The notes under the pieces are model-generated. The model saw nothing but the letters and a program-made list of their open reading frames with translations. It was not told where the DNA came from and ran no database searches. 64,000 nucleotides of DNA, taken from contig NZ_BLYC01000017.1 in the NCBI RefSeq assembly GCF_019721995.1, positions 1-64,000 on the forward strand, written 5' to 3'. The position numbers were made by a program, and so were the translations under genes. Below, in pieces: positions 1 to 64,000 of the stretch (its first letter is position 1; every line of letters starts with the position of its first letter). The DNA comes from Bathymodiolus japonicus methanotrophic gill symbiont. GTDB lineage: Bacteria > Pseudomonadota > Gammaproteobacteria > Methylococcales > Methylomonadaceae.

Positions 1-43
1 CGTTCCTGCATAAATTCCCACGGAGACCGTGGGAACTATAAGA

Positions 44-469
44 TGGCTTTTTCAGTCAGGCAGGCATGATCAATAAAATGTCCATCCGCCGCTTCTATGG
101 TGTATTCGTCAAGTTCTGGGAATGCTTTAAGATAATCAATGCCTTGCGATAGCAGTGTTTCAGCGTGAAGATGATAGCTCTGCTGTTCAAATGCCTCAAG
201 CATACTTGTTCGTCTATGCGACTTCAGTGATTTAAAATACGTTGAGTGGGGAAGCAGCTGGCCATAAATCTGTTCACTGGTTTGGAGGAAATGGCGACCA
301 CTATCACTACACTGATACAGCGTAATAACCCAAGGCGAATAAAGTCGATATCCTTCAACTCTGGGCATGAACGAGCCCACAAAGGATGATGCTCTGCTAA
401 CAGGGCACGTTCCATACTTTCATTGCAGTGTTGGTGAATATGTTCAGAGAGTGGTAGGTCTTTAAGCAT
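44..469 (-). pseudogene. IS4-family transposase, N-terminal fragment, frameshifted
   Basis: The reverse strand encodes the N-terminal region seen in the other copies (MLKDLPLSEHIHQHCNESM onward) up to the first catalytic region (AADGHFIDHAC). A single base is missing near 306 compared with the other copies (ACTATCACTAC against ACTATCGACTAC), which shifts the frame. The gene then runs into unrelated sequence near position 45. It is non-functional. Confidence 0.85.
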
Positions 470-535
470 GGGTGATATCCGTTTATGAGGTGATTAAAAC
501 GGAAATTTTTAGAAAATTTTTTCGGCAATTGCAAG

Positions 536-830
536 CGCTGAAAATCAGGGAAACGGAGCCTAAGCGAAGTGATGATTTTTAGTCCGCGATAGCCGTAGGG
601 CCGTTATTTTGTCGGAGTCTGAGCGTTAGCGAAGGTGGAGACAAAATAAAAGGCCATCCGACACGGCGTCAAGTCATTTGGAGCCTATGTTCCGACCCCT
701 TGTTGGGTCGGAACGAGGTGACGAGGACGAATCGGGGCCGCCGGAGGCATAAGTGGTCGCGTTAAGTTTTTGCTGCTTGCTTGGGCTGGGATGCCAAAAA
801 CAAGCTTTCGCAAAAATAGCGACTCCCCGA
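536..830 (+). repeat. CGCTG element type C (copy C1, 295 bp)
   Basis: Inserted in the terminal non-coding region of IS4-a. An intact IS4 copy reads TGCAAG directly followed by CTTTATTTG; here 295 bp lie between these words with nothing duplicated or lost. The first ~50 bases match type A and the middle is type-specific. A perfect 10-bp stem TTATTTTGTC/GACAAAATAA is present. The right end is half of the long hairpin found whole at 1845-1923. No coding potential. The strand given is the CGCTG-first strand. Confidence 0.85.
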
Positions 831-995
831 CTTTATTTGAAATTATTTGTTGTTTTTTTACGGTGCCTACAGAGTGTCTATTTGCTGTTATAAGTGATTA
901 AAATCAAAAATATGGAAATATTCGAGTGGTGCTACCTTCAGGTAGGTTATAGGCTGCTTTGTTTAGGTACTTCTTCTTTCAATGGGAACACTGAT

Positions 996-1907
996 GGAAT
1001 TAATACCAATTAAGCGACCACGTAGATCAATTAAAGCACCGCCTGAATTACCTGGGTTAATTGAAACATCCGTCTGAATGAAATTTTCATAGCCTTCAAT
1101 GCCCAGGTCGGTACGACCCAGCGCGCTGACCATACGCTGTCAGCCCCGGACGGGCTGATAGTCTCCAGAAGGCGCAGGGAAATTTGCCAATCCGAAGTGC
1201 GCGATAGCGCGCGAGGGAGGCTAAAATTTTATCCCGAATAGCCGTAGAGCCATTTGTGGTAGCCATGACTGAGCTGCTTTGTGCTCAGTCTGTGGCGGAC
1301 GCAGGGCGGCTGGAGCATCTCCTATTCGCTGCGTAGGTGAACGAATTACGGCGACAGGAGTCCCGGAATTTCGTGAGGTAGCATGGCGCGCCTGCCAGAA
1401 GTCACTGTATGGCTAAGCCCAAATGGATTGCCAATAGCGACGGCAAAATCACCTACCTGTAAATTATCTGAATCACCCAGGGGAATGCTGGTGAGGTCTT
1501 TTGCAGCGACCTGTAATACGGCAATATCCGTTTCAGCATCTGTGCCGATTAATGTCGCCTTTAATTTTTTCTTGTTGTGTAGCGTTACAAAAATAGTATC
1601 TGCGTGAGCAATCACATGATTATTGGTAATGATATACCCGTTTTCTGCATCCACAATAACGCCCGAACCTATGCCCTGAGTTTGTCGTTCTTTAGGCGCG
1701 CGGCGCAAAACGGCGAAAATAAGGGTTATTCATTTGTGGGTGTTGTTGTATGGCCACTATACCCTGAGTTGAAATATTCACCACACTGGGTAAGACATTT
1801 TTTAGCATGGGCGCCAGCGTTGGAACAGCCTGGCTGGGCGAAATCGGGGAGTCGCTATTTTTGCGAAAGCTTGCTTGGGCTGGGATGCCCAAAACAAGCT
1901 TTCGCAA
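996..1907 (-). pseudogene. degP: degP/degQ-type periplasmic serine protease, multiply disrupted
   Basis: Reverse-strand pieces give a trypsin-like HtrA protease: SQAVPTLAPMLKNVLPSVV, then GSGVIVDAENGYIITNNHVI (catalytic His), ETDIAVLQV (Asp), IGNPFGLSHTVTSG and, beyond an insert, MVSALGRTD and NPGNSGGAL (catalytic Ser). The PDZ domains are missing because IS4-a cuts the gene at 995/996. Three further lesions are visible: element B1 at 1135-1394, a one-base frameshift near 1700 (FAPRA stop versus RAPKERQTQ), and a 79-bp hairpin that replaces the signal peptide region. The gene normally degrades misfolded envelope proteins; this copy is dead unless the inserts are removed from the transcript, which the frameshift also argues against. 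Confidence 0.85.
1135..1394 (+). repeat. CGCTG element type B (copy B1, 260 bp) inside degP
   Basis: Starts CGCTGTCAGCC and ends GCATGGCGCGCCTG. Removing exactly 260 bp joins GACCATA to CCAGAAG, which on the reverse strand restores the HtrA reading TVTSG-MVSALGR without gain or loss of a base. There is no target duplication. Stems include CTGTCAGCCC/GGGCTGATAG at the left end and GACTGAGC/GCTCAGTC in the middle. It is antisense to the interrupted gene. Confidence 0.9.
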
Positions 1908-1923
1908 AAATAGCGACTCCCCG
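1845..1923. repeat. 79-bp near-perfect hairpin at the 5' end of degP
   Basis: A 29-bp perfect inverted repeat (CGGGGAGTCGCTATTTTTGC at its outer part) encloses a loop that itself contains TTGGGC/GCCCAA. The right half recurs as the right end of type C elements at ~770-828 and ~19808-19861. The protease homology begins right after it, so the hairpin now occupies the place of the signal peptide. It may be a complete terminal hairpin of a type C element or an independent palindromic repeat. Confidence 0.8.
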
Positions 1924-2044
1924 CTCTATTGAACGGTCTAAGTGAAAGTGGAGTAAGAATACAGAACTATAGGTTGGTTTGAGCTTGTTACAATCTAAGC
2001 AGTAAACTGGGTTGTTGGACAAGCTTACAGGTTATAAATCTATC

Positions 2045-3363
2045 TTATACTCGCTTTATTAATTCACCTAACTCTTTCAGCTTATCACCAGGATCTGGAA
2101 ACTTTAGCAATGACGTGATGAACTCAAGCAGTACATCCATTTGAGACTTGCGCTGTAAGCTTCCTACGGTATACGCAGGTAGTTTGCTTTCAATGCGGGC
2201 TATTTGCTCTGGGTGAAGGAGAAGGCAATGGTCAAACAAAAGACTCAGAATCAGGCCACGGCTTGATCCCTCTTCATCTAATTGTTTGGCCTCACGCCCC
2301 CATCCTTCATTAAAGCTTCCAGTCCTCAAAGAAAACCTCAATCAGCCATCTCAACGTATAGGCTTGAATAATATCTTGTGTGCGCCAAGTCAGGTCTGTC
2401 GCCACTAAATAGCGATAGTCGTTTTCACCGTCATATTTTAAGGCAATGACAAAGCGTTTTTTACTGTGAGAACTCACCTTTAATCGTGCACTGCTGACAG
2501 TCACTTTAATCTCTTTTCCGCCACGTACACGTATTATCTGATCAATGCCTTTGTTAATCGAATTAAAGTAGCTCTCGACTGACCTTATTCTACCTCTATA
2601 TTCAATATTTTGGTTTTTACGTAATTGGCTAATCACCTGCGAGCCTCCAGATTCTTTAGCGGCTTCGTCCATAAAGGCTTTTTCACCATACAGCGCATCA
2701 AGCCAGTACGCCTTTAATTTTAATCAGGCTATGCGCAACTTTAAACTCTTTTAATAAGCCTAATGCAATCTCTGTTTTGGTCGGGTAGGCACTGTCACGT
2801 TCAGGCTTAATAGGCCGATCTTTTTTTGCTATACCGCTCTTTTTCAACCGTTTATCTTCTTTATCCCACTGCTTTAAGGCTGGATCCGGCATATAAAAGA
2901 AAAAACCGACAGGCACTGTAATGGATGAGGTAACTAGCAGCAATAATACTATCGTTTGTCCATTAACATACCCGACGGAGCCTTTGTGTTTCTGCTTGTA
3001 AACCTTATAAATACGTTTTGTAGACTTAGGTCGTGCTCGGTCTGATTCATCAAAGGCCAACACACCTTCAGTAATGCCATAACGTTTTAAAATTAAGACC
3101 ACACTCACCCGTAGCAACCAGTCCCAGGGTATACTTGCTTTACGAAACACCCAGGATAATGCGGCTACTTTGCAATCTCCAAGGCTTGCTCGCTCAAACT
3201 TAGCCCAGCAAACAGAGTTCATTAGCAGTATGCACGTTAAACAAGTGCCCAACCAAGCGGCTTGAATCCGTGTCAAAGCGGCTCCGGGTTTTAGCTGATT
3301 GAGCGCATCATTTAAATCGTCAATATAGCTTTGGATAAAGGTGGCTGGGGCATTCATTAACAT
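2045..3363 (-). pseudogene. IS4-type DDE transposase in three frames
   Basis: Three consecutive reverse-strand segments form one transposase: 3363-2698 (N-terminal, with LAFDESDRARPKS), 2672-2310 and 2341-2045. The middle piece carries YTLRWLIEVFFEDWK, the Y(2)R(3)E(6)K signature of IS4-family transposases. At least two frameshifts separate the segments. The sequence differs from the IS4-a to IS4-e family. The element's upstream end is probably the AAAACTTGAACATCGAGT at ~3425-3442; the other end was not found. Stretch 1924-2044 shows nothing recognisable. Confidence 0.75.
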
Positions 3364-3424
3364 GGGATTACACCGATAAAATTACAACAACCTCAGAATA
3401 CCTGATTTTACCTTCTCAATATCA

Positions 3425-3442
3425 AAAACTTGAACATCGAGT
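3425..3442. repeat. Terminal repeat shared by the 2.0-3.4 kb IS and MITE M3
   Basis: AAAACTTGAACATCGAGT just upstream of the transposase start is identical to the right end of the 154-bp element at 3689-3842 and complementary to its left end. It is likely one end of the IS. The 246 bp from 3443 to 3688 are AT-rich and show no gene. Confidence 0.6.
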
Positions 3443-3688
3443 TATAGACAAATTATAAAAATACAAGGGTAGGCGAAGGCTCTATTGGTTTTTATTTTAA
3501 AGTACGCAAGTGTTTGAATTATAATAATTTGTTATGGAAAGTAGTAATTACTGACTAAAACACTCTGAAAATAGTTTGACAGGTTTTATTATTATAATAT
3601 AATTAAGTTCTAATATGTATTGTATCAATACTATTATCAATTTGAGCATAGTGTACGAGGTACACAATCTCACCTCAATAAGGATATA

Positions 3689-3842
3689 ACTCGATGTTCA
3701 AGTTTTTTAACTGATTGATTTTATTGATAATTCTACTGACAAAGAAAGCATCAACATCATTGTAAATCAATCACTTATAAAACAAAGCCGGAAAAATTTA
3801 CTTTTCTTAGCCCAGTTATAGCTGAAAACTTGAACATCGAGT
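3689..3842. mobile_element. MITE M3 (154 bp)
   Basis: An 18-bp perfect terminal inverted repeat (ACTCGATGTTCAAGTTTT at the left, complement at the right) brackets non-coding AT-rich sequence. Because one isolated copy of the same end lies beside the 2.0-3.4 kb IS, M3 is probably a deletion derivative once moved by that transposase. Any target duplication is at most the 3 bases ATA. Confidence 0.65.
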
Positions 3843-4010
3843 ATAAGGAATACATCAGATATTTTAAATCTGAGTAGCGCTGCTTTGTTAAGCCGGGATG
3901 GTGTGTGCATAGCTATAGACTTTCAGAAAATTAATTTCCGAACAAACAAAAACGACAGAGGGGAAACTGGCTTATAATTTTCGTCCCAACACTAACGGAA
4001 ACAGTCAAAA

Positions 4011-5300
4011 ATGGTATCCCTCACTTTTTCAAAGTCAATTGTAGACCGACTAAAAAAAAATATGGCGACAGCTCTCAAGCTAAGTAATATTTGTTTATAT
4101 CGATTAACTCAAGCTCTACTCTGGTTCAGTGAATGCATGGGAATCAAAGAAATAGCACGCCTAATGTGAGTCTGTGAAAAAACCATTATAAATTGGCTGA
4201 AAACATTCATGCATAAAGGTGTCGGTTGGTTAATAGGGCAACACTATCAAGGACGTGGTCGGAAGTCAAAGTTAACTAAAGACCAGAAAAATAAATTGGT
4301 TGAGTTGATAAAGAAAGGCCCAGAAGACAATGGATTTCATTGTGGAATATGGAATACTGCGATGATTGCCGAGCTTATTTGGTTAAAATTTGAAGTTCGT
4401 TATAACTTGAACTATTTATCAAGCCTAATGAAAAAACTGGGCTTCAGTTATCAAAAAGCTCGTTGTGTGACTGATCGCCAAGAAGAAGAAAAGTACGAGC
4501 TTGAAAGAAAAACGTGGCTGGAAGAAACATTGCCTGCCATTATGGAAAAGGCGGTAGAAGAAAAGAGTGTCGTTTTATTCGGTGATGAGGTGTCATTTGC
4601 TATGTGGGGTTCATTGGCACGAACCTGGGCTCCAATAGGAGAGCAACCCACAGTGAAAACATCAGGGATTCGAAAAGGGTTGAAAATGTTTGGTACGATC
4701 GAACTCGAAGGAGGGAGTTTTCAATACCGAGAATCATTGGCTTATGAGATAAAACCAAAGTCACTTAGACTTTTAAAAGAAGCTGGGCTGCCTCAAGAAT
4801 TTTTAGCTATTCTTAAAAGCTTAAAAAATGAGAAATATCCAACACAGAAGCTTTTTATGGAAGCGATATATTCTATTGCCGACAACGTCTTAATCGAGAG
4901 TTATAAGCCAATGATATTACAACACGCTGAAACATCTGGGCGTTTTAATGGTGAAAGCTATGTTGAGTTTTTAACACAATTGCTGGCTTATTATAAAGGC
5001 AAGATTATTCTAATTGAAGATGGTGCCCCGTATCATGGAAGCGGTGTTATTAAGGAATTTAAGTTAGCTAATGTAGATCGTTTGACAGTAGAATGTCTCC
5101 CTGCGTTCTCGCCGGATTTTAATCCGATTGAGAAATTATGGAAAAATACGAAACGCGATTCGACTCATATGAAGTATTTTAAAACTTTTGAAGATCTTCA
5201 TGATTCAGTTGTGCAAACTTTTAACACTTATATGCATGATGCCAGTAAAGTGATTTGTGTTATGCAAAAATTGCGGGAAGATTTCGTTGTTACCGCCTAA
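4011..5300 (+). pseudogene. IS630-family transposase with an in-frame stop in the HTH
   Basis: The long open part (4209-5300, 363 aa) contains the IS630/Tc1 DDE motifs VVLFGDEVSF, IILIEDGAPYH and PDFNPIEKLW. The true gene starts upstream at ATG 4011 (MVSLTFSKSIVDRL); its helix-turn-helix reads IARLM, then TGA, then VCEKTIINWLKTF, so one nonsense codon near 4167 interrupts the DNA-binding domain. Translation from 4209 would give a catalytic domain lacking the first HTH helices. Terminal repeats of the element were not identified. Confidence 0.8.
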
Positions 5301-5536
5301 GTTTAAGCGCTCCAAATTTGGAAATTATTTATCTGAGAAACTATAGCGTAATAAAAAATTACTTGTTATAAACTGAGGAAGAAGATGATGAGACTAAAAT
5401 TACTTATCTGAAGTTTCCCAATAATTATTTATGGTAAAATTGAAACTATGCTACAACTATATGAAAAAAATAGTCTTTTCATTCGTTTCAAATGTTATTG
5501 CCTAAGGGGAATTAAGTAGGGGTTTGCTATAAACAT

Positions 5537-7071
5537 CATCAGTGTTCCCATTGAAAGAAGAAGTACCTAAACAAAGCAGCCTATAACCTACCTGAATGTA
5601 GCACCACTCGAATATTTCCATCTTTTTGATTTTAATCACTTATAACAGCAAATAGACACTCTGTAGGCACCGTAAAAAAACAACAAATAATTTCAAATAA
5701 AGCTTGCATTTGCCGAAAAAATTTTTCTAAAAATTTCCGTTTTAATCACCTCATAAACGGATATCACCCATGCTTAAAGACCTACCACTCTCTGAACATA
5801 TTCACCAACACTGCAATGAAAGTATGGAACGTGCCCTGTTAGCAGAGCGTCATCCTTTGTGGGTTCGTTCATGCCCAGAGTTGAAGGATATCGACTTTAT
5901 TCGCCTTGGGTTATTACGCTGTATCAGTGTAGTCGATAGTGGTCGCCATTTCCTCCAAACCAATGAACAGATTTATGGCCAGCTGCTTCCCCACTCAACG
6001 TATTTTAAATCACTGAAGTCGCATAGACGAACAAGTATGCTTGAGGCATTTGAACAGCAGAGCTATCATCTTCACGCTGAAACACTGCTATCGCAAGGCA
6101 TTGATTATCTTAAAGCATTCCCGGAACTTGACGAATACACCATAGAAGCAGCGGATGGACATTTTATTGATCATGCCTGCCATACTGAAAAAAACAGCAA
6201 GGGGAAAGTTTATGCGGCCGGGGGGGATTTACGCGTTGAATCTCAGAAGTGGGTTGCTCAGATTTCTTTGTCTGGTAACAAACGGAACTCAGAGACATCA
6301 AGAAATACCTGTGTTACGAGATCATATTGAAAAGCAAAACAAGGGAAATATCAGCTCTCAGAAACATCTCTATGTCTACGATAAAGCCATCACCGACTTT
6401 GTCTGGTGGGATCGGCAGAAACGACATGCTAATTACATGATTTCAATGCTAAAAGAAAATTCAATTGCGACTCTGGTTGAGTCTATCCCTTTTGACTCCC
6501 AGCATGAGATCAATATAGGAGTTGAAGCATACAGCGTGTACGAAAACAAGGGCATCAAATTTAACGTGGTGGATTACCGTGATCCAGAAACCGGAAAACT
6601 TCACCGGTTTGTGACAACCTTGCCAATGACTATTAACCCTGGAACCATTGCCATGCTGTATTTCAAGCGATGGACGATTGAAAAGACATTCAATAACACT
6701 AAAAGTAATTTCAAGGAAACTAAAGCTTGGTCTTCCAATACCCGCTCACTTGAAAATCAAATGCGCCTGACTGCAATGAGCTATAATTTAATGCGCGTGT
6801 TTGAAGAGATTTCAAAAAGACAACAGCCAGAATTGATTCATCCATCGGATAAAAAATATAGCGAGGCTCTGGAGATTAGGCAGCAACAGGCTCAAAAACG
6901 AGATCGTTTTGTGAATCCATTATTTTTCCAGGCAAGAATATCTCGTATCAGCTCGTATACCATTCGGGCAGTTCAAAACGCAATAATAACAGGAATGTCT
7001 TTACAGTGCTTTATGAGCTCTCTTGTGGCGAGGTTAGTTTCACGGCCTCAATTGATAGGGGAACACTGATG
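5537..7071 (+). mobile_element. IS4-family insertion sequence, copy IS4-b (1535 bp)
   Basis: Complete element with imperfect ends CATCAGTGTTCCC and GGGAACACTGATG and an 8-bp duplication ATAAACAT. It is the least interrupted copy in the window and was used as reference for the others. The transposase is broken only by a homopolymer change. Confidence 0.9.
5770..7069 (+). pseudogene. IS4-family transposase, frameshifted at a G run
   Basis: Two overlapping frames, 5770-6330 and 6155-7069, together encode a ~430-aa IS4 transposase: N-terminal MLKDLPLSEHIHQHC, AADGHFIDHAC (first Asp), YVYDKAITDF (second Asp) and YFKRWTIEKTFNNTK (the Y2R3E6K motif with the Glu). The shift occurs at a run of seven G near 6221-6228, where the copy near 53.67 kb keeps GCCGTGGGGATTTA and an uninterrupted frame (AAVGIYALNLRSG). 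The gene is therefore inactive unless ribosomes or polymerase slip on the run. Confidence 0.85.
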
Positions 7072-7287
7072 ATAAACATGGCAAAACCACCTAAAATAAA
7101 CCTCGATACACCAGCATTGTGTATTTCAGCTACTCAATAATTGGGAAACTTCAGTTTTGGGTGGACTTGTCCACTATAATAATGGACATCAGACGTAACA
7201 GGTTTGCGAACAAAATAGAGCTTGAAAGTATTTAATGTTGGCTGAGGTTGAGGTATGAAATGGTTTAATAAAACAGGACACGTCTAA

Positions 7288-7457
7288 AGACTGATTTATA
7301 ATGTCATTAGAGAAGCAATATGGATAAAGTACCAACTGGAGATAATGGAGCAAATGCTCTCTGAACGATGTACCGAGTTTGAATCGACTGAGGATAATGA
7401 AAACCGGGAGATCCCCTTTTGGCGTTCAATTATTGTGAAAATTAAGAAAAAGGGAGA
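7288..7457 (+). pseudogene. Fragment of an unidentified gene cut by element A1
   Basis: An open frame gives NVIREAIWIKYQLEIMEQML, then a short acidic and basic stretch ending IIVKIKKKGE, then enters truncated element A1. There is no start codon with a ribosome binding site. Family not recognised. Upstream stretch 7155-7287 shows no gene. Confidence 0.35.
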
Positions 7458-7703
7458 GGTGATTTTTAGTCCCTGATAGGCGACAGGGCAATTCGCTGAT
7501 TCGACGTGTGCTAGCAGCACGCGAGAGGAGCAAGAATTGCATTCCGAATAGCCGTCCAGCCAGTGAGGTAGTAATGACGAAGCGGCTTTTGTGCGTAGTC
7601 GTTGCGGACGCAGGGCGTTCAGGGCATCTCCCATCCGCTGCGTAGGTGAACGAATTATGGCGACAGGAGTCCCGGAATTTCGTGAGGTAGCATGGCGCGC
7701 CTG
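7458..7703 (+). repeat. CGCTG element type A, 5'-truncated (copy A1)
   Basis: Matches type A from GGTGATTTTTAGTCC to the terminal GCGCGCCTG; the first ~34 bases, including the left stem arm, are missing. The two flanks do not come from one recognisable gene, so a deletion or recombination occurred at its left edge. Confidence 0.85.
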
Positions 7704-7888
7704 TACGAATCACATTGGTAAAGCGAAGCGCAGTTTGTACTGGTTTTTTCTGCAACAGATTATCGTCAACAATCAGCTGCTTTCCTTCCTTCTCTGATGA
7801 TTTTTTAATTGTATTTCTGCAATAACATGGCTTTCAGTCATTTGAAGGCTGCCGCCATTTAGATTACCTAAATGCTTTTTTACATTCA
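7704..7888 (-). pseudogene. N-terminal remnant of an unidentified protein
   Basis: On the reverse strand a start at ~7888 gives MNVKKHLGNLNGGSLQMTES, then HVIAEIQL. After a one-base shift it continues KQLIVDDNLLQKKPVQTALR, then FTNVIR, up to element A1. The two frames together read as one protein start with an internal frameshift. The element is antisense to it, as in the other interrupted genes. Family not recognised. From 7889 to ~8320 the sequence is AT-rich with no gene I can support. Confidence 0.4.
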
Positions 7889-8326
7889 TTACACTCTGCG
7901 GACATTAAATATTACGGTTTATAGTACTATTTTACACTTTCTAAAGCCCTATTAATAATATTGCCCTACTTATTTAAGGGTTATTGTAAATTCATTTTGT
8001 CATAACATAGGAGCTATTACTCCAATCCTCTCATCTTCTGCTTCTGTGCATTAAAAAGAGGTAGTACCTAAATCCTGCAAGCCCGTATTTGAAGTATGCC
8101 TATCTGATTATCACAGGTTTGCATGATTACACGGAGTTATCTGCAAGTGTTAAGGTTTTAGGATTATAGAAATTGCTTTTCAGAAAAAATGTATTTAGCG
8201 GTTAAAGTAGGGAGTAGCAAGAAAGTGTTTTTTATGCGAATTTATGTACTGGGTTGATTAACAAGACTTAATTTCCACAAAACCTGTAAGATTCAAAGCT
8301 GTTATGCTCTTTGTGTGAAATTATAT

Positions 8327-8355
8327 TTGTAATTAGCGAAATAGCTGTTTATAAT
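8327..8355 (+). promoter_or_regulatory. Sigma70-type promoter of tRNA-Leu
   Basis: TTGTAA at 8327-8332 and TATAAT at 8350-8355 with a 17-bp spacer, followed by a GC-rich discriminator (GCGCC) typical of stable RNA promoters, 20 bp upstream of the tRNA. Confidence 0.7.
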
Positions 8356-8374
8356 GCGCCTTCAATTTAAGTAT

Positions 8375-8459
8375 GCGAGCGTGGCGGAATTGGTAGACGC
8401 GCTGGTTTTAGGTACCAGTATCTTATGATGTGAGAGTTCAAGTCTCTCCGCTCGCACCA
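8375..8459 (+). tRNA. tRNA-Leu (anticodon TAG)
   Basis: An 85-nt type II tRNA with acceptor stem GCGAGCG/CGCTCGC, a D-loop with GGTAGACGC, anticodon stem CTGGT/ACCAG around loop TTTAGGT (anticodon TAG), a short variable arm, T-loop TTCAAGT and an encoded CCA end. It reads CUA leucine codons. It lies 113 bp upstream of tig. Confidence 0.95.
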
Positions 8460-8572
8460 CTTATTTATGCTAAATGAAATTAACGATAATCATCGTTAAC
8501 TCTCCTGAAATTCATTCCCAGCACGGGAATTCATAGTCAACCCTTAGTCACAACAATTTTTGAGGTAAATCA

Positions 8573-9871
8573 ATGGAAGTTTCTGTCGAAAAGACATCGG
8601 AATTAAGCAGAAAAATGATCGTTAATATTGCTGAAGATGTTGTTCAGAGCAAAGTCAATGAACGCTTAAAGTCTTTGGCCCGTGAAGTAAAGATAGATGG
8701 TTTCCGTCCAGGAAAAGTTCCACAAAAAGTTGTACAAAAGATGTATGGCGCGCGCGTAAGAGAAGAGATCACGGGTGATTTGATCCAGGAAAATTATGTT
8801 CAGGCCTTACAGGATAATGATTTGCGGCCTGCAGGTATGCCGCATATTGAGCCCGTTGAGAGTGATGAGGGCTTTACTTTTTCCGCTGTTTTTGAAGTTT
8901 ATCCAGACTTTTCGTTAGATGCGGTAGAAACAGTCGAGGTCAATAAGCCTGTCTCCAGTGTTGAGGCGAGTGATGTCGACGCTATGATTGCCAAGTTAGT
9001 TGAGCAAAATAAAAGCTGGCAGCCATCAGGACAGGATTCGCAGACTGGTGACCAGGTGACGATCACTTTTTCAGGAGCCTGTGAAGGTGAAAACTTTACT
9101 GACGGTAGCGTCGAGGATTTTCAGGTTGAACTGGGTTCAAAGAACATGGTTCCAGGATTTGAAGATCAGCTCACCGGGCTTGCCGTGGGCGCTAAAAAGA
9201 CTTTTGAAGTGACTTTTCCAGCAGACTATGGCAATGAGAAGCTTGCCGGTAAGCCAGCTGAGTTTGAGATTGAAGTGCTGAAAATTGAAAACCCGGTTTT
9301 GCCTGAGGTCGATGCAGAGTTTATTAAAGCCTATGGTATAGAAAGTGGTGATTTGGCTGAGTTTCGTGCTGATGTGGAAAATAATATGCAGCGTGAACTG
9401 GCGCAAGGGCTTAAAGTTAAACTTAAAAATTCAGTGATGGATGCACTGTATGAGAATATATCGGTCGCATTGCCTAAAGTTATGGTTGATCAGGAAGTCG
9501 AAAGCCTGATGAAGCCCTATTATGAAAATGCAAAAAAACGCAATGTTGATGTCAATGAGATTAAGCCGGCGACGGCTGATTTTGAAGAGCAGGCTAAGCG
9601 CCGTGTTGCTCTGGGATTGATTTTGGCAGAAATTATTCAGCAAAATAATATTAAGGTAGAAGAGGATAAAGTCCGCACTTTGATTGAGGATATGGCGCAA
9701 AGCTATGACGAGTCACTGCAGGTTATTAACTGGTATTATGGCGATAAAGAGCGTATGGCAGAGGTAGAGCAGATGGTGCTGGAAGATGCAACAGTTGCAT
9801 GGGTGCTAGATAAAATAAAAGTGACTGATGAACCTGTTTCATTTAAAGAGGTAATGGAACCAGCTACATAA
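8573..9871 (+). CDS. tig: Trigger factor, ribosome-associated chaperone and prolyl isomerase
   Basis: A 432-aa protein, the usual length. The N-terminal ribosome-binding domain carries the signature GFRPGKVP (residues ~43-50), the loop that docks at the exit tunnel. A central FKBP-type domain follows ([27 protein letters not shown]), then the long helical C-terminal domain that cradles nascent chains. The start is preceded by TTTGAGGTAAATCA, an acceptable ribosome binding site. It heads the tig-clpP-clpX cluster, linking folding and proteolysis. Confidence 0.97.
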
Positions 9872-9887
9872 CAATAAGGATCTGAAA

Positions 9888-10532
9888 ATGACTAATAGCG
9901 GCAATGGAATAGGTAATATTATTTCGCCAGAGGCAGCCGGCGGCTTAGTGCCAATGGTTATCGAGCAAACGGCTCGTGGTGAGCGCTCCTACGATATCTA
10001 TTCGCGCTTATTAAAAGAGCGGGTTATTTTTCTGGTTGGCCAGGTTGAAGATTACATGGCTAATCTAGTGGTCGCGCAACTATTGTTTTTAGAATCTGAA
10101 AACCCGGATAAAGATATACATTTGTATATTAATTCCCCAGGTGGTTCGGTGACAGCGGGCATGGCGATTTATGATACCATGCAATTTGTTAAACCGGATG
10201 TTAGTACCATGTGTATTGGCCAGGCAGCAAGTATGGGTTCATTATTGTTAGCCGGTGGTGCAGCTGGTAAAAGATACTGTTTACCTCATTCTCGGGTAAT
10301 GATTCATCAGCCTTTGGGTGGTTTCCAGGGGCAGGCGTCTGACTTTGATATTCATGCGCGTGAGATATTAACCATACGCGAAAAGTTGAATAAAATTCTG
10401 GCACGCCATACGGGGCAGACGATGAAGAAAATTCAGGCGGATACCGATAGAGATAATTTCCTGAGTGCGGATGAGTCAGTTGAGTATGGGCTGATTGATA
10501 AGGTGTTATCTAATAGAACCTCCGAAATTTGA
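9888..10532 (+). CDS. clpP: ATP-dependent Clp protease proteolytic subunit
   Basis: A 214-aa serine peptidase. The catalytic Ser is in [11 protein letters not shown] (about residue 115), the His in MIHQPLGG (about 140), and the Asp in the following DTDRDN region. It forms the tetradecameric chamber that works with ClpX or ClpA. It begins 16 bp after tig, with AAGGA upstream, and is followed 40 bp later by clpX, so the three are probably co-transcribed. Confidence 0.97.
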
Positions 10533-10572
10533 TAAGAGCAAAGATTTATTAATCAATTATGCAGGCTGAGCG

Positions 10573-11856
10573 ATGAGTAAAGGTAGCAAAGGAAGTAAAG
10601 GCGATAAAATTTTATATTGTTCATTTTGCGGTAAAAGTCAGAGTGAAGTAAGAAAACTTATTGCCGGGCCATCCGTCTATGTTTGTGATGAGTGCGTTGA
10701 TCTTTGTAATGATATTATCAAGGAAGAACTGGCGGCTGATGAGCCCGGTGGCGATGAAGAAGGTCAGCAACGATTACCTAAGCCTAAGGAAATCAAGGCT
10801 GCATTAGATGAATACGTGATCGGCCAGGAACAGGCTAAAAAAATCTTGTCAGTCGCTGTTTATAATCACTATAAGCGTTTGCAAAATCATAGCAACAAAG
10901 ATGATGGCGTGGAGCTAGGTAAAAGCAATATCTTGCTGATTGGCCCAACCGGCTCGGGTAAGACATTACTTGCGGAAACATTGGCAAAGGTTCTGGATGT
11001 GCCCTTTAGTATTGCTGATGCGACTACGTTAACTGAAGCCGGTTATGTCGGTGAGGATGTAGAGAATGTCATTCAGAAGATCCTGCAGAAATGTGATTTT
11101 GATGTAGAGAAGGCGGAATCGGGCATTATTTATATCGACGAAATTGACAAGATTTCGCGTAAGTCAGAAAATCCGTCTATTACCCGTGATGTTTCGGGCG
11201 AGGGTGTACAGCAGGCATTATTGAAATTAATTGAAGGCACGATTGCTTCGGTAGCGCCACAGGGTGGGCGTAAAAATCCGCAGCAAGAGTTTGTGCAGGT
11301 TAATACGGCTAATATTTTGTTTATTGTCGGTGGCGCATTTGCTGGTCTGGATAAAGTTATCAAGCAACGCTCCGAGAAGGGTGGTATCGGTTTTTCTGCG
11401 GAAGTAACGACTAAAGAGGATGCTAAAAATGTGGGTGAAATATTTGCCGAAGTAGAAGCTGAAGACCTGATTCTCTATGGGTTGATTCCTGAATTTATCG
11501 GTCGACTACCCGTCGTTGCGACCCTTGAAGAGCTGAGTGAAGAAGCACTGATTCAGGTGCTGACTGAGCCTAAAAATGCGCTGACTAAGCAGTATAAAAA
11601 GCTGTTTGAGATGGAAGGCACCGAGCTAGAGTTTCGTGACGATTCACTCTCTGCCATTGCGCAAAAATCTATGCAGCGTAAAACCGGTGCAAGAGGTTTA
11701 AGAACCATAGTAGAAAATGTATTGCTCGATACCATGTATGAAATTCCATCTGCCGAGAATGTTAGTAAGGTAGTGATCGACAAGCTTGTGATAGAAGGTG
11801 AAAACGATCCTTATTTTGTGTATGAGAATCCGCAAAAAATTGCAGCATCTGAATAG
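10573..11856 (+). CDS. clpX: ClpX, AAA+ unfoldase subunit of ClpXP
   Basis: A 427-aa protein with an N-terminal zinc-binding domain (CSFCGKSQ and CDECVDLC), Walker A GPTGSGKT (about residues 124-131), Walker B IIYIDEID, and the IGF-type loop in the segment [13 protein letters not shown] that contacts ClpP. The C-terminal sensor-2 region is [13 protein letters not shown]. It unfolds tagged substrates for ClpP. Its transcription terminator was split by later insertions (see 11950-14007). Confidence 0.97.
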
Positions 11857-11966
11857 CTAAGGAACGAGCACGAAAAAAGTAAGCAACTAAAATCGGAAGA
11901 GGGGTCTTCATGCACATTCCTAAGCGAGCAGTTTTATAGTTTTTTAAAAGCGGGAGTTTTTCAATA

Positions 11967-12170
11967 CTGAAGTTTCCCAATTATTGAGTAGCTGAAATAC
12001 ACAATGCTGGTGTATCGAGGTTTATTTTAGGTGGTTTTGTCATGTTTATAGCAAACCCCTACTTAATTCCCCTTAGGCAATAGCATTTGAAACGAATGAA
12101 AAGACTATTTTTTTCATATAGTTGTAGCATAGTTTCAATTTTACCGTAAATAATTATTGGGAAACTTCAG
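11967..12170. mobile_element. MITE M1 copy b (204 bp)
   Basis: Ends CTGAAGTTTCCCAAT and complement. The target duplication is TTTCAATA at 11959-11966, with its partner reconstructed as TTTCAGTA across the later IS4-c insertion (one mismatch). It inserted in the loop of the clpX terminator. Confidence 0.8.
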
Positions 12171-12176
12171 TTTCCA

Positions 12177-13746
12177 TCAGTGTTCCCCTATCAATTGAGG
12201 CCGTGAAACTAACCTCGGCACAAGAGAGCTCATAAAGCACTGTAAAGACATTCCTGTTATTATTGCGTTTTGAACTGCCCGAATGGTATACGAGCTGATA
12301 CGAGATATTCTTGCCTGGAAAAATAATGGATTCACAAAACGATCTCGTTTTTGAGCCTGTTGCTGCCTAATCTCCAGAGCCTCGCTATATTTTTTATCCG
12401 ATGGATGAATCAATTCTGGCTGTTGTGTTTTTGAAATCTCTTCAAACACGCGCATTAAATTATAGCTCATTGCAGTCAGGCGCATTTGATTTTCAAGTGA
12501 GCGGGTATTGGAAGACCAAGCTTTAGTTTCCTTGAAATTACTTTTAGTGTTATTGAATGTCTTTTCAATCGTCCATCGCTTGAAATACAGCATGGCAATG
12601 GTTCCAGGGTTAATAGTCATTGGCAAGGTTGTCACAAACCGGTGAAGTTTTCCGGTTTCTGGATCACGGTAATCCACCACGTTAAATTTGATGCCCTTGT
12701 TTTCGTACACGCTGTATGCTTCAACTCCTATATTGATCTCATGCTGGGAGTCAAAAGGGATAGACTCAACCAGAGTCGCAATTGAATTTTCTTTTAGCAT
12801 TGAAATCATGTAATTAGCATGTCGTTTCTGCCGATCCCACCAGACAAAGTCGGTGATGGCTTTATCGTAGACATAGAGATGTTTCTGAGAGCTGATATTT
12901 CCCTTGTTTTGCTTTTCAATATGATCTCGTAACACAGGTATTTCTTGATGTCTCTGAGTTCCGTTTGTTACCAGACAAAGAAATCTGAGCAACCCACTTC
13001 TGAGATTCAACGCGTACCACCCCCCTCCCCCCCCCCGGCCGCATAAACTTCCCCCTTGCTGTTTTTCTCAGTATGGCAGGCATGATCAATAAAATGTCCA
13101 TCCGCTGCTTCTATGGTGTATTCGTCAAGTTCTGGGAATGCTTTAAGATAGTCAATGCCTTGCGATAGCAGTGTTTCAGCGTGGAGATGATAGCTCTGCT
13201 GTTCGAATGCCTCAAGCATACTTGTTCGTCTATGCGACCGCTGTCAGCCCCGGACGGGCTGATAGTCTCCAGAAGGCGCAGGGAAATTTGCCAATCCGAA
13301 GTGCGCGATAGCGCGCGAGGGAGGCTAAAATTTTATCCCGAATAGCCGTAGAGCCATTTGTGGTAGCCATGACTGAGCTGCTTTGTGCTCAGTCTGTGGC
13401 GGACGCAGGGCGGCTGGAGCATCTCCTATTCGCTGCGTAGGTGAACGAATTACGGCGACAGGAGTCCCGGAATTTCGTGAGGTAGCATGGCGCGCCTGTT
13501 CAGTGATTTAAAATACGTTGAGTGGGGAAGCAGCTGGCCATAAATCTGTTCATTGGTTTGGAGGAAATGGCGACCACTATCGACTACACTGATACAGCGT
13601 AATAACCCAAGGCGAATAAAGTCGATATCCTTCAACTCTGGGCATGAACGAACCCACAAAGGATGACGCTCTGCTAACAGGGCACGTTCCATACTTTCAT
13701 TGCAGTGTTGGTGAATATGTTCAGAGAGTGGTAGGTCTTTAAGCAT
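12177..13746 (-). pseudogene. IS4-family transposase interrupted by B2 and frameshifted
   Basis: Reverse-strand coding from the start at 13746 (MLKDLPLSEHIHQHCNESM) runs to codon ~84, is interrupted by B2 (13239-13498), resumes MLEAFEQQSYHLHAETLLSQ, and is frameshifted at an expanded C run near 13019-13037. It then continues to the C-terminus near 12177. Both lesions inactivate it. Confidence 0.88.
13239..13498 (+). repeat. CGCTG element type B (copy B2, 260 bp) inside the IS4-c transposase
   Basis: The intact transposase in other copies reads CTATGCGAC followed by TTCAGTGATT. Here exactly 260 bp separate the two words with no duplication. The sequence is nearly identical to B1 and B4. It is antisense to the transposase. 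Confidence 0.92.
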
Positions 13747-14081
13747 GGGTGATATCCGTTTATGAGGTGATTAAAACGGAAATTTTTAGAAAAATTTTTT
13801 CGGCAAATGCAAGCTTTATTTGAAATTATTTGTTGTTTTTTTACGGTGCCTACAGAGTGTCTATTTGCTGTTATAAGTGATTAAAATCAAAAAGATGGAA
13901 ATATTCGAGTGGTGCTACATTCAGGTAGGTTATAGGCTGCTTTGTTTAGGTACTTCTTCTTTCAATGGGAACACTGATGTCAGTTTCAGTAAACTCCCGC
14001 TTTTTTTGCTTATTACCTTGTTAAATAGCTATTCATCCTTATATTATTAAGCATTGTATTTAGAATTAAAAAGGCTCCTTA

Positions 14082-16502
14082 ATGGAAACGAATGAAATAT
14101 TAGACGTAACGGTTGACGATAATTTAACGCCGGTTTTGCCACTTAGGGAGGTCGTTGTTTATCCGCATATGGTTATACCCTTATTCGTAGGGCGGGAAAA
14201 ATCCATTGAAGCACTGGATAAAGCCATGGAGGAAAATCAGCAGATTTTGATGGTTTCGCAAAAAGAAGCGGACCTCGATGACCCCAGTTTCGATGAGTTA
14301 TACAAGGTTGGAACCCTGGCAAATATATTGCAGTTGTTAAAGCTCCCGGATGGGACGGTCAAGGTTTTAGTCGAGGGTGAGCAGCGTAGTCAGGTGCTTA
14401 GTTATCATGATCGGGATGGGTGTGTATTTGCGCAAATTAGCAACATCGATGAGATCATTACTCTTGCTGATAAAGAGCTGGATGTTCTGGTTCGTACAGC
14501 AGTTGATTCTTTTTCCAGGTATGTCAAATTAAACAGCAAGATCCCCCCTGAAGTTTTAAATGCCTTGTCGGGTATCGAAGAGCCAGGGCGATTAGCCGAT
14601 ACCATGGCGGCGCATATGAGTCTGAAATTGGCTGAAAAGCAGGAATTGCTGGAAATGGCTGATATCGTGCAGCGCCTTGAAAAGCTGATGTTGCTGATGG
14701 AAAGTGAGGCTGATTTATTTGCGTTGGAAAGAAATATCCGGGTGCGGGTCAAGCAGCAAATGGAAAAAAATCAGCGCGAATATTATTTGAATGAGCAAAT
14801 GAAAGCGATTCAAAAAGAGCTGGGTGAAATGGATGATGCGGTTAGCGAAACCGAAGAGCTGGAGAAGAAAATTGCCAGGGCAGGCATGTTCAAAGAAGCA
14901 AAGGAAAAGGCAGAAGTTGAATTAAATAAACTGAAAATGATGTCGCCTATGTCGGCAGAAGCCTCAGTGGTACGTAATTATATAGACTGGATGCTCAGTG
15001 TTCCCTGGAAAAAGAAAACCAAAGTGCGTAATGATTTAAAGCTGGCAGAAGAAATTCTGGATGTTGATCACTATGGCCTGGAAAAGGTCAAAGAGCGCAT
15101 ATTAGAATACCTGGCAGTACAGCAGCGGGTGAAGTCACTGAATGGGCCTATCCTATGTCTGGTTGGGCCTCCAGGTGTCGGTAAAACCTCTTTAGGTGAG
15201 TCCATTGCCCGTGCGACCAATAGAAAATATGTCAGAATGGCACTAGGTGGCGTGCGTGACGAAGCAGAAATACGCGGACATAGACGTACCTATATTGGCT
15301 CTATGCCAGGAAAGATTTTGCAAAGCCTGTCCAAGATTAAGGTGCGTAACCCTTTGTTTCTGCTCGATGAGATCGATAAAATGTCAGGTGATTTTCGTGG
15401 TGACCCTGCATCGGCACTACTGGAAGTATTAGACCCCGAACAAAATAAAGCCTTTGCCGATCATTATCTGGAAGTAGATTTTGATTTATCCGATGTTATG
15501 TTTGTAGCGACGGCAAACACCATGAATATCCCGGGGCCTTTGCTGGATAGAATGGAAGTGATTCGCCTGGCGGGCTACACCGAAGATGAAAAAATAAATA
15601 TTGCCATGCGTTATTTATTGCCTAAGCAATTAAAGAATAATGGTTTAAAAGATTCGGAAGTAAAAATTGACGAAGAAGTTATTCAAGATATTGTGCGCTA
15701 TTACACACGTGAGGCAGGAGTGCGTAGCCTAGAGCGTGAGATCTCTAAAATTTGTCGTAAGGTTGTTAAGGAGTTATTGCTTAAAGAGAAGTCGGGGCAT
15801 GTCAGGGTGACGTCTGCTGTGCTGGCTGATTACCTAGGCGTACGACGCTTTAGCTACGGCCTGGCAGAAGAACAGGATCAGGTTGGTCAGGTAACGGGGC
15901 TCGCCTGGACAGAAGTGGGTGGTGAATTACTGACTATCGAGGCTGTGGTTATTCCGGGTAAAGGTAAGCAGTCTACCACTGGAAAACTGGGCGATGTCAT
16001 GAAGGAGTCAATAGAGGCCGCGATTACTGTTGTGCGTGCACGCGCTGATTCTTTGGGTATTAAAGAAGAGGCCTTCCAGCAACAGGATTTACATATTCAT
16101 GTGCCCGAAGGCGCAACCCCCAAAGATGGGCCTAGTGCAGGAATAGGCATGTGTACCGCAGTGATTTCAGCGCTGACAGGGGTTCCTGTCCGGGCCGAAG
16201 TCGCGATGACTGGGGAAATTACTTTGCGCGGAGAAGTGCTGCCTATAGGCGGGCTTAAAGAGAAGTTGCTTGCCGCGCATCGCGGCGCTATCAAGACAGT
16301 GATTATTCCGCAAGAGAATGAAAAAGACCTGATCGAAATTCCTGATAATGTTAAACAAAATCTGACTATTAAGCCAGTGCGCTGGATAGATCAGGTGCTG
16401 GAAATTGCATTGCAGTATCAACCTGAGCCATTAAAAAAACAAGATAAAGCAACGGATAAAAATGTTCTGCAAACAGATGAAAAAACAATTCGAGCACATT
16501 AA
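14082..16502 (+). CDS. lon: Lon ATP-dependent protease
   Basis: An 806-aa protein of normal length. The N-terminal LON substrate-binding domain begins [21 protein letters not shown] coiled-coil follows ([15 protein letters not shown]). The AAA+ module has Walker [10 protein letters not shown] (about residue 362) and Walker B FLLDEIDK. The C-terminal protease domain carries the catalytic Ser in DGPSAGIGM (about residue 685), with the Lys further on in the [12 protein letters not shown] region. It degrades misfolded and regulatory proteins. The start follows AAAGGCTCCTTA. It is next to clpX as in many gammaproteobacteria. Confidence 0.97.
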
Positions 16503-16547
16503 TTTACAAGTAGGGATAATTAATTTGCTCACAAAGACCTGTATCGC

Positions 16548-16577
16548 TTGACATAACTAAGATAGAGTTGCTATAAA
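16548..16577 (+). promoter_or_regulatory. Promoter of hupB
   Basis: TTGACA at 16548-16553 and TATAAA at 16572-16577 with an 18-bp spacer, about 84 bp upstream of hupB. Confidence 0.65.
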
Positions 16578-16660
16578 TACACTCGCTTCCATAGTTTAAT
16601 AACACTTTTGGCTGGTCGGCATAAACGTGTGCTGTGTATATTTCTTAAGGAGAATAATAA

Positions 16661-16936
16661 ATGAATAAATCAGAACTTATCGATGCAATGGCGGGTGCTT
16701 CGGAATTAACAAAGGCGGATGCTGGTCGTGCGCTTGACGCTTTTATGTCTTCCGTTACCGATGCATTGAAGTCAGGTGATTCTGTAGCATTAGTAGGCTT
16801 TGGTACTTTTGCGGTAAAAGACAGAGCAGAACGTAAAGGTCGTAACCCACAAACGGGTGCGGAAATAACCATTAAAGCAGCAAAAATTCCATCATTCAAA
16901 GTCGGCAAAGGCTTAAAAGACAGTGTTAATGTTTAA
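16661..16936 (+). CDS. hupB: Nucleoid protein HU, beta type
   Basis: A 91-aa DNABII protein: [20 protein letters not shown] at the N-terminus, then the family signature [20 protein letters not shown] with the DNA-intercalating arm. It bends and compacts DNA as a dimer. TTAAGGAGAATAATAA before the ATG is a strong ribosome binding site. Location right after lon is the standard hupB context. Confidence 0.97.
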
Positions 16937-16961
16937 TCTAGTGGAATTTATAAAATTTAGC

Positions 16962-16989
16962 TTGCAAGATTTATAAAAGCTATTATAAT
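16962..16989 (+). promoter_or_regulatory. Promoter of the tRNA-Val/tRNA-Asp pair
   Basis: TTGCAA at 16962-16967 and TATAAT at 16984-16989, spacer 16 bp, ending 15 bp before tRNA-Val. Confidence 0.7.
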
Positions 16990-17004
16990 AGAAACTCTTT
17001 AGTC

Positions 17005-17080
17005 GGGTGCTTAGCTCAGCTGGGAGAGCATCGCCCTTACAAGGCGAGGGTCGGGGGTTCGAACCCCTCAGCACCCACCA
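17005..17080 (+). tRNA. tRNA-Val (anticodon TAC)
   Basis: A 76-nt cloverleaf with acceptor stem GGGTGCT/AGCACCC, anticodon loop CTTACAA (TAC), T-loop TTCGAAC and encoded CCA. Confidence 0.96.
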
Positions 17081-17088
17081 CAGACTTA

Positions 17089-17165
17089 GGAGCGGTAGTT
17101 CAGCTGGTTAGAATGCTGGCCTGTCACGCCGGAGGTCGCGGGTTCGAATCCCGTCCGCTCCGCCA
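17089..17165 (+). tRNA. tRNA-Asp (anticodon GTC)
   Basis: A 77-nt cloverleaf with acceptor stem GGAGCGG/CCGCTCC, anticodon loop CTGTCAC (GTC), T-loop TTCGAAT and encoded CCA. It is 8 bp after tRNA-Val and surely shares its transcript. Confidence 0.96.
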
Positions 17166-17173
17166 TTTTAAAA

Positions 17174-17209
17174 AAACCTCGTCCTTTTGGTGCGGGGTTT
17201 TTTTTTGTT
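17174..17209 (+). terminator. Terminator after the tRNA pair
   Basis: ACCTCG/CGGGGT stem with a 12-base loop and a run of nine or more T. The 340 bp from here to ppiD show no gene or clear signal. Confidence 0.75.
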
Positions 17210-17556
17210 TAAAATTTTGTATATTGTTATTTTAATAGACTAAGGCAGTTTGACGGAATAAAGTTACCACGATTGCGAAGAAATTTTGGGTCTGGCCAAA
17301 CTATCTCAAGAGGAGCATAGTCATTCTACGTAACGATTGAGATCGTTTGCTCAGGAGCAAAAAGAGACAAGTAAGGGTGGTAGTTTTTGTTCGTTAGACC
17401 GCCTAAAAAACAAGTATGTGAAGTTTAACATCGTGATTCTATTTATACAGATACATTGCTATAATCATGAGTTAATCGTGTGAATACTATGATCCTATGA
17501 GTGAAGTTAATAATAAATCTTCGCTCTGATTTATTTAAATCGAGTAAGGCTAACTA

Positions 17557-19413
17557 ATGCTGACAAAAATAAGAGAAAAAACTCAAGGTACTTTTGCCTG
17601 GATAATCTTGATATTAATTTGTGTACCCTTTGCATTGTGGGGGTTGCAAAACTATACCGATGGTGGGCAGGAACGTGCAGTCGTCATAGTGGGGGACAAG
17701 GAGTTTGTGCTGCGCGATGTAAGTCAGGCTTATGCGCAATTTAAGCAGCAGTATGCTGATGTACAAATACCTGAAGAAATTTTGCAGCAACAGGCGCTGG
17801 AAAAGCTTATTCGTGACGAACTGCTATTACAGCACGTGACTGATGAAAATCTCACAGTTACCGATGCAACGATACGTGAATTTATAGCTTCACTGCAGTA
17901 TTTTCAGCGTGATGGCAGGTTTGATAAAAAGCAGTATGAAACCATGTTAGGGCAGCAGGGAATGACATCTGCCCAGTTTGTGAACCGTATCGGCAAAGCC
18001 TTATTGATGGAGCAATTCCAGAAGGCGATTACACAGACTAGCTTTGTCTCTGACGCGAGTATCGACCGTTTTTTCAAGATTCAAAACCAGACACGAGATA
18101 TTGAGTACTTAACTGTTAAGTTACAGGCTGTGACGGCAGTGCCTACGGCTGAAGAAATTAATGCCTATTACCAACAGCATGCAAATGACTTTCAGACCAC
18201 TGAACAAGTATCGGTGGAGTATGTAGAGCTATCGTTAGACCAGCTAATGGCTGAGGTGATGCCGACTGAAGAGCAGATACAGGCTTATTATGAAGATAAT
18301 ATCACCGCATATTCTACTAAAGAGCGGCGCAAAATTAGTCATATTTTATTTGCTAAAACCAGTACAACAACTGCAGAGCAGGCGCTGGCTAATGCACAGG
18401 CGGCAAAATTACGCCTGGCTGAGGAATCCTTTGCTGATCTGGCGGCTGAACTTTCGGATGATACCTTGACTGCTAAAACAGGAGGGGATCTGGGCTTGTT
18501 TGAAACTGGTGTGATGGAGCCAGATTTTGAAAAGGCTGCAACGCAGTTACAGTTAGGCGAAGTGTCCGAGCCAGTAGCATCAGATTTTGGTTATCACCTT
18601 ATTACGGTCACCGAATTGGTGCCTGAAGAAGTCAAAACTCTGGCAGAAGTTAAGGCTGAAGTGATTGAGGCGGTAAAAAGAGCAGAAGCTGAAACCACTT
18701 TCTATGAAATGGGGGAAGTGCTGACCGAAGTGAGCTTTGAAAATTCTGATAATTTACAGGTAGTGACCGATGAATTAGGTCTGGAAATCAAACAGCTGGA
18801 GTTTTTTACGCGTGATTCGGGTGATGGCATTGCCAGCGAGCAGGCGATAAGAAATATGGCTTTTTCCGAAGCGGTTCTGCAAGGGAATAATAGTGAGTCT
18901 GTAGAATTAGGCGATGATAAGTTAGTCGTCTTGCGCATAAAAGAACATCTGCTGGCTAAAATTAAGCTTCTGGTCGAAGTGCAGGATATTATTATTGCCG
19001 CGATTCAAACTCAGCAAGCTAAAGAGCAAGCAAAGCAGCAGGCGGAGAGTATTAAGCAGCAATTGCAATCAGGGGAGAGCTTTGCAGAAATTGCCCGGGC
19101 GCAGGATTTGAGTATTGAAAAAGTAAGCGGCTTAAAGCGTGATAGCACGGATATTTCCGCTCAGCTTAATCAGGCAGTGTTTAAGGCTGCAAAACCGCTA
19201 GCAGGACAGTCGACTGTTGTTGTGGTTGATACGCCTGTAGGGGATCAAGTTGTAGTTAATTTACTGGCGGTTACAGACGGTGTTAAAACAGCAGAAGATG
19301 CTGAGAAGGCGAAACTGGCCGTTGCCAATATTGCCAGGGCACTGGGTCAGGCTGATTATGCAGCTGTTATCGATGGACTGCGTAACTCAGTTAGAGTTTC
19401 GATTAGAGAATAA
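17557..19413 (+). CDS. ppiD: PpiD, membrane-anchored periplasmic chaperone (SurA-like)
   Basis: A 618-aa protein. One N-terminal membrane segment (GTFAWIILILICVPFALWGL, about residues 10-29) anchors it in the inner membrane with the rest in the periplasm. A SurA-type N domain follows, then a parvulin domain around residues 260-360 (RRKISHILFAK, GGDLGLFETGVMEPDFEKA), then a C-terminal helical region. It assists secreted and outer membrane proteins at the Sec translocon exit. Position after hupB is conserved. Confidence 0.95.
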   Translation: MLTKIREKTQGTFAWIILILICVPFALWGLQNYTDGGQERAVVIVGDKEFVLRDVSQAYAQFKQQYADVQIPEEILQQQALEKLIRDELLLQHVTDENLTVTDATIREFIASLQYFQRDGRFDKKQYETMLGQQGMTSAQFVNRIGKALLMEQFQKAITQTSFVSDASIDRFFKIQNQTRDIEYLTVKLQAVTAVPTAEEINAYYQQHANDFQTTEQVSVEYVELSLDQLMAEVMPTEEQIQAYYEDNITAYSTKERRKISHILFAKTSTTTAEQALANAQAAKLRLAEESFADLAAELSDDTLTAKTGGDLGLFETGVMEPDFEKAATQLQLGEVSEPVASDFGYHLITVTELVPEEVKTLAEVKAEVIEAVKRAEAETTFYEMGEVLTEVSFENSDNLQVVTDELGLEIKQLEFFTRDSGDGIASEQAIRNMAFSEAVLQGNNSESVELGDDKLVVLRIKEHLLAKIKLLVEVQDIIIAAIQTQQAKEQAKQQAESIKQQLQSGESFAEIARAQDLSIEKVSGLKRDSTDISAQLNQAVFKAAKPLAGQSTVVVVDTPVGDQVVVNLLAVTDGVKTAEDAEKAKLAVANIARALGQADYAAVIDGLRNSVRVSIRE

Positions 19414-19439
19414 GCGGGCTGACATCAAGTATTAAAAAA

Positions 19440-19869
19440 GGGGCTATTTCAGCCCCCGCTGCCAGCCATGGAGAGCGAAAGCGAGGGCTGGTAGTCCCCA
19501 GAAGGCGTAGGGCCGTTGTTTTGTCGGAATCGTAGCGCTAGCGTAGGTGTAGACAAAATAAAAGGCATTCCGAAACGCCGTCCAGTCATTCGCTGTCAGC
19601 CCCGGACGGGCTGATAGTCTCCAGAAGGCGCAGGGAAATTTGCCAATCCGAAGTGCGCGATAGCGCGCGAGGGAGGCTAAAATTTTATCCCGAATAGCCG
19701 TAGAGCCATTTGTGGTAGCCATGACTGAGCTGCTTTGTGCTCAGTCTGTGGCGGACGCAGGGCGGCTGGGGCGCCGAAGGCATTAGTGGTCCCGTTAAGT
19801 TTTTGCCGCTTGCTTGGGCTGGGATGCCCAAAACAAGCTTTCGCAAAAATAGCGACTCCCCACTTTTTT
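19440..19869. terminator. ppiD-htpX terminator split by a composite CGCTG element
   Basis: The stem GGGGCT/AGCCCC at 19440-19456 should be followed directly by the C-T6 tract that now begins at 19863. The 406-bp insert separates stem and T tract precisely. On the left the stem is preceded by A6, so it would have worked in both directions for the convergent ppiD and htpX. Confidence 0.7.
19457..19862 (+). repeat. Composite CGCTG element (copy C2 with embedded B3)
   Basis: Begins CGCTGCCAGCC, with stem CTGCCAGCC/GGCTGGTAG and a TTGTTTTGTC/GACAAAATAA stem (type C). At 19591 a second CGCTG start opens type B sequence that runs to ~19770, where it joins a type C right half (GGCATTAGTGG to GACTCCCCA). 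Type C at 536-830 lacks this block, so a type B copy was inserted into or recombined with a type C copy and lost its own right end. Confidence 0.8.
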
Positions 19870-19885
19870 ATGCTCGAAGAAAAGA

Positions 19886-20761
19886 TTAACGTCGCTTCTG
19901 CAATGCAGCAATGCGCTCTTCCAGGGGGGGGTGGCTCATAAATAACTTCTTTACACCGCCGGCATTAATAGCAAATGCAGCAAATTGTTCAGGTAGCTCT
20001 TGTGGCTCATGTGCGCGTTGTAAGGCGCGTAGCGCACCGATCATTTTTTCTTTGCCGGCTAATTTGGCACCACCTGCGTCGGCCTTGAATTCACGGTAGC
20101 GTGAAAACCACATTACCAGCATTGATGCCAAAAATGATAAGGCAATTTGAGCAATGATCTGCACTACATAATAGCCTATGCCATGACCTTGTTCTGTTTT
20201 AAAGATAACCCGGTCAACCACATGTCCAATCACGCTGGCGAAGAAATACACAAAGGTATTTACTACCCCCTGCATTAATGCCATCGTGACCATGTCGCCA
20301 TTGGCAACATGCGACATTTCATGTCCGACGACAGCTTCTACTTCATCAGGTGACATGGACTGCAATAACCCGGTGCTTACCGCAACCAGTGAGCTGTTTT
20401 TAGTCATTCCCGTGGCAAATGCATTGGCGTCAGCCGTCTGGAATATGCCCACTTCTGGCATATCAACGCCTACCCTGTGTGCCTGGCGTGCAACCACATC
20501 AACCAGCCACTTTTCAGTCTGATTTTGTGGCTGCTCGATAACATGAACACCCATACCACGCTTTGCCGACCATTTTGACATGGCCAAAGAAATAAATGAG
20601 CCGGACATGCCGATAACCGCTGACAAGACCAATAGGGCATTTAAGTTTAAATCAACGCCATTGGCATCCAATGTACCGCTTAAGCCTAAAAGACTAAATA
20701 CAATACTAATAACTACCATAATGGCAATATTAGTGGCTAAAAAAAGAAAAATTCGCATCAT
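19886..20761 (-). CDS. htpX: HtpX, membrane zinc metalloprotease
   Basis: A 291-aa M48B peptidase. Two N-terminal membrane segments (IFLFLATNIAIMVVISIVFS and the LNALLVLSAVIGMSGSFISL region) precede the zinc motif VGHEMSH and the downstream glutamate region (YREFKADAGGAKL). Two further hydrophobic segments lie in between. It cleaves misfolded inner membrane proteins together with FtsH. It is convergent with ppiD; heat-shock control is usual for the family but I see no clear promoter. Confidence 0.95.
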   Translation of the reverse strand: MMRIFLFLATNIAIMVVISIVFSLLGLSGTLDANGVDLNLNALLVLSAVIGMSGSFISLAMSKWSAKRGMGVHVIEQPQNQTEKWLVDVVARQAHRVGVDMPEVGIFQTADANAFATGMTKNSSLVAVSTGLLQSMSPDEVEAVVGHEMSHVANGDMVTMALMQGVVNTFVYFFASVIGHVVDRVIFKTEQGHGIGYYVVQIIAQIALSFLASMLVMWFSRYREFKADAGGAKLAGKEKMIGALRALQRAHEPQELPEQFAAFAINAGGVKKLFMSHPPLEERIAALQKRR

Positions 20762-20848
20762 GATTTTTATACTCCCAAAGAATTAAAAAGATGTTTACAC
20801 TATAGTGGTGATATTAATATGAAATTGCAATCATAAAAAGAGAAGTCT

Positions 20849-21445
20849 ATGAAAAAACAATTTAAAGTGCTTAAGCAGGAGACTATGTATCAGGGTTTTT
20901 TTAGCTTAAACCGTTACCAGGTACAGCATAGCTTGTTTGCTGGTGGAAATAGCGAAATATTAACGCGGGAATTATTTCAGCGTGGTTCCTGTGTCGCGGT
21001 GTTACTGTATGACCCCGATGCCGATAAAGTGGTTATTATTGAGCAATTTCGTATGGGCCCGGTTGGACAGCCTGAGCGGCATGAACAGGCTTGGCTACTG
21101 GAAATTGTTGCCGGTGCAATAGAGGACGGTGAAACTGCCGAGCAGGTCGCTTACCGGGAAGCTGAAGAAGAAGCCGGGTGCGTGGTTAAAGAAATGCGCC
21201 TGATTAACGAATTTTATACATCACCCGGGGGAATCTCAGAGCGAATTTCCTTATTTTACGGGCGTGTGAATGCCGATGATGTAGGAGGTATTCACGGGCT
21301 GGATCATGAACATGAGGATATTCTAGTTTCTACAGTCAGTTTTGCAGAGGCCTACGCGATGATTGAAGATGGCAGAATAGAGTCGGCTATCCCGATTATT
21401 GCTATTCAGTGGCTTGCGCTGAATAAACACAAATTACGTGATTAA
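20849..21445 (+). CDS. nudF: Nudix hydrolase, ADP-ribose pyrophosphatase type
   Basis: A 198-aa protein with the full Nudix box GAIEDGETAEQVAYREAEEE followed by AGC, which binds Mg2+ and hydrolyses the pyrophosphate. The N-terminal FKVLKQETMYQGFFSLNRYQ and the RGSCVAVLLYDP strand match the ADP-ribose pyrophosphatase subgroup. It would clear ADP-ribose and ADP-sugars. It is divergent from htpX and 77 bp upstream of the MFS gene. Confidence 0.88.
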   Translation: MKKQFKVLKQETMYQGFFSLNRYQVQHSLFAGGNSEILTRELFQRGSCVAVLLYDPDADKVVIIEQFRMGPVGQPERHEQAWLLEIVAGAIEDGETAEQVAYREAEEEAGCVVKEMRLINEFYTSPGGISERISLFYGRVNADDVGGIHGLDHEHEDILVSTVSFAEAYAMIEDGRIESAIPIIAIQWLALNKHKLRD

Positions 21446-21521
21446 AGCTGTTAAAATGATATGTTTACCTACAAGCCGCGAAAGAAGTCGCCGCATATTT
21501 TAACCTAAGGAGTTTACAGCT

Positions 21522-22913
21522 TTGACACACGTTCAGGATATAACAAGCTCTATGTCGTCAATGGAGCGACGTGCCACTCTATCATTATCCAGTATTTATG
21601 TATTACGTATGCTGGGCTTATTTATGATACTCCCCGTGTTATCTTTATTTGCTGAATCACTGGAAGGTGCAACGCCTTTATTAATTGGCCTGGCAATTAG
21701 TGTTTATGGGTTGACCCAGGCCTTGTTGCAAATCCCGTTTGGTTTAATGTCGGATCATTTTGAGCGCAAAAAAATTATTATCATCGGCTTGTTGCTGTTT
21801 ATCGCTGGAAGTGTGGTGGCCGCATTATCGACCACAATTTATGGTGTATTAATCGGTCGTGCCCTACAGGGTAGCGGTGCAATTGCTGCGACGATTATGG
21901 CAATGGTTGCTGATTTAACCCAGGAAGTGCATCGTACTAAGGCGATGGCAATGATCGGTGCAAGTATAGGTATTTCATTTGGTGTCGCGATGACGTTGGG
22001 GCCTATTATTGCTGGGTTTTCCGGTATTCAGGGCATCTTCTGGTTAACTGCCGTGTTATCATTTTTAGCCATTTTTGTAGTGCTATTTGTGGTGCCTAAT
22101 CCCGAGCATAGCAAAGTACATCGTGATGCTGAACTGGTGCCGTCACAATTCAGTAACGTTTTAAAGAATAAAGACTTATTGCGTCTGGATTATGGCATTT
22201 TTATTCTGCATTTAGTGTTAACTGCCAGCTTTATTATTGTGCCTTTATTATTGCGTGATGCGGGCTTAATTGCCAAAGATCACTGGATGGTGTATTTGCC
22301 AGTACTCATTACGTCTATGGCGGTTATTATTCCATTTGTGATTATTGCCGAGAAAAAACGCAAGATGAAAGTGGTATTTATCGGAGCAGTGGCGACTGTG
22401 TTTATCGCCCATATAGGGCTGTACCTGTTTAACTCCACCCTGGTTACTTTGATCGCAGGCTTATGGGTGTTTTTTTGTGGTTTTAATTTGCTCGAAGCAA
22501 CGCTGCCTTCGCTGGTATCAAAAGTAGCTCCAGGTGACTTAAAAGGCACCGCGATGGGCGCGTATTCCAGCTCGCAATTTATGGGTGCTTTTATTGGTGG
22601 AACAACCGGTGGCTGGGTCTATGGTGAGTGGGGTGCGCAATATGTGTTTTTATTCTGTGCCGGTGCTGCAGCGACCTGGTTACTGGTTGCTCTGTTTATG
22701 AATTCCCCACAGTATTTTGCCAATTTATTGGTGTCTACCGAAGATATTGCGCAGCATAATCTTGATGCATTTATAGCAGATATCATCAGTGTTAAAGGAG
22801 TTGAAAATGCGACTTTACAGGCTAGCGAACAAGTTGTGTACTTAAAAGTAGATAATACAGTTTTAGATAAAGATAAGTTTCAGTATGTGTTGGGGCAATG
22901 GAGTGGTGCTTAG
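21522..22913 (+). CDS. MFS transporter, YajR-like with C-terminal soluble domain
   Basis: A 463-aa protein with twelve predicted membrane segments and the MFS loop LMSDHFERKKII between segments 2 and 3. Motif C is present in segment 5 (GASIGISFGVAMTLGPIIAG). The last ~65 residues (DAFIADIISVKGVENATL onward) are a soluble ferredoxin-like domain as in E. coli YajR. The start is TTG at 21522 with AAGGAG 13 bp upstream. Substrate unknown; a proton-driven exporter is the likely role. Confidence 0.85.
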   Translation: MTHVQDITSSMSSMERRATLSLSSIYVLRMLGLFMILPVLSLFAESLEGATPLLIGLAISVYGLTQALLQIPFGLMSDHFERKKIIIIGLLLFIAGSVVAALSTTIYGVLIGRALQGSGAIAATIMAMVADLTQEVHRTKAMAMIGASIGISFGVAMTLGPIIAGFSGIQGIFWLTAVLSFLAIFVVLFVVPNPEHSKVHRDAELVPSQFSNVLKNKDLLRLDYGIFILHLVLTASFIIVPLLLRDAGLIAKDHWMVYLPVLITSMAVIIPFVIIAEKKRKMKVVFIGAVATVFIAHIGLYLFNSTLVTLIAGLWVFFCGFNLLEATLPSLVSKVAPGDLKGTAMGAYSSSQFMGAFIGGTTGGWVYGEWGAQYVFLFCAGAAATWLLVALFMNSPQYFANLLVSTEDIAQHNLDAFIADIISVKGVENATLQASEQVVYLKVDNTVLDKDKFQYVLGQWSGA

Positions 22914-23006
22914 CACTATCAATGGTTAGTTGCCAGAAAAGCTTATTCATACTGCTGCTTAACCACTATATACTGGAATAACCCACCTTACTCGAGGAAG
23001 CAAAAA

Positions 23007-23955
23007 ATGCGAGGCAACTCCCTGCACAGTAAGCAAATTACCCCGGTAGGGTATTTTCATCCACTTTATGCCGCTTCACTCGGAGAGTTTGGTACTTCAT
23101 TGGAACTTAAAGAGAGTGGCGGCTGGCTTCTTTGTCGATCTATAACGGACAGTAGCAGGGTGGATGCGATGGGCTGTTACCCGATGTTTTCCTGCAATGA
23201 CTGGACGCAATTGCCTGCGGATTTAGATACTATTTCTTCAGACCTGGTTTCTGTCACCCTGGTGAGTGACCCCTTTGGCAATTACGACAAAGGTTTGCTG
23301 CTATCTTGTTTTGATCGTGTTGTGCCATTAAAAGAACACTATGTGGTAGATCTTGACCTGCCGCTTGAGAGTTATGCTTCAGCAACTGACATATTAAATT
23401 TGCACGTAAAGCACAAGGCAAGATGGATATAGAGGTCTGTACTGACCCTGTTGCTCATCTGGACGACTGGTGTCGGCTTTACGGAGAGCTGGTGATGCGA
23501 AAAAATATTACGGGTATCTGCGCCTTTTCCCGTAGTGCCTTTGAGCAGCAGTTAGTCATACCGGGTACCGTGCTATTTCGAGCATCGGAGGGTGAGCAGA
23601 CTATCGCCCTGGATTGGTGGTACGTGCAGGGGGAGGGGTTGCACAGGGGCATTTAGTTGCCATGAATTCACGGGCTTATGAACTACATGCAGGTTACGCG
23701 TTAAAGCTGGCTATTATGCAGTATTTCAAGGGGCGATTGCGCTGGTTAAACCTGGGTGGCATTCCTGGCTCTGACCATGGTAATCAGGCTGGAGCAGGGC
23801 TGGCCGCATTCAAGCGTGGCTGGACGAATGATGTGCGTACCGCCTAGTTGTGTGGACGGATCTGTAACCAGGATGCTTATGCGGCTCTCAGCTTGAAACA
23901 GCAGAATGTTACGGACAATTATTTTCCAGCTTATAGACAAGGGGAATTTGCTTGA
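23007..23955 (+). pseudogene. GNAT/FemAB-like acyltransferase, frameshifted
   Basis: Pieces 23007-23432, 23423-23656, 23614-23847 and a last short piece to ~23955 read as one ~310-aa protein. FSRSAFEQQLVIPGTVLFRA and MNSRAYELHAGYALKLAIMQ, then GGIPGSDHGNQ, resemble FemAB/GNAT-type transferases that recognise an acceptor and a carrier-bound donor. At least three frameshifts break it. It overlaps or abuts the next decayed gene, suggesting a lost two-gene operon. Confidence 0.6.
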
Positions 23956-24650
23956 GTGCTGAACAGCGCTTGTTACGTTGTGTTATTGTTGTGTCCACAG
24001 GCGGTTCGGTGATGGATGTCTGTCTGGGCAACAATTTTTTTCGCTCACTGATTCACTCAGTGGTATGTGATCAGCCTTGCGCAGCGGCAAAAAAAAGCGG
24101 AAGGGCATGGGCTACCGGTAGTTATCCATACAGAGCCTGACAGCGATGAAAGTTTTGCTTATGGCTAGATGAATATCTTGCCCGGCAGCAGATTGATTAT
24201 GTATTTTCCTTCCGCACCTCGTTTTACTCGGTAGCTTTTCGCAAGGCTTACGCAGACCGGATTATTAATTTACATCCTTCATTACTCCCTGCTTTTAAAG
24301 GCAATGATGGGTGGATATATGTAAGAGCATATGGCGTACGTTTTGTGGGTAGCACGGTGGAATTTATCTACGAGAGGATGGACGAAGGCAAGATTATTCT
24401 GCAAACCATTTGTCCCTGGGATGCTAATCAGCCGGCAGATTTTACGCGACACCGTTTGTTCGTGCAGCAGTGCCAGTCACTTTTGCAGGTTGCACGCTGG
24501 CTGTATGAGCAAAGAATAAGTGTTGATGGCCACCGGGTTATGATTCAAAATGCCTGCTATGACAGCCAGGAATTTTCACCTGCACTAGACTACCTAGAGG
24601 CGGTGCAATATAGCCACCCATATTCGGTATTTAAAAACGATACGACTTAA
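23952..24650 (+). pseudogene. Formyltransferase-like gene (PurN/Fmt fold), decayed
   Basis: Pieces 23952-24140 and ~24170-24650 read as one protein. The motif INLHPSLLPAFKGNDGW and the following GSTVEFIYERMDEGKIILQT are the hallmark of folate-dependent formyltransferases, where the His-Pro-Ser-Leu-Leu-Pro loop binds the folate and the later Asp is catalytic. Frameshifts interrupt the front half. It is not the housekeeping PurN by length and context; a formyltransferase acting on an amino sugar or a lipid is possible. Confidence 0.65.
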
Positions 24651-24763
24651 ATTTTATTGCTGAAGCAATAGTATCAGCCTCGCTGATCCATTGTTAAACT
24701 TAGAAAATCAGCTGTTCACTATAAAGAAGCGATCAAGCGGTAAAGATAACTGCCCGGACTGGG

Positions 24764-26980
24764 TTAATACAAATCAATCGGATCAATATCTAAAGACCAG
24801 CGAACTTTGCGTGCCTGTTTGAGTTTTTCGATTTTTGGCATTAAGTCGTTGAGTAATAAGTGCAATTGCTTGCGCTGTGTATGTTGCAGTAATAGCTGGT
24901 AACGAAACTGGCCGGATTTTTTTGCCATGGGGGCAGGGACTGGGCCTAATACCAGGGCTTGATCGTTGTGCTGATTAATTAACTCAGTTACGGCCAGTAA
25001 AAACTCCAGCGGTAGTTGCTGCTCATGCGCGTTTGCACGTAGCAGAGCTTGATAACTATAGGGGGGTAATTCAGCCTGTTTGCGTTCCGCTAATGCAGTT
25101 TTAGCAAATGCCTGATAACCTTGGTGTGTCAAGGTATTTAGCAAGGGGTGCTCCGGCTGCCGGGTTTGCATAATTACGCGGCCTTTTTTTGTTGCGCGGC
25201 CAGAGCGGCCAGCGACCTGAATAATGAGTTGTGCCAACCTTTCAGGTGCATGAAAATCAATACTGAACAAGCCGCTATCCACATCTAATAAAACCACCAA
25301 GGTTACATTTGGGAAATGGTGGCCTTTAGCCAGCATCTGCGTGCCTAGAATTATATCCACCTTTCCCTGGTTGATCGCATCTAAATGCAGCTGTAACGCA
25401 CCTTTTCGCTGAGTGCTGTCCCGATCCAGGCGTACGCTTTTATGCTCGGGGAAGAGTTGGTGTAATGCCTGTTCCACGCGTTCTGTGCCTAGCCCCAGAG
25501 GTTTTAATTCTGCAGACTTACAGGCGAGACATTGCTGCGTTAATGCCTGTTCACTGGCACAGTGATGGCAGCGCAGTTTTTGCTGTTTATAATGCACGAC
25601 TAAATTTGCATCGCAGCGCGAGCATTGTGCTACCCAGCCGCAACTATGGCAAATTAATGTAGGTGCATAGCCGCGACGGTTTAAAAATATTAATACCTGT
25701 TCATTTTTAGCCAGTGTTCTGTTGATCTCTCTGATCAGTGGCGGCGAGAAGCCTTGCTGTAAAACCTGATTTCTGATATCCAGTAATGACAGACTGGGAG
25801 GCGTGGCATTTCCAGCACGGTGTGGTAAGCGTAACAGCTGATATCGCTTTTTATCAACATTGTATAGGCTTTCCAGGGACGGCGTAGCAGAGCCTAATAT
25901 AATGGGGATATTCAGCATTTTAGCGCGTACGATAGCGATATCTCTGGCAGAAAAGCGAAAGCCTTCTTGTTGTTTGAACGAGGCATCATGCTCTTCATCC
26001 AGGATGATTAGCCCGGGTCTGGGTAAGGGCGTGAATAAGGCAGATCGGGTGCCGAGTAAGATGGCGCTACGACCTTTCTGCTGTTTGATCCACGCAGTAT
26101 GACGCTGGTTTTCACTGTGCTGTGAATGATAGGTTTCTATGAGCACCGAAAAGCGCTGCTTAAAGCGGGCTTCTAATTGCGGTGTCAGGGTGATTTCGGG
26201 GAGTAATACCAGCACTTGTAAATTGCGTGCCAGTACCTGTTCAATCACTTGTAAATACACCTCGGTTTTCCCGCTACCTGTTACTCCTTCCAGTAAGTAC
26301 ACCGCAAATTGTTCTAATTGTGCCGATATGCTATTAATAGCCGCCTGTTGCTGAGGGTTGGCAGTCAGTGGGGATTGCAGGGTAATCTGCTTATGGCTGG
26401 ATTGAGAATTGCGGCTATCGCTAGTGCATACGTAACCTTTAGTGATCAGAGCTTTTAATGGCGCGCGCCAGAGTTTGAAAGAGCTCGCAATTTCCTGACT
26501 GCTTAAGGCATTCCTTTGTGATTGTAATAGCTTTAATAATGCGAGTTGCTTAGGCGCATTCTTTAATAATGACTCGTCTACAGTAGACCCTGTTGCAGTA
26601 ACTAGGTGATAGGCAGTGGACTTGAGTTCACTGGTTTTGCCTTTACGTAAAGCGGTTGGAAACGCGCTGATAAAAACATCACCAACAGGGTGGTGGTAAT
26701 AATGTTTTGCCCAGTTTAATAATTGTATGTCCTGATGCGACAATAAAGGCTCGGTATCTAAAATGGCATCTACCTGTTTCAGCTTGCTTACATCACAGGC
26801 GACATCGTTTTTCACCTCAATCAGTACGGCTATTTTTGTCTGCTTGCCAAACGGGACTTTAACTCGAATACCCGGCTTTAGTTGTTGCAGGTCATAATTA
26901 TCTGGAGGGAGGTAATCAAATAAGCGATTCAGGGGAATAGGAACAGCAATGCTTAATATTATATTTTTTGAGCTGTTCAC
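24764..26980 (-). CDS. priA: PriA, primosomal replication-restart helicase
   Basis: A 738-aa superfamily 2 helicase: N-terminal 3'-OH binding domain (SIAVPIPLNRLFDYL), Walker A LEGVTGSGKTEVY, DEEH box LIILDEEHDASFKQQ, and a zinc module with CHSCGWVAQCSRC and CHHCASEQAL...CLACKS. It reloads the replisome at stalled forks. Two DnaA boxes lie 70-95 bp upstream of its start. Confidence 0.96.
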   Translation of the reverse strand: MNSSKNIILSIAVPIPLNRLFDYLPPDNYDLQQLKPGIRVKVPFGKQTKIAVLIEVKNDVACDVSKLKQVDAILDTEPLLSHQDIQLLNWAKHYYHHPVGDVFISAFPTALRKGKTSELKSTAYHLVTATGSTVDESLLKNAPKQLALLKLLQSQRNALSSQEIASSFKLWRAPLKALITKGYVCTSDSRNSQSSHKQITLQSPLTANPQQQAAINSISAQLEQFAVYLLEGVTGSGKTEVYLQVIEQVLARNLQVLVLLPEITLTPQLEARFKQRFSVLIETYHSQHSENQRHTAWIKQQKGRSAILLGTRSALFTPLPRPGLIILDEEHDASFKQQEGFRFSARDIAIVRAKMLNIPIILGSATPSLESLYNVDKKRYQLLRLPHRAGNATPPSLSLLDIRNQVLQQGFSPPLIREINRTLAKNEQVLIFLNRRGYAPTLICHSCGWVAQCSRCDANLVVHYKQQKLRCHHCASEQALTQQCLACKSAELKPLGLGTERVEQALHQLFPEHKSVRLDRDSTQRKGALQLHLDAINQGKVDIILGTQMLAKGHHFPNVTLVVLLDVDSGLFSIDFHAPERLAQLIIQVAGRSGRATKKGRVIMQTRQPEHPLLNTLTHQGYQAFAKTALAERKQAELPPYSYQALLRANAHEQQLPLEFLLAVTELINQHNDQALVLGPVPAPMAKKSGQFRYQLLLQHTQRKQLHLLLNDLMPKIEKLKQARKVRWSLDIDPIDLY

Positions 26981-27051
26981 TTTAGGCCTTTGGAGTGAGA
27001 GAAAATCGATATTAAAGCGCTAAGTCCTTATCGGTAATTATAAAAATTAAG

Positions 27052-27074
27052 TTATGCACAAAAGCTGTGGATAA
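27052..27074. promoter_or_regulatory. Two DnaA boxes upstream of priA
   Basis: TTATGCACA at 27052-27060 fits the DnaA consensus TTATNCACA, and TGTGGATAA at 27066-27074 is the perfect consensus on the other strand. The pair is inverted with a 5-bp gap. An AT-rich stretch follows. DnaA control of priA is a plausible reading; two boxes alone do not make an origin. Confidence 0.5.
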
Positions 27075-27572
27075 CTCTGTGTGTAAAACTTGAGTAAGTA
27101 CTTGCATAGCTTGAATTTATTAGCTGTATGTTAAATTGTATAAAATTGTAACAATACAGTAAGTATGTTAAAAATCAATTGCTTGCGTAAGCCAATTGCT
27201 GGTTTTTACTTGCTTGATCTGATAGATATTTTTTACTCTAAGCGAGTAATTAATAGATGTGTGTAAAGCGAGTTTAAAAGTACTGTTTAGTGTAATAATT
27301 AAGCCTAAATGCGCTTAACCTCCAAAACATGTAGTGTTGCCTGGAATGGGGTAATCTAGCGGCGTAGTTTATAGCTAGGTTTAAGGGCGATGGAGACACA
27401 CATCATCCGAAACTGCTGGTCTTCTTGTCCATCTTCTGCGTTGTAGTAACTTTACGTAGTCTGCTATGCGCCTGTTACTATGCCTTGAATACGAACAAAA
27501 ATCCTGTCCAACATTGGCCAATTATTTGTTTCCAGCTCCCTAAAGCTAAAAACTACGCTTTTAAATGCAAGG
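27075..27572. other. Intergenic region between priA and the phosphate permease
   Basis: Nearly 500 bp without a supported gene, AT-rich up to ~27300. At 27506-27540 a 35-bp word (TGTCCAACATTGG... GTTTCCAGCTCCC) recurs inverted near 33135, so it is a dispersed repeat. The pit gene is transcribed toward this region, so this is where its terminator should be; none is clear. Confidence 0.5.
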
Positions 27573-29141
27573 TTAGGGAATTAACATGCCGCGAATCGTA
27601 AAGTATAGAAATGCAGCTATAAATGCTGACGTGGGGACTGTGACTACCCAGGCGATCGCAATTTTATAAACATGTGAACGCTTGACTAATTCCTGTTTAT
27701 ACACTTTTTTAAGTGATCTTCTTTCTTTTTTAGTAAAGTCGCTCAGGTCTTTTTGAGCTTTTAGCTCTTTTAGCATTTTTGACTTAGTCGCAATAGATGC
27801 TTTGTTAAATTTATCTAAAAAGGCTTCTGTTACTTCCGGGTCCTGGTGTTCATGATGTTCCCGTATTTCATCAATACGTTTTGCATCGGTGCGCTTTAAA
27901 TATTCACGCAAGAAACCGACACCAAAAATAGCTCCGACGGCAATATGAGTTGAACTGACCGGTAAGCCAAGCTGACTGGCGATAATCACGGTAATTGCAG
28001 CCGCCATGGAAATACAGAAAGCACGCATTTTATCCAGTTCAGTGATTTCACTACCCACAGTCCGAATCAGTTTAGCGCCATATAAGGCGAGTCCCAGGGA
28101 TAGGCCTACTGCGCCAATAAGCATTACCCACAGCGGGATTGCGGCTTTTTTAGCAATGCCGCCGCTATTAATAGCGTCATTAATAGCTGCTAACGGGCCG
28201 ACTGCATTAGCCACATCATTCGCGCCATGAGCAAAGCTAAGGAAGGCTGAGGCAAAAATAAGTGGAATGGTAAACAGGGCGTTAACGCTGGTTTTTGAGT
28301 TAACTAATTGAGTGGCCGCTTTGCTAATCAGCGGGCGAACCGCAAAATAAATTGTTAAGGCAATTGCAAAAGCAAAAGAGCCCGCCATGACAAAGTCTAC
28401 TTTCCATATTTTTTTCAGGCCCTTTAAAATTAAATAAGTAGAAAAGGCCCAGGCCATTAATGCAATTAAGATAGGCACAATTTTTTTTGCCGCCTGCAGC
28501 ATATCTTCCTGATAGGTAATTGTGCGCTTAATTAAATACAGAAAAATAGCTGCAATAAGACCGCCAAGTACTGGGGATATAACCCAGCTAGCCGTGATCT
28601 TGCCAAACACTGTCCAGTTGGCAATACCAAACCCACCGGCTGCGATACCCGCGCCTAAAACGCCACCAACAATTGAATGGGTGGTCGATACCGGCGCATT
28701 AAAAAAGGTCGCAATATTCAGCCAGATAGCAGCCGCTAATAAAGCGGCAAGCATCAGCCAGATAAAAGTATCAGTGTCATTAATCAGGGCAGGGTCAATA
28801 ATTCCTTTTTTAATGGTACTGACAACTTCGCCACCCGCAATCAGTGCGCCTGCAGATTCAAATACCATCGCAATGCAGATTGCACCGATTAAGGAAATAG
28901 CGCCAGATCCTACGGCAGGACCTACATTATTGGCAACATCATTAGCACCGATATTAAGTGCCATGTAACCGCCAATAATTGCAGACACAATAAGGAAGGT
29001 ATGGTTAGGAACATGCCCCATGGTCTTGCTAATAAACAGTCCAACAGCGACCAGGAACAGTATTGCTCCTGTAAGTTTGAATAAATCCAGGCGCATATTT
29101 GCACCGCGTTCTTCTAGGGAATTTAATTTAGTAATGTCCAT
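27573..29141 (-). CDS. pit: PiT-family inorganic phosphate permease
   Basis: A 522-aa polytopic membrane protein with the duplicated PiT signature, first as GANDVANNVGPAVGSGAISL and again as GANDVANAVGPLAA, plus VSTTHSIVGGVLGAG and VSSTHIAVGAIFGVG. A soluble charged region lies before the last membrane segment. It carries phosphate, likely as metal phosphate, with protons or sodium. The start ATG (29141) follows TCAAGAGAGATTGT. Confidence 0.9.
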   Translation of the reverse strand: MDITKLNSLEERGANMRLDLFKLTGAILFLVAVGLFISKTMGHVPNHTFLIVSAIIGGYMALNIGANDVANNVGPAVGSGAISLIGAICIAMVFESAGALIAGGEVVSTIKKGIIDPALINDTDTFIWLMLAALLAAAIWLNIATFFNAPVSTTHSIVGGVLGAGIAAGGFGIANWTVFGKITASWVISPVLGGLIAAIFLYLIKRTITYQEDMLQAAKKIVPILIALMAWAFSTYLILKGLKKIWKVDFVMAGSFAFAIALTIYFAVRPLISKAATQLVNSKTSVNALFTIPLIFASAFLSFAHGANDVANAVGPLAAINDAINSGGIAKKAAIPLWVMLIGAVGLSLGLALYGAKLIRTVGSEITELDKMRAFCISMAAAITVIIASQLGLPVSSTHIAVGAIFGVGFLREYLKRTDAKRIDEIREHHEHQDPEVTEAFLDKFNKASIATKSKMLKELKAQKDLSDFTKKERRSLKKVYKQELVKRSHVYKIAIAWVVTVPTSAFIAAFLYFTIRGMLIP

Positions 29142-29461
29142 ACAATCTCTCTTGAGGCCTTTGTTATAATTATAAGCGCAGTTAATAATAGCAAAAATTA
29201 GACATTATACGGAAGTAATATGACAATATTATGTCAGCGGCTATTTTAATGCCGGACATGTAGTATGCGCACTGGCATCACTTATTTTCACAGGAAAAAT
29301 ATGGACAATAAACCCTGAATACACTAGGGACGTATGGCCGGTATTTGCTGTTAAACTCAAATAATCAACGGCTTGAAGAAAATACACCTGTGTTTTTTAA
29401 AGATAAGAGCGATATAGTTGCAAAGTACGACAATTTCCTTTATGTTGTAGTATTTTCTAAA

Positions 29462-29548
29462 AGGCTAGGGGTGCTACTTATTAGTGTAGCTGAGACCACA
29501 CCCTTCGAACCTGAGACCAGCTAATACTGGCGTAGGAAAGCCCTAAGT
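29462..29548 (+). promoter_or_regulatory. TPP riboswitch
   Basis: Contains the conserved GGGGTGC, CTGAGA, ACCTGAGACCAG and TAATACTGGCGTAGGAA elements of the THI box, closed by AGGCTAGGG/CCCTAAG. It ends 62 bp before the thiC start and represses thiC when thiamin pyrophosphate is abundant. Confidence 0.95.
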
Positions 29549-29550
29549 AA

Positions 29551-31479
<1,929 letters not shown>

Positions 31480-31533
31480 GCAAGCCATCTAGGGTGTAGC
31501 TTCACAGCCTGTCGAATTTTACATAAAGCTGAA

Positions 31534-31567
31534 AAAGTCCTTTGCCTGATAAACAAAGGGCTTTTTT
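31534..31567 (+). terminator. thiC terminator
   Basis: AAGTCCTTTG, a 9-base loop, and CAAAGGGCTT followed by a T tract, 55 bp after the thiC stop. Confidence 0.8.
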
Positions 31568-31682
31568 ATATGCATAAGACTGCGAAGCACTGATACACAA
31601 CAGTGATTTTAATGCTGTCATATTTTGTCATTTTCTATTAATATAGAAGGTGAAATATTAAAAAGCTACTTTTCTGAATAAT

Positions 31683-32912
31683 ATGAAACAACGACTATTA
31701 GTAATTTCCATATTGGCGGCTCTAGCCTCCACAAGCGTATTGGCAGTAAATAAAGTCTCAGATGAGGTTTCACTCAATATAGCAATTGACGCTGCGAATG
31801 CAGATAGCCGTATCAACAAAATCGTTTTCGCAAAAAATGCCCGGATCAGCCTCAGTAGCCCGGTTATCTATACGGGAAGTCAGAATTTAGTGTTGCTGGG
31901 AAACGGCGCGATAATTGATGGCGCAAATGCTGGAAAATTTACGCTTAATGAGCACTTATTGGCGAGTACTGAAGATGGTACTCTTATTTTTAATAGCGCT
32001 GCTGATTTAACAATTCATCAGCTAAGTATTGTTAATAGTGCAACAAAAGGGTTAGTCATTAATATTCCTTTAGATACACAAGGTGAGGATATTCAGGTCA
32101 CGCTGGATAAGGTGGAAATCAGTGGTTCCGCTTTACATGGGTTACATATAGATGATAATGCCGATGAATTTGATGGTGGCGAGCTCGGTTCTTCAATAGG
32201 CCTAGACATCCATATAGAGCATTCAAGCTTTATCCGGAATGGCATTGGAGCCATCGACTTTGATGGTATTCGTATTGATGAGAGAGGACTAGGTGATATA
32301 CATCTGTTCATTATTGATAGTCATATTGATGGTAATGGCGGAGATGGTATGGAATTAGATGAAGCAGGGGCGGGAAATGTTGAAGCGACGGTAAAGCATG
32401 TAACATTTAATGATAATGGCTTTTATAATGAAGCTGACCTGGAGGATGGCTTTGATATAGATGAGAGTGGGGAGGGTAATATCGAGGTTTCATTGTTTAA
32501 AGTGCTGGCGAATAGAAATAAAGATGAAGGCATGGATTTTGATGAAGAAGGTGCAGGTGATGTAAAGGTAAAAATGCGTCACATAACCGTAATTGAGACT
32601 ACAGGCGAAGGTATTAAAATTGATGAACACGGCCAGGGTAATGTGGAAGCGCACTTATCCAGAGTCATGGTTATGGATGGTGGTGATGATGGTATTCAAA
32701 TTACTGAGCAAGGCCAGGGTCGTATTGAATCGGGGCTAAAAAAGGTCACTGCAACGGATAACAAAAAATATGGCGTAATATTAGAGCAATGGGCTATTAA
32801 AGGAGAGGACGTATCAACAGAGCAAGCCGGGGAACTTAAAATAAAAAAACTCACGTTGAGTGGAAATGGCAAGGGTGATGAACTTGGGTTACATAATGTA
32901 ATTGGTGATTAA
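31683..32912 (+). CDS. Secreted right-handed beta-helix repeat protein
   Basis: 409 aa with a signal peptide (MKQRLLVISILAALASTSVL, cleaved after AVLA-like residues). The front part matches pectate-lyase-type beta-helix proteins (IVFAKNARISLSSPVIYTGS, NGAIIDGANAGKF). The rest consists of at least six coils of ~35-40 residues with a repeated acidic turn DGxxxDExGxGxIxxxL, for example DGMELDEAGAGNVEATV and DGIQITEQGQGRIESGL. These Asp-rich turns suggest Ca2+ binding. No catalytic residues can be named. It stands alone; M1 copy c begins 9 bp after its stop. Confidence 0.75.
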   Translation: MKQRLLVISILAALASTSVLAVNKVSDEVSLNIAIDAANADSRINKIVFAKNARISLSSPVIYTGSQNLVLLGNGAIIDGANAGKFTLNEHLLASTEDGTLIFNSAADLTIHQLSIVNSATKGLVINIPLDTQGEDIQVTLDKVEISGSALHGLHIDDNADEFDGGELGSSIGLDIHIEHSSFIRNGIGAIDFDGIRIDERGLGDIHLFIIDSHIDGNGGDGMELDEAGAGNVEATVKHVTFNDNGFYNEADLEDGFDIDESGEGNIEVSLFKVLANRNKDEGMDFDEEGAGDVKVKMRHITVIETTGEGIKIDEHGQGNVEAHLSRVMVMDGGDDGIQITEQGQGRIESGLKKVTATDNKKYGVILEQWAIKGEDVSTEQAGELKIKKLTLSGNGKGDELGLHNVIGD

Positions 32913-32920
32913 ATTAGAAA

Positions 32921-33124
32921 CTGAAGTTTCCCAATAATTATTTATGGTAAAATTGAAACTATGCTACAACTATATGAAAAAAACAGCCTTTTCATTCGTT
33001 TCAAATGCTATTGCCTAAGGGGAATTAAGTAGGGGTTTGCTATAAACATGGCAAAACCACCTAAAATAAACCTCGATACACCAGCATTGTGTATTTCAGC
33101 TACTCAATAATTGGGAAACTTCAG
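32921..33124. mobile_element. MITE M1 copy c (204 bp)
   Basis: Ends CTGAAGTTTCCCAAT and complement, flanked by ATTAGAAA and ATTAGAAT, an 8-bp duplication with one change. Orientation is opposite to copies b, d, e and f. Confidence 0.85.
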
Positions 33125-33134
33125 ATTAGAATTA

Positions 33135-33203
33135 GGGAGCTGGAAATAAATAATTGTCCAATATTGGGTAGTATTTTTGGATTATTATTTATTTCCATCT
33201 CCC
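33135..33203. repeat. Long inverted repeat before mutS
   Basis: GGGAGCTGGAAATAAATAAT and its complement with one mismatch (20-bp arms) enclose a ~29-base loop. One arm plus part of the loop recurs at 27506-27540. It may be a small palindromic mobile repeat. The remaining sequence to mutS (33204-33420) shows no gene. Confidence 0.6.
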
Positions 33204-33420
33204 TTATCGTTCGCCATTTTTAAATTTTTTTATCAAGTGAATATAGTCTCGTTTTACAGGCTAGTGAATCGGGGCTGGTTTTTCATGGGGATATGTAATC
33301 GGCATAACCTTTTCCGACAACCACCTTATTTGTGAGATGCCATGAGTTTTTATGAAGCGTAATGAGGATACGTGGTGGAAGAGCTAAAAGTCTGTAAAAC
33401 CTATATACAATGAGTCCTAG

Positions 33421-35997
33421 ATGGTTGTTAAGGAAATGAATTCAAGTGGTACAAAACAGGTGCATACACCGATGATGCAGCAATTTTTACGCATCAAGGC
33501 TGATTATCAAGACATATTGCTGTTTTATCGGATGGGGGATTTTTATGAGCTATTTTTTGATGATGCGAAAAAGGCAGCTGAGCTTTTAAGTATTACTCTG
33601 ACAGCTCGTGGTCATTCGGCAGGTGAACCTATTCCTATGTGTGGTTTACCGTATCATGCGGCGGAAGGTTATATTGCTAAACTGATGAAAATAGGGGAGT
33701 CAGTTGCGATTTGTGAGCAAATAGGCGATCCAGCAACCTCAAAGGGGCCCGTTGAGCGTCAGGTTGTACGTGTCGTGACTCCTGGCACCGTAACCGAAGA
33801 GGCCTTACTGGAAGAGCGTCAGGATAATTTACTGGTCGCTATTTATTATGCACAGGTTTATGGCATTGCTAGTCTGGATGTAAGCAGTGGTCGATTTGTC
33901 TTGCAGCAGCTTAATTCAGTCGATGAATTACTGAGTGAAATTGAGCGGCTCAATCCTGCGGAGCTTTTATTTAGTGAAGACTGGAGTTTGCTTGCGTCAC
34001 TAAAAGAACGCAAGGGTTTAACGCGACGTGCACCCTGGCATTTTGAGGAAGTTAGTGCCAGAAAATTAATCCTCAAGCAATTTAACACGCATGATCTTAA
34101 AGGTTTTGGTTGTGAGCATTTAACAGCAGCTATTTCGGCGGCAGGTGGGCTATTGCAATATATCAAAGACACCCAGCAAAGCACCTTACCGCATATACAA
34201 GGGGTTAGTGTCGAGAGCAGTGATGATAGTATTTTACTGGATGCCTCTAGTCGACGGAATTTAGAACTGGATTATCATCCTTCCGGGAAGTTGAATTTTA
34301 CGCTTTTGGGGGGCCTGGATAAGACGGCCACTGCAATGGGAAGTCGTTGCCTACGCCGCTGGCTGAATCGTCCCTTGCGTGATCAGGCACTGTTAAATAG
34401 CCGATATGATTGTATTGATGCACTATTAAATAATAATCTGTATGCGGATGTGCGAGAAAGTATGCGCTCGGTCGGGGATATAGAGCGAATTAGTTCACGA
34501 GTTGCATTAAAGTCAGCTCGCCCGCGTGACTTACTGGTGTTACGTGATACGTTTGCAATTTTACCTGCGCTACAGGCACAGATAACCGGGACCGGTTGTT
34601 TGGGAATTGAACAATTATCGGGAAAAATTGGCGATCAGCCTGATTTTTTAGCCTTATTGCAACGAGCTATAATTGATAATCCACCGGTATTAATTCGTGA
34701 TGGTGGCGTGATTGCCGCTGGTTATAATCAGCAGCTAGATGAATTACGTGACCTCAGCCAAAATGCCAATCAGTACCTGATTGATATGGAAAACCGTGAA
34801 AAGGAAAGTACGGGTATCGCCACTTTAAGAATTAAATATAATCGGGTGCACGGCTATTATATCGAGATTCCGCGTTCACAATCCGACGATGTGCCCGATA
34901 CTTATACTCGCAAGCAGACGCTTAAAAATGCGGAGCGTTTTTTTACTAATGAATTAAAAGACTTTGAGGATACCGTGCTCAATGCTCGGGAGCAAGCTTT
35001 AGCTTGTGAAAAAAAGCTTTATGATGAATTGCTGGATGCGATTTTGACTATTTTAATTCCTATTCAAACCTGTGCCCTAGCTTTGGCCGAACTGGATGTG
35101 CTGGCGAACTTCGCCGAGCGTAGTATTAGTTTAAATTTATCACGCCCGGTGTTACAGGAGCAGCGTGGAATTAATATAGCTGGGGGGCGGCATCTGGTCG
35201 TTGAACAGGTATCCGATATTCCCTTTGTTGCCAATGATCTGGACTTTAGTGACATACGGCAAATGCTCATTATAACCGGACCCAATATGGGCGGTAAATC
35301 TACCTATATGCGTCAGACCGCTTTGATCGTGCTAATTGCGCATATAGGCTGTTTTGCTCCGGCGAACAGTGTGCAATGTGGGCCGATTGATAAAATATTT
35401 ACCCGGATCGGAGCTTCGGATGACTTGACCAGTGGCCGATCGACGTTTATGGTGGAGATGTCTGAAACAGCTAATATTTTGCATAATGCTACAGAAAATA
35501 GCTTGATTTTGATGGATGAAATAGGCCGTGGTACAAGCACCTTTGATGGCTTGTCGCTAGCCTGGGCTTGTGCTGATTATTTGGCTAAAGAGATACATGC
35601 TTTCACCTTGTTCGCGACTCACTACTTCGAATTAACCAGTCTGCCAGAAGAGCAAAGTACGATTCATAATGTGCATCTGGATGCCATAGAACATGGCGAT
35701 AAAATTGTTTTTTTACATGCGCTAAAAGAAGGTGCGGCAAGTCAGAGTTACGGTTTGCAGGTGGCATCCCTGGCAGGTATACCAAGTTCTGTGATTGAGC
35801 AGGCGCGGCACAAATTAAGGCATTTAGAGGATAGCGCTTATAAGGAACAGCAGGCTGAAATTGGCAATAATCAGTTAGACTTATTTGCGATTAATGAGCC
35901 CCATCCGGCAGTAGAATTAATTGAACAGCTATCTCCGGATGAGTTAAGCCCGCGCGAGGCACTGGATTTTCTTTATACATTAAAGCAAACCCTGTAG
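33421..35997 (+). CDS. mutS: MutS, mismatch recognition ATPase
   Basis: An 858-aa protein. The mismatch-binding motif [15 protein letters not shown] (Phe-X-Glu) is at about residues 41-55. The lever and clamp domains follow, then Walker [14 protein letters not shown], Walker [16 protein letters not shown] and the helix-turn-helix dimerisation end. It starts the repair of replication errors with MutL. An intact mutS implies that the many frameshifts nearby are not explained by loss of this gene. The alternative start at codon 6 (MNSSG) is equally possible. Confidence 0.96.
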
Positions 35998-36047
35998 GGC
36001 GGACTATAGTCTGCTACTTGTATAAAAGATAGAGAGGGTAGGGAATT

Positions 36048-36069
36048 AGCGGACTGAAGTCCGCTCTAC
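36048..36069. repeat. REP-like hairpin between mutS and cvfB
   Basis: AGCGGACT/AGTCCGCT palindrome followed by CTAC. Related words GGCGGACTATAGTC (36000) and CACTGAAGTCCGCTTTAC (~55530) occur in the window. Between two convergent genes it may also terminate transcription. Confidence 0.5.
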
Positions 36070-36073
36070 GACC

Positions 36074-36904
36074 CTATTCATTCAATGATATACTGGTTTT
36101 GCTTAAAGTGATTCGGCGCTGTTTATAGAGCGTACCTATCGCATGTTTAAATACTTTTTTACTAACTCCAAATGCCGCATTAATGGCTTCAGGAGAACTC
36201 TTATCAGATAGCTCTAAAAAGCCATCATTGTCTTTAAGGCGCTGAATAATCAGTTCTGTAACAGGTGCTACATGGGTATGGCCAGTCTTGTTAAGGCTTA
36301 AATCAATCTTTTTATCTTCGCGGATTTTTTTAATATAGCCGGTTAGCTTTTGTCCTTCTCTTAGTGGTTGAAAAACTTCATTGTGATACAAAGCGCCCCA
36401 GAAGTTATCATCCACTACGGCTTTAAAACCTAAATCAGTTTTACCGGAAATAATCAACTCAACCTCATCACCCTCTTGTAGATAGTGTGCTTCATCTGAA
36501 ATATAGTGATTGAGATAGGTAGATGCCGCGATACGGTTTTGATCGTCAAGATAGACTTTCACTAAACAATAACGATTTTCTTCTAGCTCATAATCTTGCT
36601 CGGAAAAAGGGACTAATAGATCTTTGCCCAGTCCCCAGTCTAGAAATGCACCTGCTCGGCCTATAGATATTACCTTTAGCCAGGCTACGCCATCCATTGC
36701 TACATAAGGTTTTTTCTGGGTTGCCAGTAGTTCACCATCTGCTCCGGTATAAATAAAAACAGTGAGTAGCTCGCCTGTCTTTGCTTGTTTTGGGTTTTTT
36801 TTATCAGTTAACAGAATATCTCCATGGCTACCACCATCAAGGTACAACTGCATGCCAGTGTCTTTTGTTATGTTTAAAGTGTTGAACTGACCAATTTTAA
36901 TCAT
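36074..36904 (-). CDS. CvfB-like S1-domain RNA-binding protein
   Basis: 276 aa from the start MIKIGQFNTLNITKDTG, which is the usual beginning of the family; an in-frame ATG nine codons earlier is also open. It has S1-like beta-barrel segments (AGAFLDWGLGKDLLVPFSEQ, LTGYIKKIREDKKIDLSLNK) and a C-terminal winged helix (FLELSDKSSPEAINAAFGVS). In Staphylococcus CvfB affects virulence gene expression; in proteobacteria the role is undefined. Confidence 0.85.
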   Translation of the reverse strand: MIKIGQFNTLNITKDTGMQLYLDGGSHGDILLTDKKNPKQAKTGELLTVFIYTGADGELLATQKKPYVAMDGVAWLKVISIGRAGAFLDWGLGKDLLVPFSEQDYELEENRYCLVKVYLDDQNRIAASTYLNHYISDEAHYLQEGDEVELIISGKTDLGFKAVVDDNFWGALYHNEVFQPLREGQKLTGYIKKIREDKKIDLSLNKTGHTHVAPVTELIIQRLKDNDGFLELSDKSSPEAINAAFGVSKKVFKHAIGTLYKQRRITLSKTSISLNE

Positions 36905-37390
36905 AGTCTGTAATGTATTTATTCGTTTCAATTGAGGAGTGCAAGTGTTTTAGCTGTAGCTGATGCTAGTGAAGTAGTTAATTTTGTATAAATGGCATCA
37001 GTGTTCCCCTATCAATTGAGGCCGTGAAACTAACCTCGCCACAAGAGAGCTCATAAAGTACTGTAAAGACATTCCTGTTATTATTGCGTTTTGAACTGCC
37101 CGAATGGTATACGAGCTGATACGAGATATTCTTGCCTGGAAAAATAATGGATTCACAAAACGATCTCGTTTTTGGGCCTGTTGCTGCCTTATCTCCAGAG
37201 CCTCGCTATATTTTTTATCCGATGGATGAATCAATTCTGGCTGTTGTGTTTTTGAAATCTCTTCAAACACGCGCATTAAATTATAGCTCATTGCAGTCAG
37301 GCGCATTTGATTTTTAAGTGAGCGGGTATTGGAAGACCAAGCTTTAGTTTCCTTGAAATTACTTTTAGTGTTATTGAATGTCTTTTCAAT

Positions 37391-37670
37391 CGCTGAAAAT
37401 CATGGAAACGGAGCTTAGCGAAGTGGTGATTTTTAGTCCCTGATAGGCGACAGGGCAATTCGCTGATTCGACGTGTGCTAGCAGCACGCGAGAGGAGCAA
37501 GAATTGCATTCCGAATAGCCGCCCAGCCAGTGAGGTAGTAATGACGAAGCGGCTTTTGTGCGTAGTCGTTGCGGACACAGGGCGTTCAGGGCATCTCCCA
37601 TCCGCTGCGTAGGTGAACGAATTATGGCGACAGGAGTCCCGGAATTTCGTGAGGTAGCATGGCGCGCCTG
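37391..37670 (+). repeat. CGCTG element type A (copy A2, 280 bp) replacing IS4 interior
   Basis: The left flank (TCTTTTCAAT) and right flank (CAACTCTGGGC) are ~800 bp apart in intact IS4 copies, so internal IS sequence is lost between them. The simplest route is recombination between two type A copies inserted at these two points. The element itself is full length. Confidence 0.9.
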
Positions 37671-38050
37671 CAACTCTGGGCATGAACGAGCCCACAAAGG
37701 ATGACGCTCTGCTAACAGGGCACGTTCCATACTTTCATTGCAGTGTTGGTGAATATGTTCAGAGAGTGGTATGTCTTTAAGCATGGGTGATATCCGTTTA
37801 TGAAGTGATTAAAACGGAAATTTTTAGAAAAATTTTTTCGGCAAATGCAATCTTTATTTGAAATTATTTGTTGTTTTTTTACGGTGCCTACAGAGTGTCT
37901 ATTTGCTGTTATAAGTAATTAAAATCAAAAAGATGGAAATATTCGAGTGGTGCTACCTTCAGGTAGGTTATAGGCTGCTTTGTTTAGGTACTTCTTCTTT
38001 CAATGGGAACACTATAATGATCCCCAAAAACTAGACCAGCATTTAAGATA

Positions 38051-38254
38051 CTGAAGTTTCCCAATTATTGAGTAGCTGAAATACACAATGCTGGTGTATC
38101 GAGGTTTATTTTAGGTGGTTTTGCCATGTTTATAGCAAACCCCTACTTAATTCCCCTTAGGCAATAGCATTTGAACCGAATGAAAAGACTATTTTTTTCA
38201 TATAGTTGTAGCATAGTTTCAATTTTACCATAAATAATTATTGGGAAACTTCAG
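38051..38254. mobile_element. MITE M1 copy d (204 bp)
   Basis: Ends CTGAAGTTTCCCAAT and complement with a perfect 8-bp duplication TTAAGATA on both sides. It sits in the 5' leader of the IS3 element and would separate orfA from any promoter at the IS end. Confidence 0.88.
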
Positions 38255-38293
38255 TTAAGATAGAATCTTGCCCTCAAAACTGAGGATTAAGAA

Positions 38294-38570
38294 ATGACCA
38301 TAAATCGGAAGAAGCATAGTACGCAAACCAAAGTAAAAGTGGTATTAGACGTACTAAAAGGGGGAAAAGACAAGAGCTGAAATTACCGCGAAATATGGTA
38401 TTCATGCAACACAAATCAACAATTGGAAAAAAGCTGTATTAGAGGTTATTCCTGAAGCATTCTCGACTAAAAGGAAACAACAGGATAATGACCAGCAGGC
38501 TTTAGTTGACGATCTGTACAAGCAGATAGGGCAACTGAAAGTAGAGAATGATTTTCTAAAAAAAATCTAT
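38294..38570 (+). pseudogene. IS3-family orfA, frameshifted
   Basis: ATG 38294 begins MTINRKKHSTQTKVKVVLDV; after GGK the frame shifts and continues AEITAKYGIHATQINNWKKA, the helix-turn-helix of IS3 OrfA, then a leucine-zipper end (DDLYKQIGQLKVENDFLKK). One extra or missing base in a G/A run near 38370 breaks the frame. Confidence 0.75.
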
Positions 38571-38833
38571 GACTCTTCCACTTGCGACTCGAAAAATGTG
38601 GATAGAGCCAGGTCATTCAGAGTTAAGTATCAGAAAGCAGTGTTGCTTGTTGAGCATCAACAGGTCAAGTTTATATTACCGACCCGTTGGCATAGATGAC
38701 TATACCCTGATGCTGATGCATGAATTGGATAAACAATATACCGAAACACCCTTTTACGGTGTCTTGAAAATGACGGAGCATTTGAGATCTCAAGGGCACC
38801 ATGTCAATCCGAAGCGAGTGAGACGGTTACTAA

Positions 38834-39152
38834 CCCATCTTCGTCACTATTGATGATGTAGTTGTTATAAATCAATTGGTTGAAATTTTAAAAAGTAGCC
38901 AGTTGGCACTACAGATTTTGTGTTTTTGTATAAAACGTTGGATTTTTTAGAGTATTTTTGTCGCATGTAAATTACACTCAAATAATGATGATTTTTTTGA
39001 CAAAAGTCAATGAATTTATCGACAAAAATAATATAAATGGCACTACAAAACTTTCAAAAAAAACACCATTGATTTTAAAGAGAATTTTTCGACAAAAAAT
39101 CGCTTAAACCGATGAATCAATGGCTTAGAAAGATGAAAGTGACGAAGATGGG
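38834..39152. mobile_element. MITE M2 (319 bp) inside IS3 orfB
   Basis: The 15-bp perfect terminal inverted repeats CCCATCTTCGTCACT are flanked by the 4-bp duplication CTAA (38830-38833, 39153-39156). The interior is AT-rich, non-coding, with repeated words GGCACTACA and GACAAAAA. No relative is present in the window. Confidence 0.82.
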
Positions 39153-39163
39153 CTAAGGCAGAT

Positions 39164-39443
39164 CAGGCGCGCCATGCTACCTCACGAAATTCCGGGACTC
39201 CTGTCGCCATAATTCGTTCACCTACGCAGCGGATGGGAGATGCCCTGAACGCCCTGCGTCCGCAACGACTACGCACAAAAGCCGCTTCGTCATTACTACC
39301 TCACTGGCTGGACGGCTATTCGGAATGCAATTCTTGCTCCTCTCGCGTGCTGCTAGCACACGTCGAATCAGCGAATTGCCCTGTCGCCTATCAGGGACTA
39401 AAAATCACCACTTCGCTAAGCTACGTTTCCATGATTTTCAGCG
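39164..39443 (-). repeat. CGCTG element type A (copy A3, 280 bp) inside IS3 orfB
   Basis: The only copy in reverse orientation in the window, and the only one inside a forward-strand gene, so it is still antisense to its host. Removing 280 bp joins AGGCAGAT to GGGGCTGG and restores RRLLRQMGLEAVYPKP exactly, with no duplication. It lies 11 bp from MITE M2. Confidence 0.93.
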
Positions 39444-40383
39444 GGGGCTGGAAGCGGTATATCCAAAGCCAAGACTAAGTCAGGGCAACTCAGAGCATAA
39501 GATCTATCCTTATTTACTGAGAAACCTGCAGATCGAGCGATGCAATCAGGTCTGGAGTACGGATATTACCTACATCCGCATGAAGCATGGTTTTGTCTAT
39601 CTGATGGCCATTATTGACTGGCATAGCCAATATGTACTTAATTGGGCGTTAAGTACGACAATGGACGCAGACTTTTGCATAGCAGCCCTTAATGAAACAC
39701 TAAGTTCATCACAGTGTGAAATCTTTAATACGGACCAGGGAAGTCAATTCACAACGAATCGATTTACAGGGTCCTTATTGGAGAAATGAATCCGTGTTAG
39801 CATGGATGGCAGAGGCCGCGCATTGGATAATATTTTTGTTGAACGATTGTGGCGATCAGTCAAGTATGAAAAGGTCTATCTGAATGACTTTCAGGCAGTG
39901 AATGAAGCATATTTAGGGCTGAAAGACTATTTTGAATTTTACAATCACAGGCGAATTCATCAGTCCTTGGACTATCGAACACCAGCGGAGGTTTATTATA
40001 AAAAAACGGTCTATACGTGAGAGTCCCTGCAGGCGGACTCCATGTGGACAAAGCGTGAACTTCCTACGGAACGTGTGGATAAGCTGATGGAAAACGATAA
40101 AGCCGTTTCCCACGAACTTACCCACACTAATTCACCCTTTGACCACATTTCACCGCAGTCGGCAAAGAGTAGTATCAAAACGCCTGCGGCGCAATAATAA
40201 CAAATTATTAATATAAAAAGGGAAGGGCTATCTTAACTATTTAATAAATTGGTCTGGACAATGGGGAGTATTATACACTGATGATAAATGGATAAATAAA
40301 TCCACTTGTAATGCTTGATTCGCCACCAAAAAACATCCTTTTATTCTAAGGAAAAAAGCTAAAGCTTTTTTCTCCTGACGAGC

Positions 40384-42276
<1,893 letters not shown>

Positions 42277-42352
42277 CTAGTTAATTACTCGGGTGTTTTT
42301 CATATATAATGCTTAGTCGAATGTATCCTATCATTAAATTATTTTTATCGAC

Positions 42353-42586
42353 ATGCCTAGAAAGAAAAGTGCCACCTTATTTGAAGATTCTCTTAAAGGA
42401 CTGGAGGAGATTGTCGAGCAATTAGAACAGGGTGATATTTCTCTGGAAGAGTCATTAAAGTCATTTGAGAAGGGTGTGAATTTAACGCGCATTTGCCAGA
42501 AAGCCCTGCAAGAGGCCGAACAAAAAGTGCAAATACTATTAGAAAAAAACGGTCAGCAAGCTTTGGAGTCATTTAACGATGAGTAA
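42353..42586 (+). CDS. xseB: Exodeoxyribonuclease VII small subunit
   Basis: 77 aa with the family core [20 protein letters not shown], then [12 protein letters not shown]. It pairs with XseA. It overlaps ispA by 8 bp, the common gammaproteobacterial arrangement. Confidence 0.94.
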
Positions 42587-43475
42587 CGCCCTAAAAGATT
42601 ATTTAGTCACCAGCCAGCAACGTGTAGAAAAGGCGCTGGAATTACGCTTGCCAACCAGTACAATTTTACCCCAAAGGCTCCATGATGCCATGCGTTATAG
42701 TACACTCGATGGTGGCAAACGCATGCGCCCGATGTTAACCTATAGTGCAGGTATGGCACTGGGTATTGCACCGGAAGTTTTAGACGGGCCAGCCTGTGCA
42801 ATAGAAATGATTCATGTCTATTCTCTTATTCATGATGATCTGCCTGCGATGGATGATGATGACTTGCGTCGTGGCAAAGCAACTTCACATGTGGCTTATG
42901 ATGAAGCAACCGCTATTTTAGCCGGAGATGCCTTACAAACTCTGGCATTCCAGATTCTGGCGCAGGATAGCAGCATCAATGCCAGCGCGGAAACACGAAT
43001 TAAAATGATTACTGCACTGGCAAAAGCAAGCGGTTCACAAGGTATGGTTGGCGGGCAGGCAATTGATCTTGAATCGGTAGGCAAAAAGCTGACGTTGCCG
43101 GAACTGGAAGATATGCATATTCATAAAACAGGCGCCTTAATCCGGCTTGCTGTGCAGCTTGCGACTTTATCCAGGCCTGATTTAGATCCTGCTATTGCAA
43201 GCAAACTGGATCACTATGCGAAATGTATCGGCCTGTCATTTCAGGTAAAAGACGATATTCTCGATGAAGAAAGTGATACTGCTACTTTGGGTAAAACACA
43301 GGGTAAAGATCAGGATAATGATAAGCCTACTTATCCGGCTTTACTGGGTTTGGCCGGAGCAAAGCAAAAAGCACAGGATTTACATGATCAAGCGGTTGAA
43401 AGTCTCTCAGGATTCGGGGTAGAAGCGGATTTGTTACGTGATTTATCTTTGTATATAATCCAGCGAGATCATTAA
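42579..43475 (+). CDS. ispA: Farnesyl diphosphate synthase
   Basis: 298 aa with the two aspartate-rich motifs of trans-prenyltransferases, [14 protein letters not shown] (first) and [12 protein letters not shown] (second), and the GGKRMRP substrate motif. It makes C15 diphosphate for quinones and undecaprenol. The usual third gene of the cluster, dxs, does not follow; a DUF1289-like gene comes next instead. Confidence 0.95.
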
Positions 43476-43620
43476 TCTAAGCAGCAATTGTTGCGGCAGA
43501 TATTGTATTAAAATCTTTACGGGTGAAATTTTATAAAGCCGGGAATGGGTGAATCTGATATTAAAATAGAGTATAGTATTCATGTTGTTAAAAGGTGAAT
43601 ATTGTACAGGACGGTGAGAA

Positions 43621-43836
43621 ATGAAATTTATTCCATGTAAAAGAAGTGCATTTTGTACAGAAACAGGTACTCATTGTGAAGGGTGTGGACGCTCTCATGT
43701 AGAAATTGCGGAAACCCAAAAACTGGTAAACAGTCTGGTTGAGTTTGTGCAAAAACAGGATTATGACAATCCCGAAGACTTTGCCCAGTTTATTAGTGCA
43801 TCTTTGGTAAAAAAATGCATGAAACTTGGTGTCTGA
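43621..43836 (+). CDS. DUF1289-like small cysteine protein
   Basis: 71 aa. CKRSAFCTETGTHCEGCGRS holds four cysteines in the spacing of DUF1289 proteins, which probably bind a metal; the C-terminal half is helical. The start follows GGACGGTGAGAA, a fair ribosome binding site. Function unknown. Confidence 0.65.
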   Translation: MKFIPCKRSAFCTETGTHCEGCGRSHVEIAETQKLVNSLVEFVQKQDYDNPEDFAQFISASLVKKCMKLGV

Positions 43837-43897
43837 TAAAGCGCCAGACGAGCTGGATAAAAAACGCACTATTTACAAAACGAATTGTTTTAGATAA

Positions 43898-44100
43898 CTG
43901 AAGTTTCCCAATTATTGAGTAGCTGAAATACACAATGCTGGTGTATCGAGGTTTATTTTAGGTGGTTTTGCCATGTTTATAGCAAACCCCTACTTAATTC
44001 CCCTTAGGCAATAGCATTTGAAACGAATGAAAAGACTATTTTTTCATATAGTTGTAGCATAGTTTCAATTTTACCATAAATAATTATTGGGAAACTTCAG
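43898..44100. mobile_element. MITE M1 copy e (203 bp)
   Basis: Ends CTGAAGTTTCCCAAT and complement with a perfect 8-bp duplication TTAGATAA. It lies 82 bp upstream of dhaL, where it could alter or supply a promoter. Confidence 0.88.
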
Positions 44101-44182
44101 TTAGATAATATTTTATGGCTAAAGTCCTCAGAAAGTACCATGAGGATGAGCTACATTTATAATATAAAGAGGATAAAAGATA

Positions 44183-44815
44183 ATGCAAGTAACTTCAGAT
44201 ATGTTAGCTGAGTTTATTAAAGCCGCGAGTGATACTATTGCAGAGCATGAAGCAGAAGTAACCGAACTGGATAAAACTCTGGGTGACGGTGATCATGTTA
44301 TTAATATTCGTCGTGGACTGGGTTTTCTAGTTGAGCAAAGTGATGAAATAAGCAAGCTAGACTGGGCTGATGCATGGAAGAAAATGGGTATGACCTGCAT
44401 GAGTAAAATCGGCGGTGCTTCAGGCTCTTTAATAGGTACTTTTTTTGTTGCCATGGGTAAAGAGGCGGCTGGGAAAACTGTTGATCCTGTTGTTTTTGCT
44501 CAGGCCTTTAACGCGGCAGTAGAAGCGATGAAAGCGCGCGGCAAATCAGATGCTGGTGAAAAAACCATGTTAGACACATTGATTCCGGTCGCTAACTATT
44601 TCAATGAAAACTGTGGCAAGCTTGAATATCCGGCTTTATTAGCAGGGCTTAAAGAAACTGCGATCAAAGGCAAGGCTTCTACTAAAGAGATGCAGGCTAC
44701 AAGAGGCCGCTCTTCATTTTTAGGTGAGCGTAGTATTGGACATATTGATGCCGGTGCAAGAAGTACTCAGTTGATGATTTGTGCGATTGCAGAAGCGATA
44801 GAAGCTAAACTATAA
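44183..44815 (+). CDS. dhaL: Dihydroxyacetone kinase subunit DhaL
   Basis: 210 aa. The N-terminal ELDKTLGDGDHVINIRRG binds Mg-nucleotide through its aspartates. GGASGSLIGTFF and SSFLGERSIGHIDAGARS are the family's other conserved stretches. DhaL carries ADP/ATP and phosphorylates dihydroxyacetone bound to DhaK. Its partner dhaK lies 9.6 kb away on the other strand; no DhaM or PTS partner is visible, so whether it uses ATP or a phosphoprotein cannot be said. Confidence 0.9.
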   Translation: MQVTSDMLAEFIKAASDTIAEHEAEVTELDKTLGDGDHVINIRRGLGFLVEQSDEISKLDWADAWKKMGMTCMSKIGGASGSLIGTFFVAMGKEAAGKTVDPVVFAQAFNAAVEAMKARGKSDAGEKTMLDTLIPVANYFNENCGKLEYPALLAGLKETAIKGKASTKEMQATRGRSSFLGERSIGHIDAGARSTQLMICAIAEAIEAKL

Positions 44816-44858
44816 GTTAAAGAATAACTTTAAAAGTTTTCTGAAATTGTTGTAAAAA

Positions 44859-44881
44859 GGTGGGCATTGCCCGCCTTTTTT
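44859..44881 (+). terminator. dhaL terminator
   Basis: GGTGGGC/GCCCGCC stem with loop ATT and a T6 tract, 43 bp after the dhaL stop. Confidence 0.85.
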
Positions 44882-44940
44882 GTTTGTACGAGCTTGATAA
44901 CTTTCCTGGCCTCGCTGAAACCAACCAAGACACAAGAAAA

Positions 44941-45057
44941 ATGAAAACTATCCATAATATATTTATATTTTTAATGTTTTTGGGTTTGTTCTTTATCCTG
45001 GCTTCAACCTTTTTTGTGTCTAAAGGGGGGGGCTTTTTGAGCAATGGGAGTGGGTGA
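44941..45057 (+). CDS. Possible 38-aa single-membrane-span peptide
   Basis: MKTIHNIFIFLMFLGLFFIL, then ASTFFVSKGGG and SNGSG, starting at an ATG after GACACAAGAAAA; no strong ribosome binding site. It is followed 2 bp later by another hydrophobic start. It may be the first gene of a small membrane cluster broken by M1 copy f. Tentative. Confidence 0.35.
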   Translation: MKTIHNIFIFLMFLGLFFILASTFFVSKGGGFLSNGSG

Positions 45058-45059
45058 TT

Positions 45060-45524
45060 TATGCTTGTACTTTTGTCGTTTTTGTTAGCAGTGTTTTTAT
45101 TGTACTGAAGTTTCCCAATTATTGAGTAGCTGAAATACACAATGCTGGTGTATCGAGGTTTATTTTAGGTGGTTTTGCCATGTTTATAGCAAACCCCTAC
45201 TTAATTCCCCTTAGGCAATAGCATTTGAAACGAATGAAAAGACTATTTTTTTTCATATAGTTGTAGCATAGTTTCAATTTTACCATAAATAATTATTGGG
45301 AAACTTCAGTTTATTGTATTCTTTGCTCGGAAAAGTAGTGAGAGACTGAAGCTCGATTGCCGTGAAAGAGAAATAGACGAAGCGGAGGAAACATTACAGC
45401 AAGCGCAAAAAGAATACGCAGCAAGATTTGCATTATTGATGAAACGGGAAAAAGAGGTCAAACAGAAGTTATTGCAATACCAGAAATATATTGAATTTCC
45501 TGATGAACAGCAATGGCATAATTA
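45060..45524 (+). pseudogene. Membrane-anchored coiled-coil protein broken by MITE M1
   Basis: ATG ~45061 begins MLVLLSFLLAVFLLY and is cut by M1 copy f. After the MITE and one frame change, the sequence reads ERLKLDCREREIDEAEETLQ, then QAQKEYAARFALLMKREKEV and KQKLLQYQKYIEFPDEQQ, a coiled coil ending at ~45524. The two parts look like one ~85-aa anchored protein. Family not recognised. Confidence 0.45.
45105..45309. mobile_element. MITE M1 copy f (205 bp)
   Basis: Ends CTGAAGTTTCCCAAT and complement with a 9-bp duplication TTTATTGTA. It interrupts the small membrane and coiled-coil gene. Confidence 0.85.
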
Positions 45525-45628
45525 GGAAAACAATGATGATTTCGATGCTGAGGTTGCGCAACTGTTACATGATAAAGCAAAGGTTATTTTCGATAATATA
45601 GCCAATAAACAATATATCGAAAATAATG

Positions 45629-46457
45629 GTTCTGTCGCATAAATATCCCTTCCCAACGTTATCTGCTATCATAGTTCTAAATTTCAATAAAAGGTGGATC
45701 ACATGCTCAGCTTCAAAGGCACTCACTTTCCAAAAGATGTCATTCTTTATGCTGTTTTCTTTTATGTCAGGTATGGCTTTTCGTATCGCGACCTTGAAGA
45801 AATTATGGAAGAAAGAGGTGTTGAAGTGGATCATGCTACGCTCAATCGTTGGGTTATCCGTTATTCTCCTGCCATTGCTGTAACAGCTAAATCTGAGAAA
45901 CGAGAAACCAACAAATCGTGGCGCATGGATGAAACGTATATCAAAGTGAAGGGGCAGTGGACCTATTTATACCGAGCTGTTGATAGTCACGGGGATACGC
46001 TTGATTTCATGCTTTCTGAGCACCGTGATGAAGAGGCTGCAACCGCATTTTTCAAACAAACGATTAACAATAATGGCTTTCCTGATAAGGTCGTTATGGA
46101 TAAAAGTGGCGCTAACTATGTAGGATTAGCCAATATTAACCTCTTGTTAATCCTCGCTGGGTTTGCCACTATGATCGACATATTACAGGTTAAATATTTG
46201 AATAACATCATCGAACAGGATCATCGCTTTATCAAAAAAATAACAAAACCGATGATGGGCTTTAAAGCGTTTCACTCCGCTCAAGCAACCATTGATGGAA
46301 TTGAAACAGCACATATGATCCGAAAGGGACAATTGTCTGAGGAAAATATTCCTGCTTATAAGCAGTTTATGGCTTTAGCAAGATAGTTATGCATGAAGAC
46401 CAGGAGGTCTGCGCTTTTGATAATTATTGCGACAGAACCTATTTATGCGACAGAACC
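45629..46457 (+). mobile_element. IS6-family insertion sequence
   Basis: The left end GGTTCTGTCGCA at 45629 and its complement TGCGACAGAACC ending 46439, with a second copy of the same end finishing 46457, bracket one transposase. The doubled right end suggests that one IS6 copy inserted next to the end of another or that a partial copy remains. A third, left-type end lies at 49373. Confidence 0.8.
45694..46386 (+). CDS. IS6-family transposase
   Basis: 230 aa, the normal IS6/IS26 length. HFPKDVILYAVFFYVRYGFS begins the family HTH region; SWRMDETYIKVKGQWTYLYR has the first Asp, VVMDKSGANY the second and NNIIEQDHRFIKKITKPMMG the Glu. It starts with GTG at 45694 or ATG at 45703. It appears intact and could still be active; IS6 elements move by replicative cointegrate formation. 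Confidence 0.9.
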   Translation: MDHMLSFKGTHFPKDVILYAVFFYVRYGFSYRDLEEIMEERGVEVDHATLNRWVIRYSPAIAVTAKSEKRETNKSWRMDETYIKVKGQWTYLYRAVDSHGDTLDFMLSEHRDEEAATAFFKQTINNNGFPDKVVMDKSGANYVGLANINLLLILAGFATMIDILQVKYLNNIIEQDHRFIKKITKPMMGFKAFHSAQATIDGIETAHMIRKGQLSEENIPAYKQFMALAR

Positions 46458-46467
46458 GGAAATATCA

Positions 46468-49356
46468 ATGACTACCATACAAAAAATACCACTTTTAATA
46501 ATATTCATAGCTAGTCTTCCACTACAAGCTGAATCATTACATGGGCATAGGGTTAAGGTAAAATATAATCGCGATGATGTGTCTGTCTTAACCAAGACTA
46601 TCACAGCAAGTGACGATGTAAACCCTGATATATCTGATTTCAGAGTATTCGATTTTCTCGATATGAGATACTCAATAGATTTTAAGGAAAATGTTGTATC
46701 GATAATATACACAGGTATTCATGACTACTATCACTTGCAGGTTGGCAAAGATGATAGGTTTATATTCAGAGACGTTGACGATACTTTGAACGATATTACT
46801 TGGGTCGAATTAATATGGAATAATTCTATGCTAGCAGGCATTCGTCGATCTGATATTACAGTCCTCAATAAGAATGAATTTATGATTGAAGTGGGAATGG
46901 CTGTATGTAGTGCCACATTCGCCTCTTTTCAAGATTGGCTTTTTCATGCGGACACGGAATGCCATGATGACGATAGCTCTACTGGTTATTTGAATCAGAT
47001 TAAGGTAAAAGTACACTTCTCTAATGAGAACACTACCAATGCTGAAGCGAGAGCTGCAGCAGAAAGAGCTGAAGACAGAAAAAGAGCTGATGAAGAAAGA
47101 GCTGAAAGGGTAGCTGAGTTAAGAAAAATATCTGATCCTGATTTCTCTATGGATGGACATACTATAGAAACCCGCTGGAAAGAATCAGCCATAAGTACAT
47201 CCAATCATAGAGTAGTTGTTACAGCCAGTGATCATGTGAATCCTGATATTGATGATTTCTCTACATTGCCTAATTCAGAAAAACCTGATTCTTATTTTTG
47301 GGATATAGATTTTCATGAACAGAATATTGTAATGTCATTTAGTGGCGTTGATGATTATTATATCAATGATTCTTCAGGATTTAATTTTTACGGAAACATT
47401 GTCACTATGCCTGAGATTATAGGTGTAGAAGTTATTGACACAGGTTCCTTGCCAGATGGCTTTGATCCAAATTTAGTTACTGTTGATGAGTATAATAATG
47501 TCTATGTGGATCTCAAAGGGGCAAGCATTGGTTATAACGATATTGTTAAAATAAGACTATTTTTTGCTAAAACACCAGAACTGCCAAATACTGATGAAGA
47601 TAATAGCAACATTAATGGATTTAATAATGTTGGTCTAATCACCCAGTCTTTTGATACGCATAAGATAAAAGTTAAATCTTGGGAGGTTAAAGCGGGTGAT
47701 ACTAAAGAATTTTTAAATGAGGAAACTGTTAACGCTAGTGATGAAGTTAAATTTGATGTTGAAAATTTCACTATTTATACAGAAGAAAGTTCGCCTACCG
47801 TTAATTGGAGTATAAACTTTCATGAAGATGTAATTGCATTAACGAACACATCAAACAATTATATGCATACAACATCGGCTGGGTTTTATTTTGAAGATGT
47901 AGACGATACTATGCCTGATATTCTAGGTGTAATAGCGTTTCATAATTACTATGCTCCGACAGGATTTGACCCTAGTCTAATTACATTTGATGCAAACCAT
48001 ATTTATGTGGATTTAAAAGGCTCAAACTGCTCTTTATTATGTCATTTTGAAGAAAGTCCAACTAGGTATAAAAACCGTATTATTTTAAAAGTCATTTTTG
48101 CAGTTGATTACCCTAGAGTTGATACCTTACTAAACGCTATAGAATTAGTGAACTCTGTTAATTTCCCTGGTCATAAAGAGTCATATATACATCGCTGGGG
48201 AACATCCTATAAACGTTACTACCCTATCTCTAATAACTATCTTAAAGTTGAGAATAACACAGTATACATGGAAGGTGATGATTACGAAGGTTTAGTAAAT
48301 GCTGGTACATTAGATACATTGTATGAAACTTATAATGTACCTGAAACAGTAGATACTCTTCAATCATTTTATGGGCATAATATATACGTAAACTATGCGT
48401 TTAATCATCTTTCTGAAGATGACCCTAAAAGAATTAAAGGAGAAAAAACTGTTACAGTGAATTCTAAGATAAATCCTGACATTCGACTCTTCAAACCTTA
48501 TCCTGAGCATGATTTTATTAATTGGGGTATAAATTTCAAAGAGGACACCTTAGAGCTAATCTATAGGACTAATATATCAACCACTTTCTCTAGTGGTGAT
48601 AAAAAAATTGGATTTAACTTTGTTGATGTTGACAACACTATGCCAGATATACTTAACGTATCAATGGCAGACTCTAACTACACTATGCCGGGGTTTGATC
48701 CCTCACTTATTGTATTTGATAAAGACAGTATTTTCGTTGATCTAAGCGGCGTATATTGTACTGAGTGGGTTGATGAGACACATAATTATTGTCCAAACTC
48801 TGATAGCCCAACAGGTAGAAATAACATCATCAGTCTGAAAGTAGAATTTGATATTCCTCTAGAACAGAAAAGAACAAAGGTTGATACTAAACGTGTTGAC
48901 GCACTATTTGATACTTTAGAAACGGAATATCCTCAATATTTTCCTGATCATAAAGAATCCTATTTCTTAGAAGATAGTACGGATTATGTTCGTTACTATG
49001 CTAGTACTGATTTTTTTCTAAAAGTAAAAGATAATAAGCTATATTTTGAAGGTGGTGAGTTCGATAGTGAAAGTGATAGAGGAACTCTAGATTCTATGTA
49101 CTTACTGTATGATATTCCTGACTTTTCAAGAATTGACTTATTATTTTATGCTGTAGAATTGAAGTACCCAAGCTATTTTCCCTCACACCCAGAGTCTAGT
49201 GTTTTTGATAGCGGTTACTATGGACGATACTACCCAACAACTAAAAATTATATGGGAATTAAAGATAAAGGAGGGTACGTATGGGGTGATAGTTTTGGTG
49301 GAGTAGTTTATACAGGTACTTTAGATAGCTTATATACAGAATATAATATTCCCTAG
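46468..49356 (+). CDS. Large secreted repeat protein with two kinds of module
   Basis: 963 aa from ATG 46468, chosen because it opens with a signal peptide (MTTIQKIPLLIIFIASLPLQ, then AES); the frame also opens inside the IS6 end upstream. The first ~560 and a later ~160 residues hold four copies of a ~120-residue module with signature DxVNPDIxxF, WxIxFxExxI, DVDDTMPDIL, GFDPSLITFD and IYVDLKG. A short charged coiled coil links modules 1 and 2. Three copies of a ~75-residue module follow or intervene: YFPSHPESSxF, RYYPTTKNYMGI, GTLDSLYxxYNIP. Neither module has a catalytic signature; beta-rich surface or adhesion domains are likely. Confidence 0.7.
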   Translation: MTTIQKIPLLIIFIASLPLQAESLHGHRVKVKYNRDDVSVLTKTITASDDVNPDISDFRVFDFLDMRYSIDFKENVVSIIYTGIHDYYHLQVGKDDRFIFRDVDDTLNDITWVELIWNNSMLAGIRRSDITVLNKNEFMIEVGMAVCSATFASFQDWLFHADTECHDDDSSTGYLNQIKVKVHFSNENTTNAEARAAAERAEDRKRADEERAERVAELRKISDPDFSMDGHTIETRWKESAISTSNHRVVVTASDHVNPDIDDFSTLPNSEKPDSYFWDIDFHEQNIVMSFSGVDDYYINDSSGFNFYGNIVTMPEIIGVEVIDTGSLPDGFDPNLVTVDEYNNVYVDLKGASIGYNDIVKIRLFFAKTPELPNTDEDNSNINGFNNVGLITQSFDTHKIKVKSWEVKAGDTKEFLNEETVNASDEVKFDVENFTIYTEESSPTVNWSINFHEDVIALTNTSNNYMHTTSAGFYFEDVDDTMPDILGVIAFHNYYAPTGFDPSLITFDANHIYVDLKGSNCSLLCHFEESPTRYKNRIILKVIFAVDYPRVDTLLNAIELVNSVNFPGHKESYIHRWGTSYKRYYPISNNYLKVENNTVYMEGDDYEGLVNAGTLDTLYETYNVPETVDTLQSFYGHNIYVNYAFNHLSEDDPKRIKGEKTVTVNSKINPDIRLFKPYPEHDFINWGINFKEDTLELIYRTNISTTFSSGDKKIGFNFVDVDNTMPDILNVSMADSNYTMPGFDPSLIVFDKDSIFVDLSGVYCTEWVDETHNYCPNSDSPTGRNNIISLKVEFDIPLEQKRTKVDTKRVDALFDTLETEYPQYFPDHKESYFLEDSTDYVRYYASTDFFLKVKDNKLYFEGGEFDSESDRGTLDSMYLLYDIPDFSRIDLLFYAVELKYPSYFPSHPESSVFDSGYYGRYYPTTKNYMGIKDKGGYVWGDSFGGVVYTGTLDSLYTEYNIP

Positions 49357-49372
49357 GAACCGGAGTCCAGAC

Positions 49373-49384
49373 GGTTCTGTCGCA
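49373..49384 (+). mobile_element. IS6 terminal repeat, rest of the element lost
   Basis: GGTTCTGTCGCA is identical to the left end at 45629 and is followed at once by element A4 instead of the IS6 body. The repeat-protein gene is therefore bracketed by IS6 ends. Confidence 0.7.
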
Positions 49385-49664
49385 CGCTGAAAATCATGGA
49401 AACGTAGCTTAGCGAAGTGGTGATTTTTAGTCCCTGATAGGCGACAGGGCAATTCGCTGATTCGACGTGTGCTAGCAGCACGCGAGAGGAGCAAGAATTG
49501 GATTCCGAATAGCCGTCCAGCCAGTGAGGTAGTAATGACGAAGCGGCTTTTGTGCGTAGTCGTTGCGGACGCGGGGCGTTCAGGGCATCTCCCATCCGCT
49601 GCGTAGGTGAACGAATTATGGCGACAGGAGTCCCGGAATTTCGTGAGGTAGCATGGCGCGCCTG
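49385..49664 (+). repeat. CGCTG element type A (copy A4, 280 bp)
   Basis: Full length, with a G-G and other single changes against the other copies. It begins directly after an IS6 end and is followed by GTATTACTTATT. Whether the right flank was once joined to IS6 cannot be told here. Confidence 0.9.
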
Positions 49665-49811
49665 GTATTACTTATTAACAATCGTTTTTAGCAAAAATTC
49701 CGGTTAAAGGCGTTTTTAATGATAATGTACTTTTAAAAAAAGCTTGAATCTCATTACAAGAATAAGACTTACAATACCCCCCCCCTGCTAATACTTTTTA
49801 AAGGCGAATAC

Positions 49812-50717
49812 ATGTTATCTAAGCGACTTTTATATACATTACTGCTAACACTTCCCGTTAGCTCCTATTCGCATACTGGAGGCCTAAATAAAGAAGGCTG
49901 TCACACCAACAAAAAGACCGCTACTTATCACTGTCATCAGCAAAAGAAATCAACGAAACGTTCTGAACCAAATAAACCAACACAATCCGCATTAAGCAAA
50001 AGTGAACTGTCCTCCCCTGCATTAATTGAGCAAGTTGACGATCATAGGCAGGATTTAATGAAGTTGGATTATGAAGGCTTTACAATTTGGTTAGATTGTC
50101 AAAAACGCGGGGCAGTGAAATTTAGATACAACGCGCAGCGGGATACTGGAAACTTTAAACGCAGCAGTCGTTTTTACCTAGACCCGAATGTTCCTAAAGA
50201 ATGTCAGCAATATTCAGCTAAAACCTACAAAGCAAAAGATCAAAGATATGACCGGGGTCACCTAGTCCCGGCTAATCACCTAGACTACTCAAAGTCAGCG
50301 ATTAAAGGCTCTAACACGATGACTAATATTCTGCCACAAGCGGCTAATATGAATCGGGGTGCTTGGCTCATGACGGAAGAAATTACCGAATGCTATCGTG
50401 ATATAGCTGATTTATTGATTATTGGTGGTGTGATCTGGGGCAATAATCCGGATGATGATTATTTTGTTAAATCACATGGCGTAAAAACACCGAGTGCATT
50501 CTGGAAGGTAATTATTCGAGGTACTGGATCAAATGAACGCGCGATTGCCTGGATTGTGCCTAACTCTCAAGAAGCAACACGTAAAAAATCCGATGCTTAC
50601 ATTGTTTCGATTAAAGAGATTGAACGAGTCACTGGCGAAATGGTTCCCGTAGCTGATTTTACTAAGTATGATAAATCTAACCCTTGGGTCATTCCTAGAG
50701 GATGTAATAAAGGATAA
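49812..50717 (+). CDS. Secreted DNA/RNA non-specific endonuclease (NUC1)
   Basis: 301 aa. A signal peptide (MLSKRLLYTLLLTLPVSSYS) is followed by a small HTGGLNKEGCHTNKKTATYH-type domain ending CHQQ, common before secreted nucleases. The C-terminal two thirds are NUC1: DRGHLVPANHLDYSKSAIKG carries the catalytic His of the DRGH motif and TNILPQAANMNRGAW the Mg2+-binding Asn. It could feed on environmental DNA or act on competitors. It lies in the accessory island, without a visible immunity gene. Confidence 0.9.
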   Translation: MLSKRLLYTLLLTLPVSSYSHTGGLNKEGCHTNKKTATYHCHQQKKSTKRSEPNKPTQSALSKSELSSPALIEQVDDHRQDLMKLDYEGFTIWLDCQKRGAVKFRYNAQRDTGNFKRSSRFYLDPNVPKECQQYSAKTYKAKDQRYDRGHLVPANHLDYSKSAIKGSNTMTNILPQAANMNRGAWLMTEEITECYRDIADLLIIGGVIWGNNPDDDYFVKSHGVKTPSAFWKVIIRGTGSNERAIAWIVPNSQEATRKKSDAYIVSIKEIERVTGEMVPVADFTKYDKSNPWVIPRGCNKG

Positions 50718-50789
50718 TACTTTGGTAAAAATCCTAAATTGAATTCTGTTACAATAAATCAACTTGATTAAGTGTAACAAAATTCAATA

Positions 50790-51023
50790 ATGACAACATC
50801 GAACTGGGGCGGTAAACGCGAAGGAGCAGGACGTAAACAAGCTCAAGAAACTAATAAGACGCGTGTTGTGCGTGTTGATGAGGCATTAATACCGTTAATT
50901 AATGATTTAAAAGACCAATATAAGAAAGGTTGTGGATTAAATGACTTGACTATAGTTACAAGTAATGTAACTACCCAGCGTGTTCTTTTTACTTTAAAAT
51001 CAAATGGATATATTTTAATTTAA
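50790..51023 (+). CDS. Short protein with GGKREGAGRK basic motif
   Basis: 77 aa: MTTSNWGGKREGAGRKQAQE, then a stretch VVRVDEALIPLINDLKDQYK, then a divergent end. The GGKREGAGRK start is typical of small plasmid and phage proteins that probably bind DNA. The end looks truncated or altered; the coiled-coil frame at 51400-51807 may be the rest of the same gene, separated by stops and by element B4. Confidence 0.45.
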   Translation: MTTSNWGGKREGAGRKQAQETNKTRVVRVDEALIPLINDLKDQYKKGCGLNDLTIVTSNVTTQRVLFTLKSNGYILI

Positions 51024-51080
51024 CCTGACTTTAGTCATTTTCACCTTTAAAAAGGGGTGAAAATCGGACTAAAATTCAGA

Positions 51081-51340
51081 CGCTGTCAGCCCCGGACGGG
51101 CTGATAGTCTCCAGAAGGCGCAGGGAAATTTGCCAATCCGAAGTGCGCGATAGCGCGCGAGGGAGGCTAAAATTTTATCCCGAATAGCCGTAGAGCCATT
51201 TGTGGTAGCCATGACTGAGCTGCTTTGTGCTCAGTCTGTGGCGGACGGAGGGCGGCTGAAGCATCTCCTGTTCGCTGCGTAGGTGAACGAATTACGGCGA
51301 CAGGAGTCCCGGAATTTCGTGAGGTAGCATGGCGCGCCTG
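51081..51340 (+). repeat. CGCTG element type B (copy B4, 260 bp)
   Basis: Full length, few changes from B1 and B2. Flanks are AAAATTCAGA and GAGATACATT. Here the adjoining remnant frames are on the same strand as the CGCTG-first strand, so if this copy truly lies within a gene it is the exception to the antisense rule; the surrounding frames are however already closed by stops. Confidence 0.92.
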
Positions 51341-51399
51341 GAGATACATTAATTATTATTTTAAATCAATCTGTTATGAGTTTAAATTACGCTGAGTAG

Positions 51400-51807
51400 T
51401 TACCAAGTAATCAAGATGCAAAACAACAAACGACCTTATACAATGATCCTGCTTCCGTCAGCATTGTTACTGATTTACAAGAAAAAATATTACGATTAGA
51501 AGCTGAAAAGCAACTTATTGAAGCTAAGCTAATAGAAAGAGAGTCTATTAGCTTGAATTTTGTTCATGAGCTAGATAAAGAACATTTAAAAGCTGTGCAT
51601 GCAGATAGTAAAGTAGAAAGCTTAAAGTCGAGTTACCGGTATTTAAAGCGTACTTATGATGAATTATTACATCGAGAATATGATTGTATGGCCATTAAAA
51701 CTAATGGAGATAGATGCAGTAAACCAGCTAAGGTAGATTCTATTCAAAATGGGTTAATGATTCGGGTTTGTTTGCAGCATAAGAAGTTAGCAGAAGAAAG
51801 AAAATGA
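51400..51807 (+). pseudogene. Coiled-coil protein with C-terminal cysteine motif, no start
   Basis: The frame is open after a TAG at 51397: LPSNQDAKQQTTLYNDPASV, a coiled coil (LQEKILRLEAEKQLIEAKLI, ERESISLNFVHELDKEHLKA), then YDCMAIKTNGDRCSKPAKVD and RVCLQHKK, a possible metal-binding Cys/His end. An internal ATG at 51562 allows an 81-84 aa product. Likely the 3' part of the gene beginning at 50790. Confidence 0.45.
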
Positions 51808-51865
51808 AGGCATTTTCTTTTTGGTTTTTAATAATTATTTAAAATAAAAACTAAGTTACCTGAAT

Positions 51866-52603
51866 TCAAGTCATAAGTACATAACCCAATAAATTTTTCA
51901 TATCTATCCCAGTCAGCTCTTCAAATACCTCATAAGGTGTTTTGTAATTGAGACACTTTTTAGGGCGACTATTTAGCTTATCAACGGCTATAAAAACCTC
52001 TTTTATCGTAACATCAATCAACTCCATTACTTTAGGGAAATACTGTCTTAATAAGCCATTAGCATTCTCATTTTGCCCTCTTTCCCAAGAGCTGTATGGA
52101 GTCGAAAAATACGTATCACAACCTAGTGCTTCTGCTATTTTTTCATGCAGGGTAAACTCTTTCCCGTTATCAAAAGTAATTGTTTTAACAAAGCTTTTTA
52201 TAGGATCAAGCATTAAAATAGTTGCGTCTAATACATATTGAGCCTTTTTCCCCGCTAAAGGGAAGGCCAACCGTAATTTAGAGACTCGCTCATCCAACGT
52301 TACAATCGCCCCTTTGTGATTTTTCCCAATGATTGTATCTGCCTCCCAATCACCTATACGCTCACGGTTGTTGACCTCTTCAGGACGCTCATCTATATCG
52401 ACTCTATTAGGGATTCCTGTCCTATTATGGGCTGACCCATACCGCTTGCGATAGGTTTTGTTCTGATGCCGAAGATGCTTGTATAGTTCACCCCCTGCCT
52501 TTTTGTCCGCCAGAATATGCTGGTAGATTGTTTCATGATGAAGACTAATTATACCCTCTTGTTTTAACCGCCCTGCAATCTGCTCAGGACTCCAGTCATC
52601 CTC
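51866..52603 (-). pseudogene. IS30-family transposase, N-terminus missing
   Basis: A continuous reverse-strand frame from element A5 (52603) to 51866 encodes ~245 residues: DDWSPEQIAGRLKQEGIISL, RERIGDWEADTIIGKNHKGA (first Asp), KTITFDNGKEFTLHEKIAEA (second Asp) and NENANGLLRQYFPKVMELID (Glu). The N-terminal HTH is absent because the gene ends abruptly at the element. Confidence 0.85.
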
Positions 52604-52883
52604 CGCTGAAAATCATGGAAACGGAGCTTAGCGAAGTGGTGATTTTTAGTCCCTGATAGGCGACAGGGCAATTCGCTGATTCGACGTGTTCTAGCAGCAC
52701 GCGAGAGGAGCAAGAATTGCATTCCGAATAGCCGTCCAGCCAGTGAGGTAGTAATGACGAAGCGGCTTTTGTGCGTAGTCGTTGCGGACGCAGGGCGTTC
52801 AGGGCATCTCCCATCCGCTGCGTAGGTGAACGAATTATGGCGACAGGAGTCCCGGAATTTCGTGAGGTAGCATGGCGCGCCTG
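52604..52883 (+). repeat. CGCTG element type A (copy A5, 280 bp) at an IS30/IS4 junction
   Basis: The left flank is IS30 transposase and the right flank is the middle of the IS4 transposase (GCTTTAGTTTCC), both coding on the reverse strand. The two were not adjacent originally, so the element marks a recombination or deletion point. Full length. Confidence 0.9.
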
Positions 52884-54119
52884 GCTTTAGTTTCCTTGAA
52901 ATTACTTTTAGTGTTATTGAATGTCTTTTCAATCGTCCATCGTTTGAAATATAGCATGGCAATGGCTCCAGGGTTAATAGTCATTGGCAAGGTTGTCACA
53001 AACCGGTGAAGTTTTCCGGTTTCTGGATCACGGTAATCCACCACGTTAAATTTGATGCCCTTGTTTTCGTACGCACTGTATGCTTCAACCCCTGTATTGA
53101 TCTCATGCCGGGAGTCAAAAGGGATAGACTCAACCAGAGTCGCAATTGAATTTTCTTTTAGCATTGAAATCATGTAATTAGCATGTCGTTTCTGCCGATC
53201 CCACCAGACAAAGTCGGTGACGGCTTTATCGTAGACATAGAGATGTTTCTGAGAGCTGTTATTTCCCTTCGCTGAAAATCATGGAAACGGAGCTTAGCGA
53301 AGTGGTGATTTTTAGTCCCTGATAGGCGACAGGGCGATTCGCTGATTCGACGTGTGCTAGCAGCACGCGAGAGGAGCAAGAATTGCATTCCGAATAGCCG
53401 TCCAGCCAGTGAGGTAGTAATGACGAAGCGGCTTTTGTGCGTAGTCGTTGCGGACGCAGGGCGTTCAGGGCATCTCCCGTCCGCTGCGTAGGTGAACGAA
53501 TTATGGCGACAGGAGTCCCGGAATTTCGTGAGGTAGCATGGCGCGCCTGGTTTTTCTTTTCAATATGATCTCGTAACACAGGTATTTCTTGATGTCTCTG
53601 AGTTCCGTTTGTCACCAGACAAAGAAATCTGAGCAACCCACTTCTGAGATTCAACGCGTAAATCCCCACGGCCGCATAAACTTTCCCCTTGCTGTTTTTT
53701 TCAGTATGGCAGGCATGATCAATAAAATGTCCATCCGCTGCTTCTATGGTGTATTCGTCAAGTTCCGGGAATGCTTCAAGATAATCAATGCCTTGCGATA
53801 ACAGTGTTTCAGCGTGAAGATGATAGCTCTGCTGTTCAAATGCCTCAAGCATACTTGTTCGTCTATGCGACTTCAGTGATTTAAAATACGTTGAGTGGGG
53901 AAGCAGCTGGCCATAAATCTGTTCATTGGTTTGGAGGAAATGGCGACCACTATCGACTACACTGATACAGCGTAATAACCCAAGCCGAATAAAGTCGATA
54001 TCCTTCAACTCTGGGCATGAACGAGCCCACAAAGGATGACGCTCTGCTAACAGGGCACGTTCCATACTTTCATTGCAGTGTTGGTGAATATGTTCAGAGA
54101 GTGGTAGGTCTTTAAGCAT
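52884..54119 (-). pseudogene. IS4-family transposase, interrupted and 3'-truncated
   Basis: Joining 54119-53550 to 53269-52884 after removal of A6 gives LRDHIEK, then the NISSQ-like KGNNSSQKHLYVYDKAVTDF, with the DDE residues in place. It serves as the reference for the correct frame across the homopolymer that is expanded in IS4-b and IS4-c. Confidence 0.85.
53270..53549 (+). repeat. CGCTG element type A (copy A6, 280 bp) inside the IS4-e transposase
   Basis: Other IS4 copies read TTTCCCTT followed by GTTTTGCTTTTC; here 280 bp lie between them, nothing duplicated or lost apart from one substitution downstream. It is antisense to the transposase. Because 280 is not a multiple of 3, the insert shifts the frame. 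Confidence 0.93.
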
Positions 54120-54402
54120 GGGTGATATCCGTTTATGAGGTGATTAAAACGGAAATTTTTAGAAAAATTTTTTCGGCAAATGCAAGCTTTATTTGAAATT
54201 ATTTGTTGTTTTTTACGGTGCCTACAGAGTGTCTATTTGCTGTTATAAGTGATTAAAATCAAAAAGATGGAAATATTCGAGTGGTGCTACCTTCAGGTAG
54301 GTTATAGGCTGCTTTGTTTAGGTGCTTCTTCTTTCAATGGGAACACTGATGAAATATTAAGGAAGCGGGGCCAATAGCCCCGTTTCCAGTTTAGATTATT
54401 AC

Positions 54403-55392
54403 TTAACAGCCCCAGCGCAAGTTAGCAGTATGTACCGGTGCATCCCATAATTCAATGAGTTCATCATCTAATAAAGTCACTGTAATCGAGATACCTGCCA
54501 TATCTAGTGCGGTAGTGTAGTCACCGACTAATGAGCGCTCAACAATAACGCCGCGCTCTTCCCAATATTGACATGCTTCATCAAAGATTAGGTATTGTTC
54601 CATTGGTGGCGTCGCGCCTAAGCCATTAACATGGAGTAAAATTCTCTGACCTTTTTGTGGCTTTAAGTCATCTTCAATTTTTTTGCAGATGATGGCAGTA
54701 ATTTCTTTTGCGGTACCCATTTTCATAGTTTCTATACCACGTTCACCGTGTATACCAACACCCATTTCCATTTCATCTTCTGCTAATGAAAAAGTTGGCT
54801 CGCCCAGAGCAGGGATAGTGCAGCTAGTTAGAGCGACACCCATAGACGCAGTGGTGCCTGCAACACGGTCACCGATAGCTTTACAAGTTGCCATATCCGC
54901 ACCATTCTCTGCAGCGGCACCGATCATTTTTTCAACAATTAATGTTCCAGCAACACCGCGACGGCCAATCGTGTGATCTTTAGGTAGGGAAACATCATCA
55001 GCAACAATAACAGAGGCGGATTCGCATTCAGCCATTTCTGCACCGATTTCAAAGTTCATCACATCGCCAGCATAGTTTTTAACAACAAACAAAACACCAG
55101 CGCCGTTGTTGACTTCTTCAGCAGCCATCATCATTTGGTCTGGCGTAGGTGAAGTAAATGTTTGTCCTGGGCATGCAGCATCTAGCATACCTTTACCCAC
55201 AAAACCTGCATGTAGTGGTTCATGCCCAGCACCGCCACCTGAAATAATAGCAACTTTATTTGCCGCTACAGGCGCAGTACGAGTGATAAAACAAGGATCA
55301 GGATTTAGCTTTAAAATATCACTGTGGGCTTTAGCAACCCCTTTTATACTTTCGTTAAACAGGTTTTCGATGGTGTTATAAAATTTTTTCAT
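54403..55392 (-). CDS. dhaK: Dihydroxyacetone kinase subunit DhaK
   Basis: 329 aa. GGGAGHEPLHAGFVGKGMLD and the later GVGIHGERGIETM hold the conserved histidines; the latter covalently binds dihydroxyacetone in this family. AENGADMATCKAIGDRVAGT and LHVNGLGATPPMEQY are also typical. DhaL (44183) completes the enzyme. It is convergent with dhaL across the accessory island, unlike the co-directional dhaKL of other bacteria. Confidence 0.93.
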   Translation of the reverse strand: MKKFYNTIENLFNESIKGVAKAHSDILKLNPDPCFITRTAPVAANKVAIISGGGAGHEPLHAGFVGKGMLDAACPGQTFTSPTPDQMMMAAEEVNNGAGVLFVVKNYAGDVMNFEIGAEMAECESASVIVADDVSLPKDHTIGRRGVAGTLIVEKMIGAAAENGADMATCKAIGDRVAGTTASMGVALTSCTIPALGEPTFSLAEDEMEMGVGIHGERGIETMKMGTAKEITAIICKKIEDDLKPQKGQRILLHVNGLGATPPMEQYLIFDEACQYWEERGVIVERSLVGDYTTALDMAGISITVTLLDDELIELWDAPVHTANLRWGC

Positions 55393-55551
55393 TATTGGTT
55401 TCCTGAAATTAGTATTGATTTCCTGAGATAAATTTTGCTACTCGTGTGTGATTATACTGCACTGATAGAAAATGTGCTTATGAAATACAGAGCAGAAAAA
55501 CCCGCTTATCATGCTTTTAGAGTTGCGCACTGAAGTCCGCTTTACAAGGTT

Positions 55552-56124
55552 ATGAAGTATAATAGGAAGCAAGCAATTATTTATCAGTTTACAAAAATAT
55601 TTATGACCTTTTTGTTGTCTTTTTTTCAAAGTAGTGTGCGCGTAATCGACGTTTTAAATGAGCGCGTCGGGCGCTTTGTTTCCTGGCTGACCCTGGCGAT
55701 GGTGTTAATCACATTTTGCATCGTGGTATTACGTTATGTGTTTGATCTTAGCTGGGTGATGATGCAGGAATCGGTTATTTATTTGCACGGGCTAGTGTTT
55801 ATGCTGGGAGCAGCGTATACGCTAAAACATGATGGGCATGTGCGGGTGGATATCATTTACCAGCGCTGTACGCCAAAGATTAAAGCATGGATTGATTTAT
55901 TGGGTACTGTATTTTTATTACTTCCTGTAGCAGGCTTTATTCTCTGGAGCAGTTGGGATTATGTGCTGGATTCCTGGGATATATTAGAGGGCTCGCGTAA
56001 TTCAGGTGGCCTGCCTTTTGTCTATTTACTTAAGACCTGTTTGTTGCTGATATCCGGATTATTGATTTTACAAGGCTTATCTTTATTTATGAGTAAGTTC
56101 GTTTACCTTTTTCGCCAGGAATAA
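55552..56124 (+). CDS. TRAP transporter small membrane subunit (DctQ type)
   Basis: 190 aa with four hydrophobic segments, including LTLAMVLITFCIVVLRYVFD and SVIYLHGLVFMLGAAYTLKH. The latter with the following DGHVRVDI is the DctQ signature. ATG 55603 is an alternative start. It is 3 bp before the large subunit. The periplasmic binding protein (DctP) is not in the window. Confidence 0.88.
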   Translation: MKYNRKQAIIYQFTKIFMTFLLSFFQSSVRVIDVLNERVGRFVSWLTLAMVLITFCIVVLRYVFDLSWVMMQESVIYLHGLVFMLGAAYTLKHDGHVRVDIIYQRCTPKIKAWIDLLGTVFLLLPVAGFILWSSWDYVLDSWDILEGSRNSGGLPFVYLLKTCLLLISGLLILQGLSLFMSKFVYLFRQE

Positions 56125-56127
56125 AGC

Positions 56128-57504
56128 ATGGATAGTTATATGGCGCTGTGGATGTTTCTGGCGGTTTTTATCGTGTTGTTATCAGGCTATCCAGTGGCCT
56201 TTGTGCTTAGTGGTACAGCATTGATGTTTGCCCTGCTGGGATTACAGTTGTATACTTTTGATGCTGACTTTTTATCCGCACTACCGAATCGCATGTTTGG
56301 CATCATGAATAATGAGACTTTGATAGCCGTGCCCATGTTTGTTTTTATGGGGGTGATGCTGGAACGAGCGAGGATTGCCGAGTCTTTACTCGAAGCTATG
56401 TCTGAGTTATTTGGTTCATTACATGGTGGCTTAGGGCTGGCGGTAACCATAGTGGGCATGCTGATGGCGGCCAGCACCGGAGTCGTAGGCGCTACGGTGG
56501 TGACCATGGGCTTATTGTCCTTGCCAACGATGCTCAAGCGCGGTTATGATCCAGCTATTTCCTGTGGGATTATCTGCGCATCCGGCACCTTAGGACAGAT
56601 TATTCCACCTTCGATAGTGCTAGTATTGCTTGGGGATGTCATCTCTGCGGCTTATCAGCAGGCGCAACTAGATATGGGCGTTTTTGCACCGGAAACCATA
56701 TCGGTTGGAGATTTATTTGCCGGCGCATTAATACCTGGTTTGTTGCTGGTGGTGTTGTATCTGATTTATATCACGGTAACCGCATGGCTTAATCCAGCCA
56801 AGCTACCAAAGCCGGAGTATACAGGGAGATCTCACTCAGGTCTTTATATACGTATTTTTAAAAGCTCATTGCCGCCTTTAATGTTGATTTTAGTCGTGCT
56901 AGGGTCAATTATTGGCGGACTGGCAACGTCGACAGAGGCGGCTTCGGTCGGGGCAGTTGGTGCGCTATTACTGGCAATTATTAATAAGCAATTAAGTAAA
57001 GATATATTGCAGCAAGTGATGCGTAACACGACCCAGATTACCAGCATGGTGTTTATGATCCTGATTGGTGCTGCGTTGTTTTCACTGGTATTTAGAGGTT
57101 TTGAAGGTGATGAACTTATAGTCGAACTATTGTCTGATCTGCCAGGTGGAAAATTTGGCGCGCTTTTTTTAGTGATGCTGGTGATGTTTTTACTCGGCTT
57201 TGTGCTAGATTTTATTGAGATCACCTTTGTTATCGTGCCCATTGTAGGGCCGGTGTTATTGGCTATGGGGGTTGATCCTGTCTGGTTAGGCATTATGATT
57301 GCGTTAAATTTGCAAACTTCATTTCTAACTCCGCCATTTGGTTTTGCACTGTTTTATTTGCGTGGCGTTGCACCTGGCGAAGTGACCACCGGACAAATTT
57401 ATAGAGGTGTCATGCCGTTTATTGTCATACAATTACTGCTGCTAGGGGTTCTGGCGTACTTTCCTGAGCTGGCAACCTGGTTACCTTCCTTAATTTATGC
57501 TTGA
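56128..57504 (+). CDS. TRAP transporter large membrane subunit (DctM type)
   Basis: 458 aa with about twelve membrane segments and the DctM hallmarks LIAVPMFVFMGVMLERA, MAASTGVVGATVVTMGLLSL, CASGTLGQIIPPSIVLVLLG and NLQTSFLTPPFGFALFYLRG. With DctQ it imports an organic anion using the sodium gradient. Substrate cannot be told; related mannitol/chloroaromatic-type TRAP large subunits look alike. Confidence 0.92.
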   Translation: MDSYMALWMFLAVFIVLLSGYPVAFVLSGTALMFALLGLQLYTFDADFLSALPNRMFGIMNNETLIAVPMFVFMGVMLERARIAESLLEAMSELFGSLHGGLGLAVTIVGMLMAASTGVVGATVVTMGLLSLPTMLKRGYDPAISCGIICASGTLGQIIPPSIVLVLLGDVISAAYQQAQLDMGVFAPETISVGDLFAGALIPGLLLVVLYLIYITVTAWLNPAKLPKPEYTGRSHSGLYIRIFKSSLPPLMLILVVLGSIIGGLATSTEAASVGAVGALLLAIINKQLSKDILQQVMRNTTQITSMVFMILIGAALFSLVFRGFEGDELIVELLSDLPGGKFGALFLVMLVMFLLGFVLDFIEITFVIVPIVGPVLLAMGVDPVWLGIMIALNLQTSFLTPPFGFALFYLRGVAPGEVTTGQIYRGVMPFIVIQLLLLGVLAYFPELATWLPSLIYA

Positions 57505-57507
57505 TCT

Positions 57508-57657
57508 ATGATAAACAAACGATTATTAATTTTTATACTATTTAGCGTTGTGTTAAACGCCTGTGGCCAGCAAGGGCCTTTATTTATGCCGATAGAAAAC
57601 CAGCCGGCAGAAGAGCAGATGATAGAAGACAGTAAGCTAGAAGAAGAGACTGATTAA
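57508..57657 (+). CDS. lptM: LptM (YifL-like) small lipoprotein
   Basis: 49 aa, below the size usually listed. A lipoprotein signal (MINKRLLIFILFSVVLNACG) with lipobox LNAC is followed directly by GQQGPLFMP, the LptM signature; the rest is acidic. LptM assists maturation of the LptDE lipopolysaccharide translocon. It starts 3 bp after the dctM stop and overlaps lysA by the TAATG junction, its standard neighbour. Confidence 0.88.
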   Translation: MINKRLLIFILFSVVLNACGQQGPLFMPIENQPAEEQMIEDSKLEEETD

Positions 57658-58901
57658 TGGATCATTTTAATTATCGTGGACAACAACTTTTTGCTGAAGA
57701 TGTGCCTGTAGAGTCAATTGTTTCAACGTACGGATCACCCTGTTATATTTATTCCAGAGCGACATTAGAGCGACATTGGCACGCCTTTGATTCGGCTTTT
57801 GGTCAGCAGGCTCACCTGATTTGCTATGCGGTTAAAGCTAACTCCAATATTGCCATTTTGAATACCCTGGCAAAATTAGGCTCAGGCTTTGATATTGTTT
57901 CTCTGGGTGAACTGGAGCGAGTGCTGGCAGCAAAAGGTGATCCGAAAAAGGTAGTCTTCTCGGGTGTGGGCAAGCGTGAAGATGAGATCAGGGCAGCGTT
58001 AAAAACTGGCATACGCTGTTTTAATATTGAAGTTAAGGGCGAGCTGGATAGGATCAACCAGATAGCTGGTGAACTCGGTATGATTGCGCCGGTTTCTTTT
58101 CGGGTCAATCCAGATGTGGATGCAAAAACACACCCTTATATTTCTACTGGCCTGAAAGAAAACAAGTTTGGCATAGCTATACAGGGAGCCCTGGATGAAT
58201 ATCGCGGTGCAGCAGCCATGCAGTCTATCGAAATTGTCGGCATAGACTGTCATATAGGCTCACAATTAACAGAAACACGTCCCTTTCTGGATGCGCTGGA
58301 GCGCGTGTTGAACCTAGTCAATGTCTTGAAGACCGAGGGCATAGTATTACACCACCTGGATTTAGGTGGTGGTTTAGGCATTTGCTATAACGATGAAAAC
58401 CCGCCTGAGCCAGCAGAATATGTCGCGGCGCTGTTACAAAAACTTGGATCGAATGAATTAGAGATATTGCTGGAGCCTGGCCGTGCGATTGCAGGAAATG
58501 CCGGTATCCTGGTCACAAAAGTCGAGTATTTAAAACCTACCGAATATAAGAGCTTTGCGATAGTTGATGCTGCAATGAATGACCTGGTACGTCCATCTTT
58601 ATATGGTTCGTGGCAGGCGATTATTCCTGTACACAAGAGAAATGCAGAAGCAGAAATGCAATGGGATATTGTGGGGCCAGTGTGTGAGACCGGTGATTTT
58701 CTTGGAAAAGACCGGTGTCTGGCTTTAAAGCAAGGTGATTTACTGGCGATTCGCTCTTCCGGGGCTTATGGCTTTACCATGAGCTCCAATTATAATTCGC
58801 GCCCACGTCTGGCCGAAGTGATGGTAGATGGTGGGGATATGTACCTGATTAGAGAACGTGAAAGTATTACACAGCTCTGGGCTGGCGAGCATTTAATGTA
58901 G
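57657..58901 (+). CDS. lysA: Diaminopimelate decarboxylase
   Basis: 414 aa PLP enzyme of alanine racemase fold. ICYAVKANSNIAILNTLAKL carries the PLP lysine; HIGSQLTETRPF, LDLGGGLGICY and ILLEPGRAIAGNAG bind phosphate and substrate; VGPVCETGDFLGKDR supplies the active-site Cys. Last step of lysine synthesis. The start overlaps the lptM stop. Confidence 0.96.
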   Translation: MDHFNYRGQQLFAEDVPVESIVSTYGSPCYIYSRATLERHWHAFDSAFGQQAHLICYAVKANSNIAILNTLAKLGSGFDIVSLGELERVLAAKGDPKKVVFSGVGKREDEIRAALKTGIRCFNIEVKGELDRINQIAGELGMIAPVSFRVNPDVDAKTHPYISTGLKENKFGIAIQGALDEYRGAAAMQSIEIVGIDCHIGSQLTETRPFLDALERVLNLVNVLKTEGIVLHHLDLGGGLGICYNDENPPEPAEYVAALLQKLGSNELEILLEPGRAIAGNAGILVTKVEYLKPTEYKSFAIVDAAMNDLVRPSLYGSWQAIIPVHKRNAEAEMQWDIVGPVCETGDFLGKDRCLALKQGDLLAIRSSGAYGFTMSSNYNSRPRLAEVMVDGGDMYLIRERESITQLWAGEHLM

Positions 58902-58944
58902 CGGGCTTCATTCTGCTATGACTAATAAATTAAATAGCCTTAGG

Positions 58945-59007
58945 GTAGGGCGCGGCTTTAGCCCGCCTTTAGTGGTTTTTTAGTGGCGGGCTAAAGCCGC
59001 GCCCTAC
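58945..59007. repeat. REP-type inverted repeat between lysA and dapF
   Basis: GTAGGGCGCGGCTTTAGCCC with its near-exact complement 20-25 bp further on, a 63-bp stem-loop of the REP/BIME kind. It may stabilise the upstream mRNA or terminate it. Confidence 0.75.
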
Positions 59008-59033
59008 AGCGATTAAGATTTATGGGGTTGTTG

Positions 59034-59864
59034 ATGTTAATTGAATTTACAAAAATGCATGGTCTGGGCAATGACTTTGTGGTGATTGATGCGATTCGGC
59101 AGGACATATCCTTAACCGCTGAACAAATTCAGTTTATTGCTGGCCGGCACTTTGGTGTGGGTTGTGATCAGTTATTATTAGTTGAGCTTGCGCCACACTC
59201 TGATGCGGATTTTCGCTATCGGATTTTTAATGCCGATGGCAGTGAAGTTGCCCAGTGCGGTAATGGTGCGCGTTGTTTTGCCCGCTTTGTCAGAGATAAA
59301 GAATTATCCAGTAAAGATAATATTCTAGTGGATACCCATGCAGGGCAGTTGTTATTGAGCTTTGCTGAAGATGATTTGATTAGTGTCAATATGGGCATTC
59401 CCCAGCATGAGCCAGCACTTATTCCACTGAGCACAGAGCAGGAAGAAACGCTTTATACGCTACATATTGGTAATGAGGGAAAGTCCTTTGGTGCTGTCTC
59501 TATGGGTAATCCACATGCTGTTATACAGGTGGCTGATGTGCAACAGGCCGCTGTTGAGGAACTAGGTGCAGCACTGGAAAGTCATGCGTTTTTCCCGCAA
59601 AAAGCAAATATAGGCTTTATGCAGGTTATTGATAAAAATAACATCAAACTGCGGGTCTATGAAAGAGGTGCAGGCGAGACACTAGCCTGTGGTAGCGGTG
59701 CCTGTGCCGCAGTAGTTATAGGTATCGAGCAGCAAATACTGGCGAATGATGTGCTGGTTGAATTGCCGGGCGGGTCGCTCAAAATTCATTGGCATGGGCG
59801 CGGTCACCCTGTTTTTATGACTGGGCCAGCAGTCAGTGTATTTGAAGGAAGTATAGAATTATGA
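59034..59864 (+). CDS. dapF: Diaminopimelate epimerase
   Basis: 276 aa from ATG 59034 (MLIEFTKMHGLGNDFVVIDA), preferred over ATG 59022 because the family starts here and GGGG lies 5' of it. The two active-site cysteines are in AQCGNGARCFARF and ETLACGSGACAAV. It interconverts LL- and meso-diaminopimelate for lysine and peptidoglycan. It overlaps the DUF484 gene by 4 bp. Confidence 0.95.
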   Translation: MLIEFTKMHGLGNDFVVIDAIRQDISLTAEQIQFIAGRHFGVGCDQLLLVELAPHSDADFRYRIFNADGSEVAQCGNGARCFARFVRDKELSSKDNILVDTHAGQLLLSFAEDDLISVNMGIPQHEPALIPLSTEQEETLYTLHIGNEGKSFGAVSMGNPHAVIQVADVQQAAVEELGAALESHAFFPQKANIGFMQVIDKNNIKLRVYERGAGETLACGSGACAAVVIGIEQQILANDVLVELPGGSLKIHWHGRGHPVFMTGPAVSVFEGSIEL

Positions 59865-60535
59865 ATGAATTGAATTCGACGGCAGTGGAGTCATATTTAA
59901 AGCAGCACCCAGAATTTTTTCATGAACATGTGGATTTGTTAGAGCATATTAGTATCCCTCATCCTAGTGGCGATGCAGTATCGCTGATTTCCAGGCAATT
60001 AGAGTTATTTCGCACGCGCCATCATGAAATGGAGATCCAGCTAAATGGCTTGATTGAAATTGCCAGAGAAAATGATAATTCAGCGAATAAAATGCACGAA
60101 CTGACTCTGGCTGTACTAGAGGCGGATACACTGGAAATCGCTATTGAAAACCTGGGTGTCGTTTTAGCAGAGTGCTTTTTAACCGATTTTTTTGCGGTTA
60201 AAATTATCAGTGCGGAGCGGAATAAAACGGCGCTAGCAGATTTATTTATTGACCCCGAAAGCGAAGAGCTGACACATTTTATTACCGAGTTAAACAGTAA
60301 TAAGGCCAATTGCGGACGTCCCACATTGGCGCAAGCCAGGTTTTTATTTGGTGAAAATGCGCTGGAAGTAATATCATGTGTAATTATCCCGATGGCATAC
60401 ACCGAAATTGAAGGACTGATTGCGATTGGTAGTCGCGAGGAAGAACGCTTTCACTATAGTATGGGGCGTTTATTTTTAACCCGGATGAGTGAAATTATAG
60501 GCACGCGCTTCGCTGCTTTGTTAAAGAATAGTTAA
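59861..60535 (+). CDS. DUF484 family protein (GAF-like)
   Basis: 224 aa. YLKQHPEFFHEHVDLLEHIS and the following LISRQLELFRTRHHEMEIQL coiled coil are the family signature; the rest resembles a GAF domain. Always found between dapF and xerC in gammaproteobacteria. Function unknown. ATGA overlap with dapF. Confidence 0.93.
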   Translation: MNELNSTAVESYLKQHPEFFHEHVDLLEHISIPHPSGDAVSLISRQLELFRTRHHEMEIQLNGLIEIARENDNSANKMHELTLAVLEADTLEIAIENLGVVLAECFLTDFFAVKIISAERNKTALADLFIDPESEELTHFITELNSNKANCGRPTLAQARFLFGENALEVISCVIIPMAYTEIEGLIAIGSREEERFHYSMGRLFLTRMSEIIGTRFAALLKNS

Positions 60536-60536
60536 A

Positions 60537-61436
60537 GTGCAAGAGCAGGCCAGACAGCAGGTCATAGATTTTTTACAACAGTTAAAAGTTGAACGGCGTG
60601 CTTCTGAGCATACGCTGAGTAATTATCAACGAGACTTAAAGCAGTTAAGTTTTTTTTGTCAGCAGCATCAACTTACTGCCTGGGGTGCGCTGAGTTCGGC
60701 AGACATACTAAAGCATATAGCGGAGCGCCATCGTGTGGGTTTAGGTAGTAAAAGTCTGCAGCGCGAACTTTCTGCAATACGCAGCTTTTATCTATTCTTA
60801 ATGAAAACAGGCCAGGTATATAACAATCCGGCGCAGCATGTCAAAGCACCTAAACAAGCTAGAAAACTCCCTAAAACTCTGGATGTAGATCAGGTAAATG
60901 CCTTACTGGATGCCGGCGCGAACTCGGTACTGGAATTGCGCGATGTGGCGATGTTTGAGTTATTTTACTCATCCGGGCTGCGCTTAAGTGAGCTGAGTGC
61001 ATTAGACCTGAACGATATAGGCAAGCATGATAAGCAACTCACTGTGTTGAGTGGTAAAGGAGGGAAGTCGCGTCTGCTTCCAGTTGGTAGCAAAGCGCTG
61101 CAGGCAATACAGACATGGCTTAAAGTGCGCCCGACAGTAGCAGATGAAGCTGCGCTATTTACCAGTGCAAGAGGCAAACGGCTAGGTAATCGCAGTATAC
61201 AGTTACGCTTAAAGCAGTGGTGTATCAAGAAAGGTATTCCCGAGTCGGTGCATCCGCATATGTTACGCCATTCTTTTGCAACACATTTACTGGAGAGCAG
61301 TCAGGATTTAAGAGCCGTGCAAGAGCTACTCGGGCATGAAAATATCAGCACCACGCAAATTTATACTCATCTGGATTTTCAGCACCTAGCTGAAGTGTAT
61401 GATCAGGCGCATCCGCGCGCAAAAAAGACTAAGTAA
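60537..61436 (+). CDS. xerC: Tyrosine recombinase XerC
   Basis: 299 aa starting with GTG. The N-terminal SAM-like domain is ASEHTLSNYQRDLKQLSFFC; catalytic residues are in YSSGLRLSELSAL (Arg), GKGGKSRLLPVG (Lys), HPHMLRHSFATHLLES (His-x-x-Arg), GHENISTTQIYTHLD (His and Tyr). With XerD it resolves chromosome dimers at dif. No dif site was recognised in this window. Confidence 0.95.
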   Translation: MQEQARQQVIDFLQQLKVERRASEHTLSNYQRDLKQLSFFCQQHQLTAWGALSSADILKHIAERHRVGLGSKSLQRELSAIRSFYLFLMKTGQVYNNPAQHVKAPKQARKLPKTLDVDQVNALLDAGANSVLELRDVAMFELFYSSGLRLSELSALDLNDIGKHDKQLTVLSGKGGKSRLLPVGSKALQAIQTWLKVRPTVADEAALFTSARGKRLGNRSIQLRLKQWCIKKGIPESVHPHMLRHSFATHLLESSQDLRAVQELLGHENISTTQIYTHLDFQHLAEVYDQAHPRAKKTK

Positions 61437-61509
61437 TAAAATTAGCTCATTTCCATCGGGGATTTATCTATGCCTATTAAACTGAAAAAATGTTACTATA
61501 GTTACCATT

Positions 61510-61789
61510 CGCTGAAAATCATGGAAACGGAGCTTAGCGAAGTGGTGATTTTTAGTCCCTGATAGGCGACAGGGCAATTCGCTGATTCGACGTGTGCTAG
61601 CAGCACGCGAGAGGAGCAAGAATTGCATTCCGAATAGCCGTCCAGCCAGTGAGGTAGTAATGACGAAGCGGCTTTTGTGCGTAGTCGTTGCGGACGCAGG
61701 GCGTTCAGGGCATCTCCCATCCGCTGCGTAGGTGAACGAATTATGGCGACAGGAGTCCCGGAATTTCGTGAGGTAGCATGGCGCGCCTG
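61510..61789 (+). repeat. CGCTG element type A (copy A7, 280 bp)
   Basis: Full length, between xerC and the DUF2333 gene, 74 bp upstream of the latter. Flanks AGTTACCATT and TGTCTTTGTA join without duplication. Being intergenic here, it could influence expression of the next gene. Confidence 0.92.
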
Positions 61790-61863
61790 TGTCTTTGTAA
61801 ACACAAGATAATATTTTTTGCTGAATATACAGACATTATTATCAAATAAAATAGGATTATATA

Positions 61864-62859
61864 ATGGCAGCCAGCGATTTTTCGCATGAGGCAGAATCGA
61901 AGGGTTTTTCATGGTTTATAGGTGTTCTTGGAGCAATTGCGGTTATTGTTATTGTCGTGCTGGCTGGTTACTGGAGCATTGAACCTAAGCCTTTCAATGT
62001 CGTGGCCGAGGCAAAGGAACGCCAAAAGGCACAAGGTTTTTCTGAAATTCCTGATGGCTATGTGTACGCAAATACCTTAGTGCATATTGCCGAAATATTG
62101 CTCTACAAGCCAGGCGGTTATCTTACCAATGATGTAGGTGTGCCTGGTATCATGCTGGATAATATTCCCAGCTGGGAGTATGGTGCGCTGATAATGTTGC
62201 GCGATGGCGCTTCTGCTTTAAGAAATCATCTGGCTCGGGCACAATCACAATCTGCAGAAGACCCGGACTTAGCTAGAGCCGAGCCGTATTTTTATTATGA
62301 ACGCAACTCATGGGCCTTGCCGTCTACCGAGGCGGAATATGAAAAAGGGATCCATGCGCTACATAATTATATGAAGCGTCTGGCAGACCCAAATCATAAA
62401 AATCCGGGGCACTTCTACTCACGTGCTGATAACTTATGGCAATATGTAGAGATTATTATCAAACGTCTTGGTGGTATTTCAACTAGGCTGGCGGCGAGTA
62501 CTGACCGCTATGAAGCGTATGATATTCAGCAAGAAAAATCAGCCGCGATTTCACAGACCACCTGGATGCAACTGGATGATGAGTTCTGGCAGGCACGCGG
62601 CTCTTGCTGGGCGCTACTGCATATCCTGAAAGCTGTTAAGTTTGATTTTAGATTGATTCTGGAAGATAAGCGTGCTATGGATACCGTAGAAATTATGATT
62701 CATGAAATGGAAAATGCGTTGGCACCGATTACCAGTCCGGTTATTTTAAATGGTGATGGTTATGGTATATTTGCCAACTATTCATTGGCAATGGCAAGTT
62801 ATGTATCACGTGCAAGTGCAGCGGCGCTGGATTTGCGTGATGTAATGAACAGAGGATGA
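61864..62859 (+). CDS. DUF2333 family membrane-anchored protein
   Basis: 331 aa. One N-terminal membrane segment (FIGVLGAIAVIVIVVLAGYW) precedes a soluble helical domain with FSEIPDGYVYANTLVHIAEI, RDGASALRNHLARAQSQS and DDEFWQARGSCWALLHILKA, all typical of DUF2333. Function unknown. TAGGATTATATA lies before the start. The last codons overlap the next gene. Confidence 0.88.
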   Translation: MAASDFSHEAESKGFSWFIGVLGAIAVIVIVVLAGYWSIEPKPFNVVAEAKERQKAQGFSEIPDGYVYANTLVHIAEILLYKPGGYLTNDVGVPGIMLDNIPSWEYGALIMLRDGASALRNHLARAQSQSAEDPDLARAEPYFYYERNSWALPSTEAEYEKGIHALHNYMKRLADPNHKNPGHFYSRADNLWQYVEIIIKRLGGISTRLAASTDRYEAYDIQQEKSAAISQTTWMQLDDEFWQARGSCWALLHILKAVKFDFRLILEDKRAMDTVEIMIHEMENALAPITSPVILNGDGYGIFANYSLAMASYVSRASAAALDLRDVMNRG

Positions 62860-63179
62860 GGACAATGGAAGAGCAGTTACAAGACAATTTTAAACAGGTC
62901 AGCACCTGGAAGCGTATCGGATTTATTCTTATTTTTGCAGTGATAGCAGGTGTCGTACGTACCCTGATCTGGGTGGTGGTATTATTGCAGATTGCCTCGG
63001 CATTAATTACCGGTGATACTAATCAGCATATCCTCGGCTTTGGTCAGAAATTAGCCGCCTATCTTTACCATATAATGCTGTTTATGACTTTTAATACTGA
63101 CACTGTGCCTTTTCCCTTTTCTGACTGGAATTTAACCGAGGAAGCTATTAGCAATAAGGATTTAGTCACTAAAAATTAA
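62856..63179 (+). CDS. DUF4389 family membrane protein
   Basis: 107 aa with two membrane segments (RIGFILIFAVIAGVVRTLIW and the LAAYLYHIMLFMTFNTD region) and the DUF4389 ending FPFSDWN. ATG 62868 (MEEQLQDNFKQ) is a likelier start, since AGAGGATGAGGACA lies 5' of it. It overlaps and is surely co-transcribed with DUF2333. Confidence 0.85.
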   Translation: MRTMEEQLQDNFKQVSTWKRIGFILIFAVIAGVVRTLIWVVVLLQIASALITGDTNQHILGFGQKLAAYLYHIMLFMTFNTDTVPFPFSDWNLTEEAISNKDLVTKN

Positions 63180-63337
63180 GCGGCTGTTAAGTTATTTTTC
63201 CGTGAACGACTTGAAGGAATGATGGCAATACTTTATGCGTTTTATTGAGACAATGTTTTAAAAGCTCCACACTTCATTACCTTCATGCCCTTCATGGTTG
63301 CAAAAGAATTTATACCTTAACACTCTAGATAACCTCC

Positions 63338-64000
63338 ATGCCTGCACAGCTGCGTAAAATCATTCACATAGATATGGATGCATTTTTTGCGGCGGTAGAA
63401 CAGCGCAATAATCCAAAATACCGCAATAAACCTATTATCGTTGGTGGAGCTCCTGATAGTCGAGGGGTGGTTGCCACTTGTAGTTATGAAGCGAGAAAAT
63501 ACGGCATTCATTCGGCAATGCCATCATCCCGCGCGTTTAGCCTGTGTCCTCAGGCTATCTTTGTAAAGCCCCGGATTGTATTATACAAAGAAGTTTCTGC
63601 ATTAATCCGGCAGATATTTTACCAATACACCAAGCTGGTTGAGCCGGTATCACTGGATGAGGCATATCTGGATGTGAGTCAAAGTGAGCTCTACCAGGGA
63701 TCAGCAACACGAATTGCACTGGCAATTAAGCAGCAAATCTTATCCGACACGGGGTTAGTTGCATCGGCAGGCGTTTCTTATAATAAATTTTTTGCAAAAA
63801 TAGCCTCCGATATGGATAAGCCGGATGGGCTATATTTGATAACCCCAGAGCAAGGGGTAGAATTTGTTGCACAACTACCCATAGGTAAGTTTCATGGTGT
63901 GGGTAAGGCGACTGAACGAAAAATGCATGATTTGGGTATCAAAAATGGCGCCGATCTTAAGCAGTTTTCTTTACCGACACTACAGCAACACTTTGGCAAA
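63338..64000 (+). CDS. dinB: DNA polymerase IV (Y family), partial
   Basis: Open from ATG 63338 to the window end (221 codons). IIHIDMDAFFAAVEQRNNPK has the first catalytic Asp, VEPVSLDEAYLDV the second Asp and Glu; ASDMDKPDGL-like ASDMDKPDGLYLI and LPIGKFHGVGKATERKMHDL follow. It performs translesion synthesis. The C-terminal little-finger domain lies beyond the window. Confidence 0.95.
   Translation, partial: MPAQLRKIIHIDMDAFFAAVEQRNNPKYRNKPIIVGGAPDSRGVVATCSYEARKYGIHSAMPSSRAFSLCPQAIFVKPRIVLYKEVSALIRQIFYQYTKLVEPVSLDEAYLDVSQSELYQGSATRIALAIKQQILSDTGLVASAGVSYNKFFAKIASDMDKPDGLYLITPEQGVEFVAQLPIGKFHGVGKATERKMHDLGIKNGADLKQFSLPTLQQHFGK

Follow-up and report, generated by a model that had tools for sequence, protein, structure and literature searches.

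A secreted seven-module protein of a methanotrophic gill symbiont with probable ancestry in a copper-uptake type locus

Gene architecture and module layout

The window analyzed here comprises 64,000 nucleotides of contig NZ_BLYC01000017.1 of the Bathymodiolus japonicus methanotrophic gill symbiont (assembly GCF_019721995.1). An open frame on its forward strand (46,468–49,356) encodes a real, uncatalogued modular protein of 962 amino acids, here called P0001. The original prediction was correct on the coordinates, the reading frame and the secreted modular nature of the product, and one residue too high on its length (963). An in-frame ATG also occurs upstream at 46,393, within the end of an IS6 element, and the full-length ortholog L003 (L003:4065-6926) starts at the equivalent of position 46,468. 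The signal peptide that had been proposed (residues 1–21; 46,468–46,530) is predicted from hydropathy rather than by a dedicated predictor, and no lipobox was found in this region. P0001 is probably secreted and surface-located.

Behind the signal peptide, profiles place seven modules of two types on the forward strand. A1 (residues 22–187; 46,531–47,028) is the most diverged A copy and carries a Tyr in place of a conserved Trp. It is followed by a charged linker rich in Ala, Glu and Arg, evident from the sequence (47,029–47,145), by A2 (residues 227–371; 47,146–47,580), which has no Cys, and by A3 (residues 394–549; 47,647–48,114), B1 (residues 547–626; 48,106–48,345), A4 (residues 631–799; 48,358–48,864), B2 (residues 804–884; 48,877–49,119) and B3 (residues 885–962; 49,120–49,353). 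The six cysteines of the protein lie two each within A1, A3 and A4. Four A and three B modules had been anticipated, and this count is recovered by profiles free of window sequence. The order, A-A-A-B-A-B-B, is not the strict alternation that had been proposed; the A modules measure 145–169 residues instead of about 120, and the B modules, put at about 75 residues, come slightly longer at 78–81.

IS6 ends and the mobile setting of the gene

Besides IS6, the gene has a DAK2-domain gene and an endonuclease gene as neighbors in the window. The GC content is 33–37% over the P0001 gene versus 38–44% around it, and promoter- and terminator-like sites do not exceed chance level. An intact IS6-family element of 812 bp (45,628–46,439, forward strand; transposase at 45,694–46,386, PF13610) is separated from the start codon by 28 bases. 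It is followed by a solo IS6 end of 18 bp, an inverted copy of the left end (46,440–46,457, reverse strand), which stops 10 bases before the start codon. Downstream, a second solo end of 12 bp (49,373–49,384, forward strand), 16 bases past the stop codon, directly precedes a repeat of about 280 bp (49,385–49,664), for which a 455-bp query finds 57 or more matches in the genome, its own site among them. At least 55 pieces of the genome match IS6 (intact element included), and the terminal 12-mer, with at most one mismatch, occurs four times in the window, at both ends of the intact element and at the two solo ends. The gene is hence flanked by IS6 ends as had been noticed, but the further suggestion that it moved as an IS6-bracketed unit is not supported, as there is one full IS6 upstream and just a 12-bp end downstream. 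Nor do the bases on either side of the intact IS6 form an 8-bp target duplication (AAAATAAT versus TATTTATG). The distance from the stop codon to the solo end differs between the two full-length orthologs (16 bases for P0001 versus 34), and a third copy is interrupted by IS6. A composite IS6 transposon is not supported.

A mobile setting of the gene is supported nonetheless. The contig of L003 carries a plasmid-type Rep3 initiator gene, which makes some mobility plausible, together with two Lcl_C-like proteins that score under the curated cut-off; taking L003 and the truncated third copy together, the neighbors are three Lcl_C-like proteins, of which one exceeds the cut-off, as well as plasmid-initiator or resolvase genes. 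One study reports that, in G. platifrons symbionts, transposable elements have a share in both the loss and the gain of genes (PMC10652631). Among plasmid records and viral contigs, no relatives were found with the queries tried.

Two uncatalogued modules

The profiles were built from eight A modules, all from other genomes, and from 18 B modules of other proteins, with the rows of the window, L003 and L002 dropped. On P0001, the A profile gives four matches (36.3, 60.1, 102.7 and 87.0 bits) and the B profile three (41.4, 54.5 and 57.4 bits) plus a fourth, chance-level one (−3.2), while the best scores among 200 shuffled sequences are 6.0 bits for A and 6.4 bits for B. BLASTP of P0001 against itself returns the full-length match only and nothing off the diagonal, so the repeat copies have diverged; within the protein, A copies are 32–41% identical to A3 and B copies 42–45% identical to B3.

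Neither module is convincingly matched in Pfam, NCBIfam, PHROGs or the PDB. P0001 has nothing in Pfam and NCBIfam at E ≤ 10, in line with the earlier failure to recognize module A, and a single chance-level match in PHROGs (E = 0.2). A PHROGs search with 22 module B members gives two single-member matches (E = 0.04–0.07), and module A has nothing under E = 0.06 among PDB sequences. A strong match of both modules to a characterized family, which would have contradicted the original prediction, was thus looked for and not found. The designed 'Cake' proteins in the PDB match module B through a repeated 15-residue piece alone; as no stretch is significant by itself, this kinship is not accepted.

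An AlphaFold2 model of A3-B1, made from the window and L003 rows only, has a mean pLDDT of 81.9 and a pTM of 0.69, and shows A as nearly all beta and B as helix, strands, helix. B3 modeled alone reaches a pLDDT of 92.9 and a pTM of 0.82, with a predicted helix, four strands and a helix. Foldseek found nothing at E ≤ 0.001 for either model among solved structures. In a second look (VIA), the best Z values of 4.9 (A3-B1) and 5.5 (B3) fall within the common background of the tool, and the weak tied rows at this level (CTLA-4, transthyretin, polo-box, SycT and others) are given no reading. CorA and MopE are absent among the fold-search matches listed.

Distribution of the modules

By profile search, module A occurs in 10 of the 151 family genomes, namely G000 (the window genome), G100 and G113 of genus g1, and G026, G008, G058, G077, G097, G098 and G105; in the class sample of 321 genomes, the window's own genome alone has it. 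The match in G026 is partial (positions 53–126, E = 5.2e-7) and lies inside a 739-residue frame, and therefore module A may belong to a wider group. A pmoA gene is present in eight of the ten genomes, including the window genome.

Module B is more widespread, being an add-on to secreted proteins that occurs in 28 of the 151 family genomes; in the phylum sample of 299 genomes, two have it, namely G559 and the window genome. This agrees with the earlier description of B as a recurring module of bacterial hypothetical proteins, and its carriers are varied: cytochromes, LVIVD and PQQ propellers, a prolyl isomerase, a phytase-like protein, a DUF3465 protein and others, as well as a secreted RHS-repeat protein of the window genome that ends in B. 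The position varies too, as B also occurs near the N-terminus of some proteins and repeated within one chain.

Single-unit A-B proteins and the copper-receptor locus

In relatives, a single A and a single B together form a small secreted protein, found at eight loci with open frames of 276–294 amino acids. In all five genomes that have both on one contig, a TonB receptor gene directly precedes the A-B gene on the same strand, with gaps, counted from the first possible start codon, of 62 bp (G058), 51 bp (G077), 52 bp (G008), 36 bp (G105) and 46 bp (G098); the first four genomes belong to genus g9 and the last to g17. The G058 receptor matches TIGR01778 (TonB-dependent copper receptor) over nearly its full length with 463.4 bits, just under the curated cut-off of 472.45. 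It is the only one scanned against this model, and the other receptors are 49–92% identical to that of G077. The five loci further contain an upstream di-heme gene (4/5, absent in G008), a CorA-like gene (4/5; the G105 contig ends before this point) and, in three loci each, an F5/8-type-C gene and a five-heme (multiheme) gene. The receptor (E ≤ 1e-80) is present in six of the 151 family genomes (G008, G058, G077, G097, G098 and G105), all of which carry module A (Fisher p = 1.4e-8 by genome, 0.0027 by genus). In the sixth genome, G097, a contig end comes within about 134 bases of the start of the A-B gene; the receptor is found on a different contig, along with two CorA-like genes and a di-heme gene that itself ends in module B.

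The CorA-like proteins keep the motif GWTHTSDW and, as a set, align with CorA in hhalign at 91% probability over 38 columns that include GWTHxSxW; their match to PF18252 is under the cut-off. The di-heme enzymes match TIGR04039 weakly (7.2e-5 and 1.6e-7), and the best di-heme PDB match of the G058 enzyme (E = 0.03) ranks below a spurious match to a RecA construct. Module A and a CorA-like gene occur together in five of the ten A genomes (p = 0.003). Mutual exclusion of module A and CorA proper was considered and is not proposed, as PF18252 exceeds its cut-off in 34 genomes, one of them among the ten A genomes (p = 0.46).

The A genomes of genus g1 have no receptor ortholog (best identity 27% in G000, none in G100, 29% in G113), and neither PF18252 nor the CorA-like set scored a match in these three. 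The lone A-B gene of G113 and G100 adjoins genes for FtsH and uracil-DNA glycosylase, not a receptor. In G086, of the window's genus, a CorA-like operon (L124) with a TonB receptor gene followed by a gene for an X-B protein (module B plus a stretch containing Cys, Met and His) lies beside a uracil-DNA glycosylase gene and an FtsH fragment, the latter at the edge of the stretch examined. The flanking genes of the three genomes are 72–79% (glycosylase) and 66–88% (FtsH) identical in pairwise comparison, the names being taken from PDB matches of the G113 copies. The orientations are not alike: the X-B gene is convergent with the glycosylase gene, and the A-B gene follows the glycosylase gene on the same strand.

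Module B beside other TonB receptors

G113, despite having no receptor ortholog, possesses another TonB locus with a CorA-type protein tailed by B. This locus (L158) shares with L140 (G131) and L148 (G065) the order CorA-type-B protein, a protein of 725–764 amino acids, TonB receptor and X-B protein. The 725–764-residue proteins carry two CxxCH motifs, and that of L158 matches solved di-heme peroxidases and MauG (best 3.4e-16). As close kin of the di-heme enzyme from the A-B loci they were rejected, BLAST giving short pieces with a best E of 4e-4, and X-B was rejected as a carrier of module A (A profile E > 0.2 or unlisted). The kinship of the CorA-type-B proteins with CorA is only suggestive: the CorA HMM gives 2.4e-4 (L158), 0.0028 (L148) and no match for the partial L140 copy, with an unrelated frame in L123 at 0.0058 in the same scan, and hhalign gives 8% (E = 0.0043) against CorA and 1.6% against the CorA-like set.

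Among 40 additional B loci, six have a TonB receptor gene, compared to none of 40 control stretches (p = 0.026), and in five of these six the receptor gene shares the strand of the B gene and adjoins it directly or almost directly. This set is a selection of B matches from which the A-B operons and L122–L124 had first been removed, and one member (G113) was picked after TonB matches nearby had been seen. Several stretches end at contig ends, the control positions were spread by hand rather than randomly generated, and control receptors may be under-counted because the receptor profile was seeded mostly from receptors beside B genes. The receptor of L123 is ZnuD-like and not copper-like. As 34 of the 40 loci lack a TonB receptor in the stretch examined, module B is not tied to receptors alone.

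Conservation of the seven-module protein

L003, located on contig NZ_BDMN01000291.1 of the Bathymodiolus platifrons methanotrophic gill symbiont, is the one relative of P0001 found among genome contigs; its contig number and mirrored coordinates match contig C291 of G100, a genome of the window's genus. It is 80% identical in the best segment, with identity rising from 51% in A1 to 96–99% in A4 and B3. The dN/dS ratio is 0.56 overall, which amounts to moderate constraint only, with 0.11 for B1 and 0.30 for B2. Both the 962-codon frame of P0001 and that of L003 are intact. The second copy in G100, interrupted by IS6, is 94% identical to P0001 over its first 430 residues, so two N-terminal versions exist in G100. 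In trees, each A and B module of P0001 pairs with its L003 counterpart, indicating that the seven-module layout is older than the split between the two proteins; deeper branches are long and partly unsure.

Comparison of the window A modules with the single units shows what was kept and what was lost. The loop GSMC..C occurs in all eight single units, with a His after the first Cys in seven, and is absent from all four window A modules. The Trp of W-x-[IV]-x-F is present in eight of eight single units and in three of the four window A modules. No copper locus lies beside the window gene.

Comparison with known copper systems

Like CorA/CorB, most A-B loci have a CorA-like protein with GWTHTSDW and a di-heme gene. 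Unlike CorA, module A has no PF18252 match (none at E ≤ 10 for P0001, none at E ≤ 1 for two A-B proteins) or profile similarity, so that the A-B protein is an additional component; kinship of module A with CorA or the CorA-like proteins was rejected (hhalign of A against CorA: 0.2%). The tryptophan of the GWTH motif is presumably the one that forms kynurenine in CorA. According to the part of the literature consulted, the copper site of CorA consists of two histidines and a tryptophan oxidized to kynurenine, CorA is co-transcribed with the di-heme CorB, and both CorA/CorB (Methylomicrobium album) and MopE/SACCP (Methylococcus capsulatus), which are from the same host group as the A-B loci, pair a secreted copper-binding protein with a di-heme peroxidase-like enzyme (PMC3912023). 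MbnP/MbnH pairs (TIGR04052/TIGR04039) also adjoin TonB transporters, as stated in the consulted part of PMC3621798. The resemblance of the A-B loci to these lies in the weak TIGR04039 matches of their di-heme enzymes; unlike MbnP, P0001 (E ≤ 10) and two A-B proteins (E ≤ 1) do not match TIGR04052. The resemblance of the G058 receptor to TIGR01778 makes copper its putative ligand. The copper-responding cluster CRC1 of Methylococcus capsulatus resembles the A-B loci in its described content, multiheme cytochromes together with a TonB receptor that are induced when copper is limiting (PMC4831470). No paper describing a protein of the A-B type within a locus of this kind was found in the consulted part of the open-licence PMC literature.

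Origin and possible role of P0001

Judging from gene neighborhood, P0001 quite probably has its ancestry in the copper-uptake type locus of methanotrophs, and the single-unit A-B proteins likely bind copper. In the mechanism that we propose, the A-B protein would serve as the accessory in what is likely a TonB copper-uptake locus of related methanotrophs. Module A, a predicted beta-sandwich, would bind copper via the Met/Cys/His loop GSMCHxxxMxSMPxC and a nearby YMYM-like motif, and module B, a small alpha/beta module, would hold the protein at the cell surface or the receptor. CorA-like and di-heme partners may load or modify the copper ligands, and the TonB receptor would then take over and import the metal. 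P0001 would have arisen by duplication of both modules of an A-B protein of about 285 amino acids. We lean, by a modest measure of confidence, toward this whole picture, in which P0001 is an expanded and mobilized derivative of a copper-uptake accessory protein and the A-B mechanism works as outlined. The module pattern, the three Cys pairs and the Trp (3/4) are kept, while the Met/His motif and the neighboring locus are lost; hence, P0001 itself most likely acts outside the cell as a multivalent binding protein descended from a copper system.

A less probable possibility is that both modules are general ones, B serving at the cell surface or in secretion and A being a beta-sandwich for ligand binding. 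P0001 would then be a surface adhesin of the symbiont or a protein for interaction with the host, and its link to copper would be no more than history. The range of B carriers, from the prolyl isomerase and propellers to the RHS protein, fits this idea, as do the Lcl_C-like and plasmid-type neighbors of the ortholog and the truncated copy and the disappearance of metal-type residues from the window A modules. Yet, every genome with the TonB-copper-type receptor carries module A, and B also tails the G097 di-heme enzyme, in a locus with CorA-like genes and the TonB receptor, and CorA-type proteins beside TonB receptors. A bolder reading, which we consider doubtful, is that module B may be a shared docking tag of methanotroph outer-membrane metal receptors, carried by the A-B, X-B and CorA-type-B proteins (putative copper binders) and, in one genome, by a putative tryptophan-oxidizing di-heme enzyme. 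Through this tag, the TonB receptor would gather the members of a copper relay at the cell surface. P0001 would in that case represent a scaffold form of the relay with seven modules, which mobile DNA has spread among methanotrophs of the symbiont type.

That the gene is a decaying insertion-sequence passenger without a current function is improbable. The solo IS6 end so close to the start codon, the IS6-cut copy in G100, the genome rich in IS6 and repeats, the chance-level promoter- and terminator-like sites, the low identity in A1 and the overall dN/dS would all be compatible with decay, but both long frames are intact and the constraint on B1 and B2 and the near-identity of A4 and B3 argue against it. 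A part in a polymorphic-toxin or RHS type system with B as effector tip, suggested by the RHS-repeat protein that ends in B, is very improbable, as B is also found close to the N-terminus in other proteins and in several copies along a single chain, and P0001 matches no toxin family.

The finding adds two uncatalogued secreted modules, which have been multiplied in a symbiont-type lineage. The A-B locus hints at a new part of copper collection by methane-oxidizers: by joining the undescribed two-module protein with a CorA-like protein, a di-heme partner and a TonB copper-type receptor, it offers concrete, testable parts for how these bacteria may collect copper.

Second copy and downstream repeat of the window gene

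G100, a genome of the same genus, holds the window gene in a second copy that is shortened by an IS6 insertion (L083:7509-8840, contig C210); an Lcl_C protein is encoded on that contig as well, together with a resolvase. Downstream of the window gene itself, a repeat of approximately 280 bp (window 49385-49664) is matched at least 57 times in the window genome, with an identity of 97-99% in most cases and 80-88% in some.

Module B on other secreted proteins

The X-B proteins (L140:5952-6746, L148:6442-7236, L158:800-1651 and L124:1942-2700) comprise one domain with a Cys/Met/His stretch and a module B tail, and each is adjoined by a TonB receptor. A family match was looked for with the X-B domain of these loci and none was found. 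In genome G097, at L123:7346-11653 on contig C87, a ZnuD-like TonB receptor has a B-tailed protein on either side, the two sharing 34% identity. On contig C58 of G097, an MbnH/CorB-like di-haem protein (L122:4897-7191) carries module B at its C-terminus, and its gene is divergent from those of a TonB receptor and of two CorA-like proteins. Three CorA-like genes also occur within a single 20-kb stretch of G007 (L126:1-20000, contig C45), together with several genes rich in CxxCH motifs, one with 18. Finally, module B forms the C-terminal end of an RHS-repeat protein of 1026 aa in the window genome (L084:6895-9975, G000:C46), an end usually occupied in RHS proteins by a variable tip.
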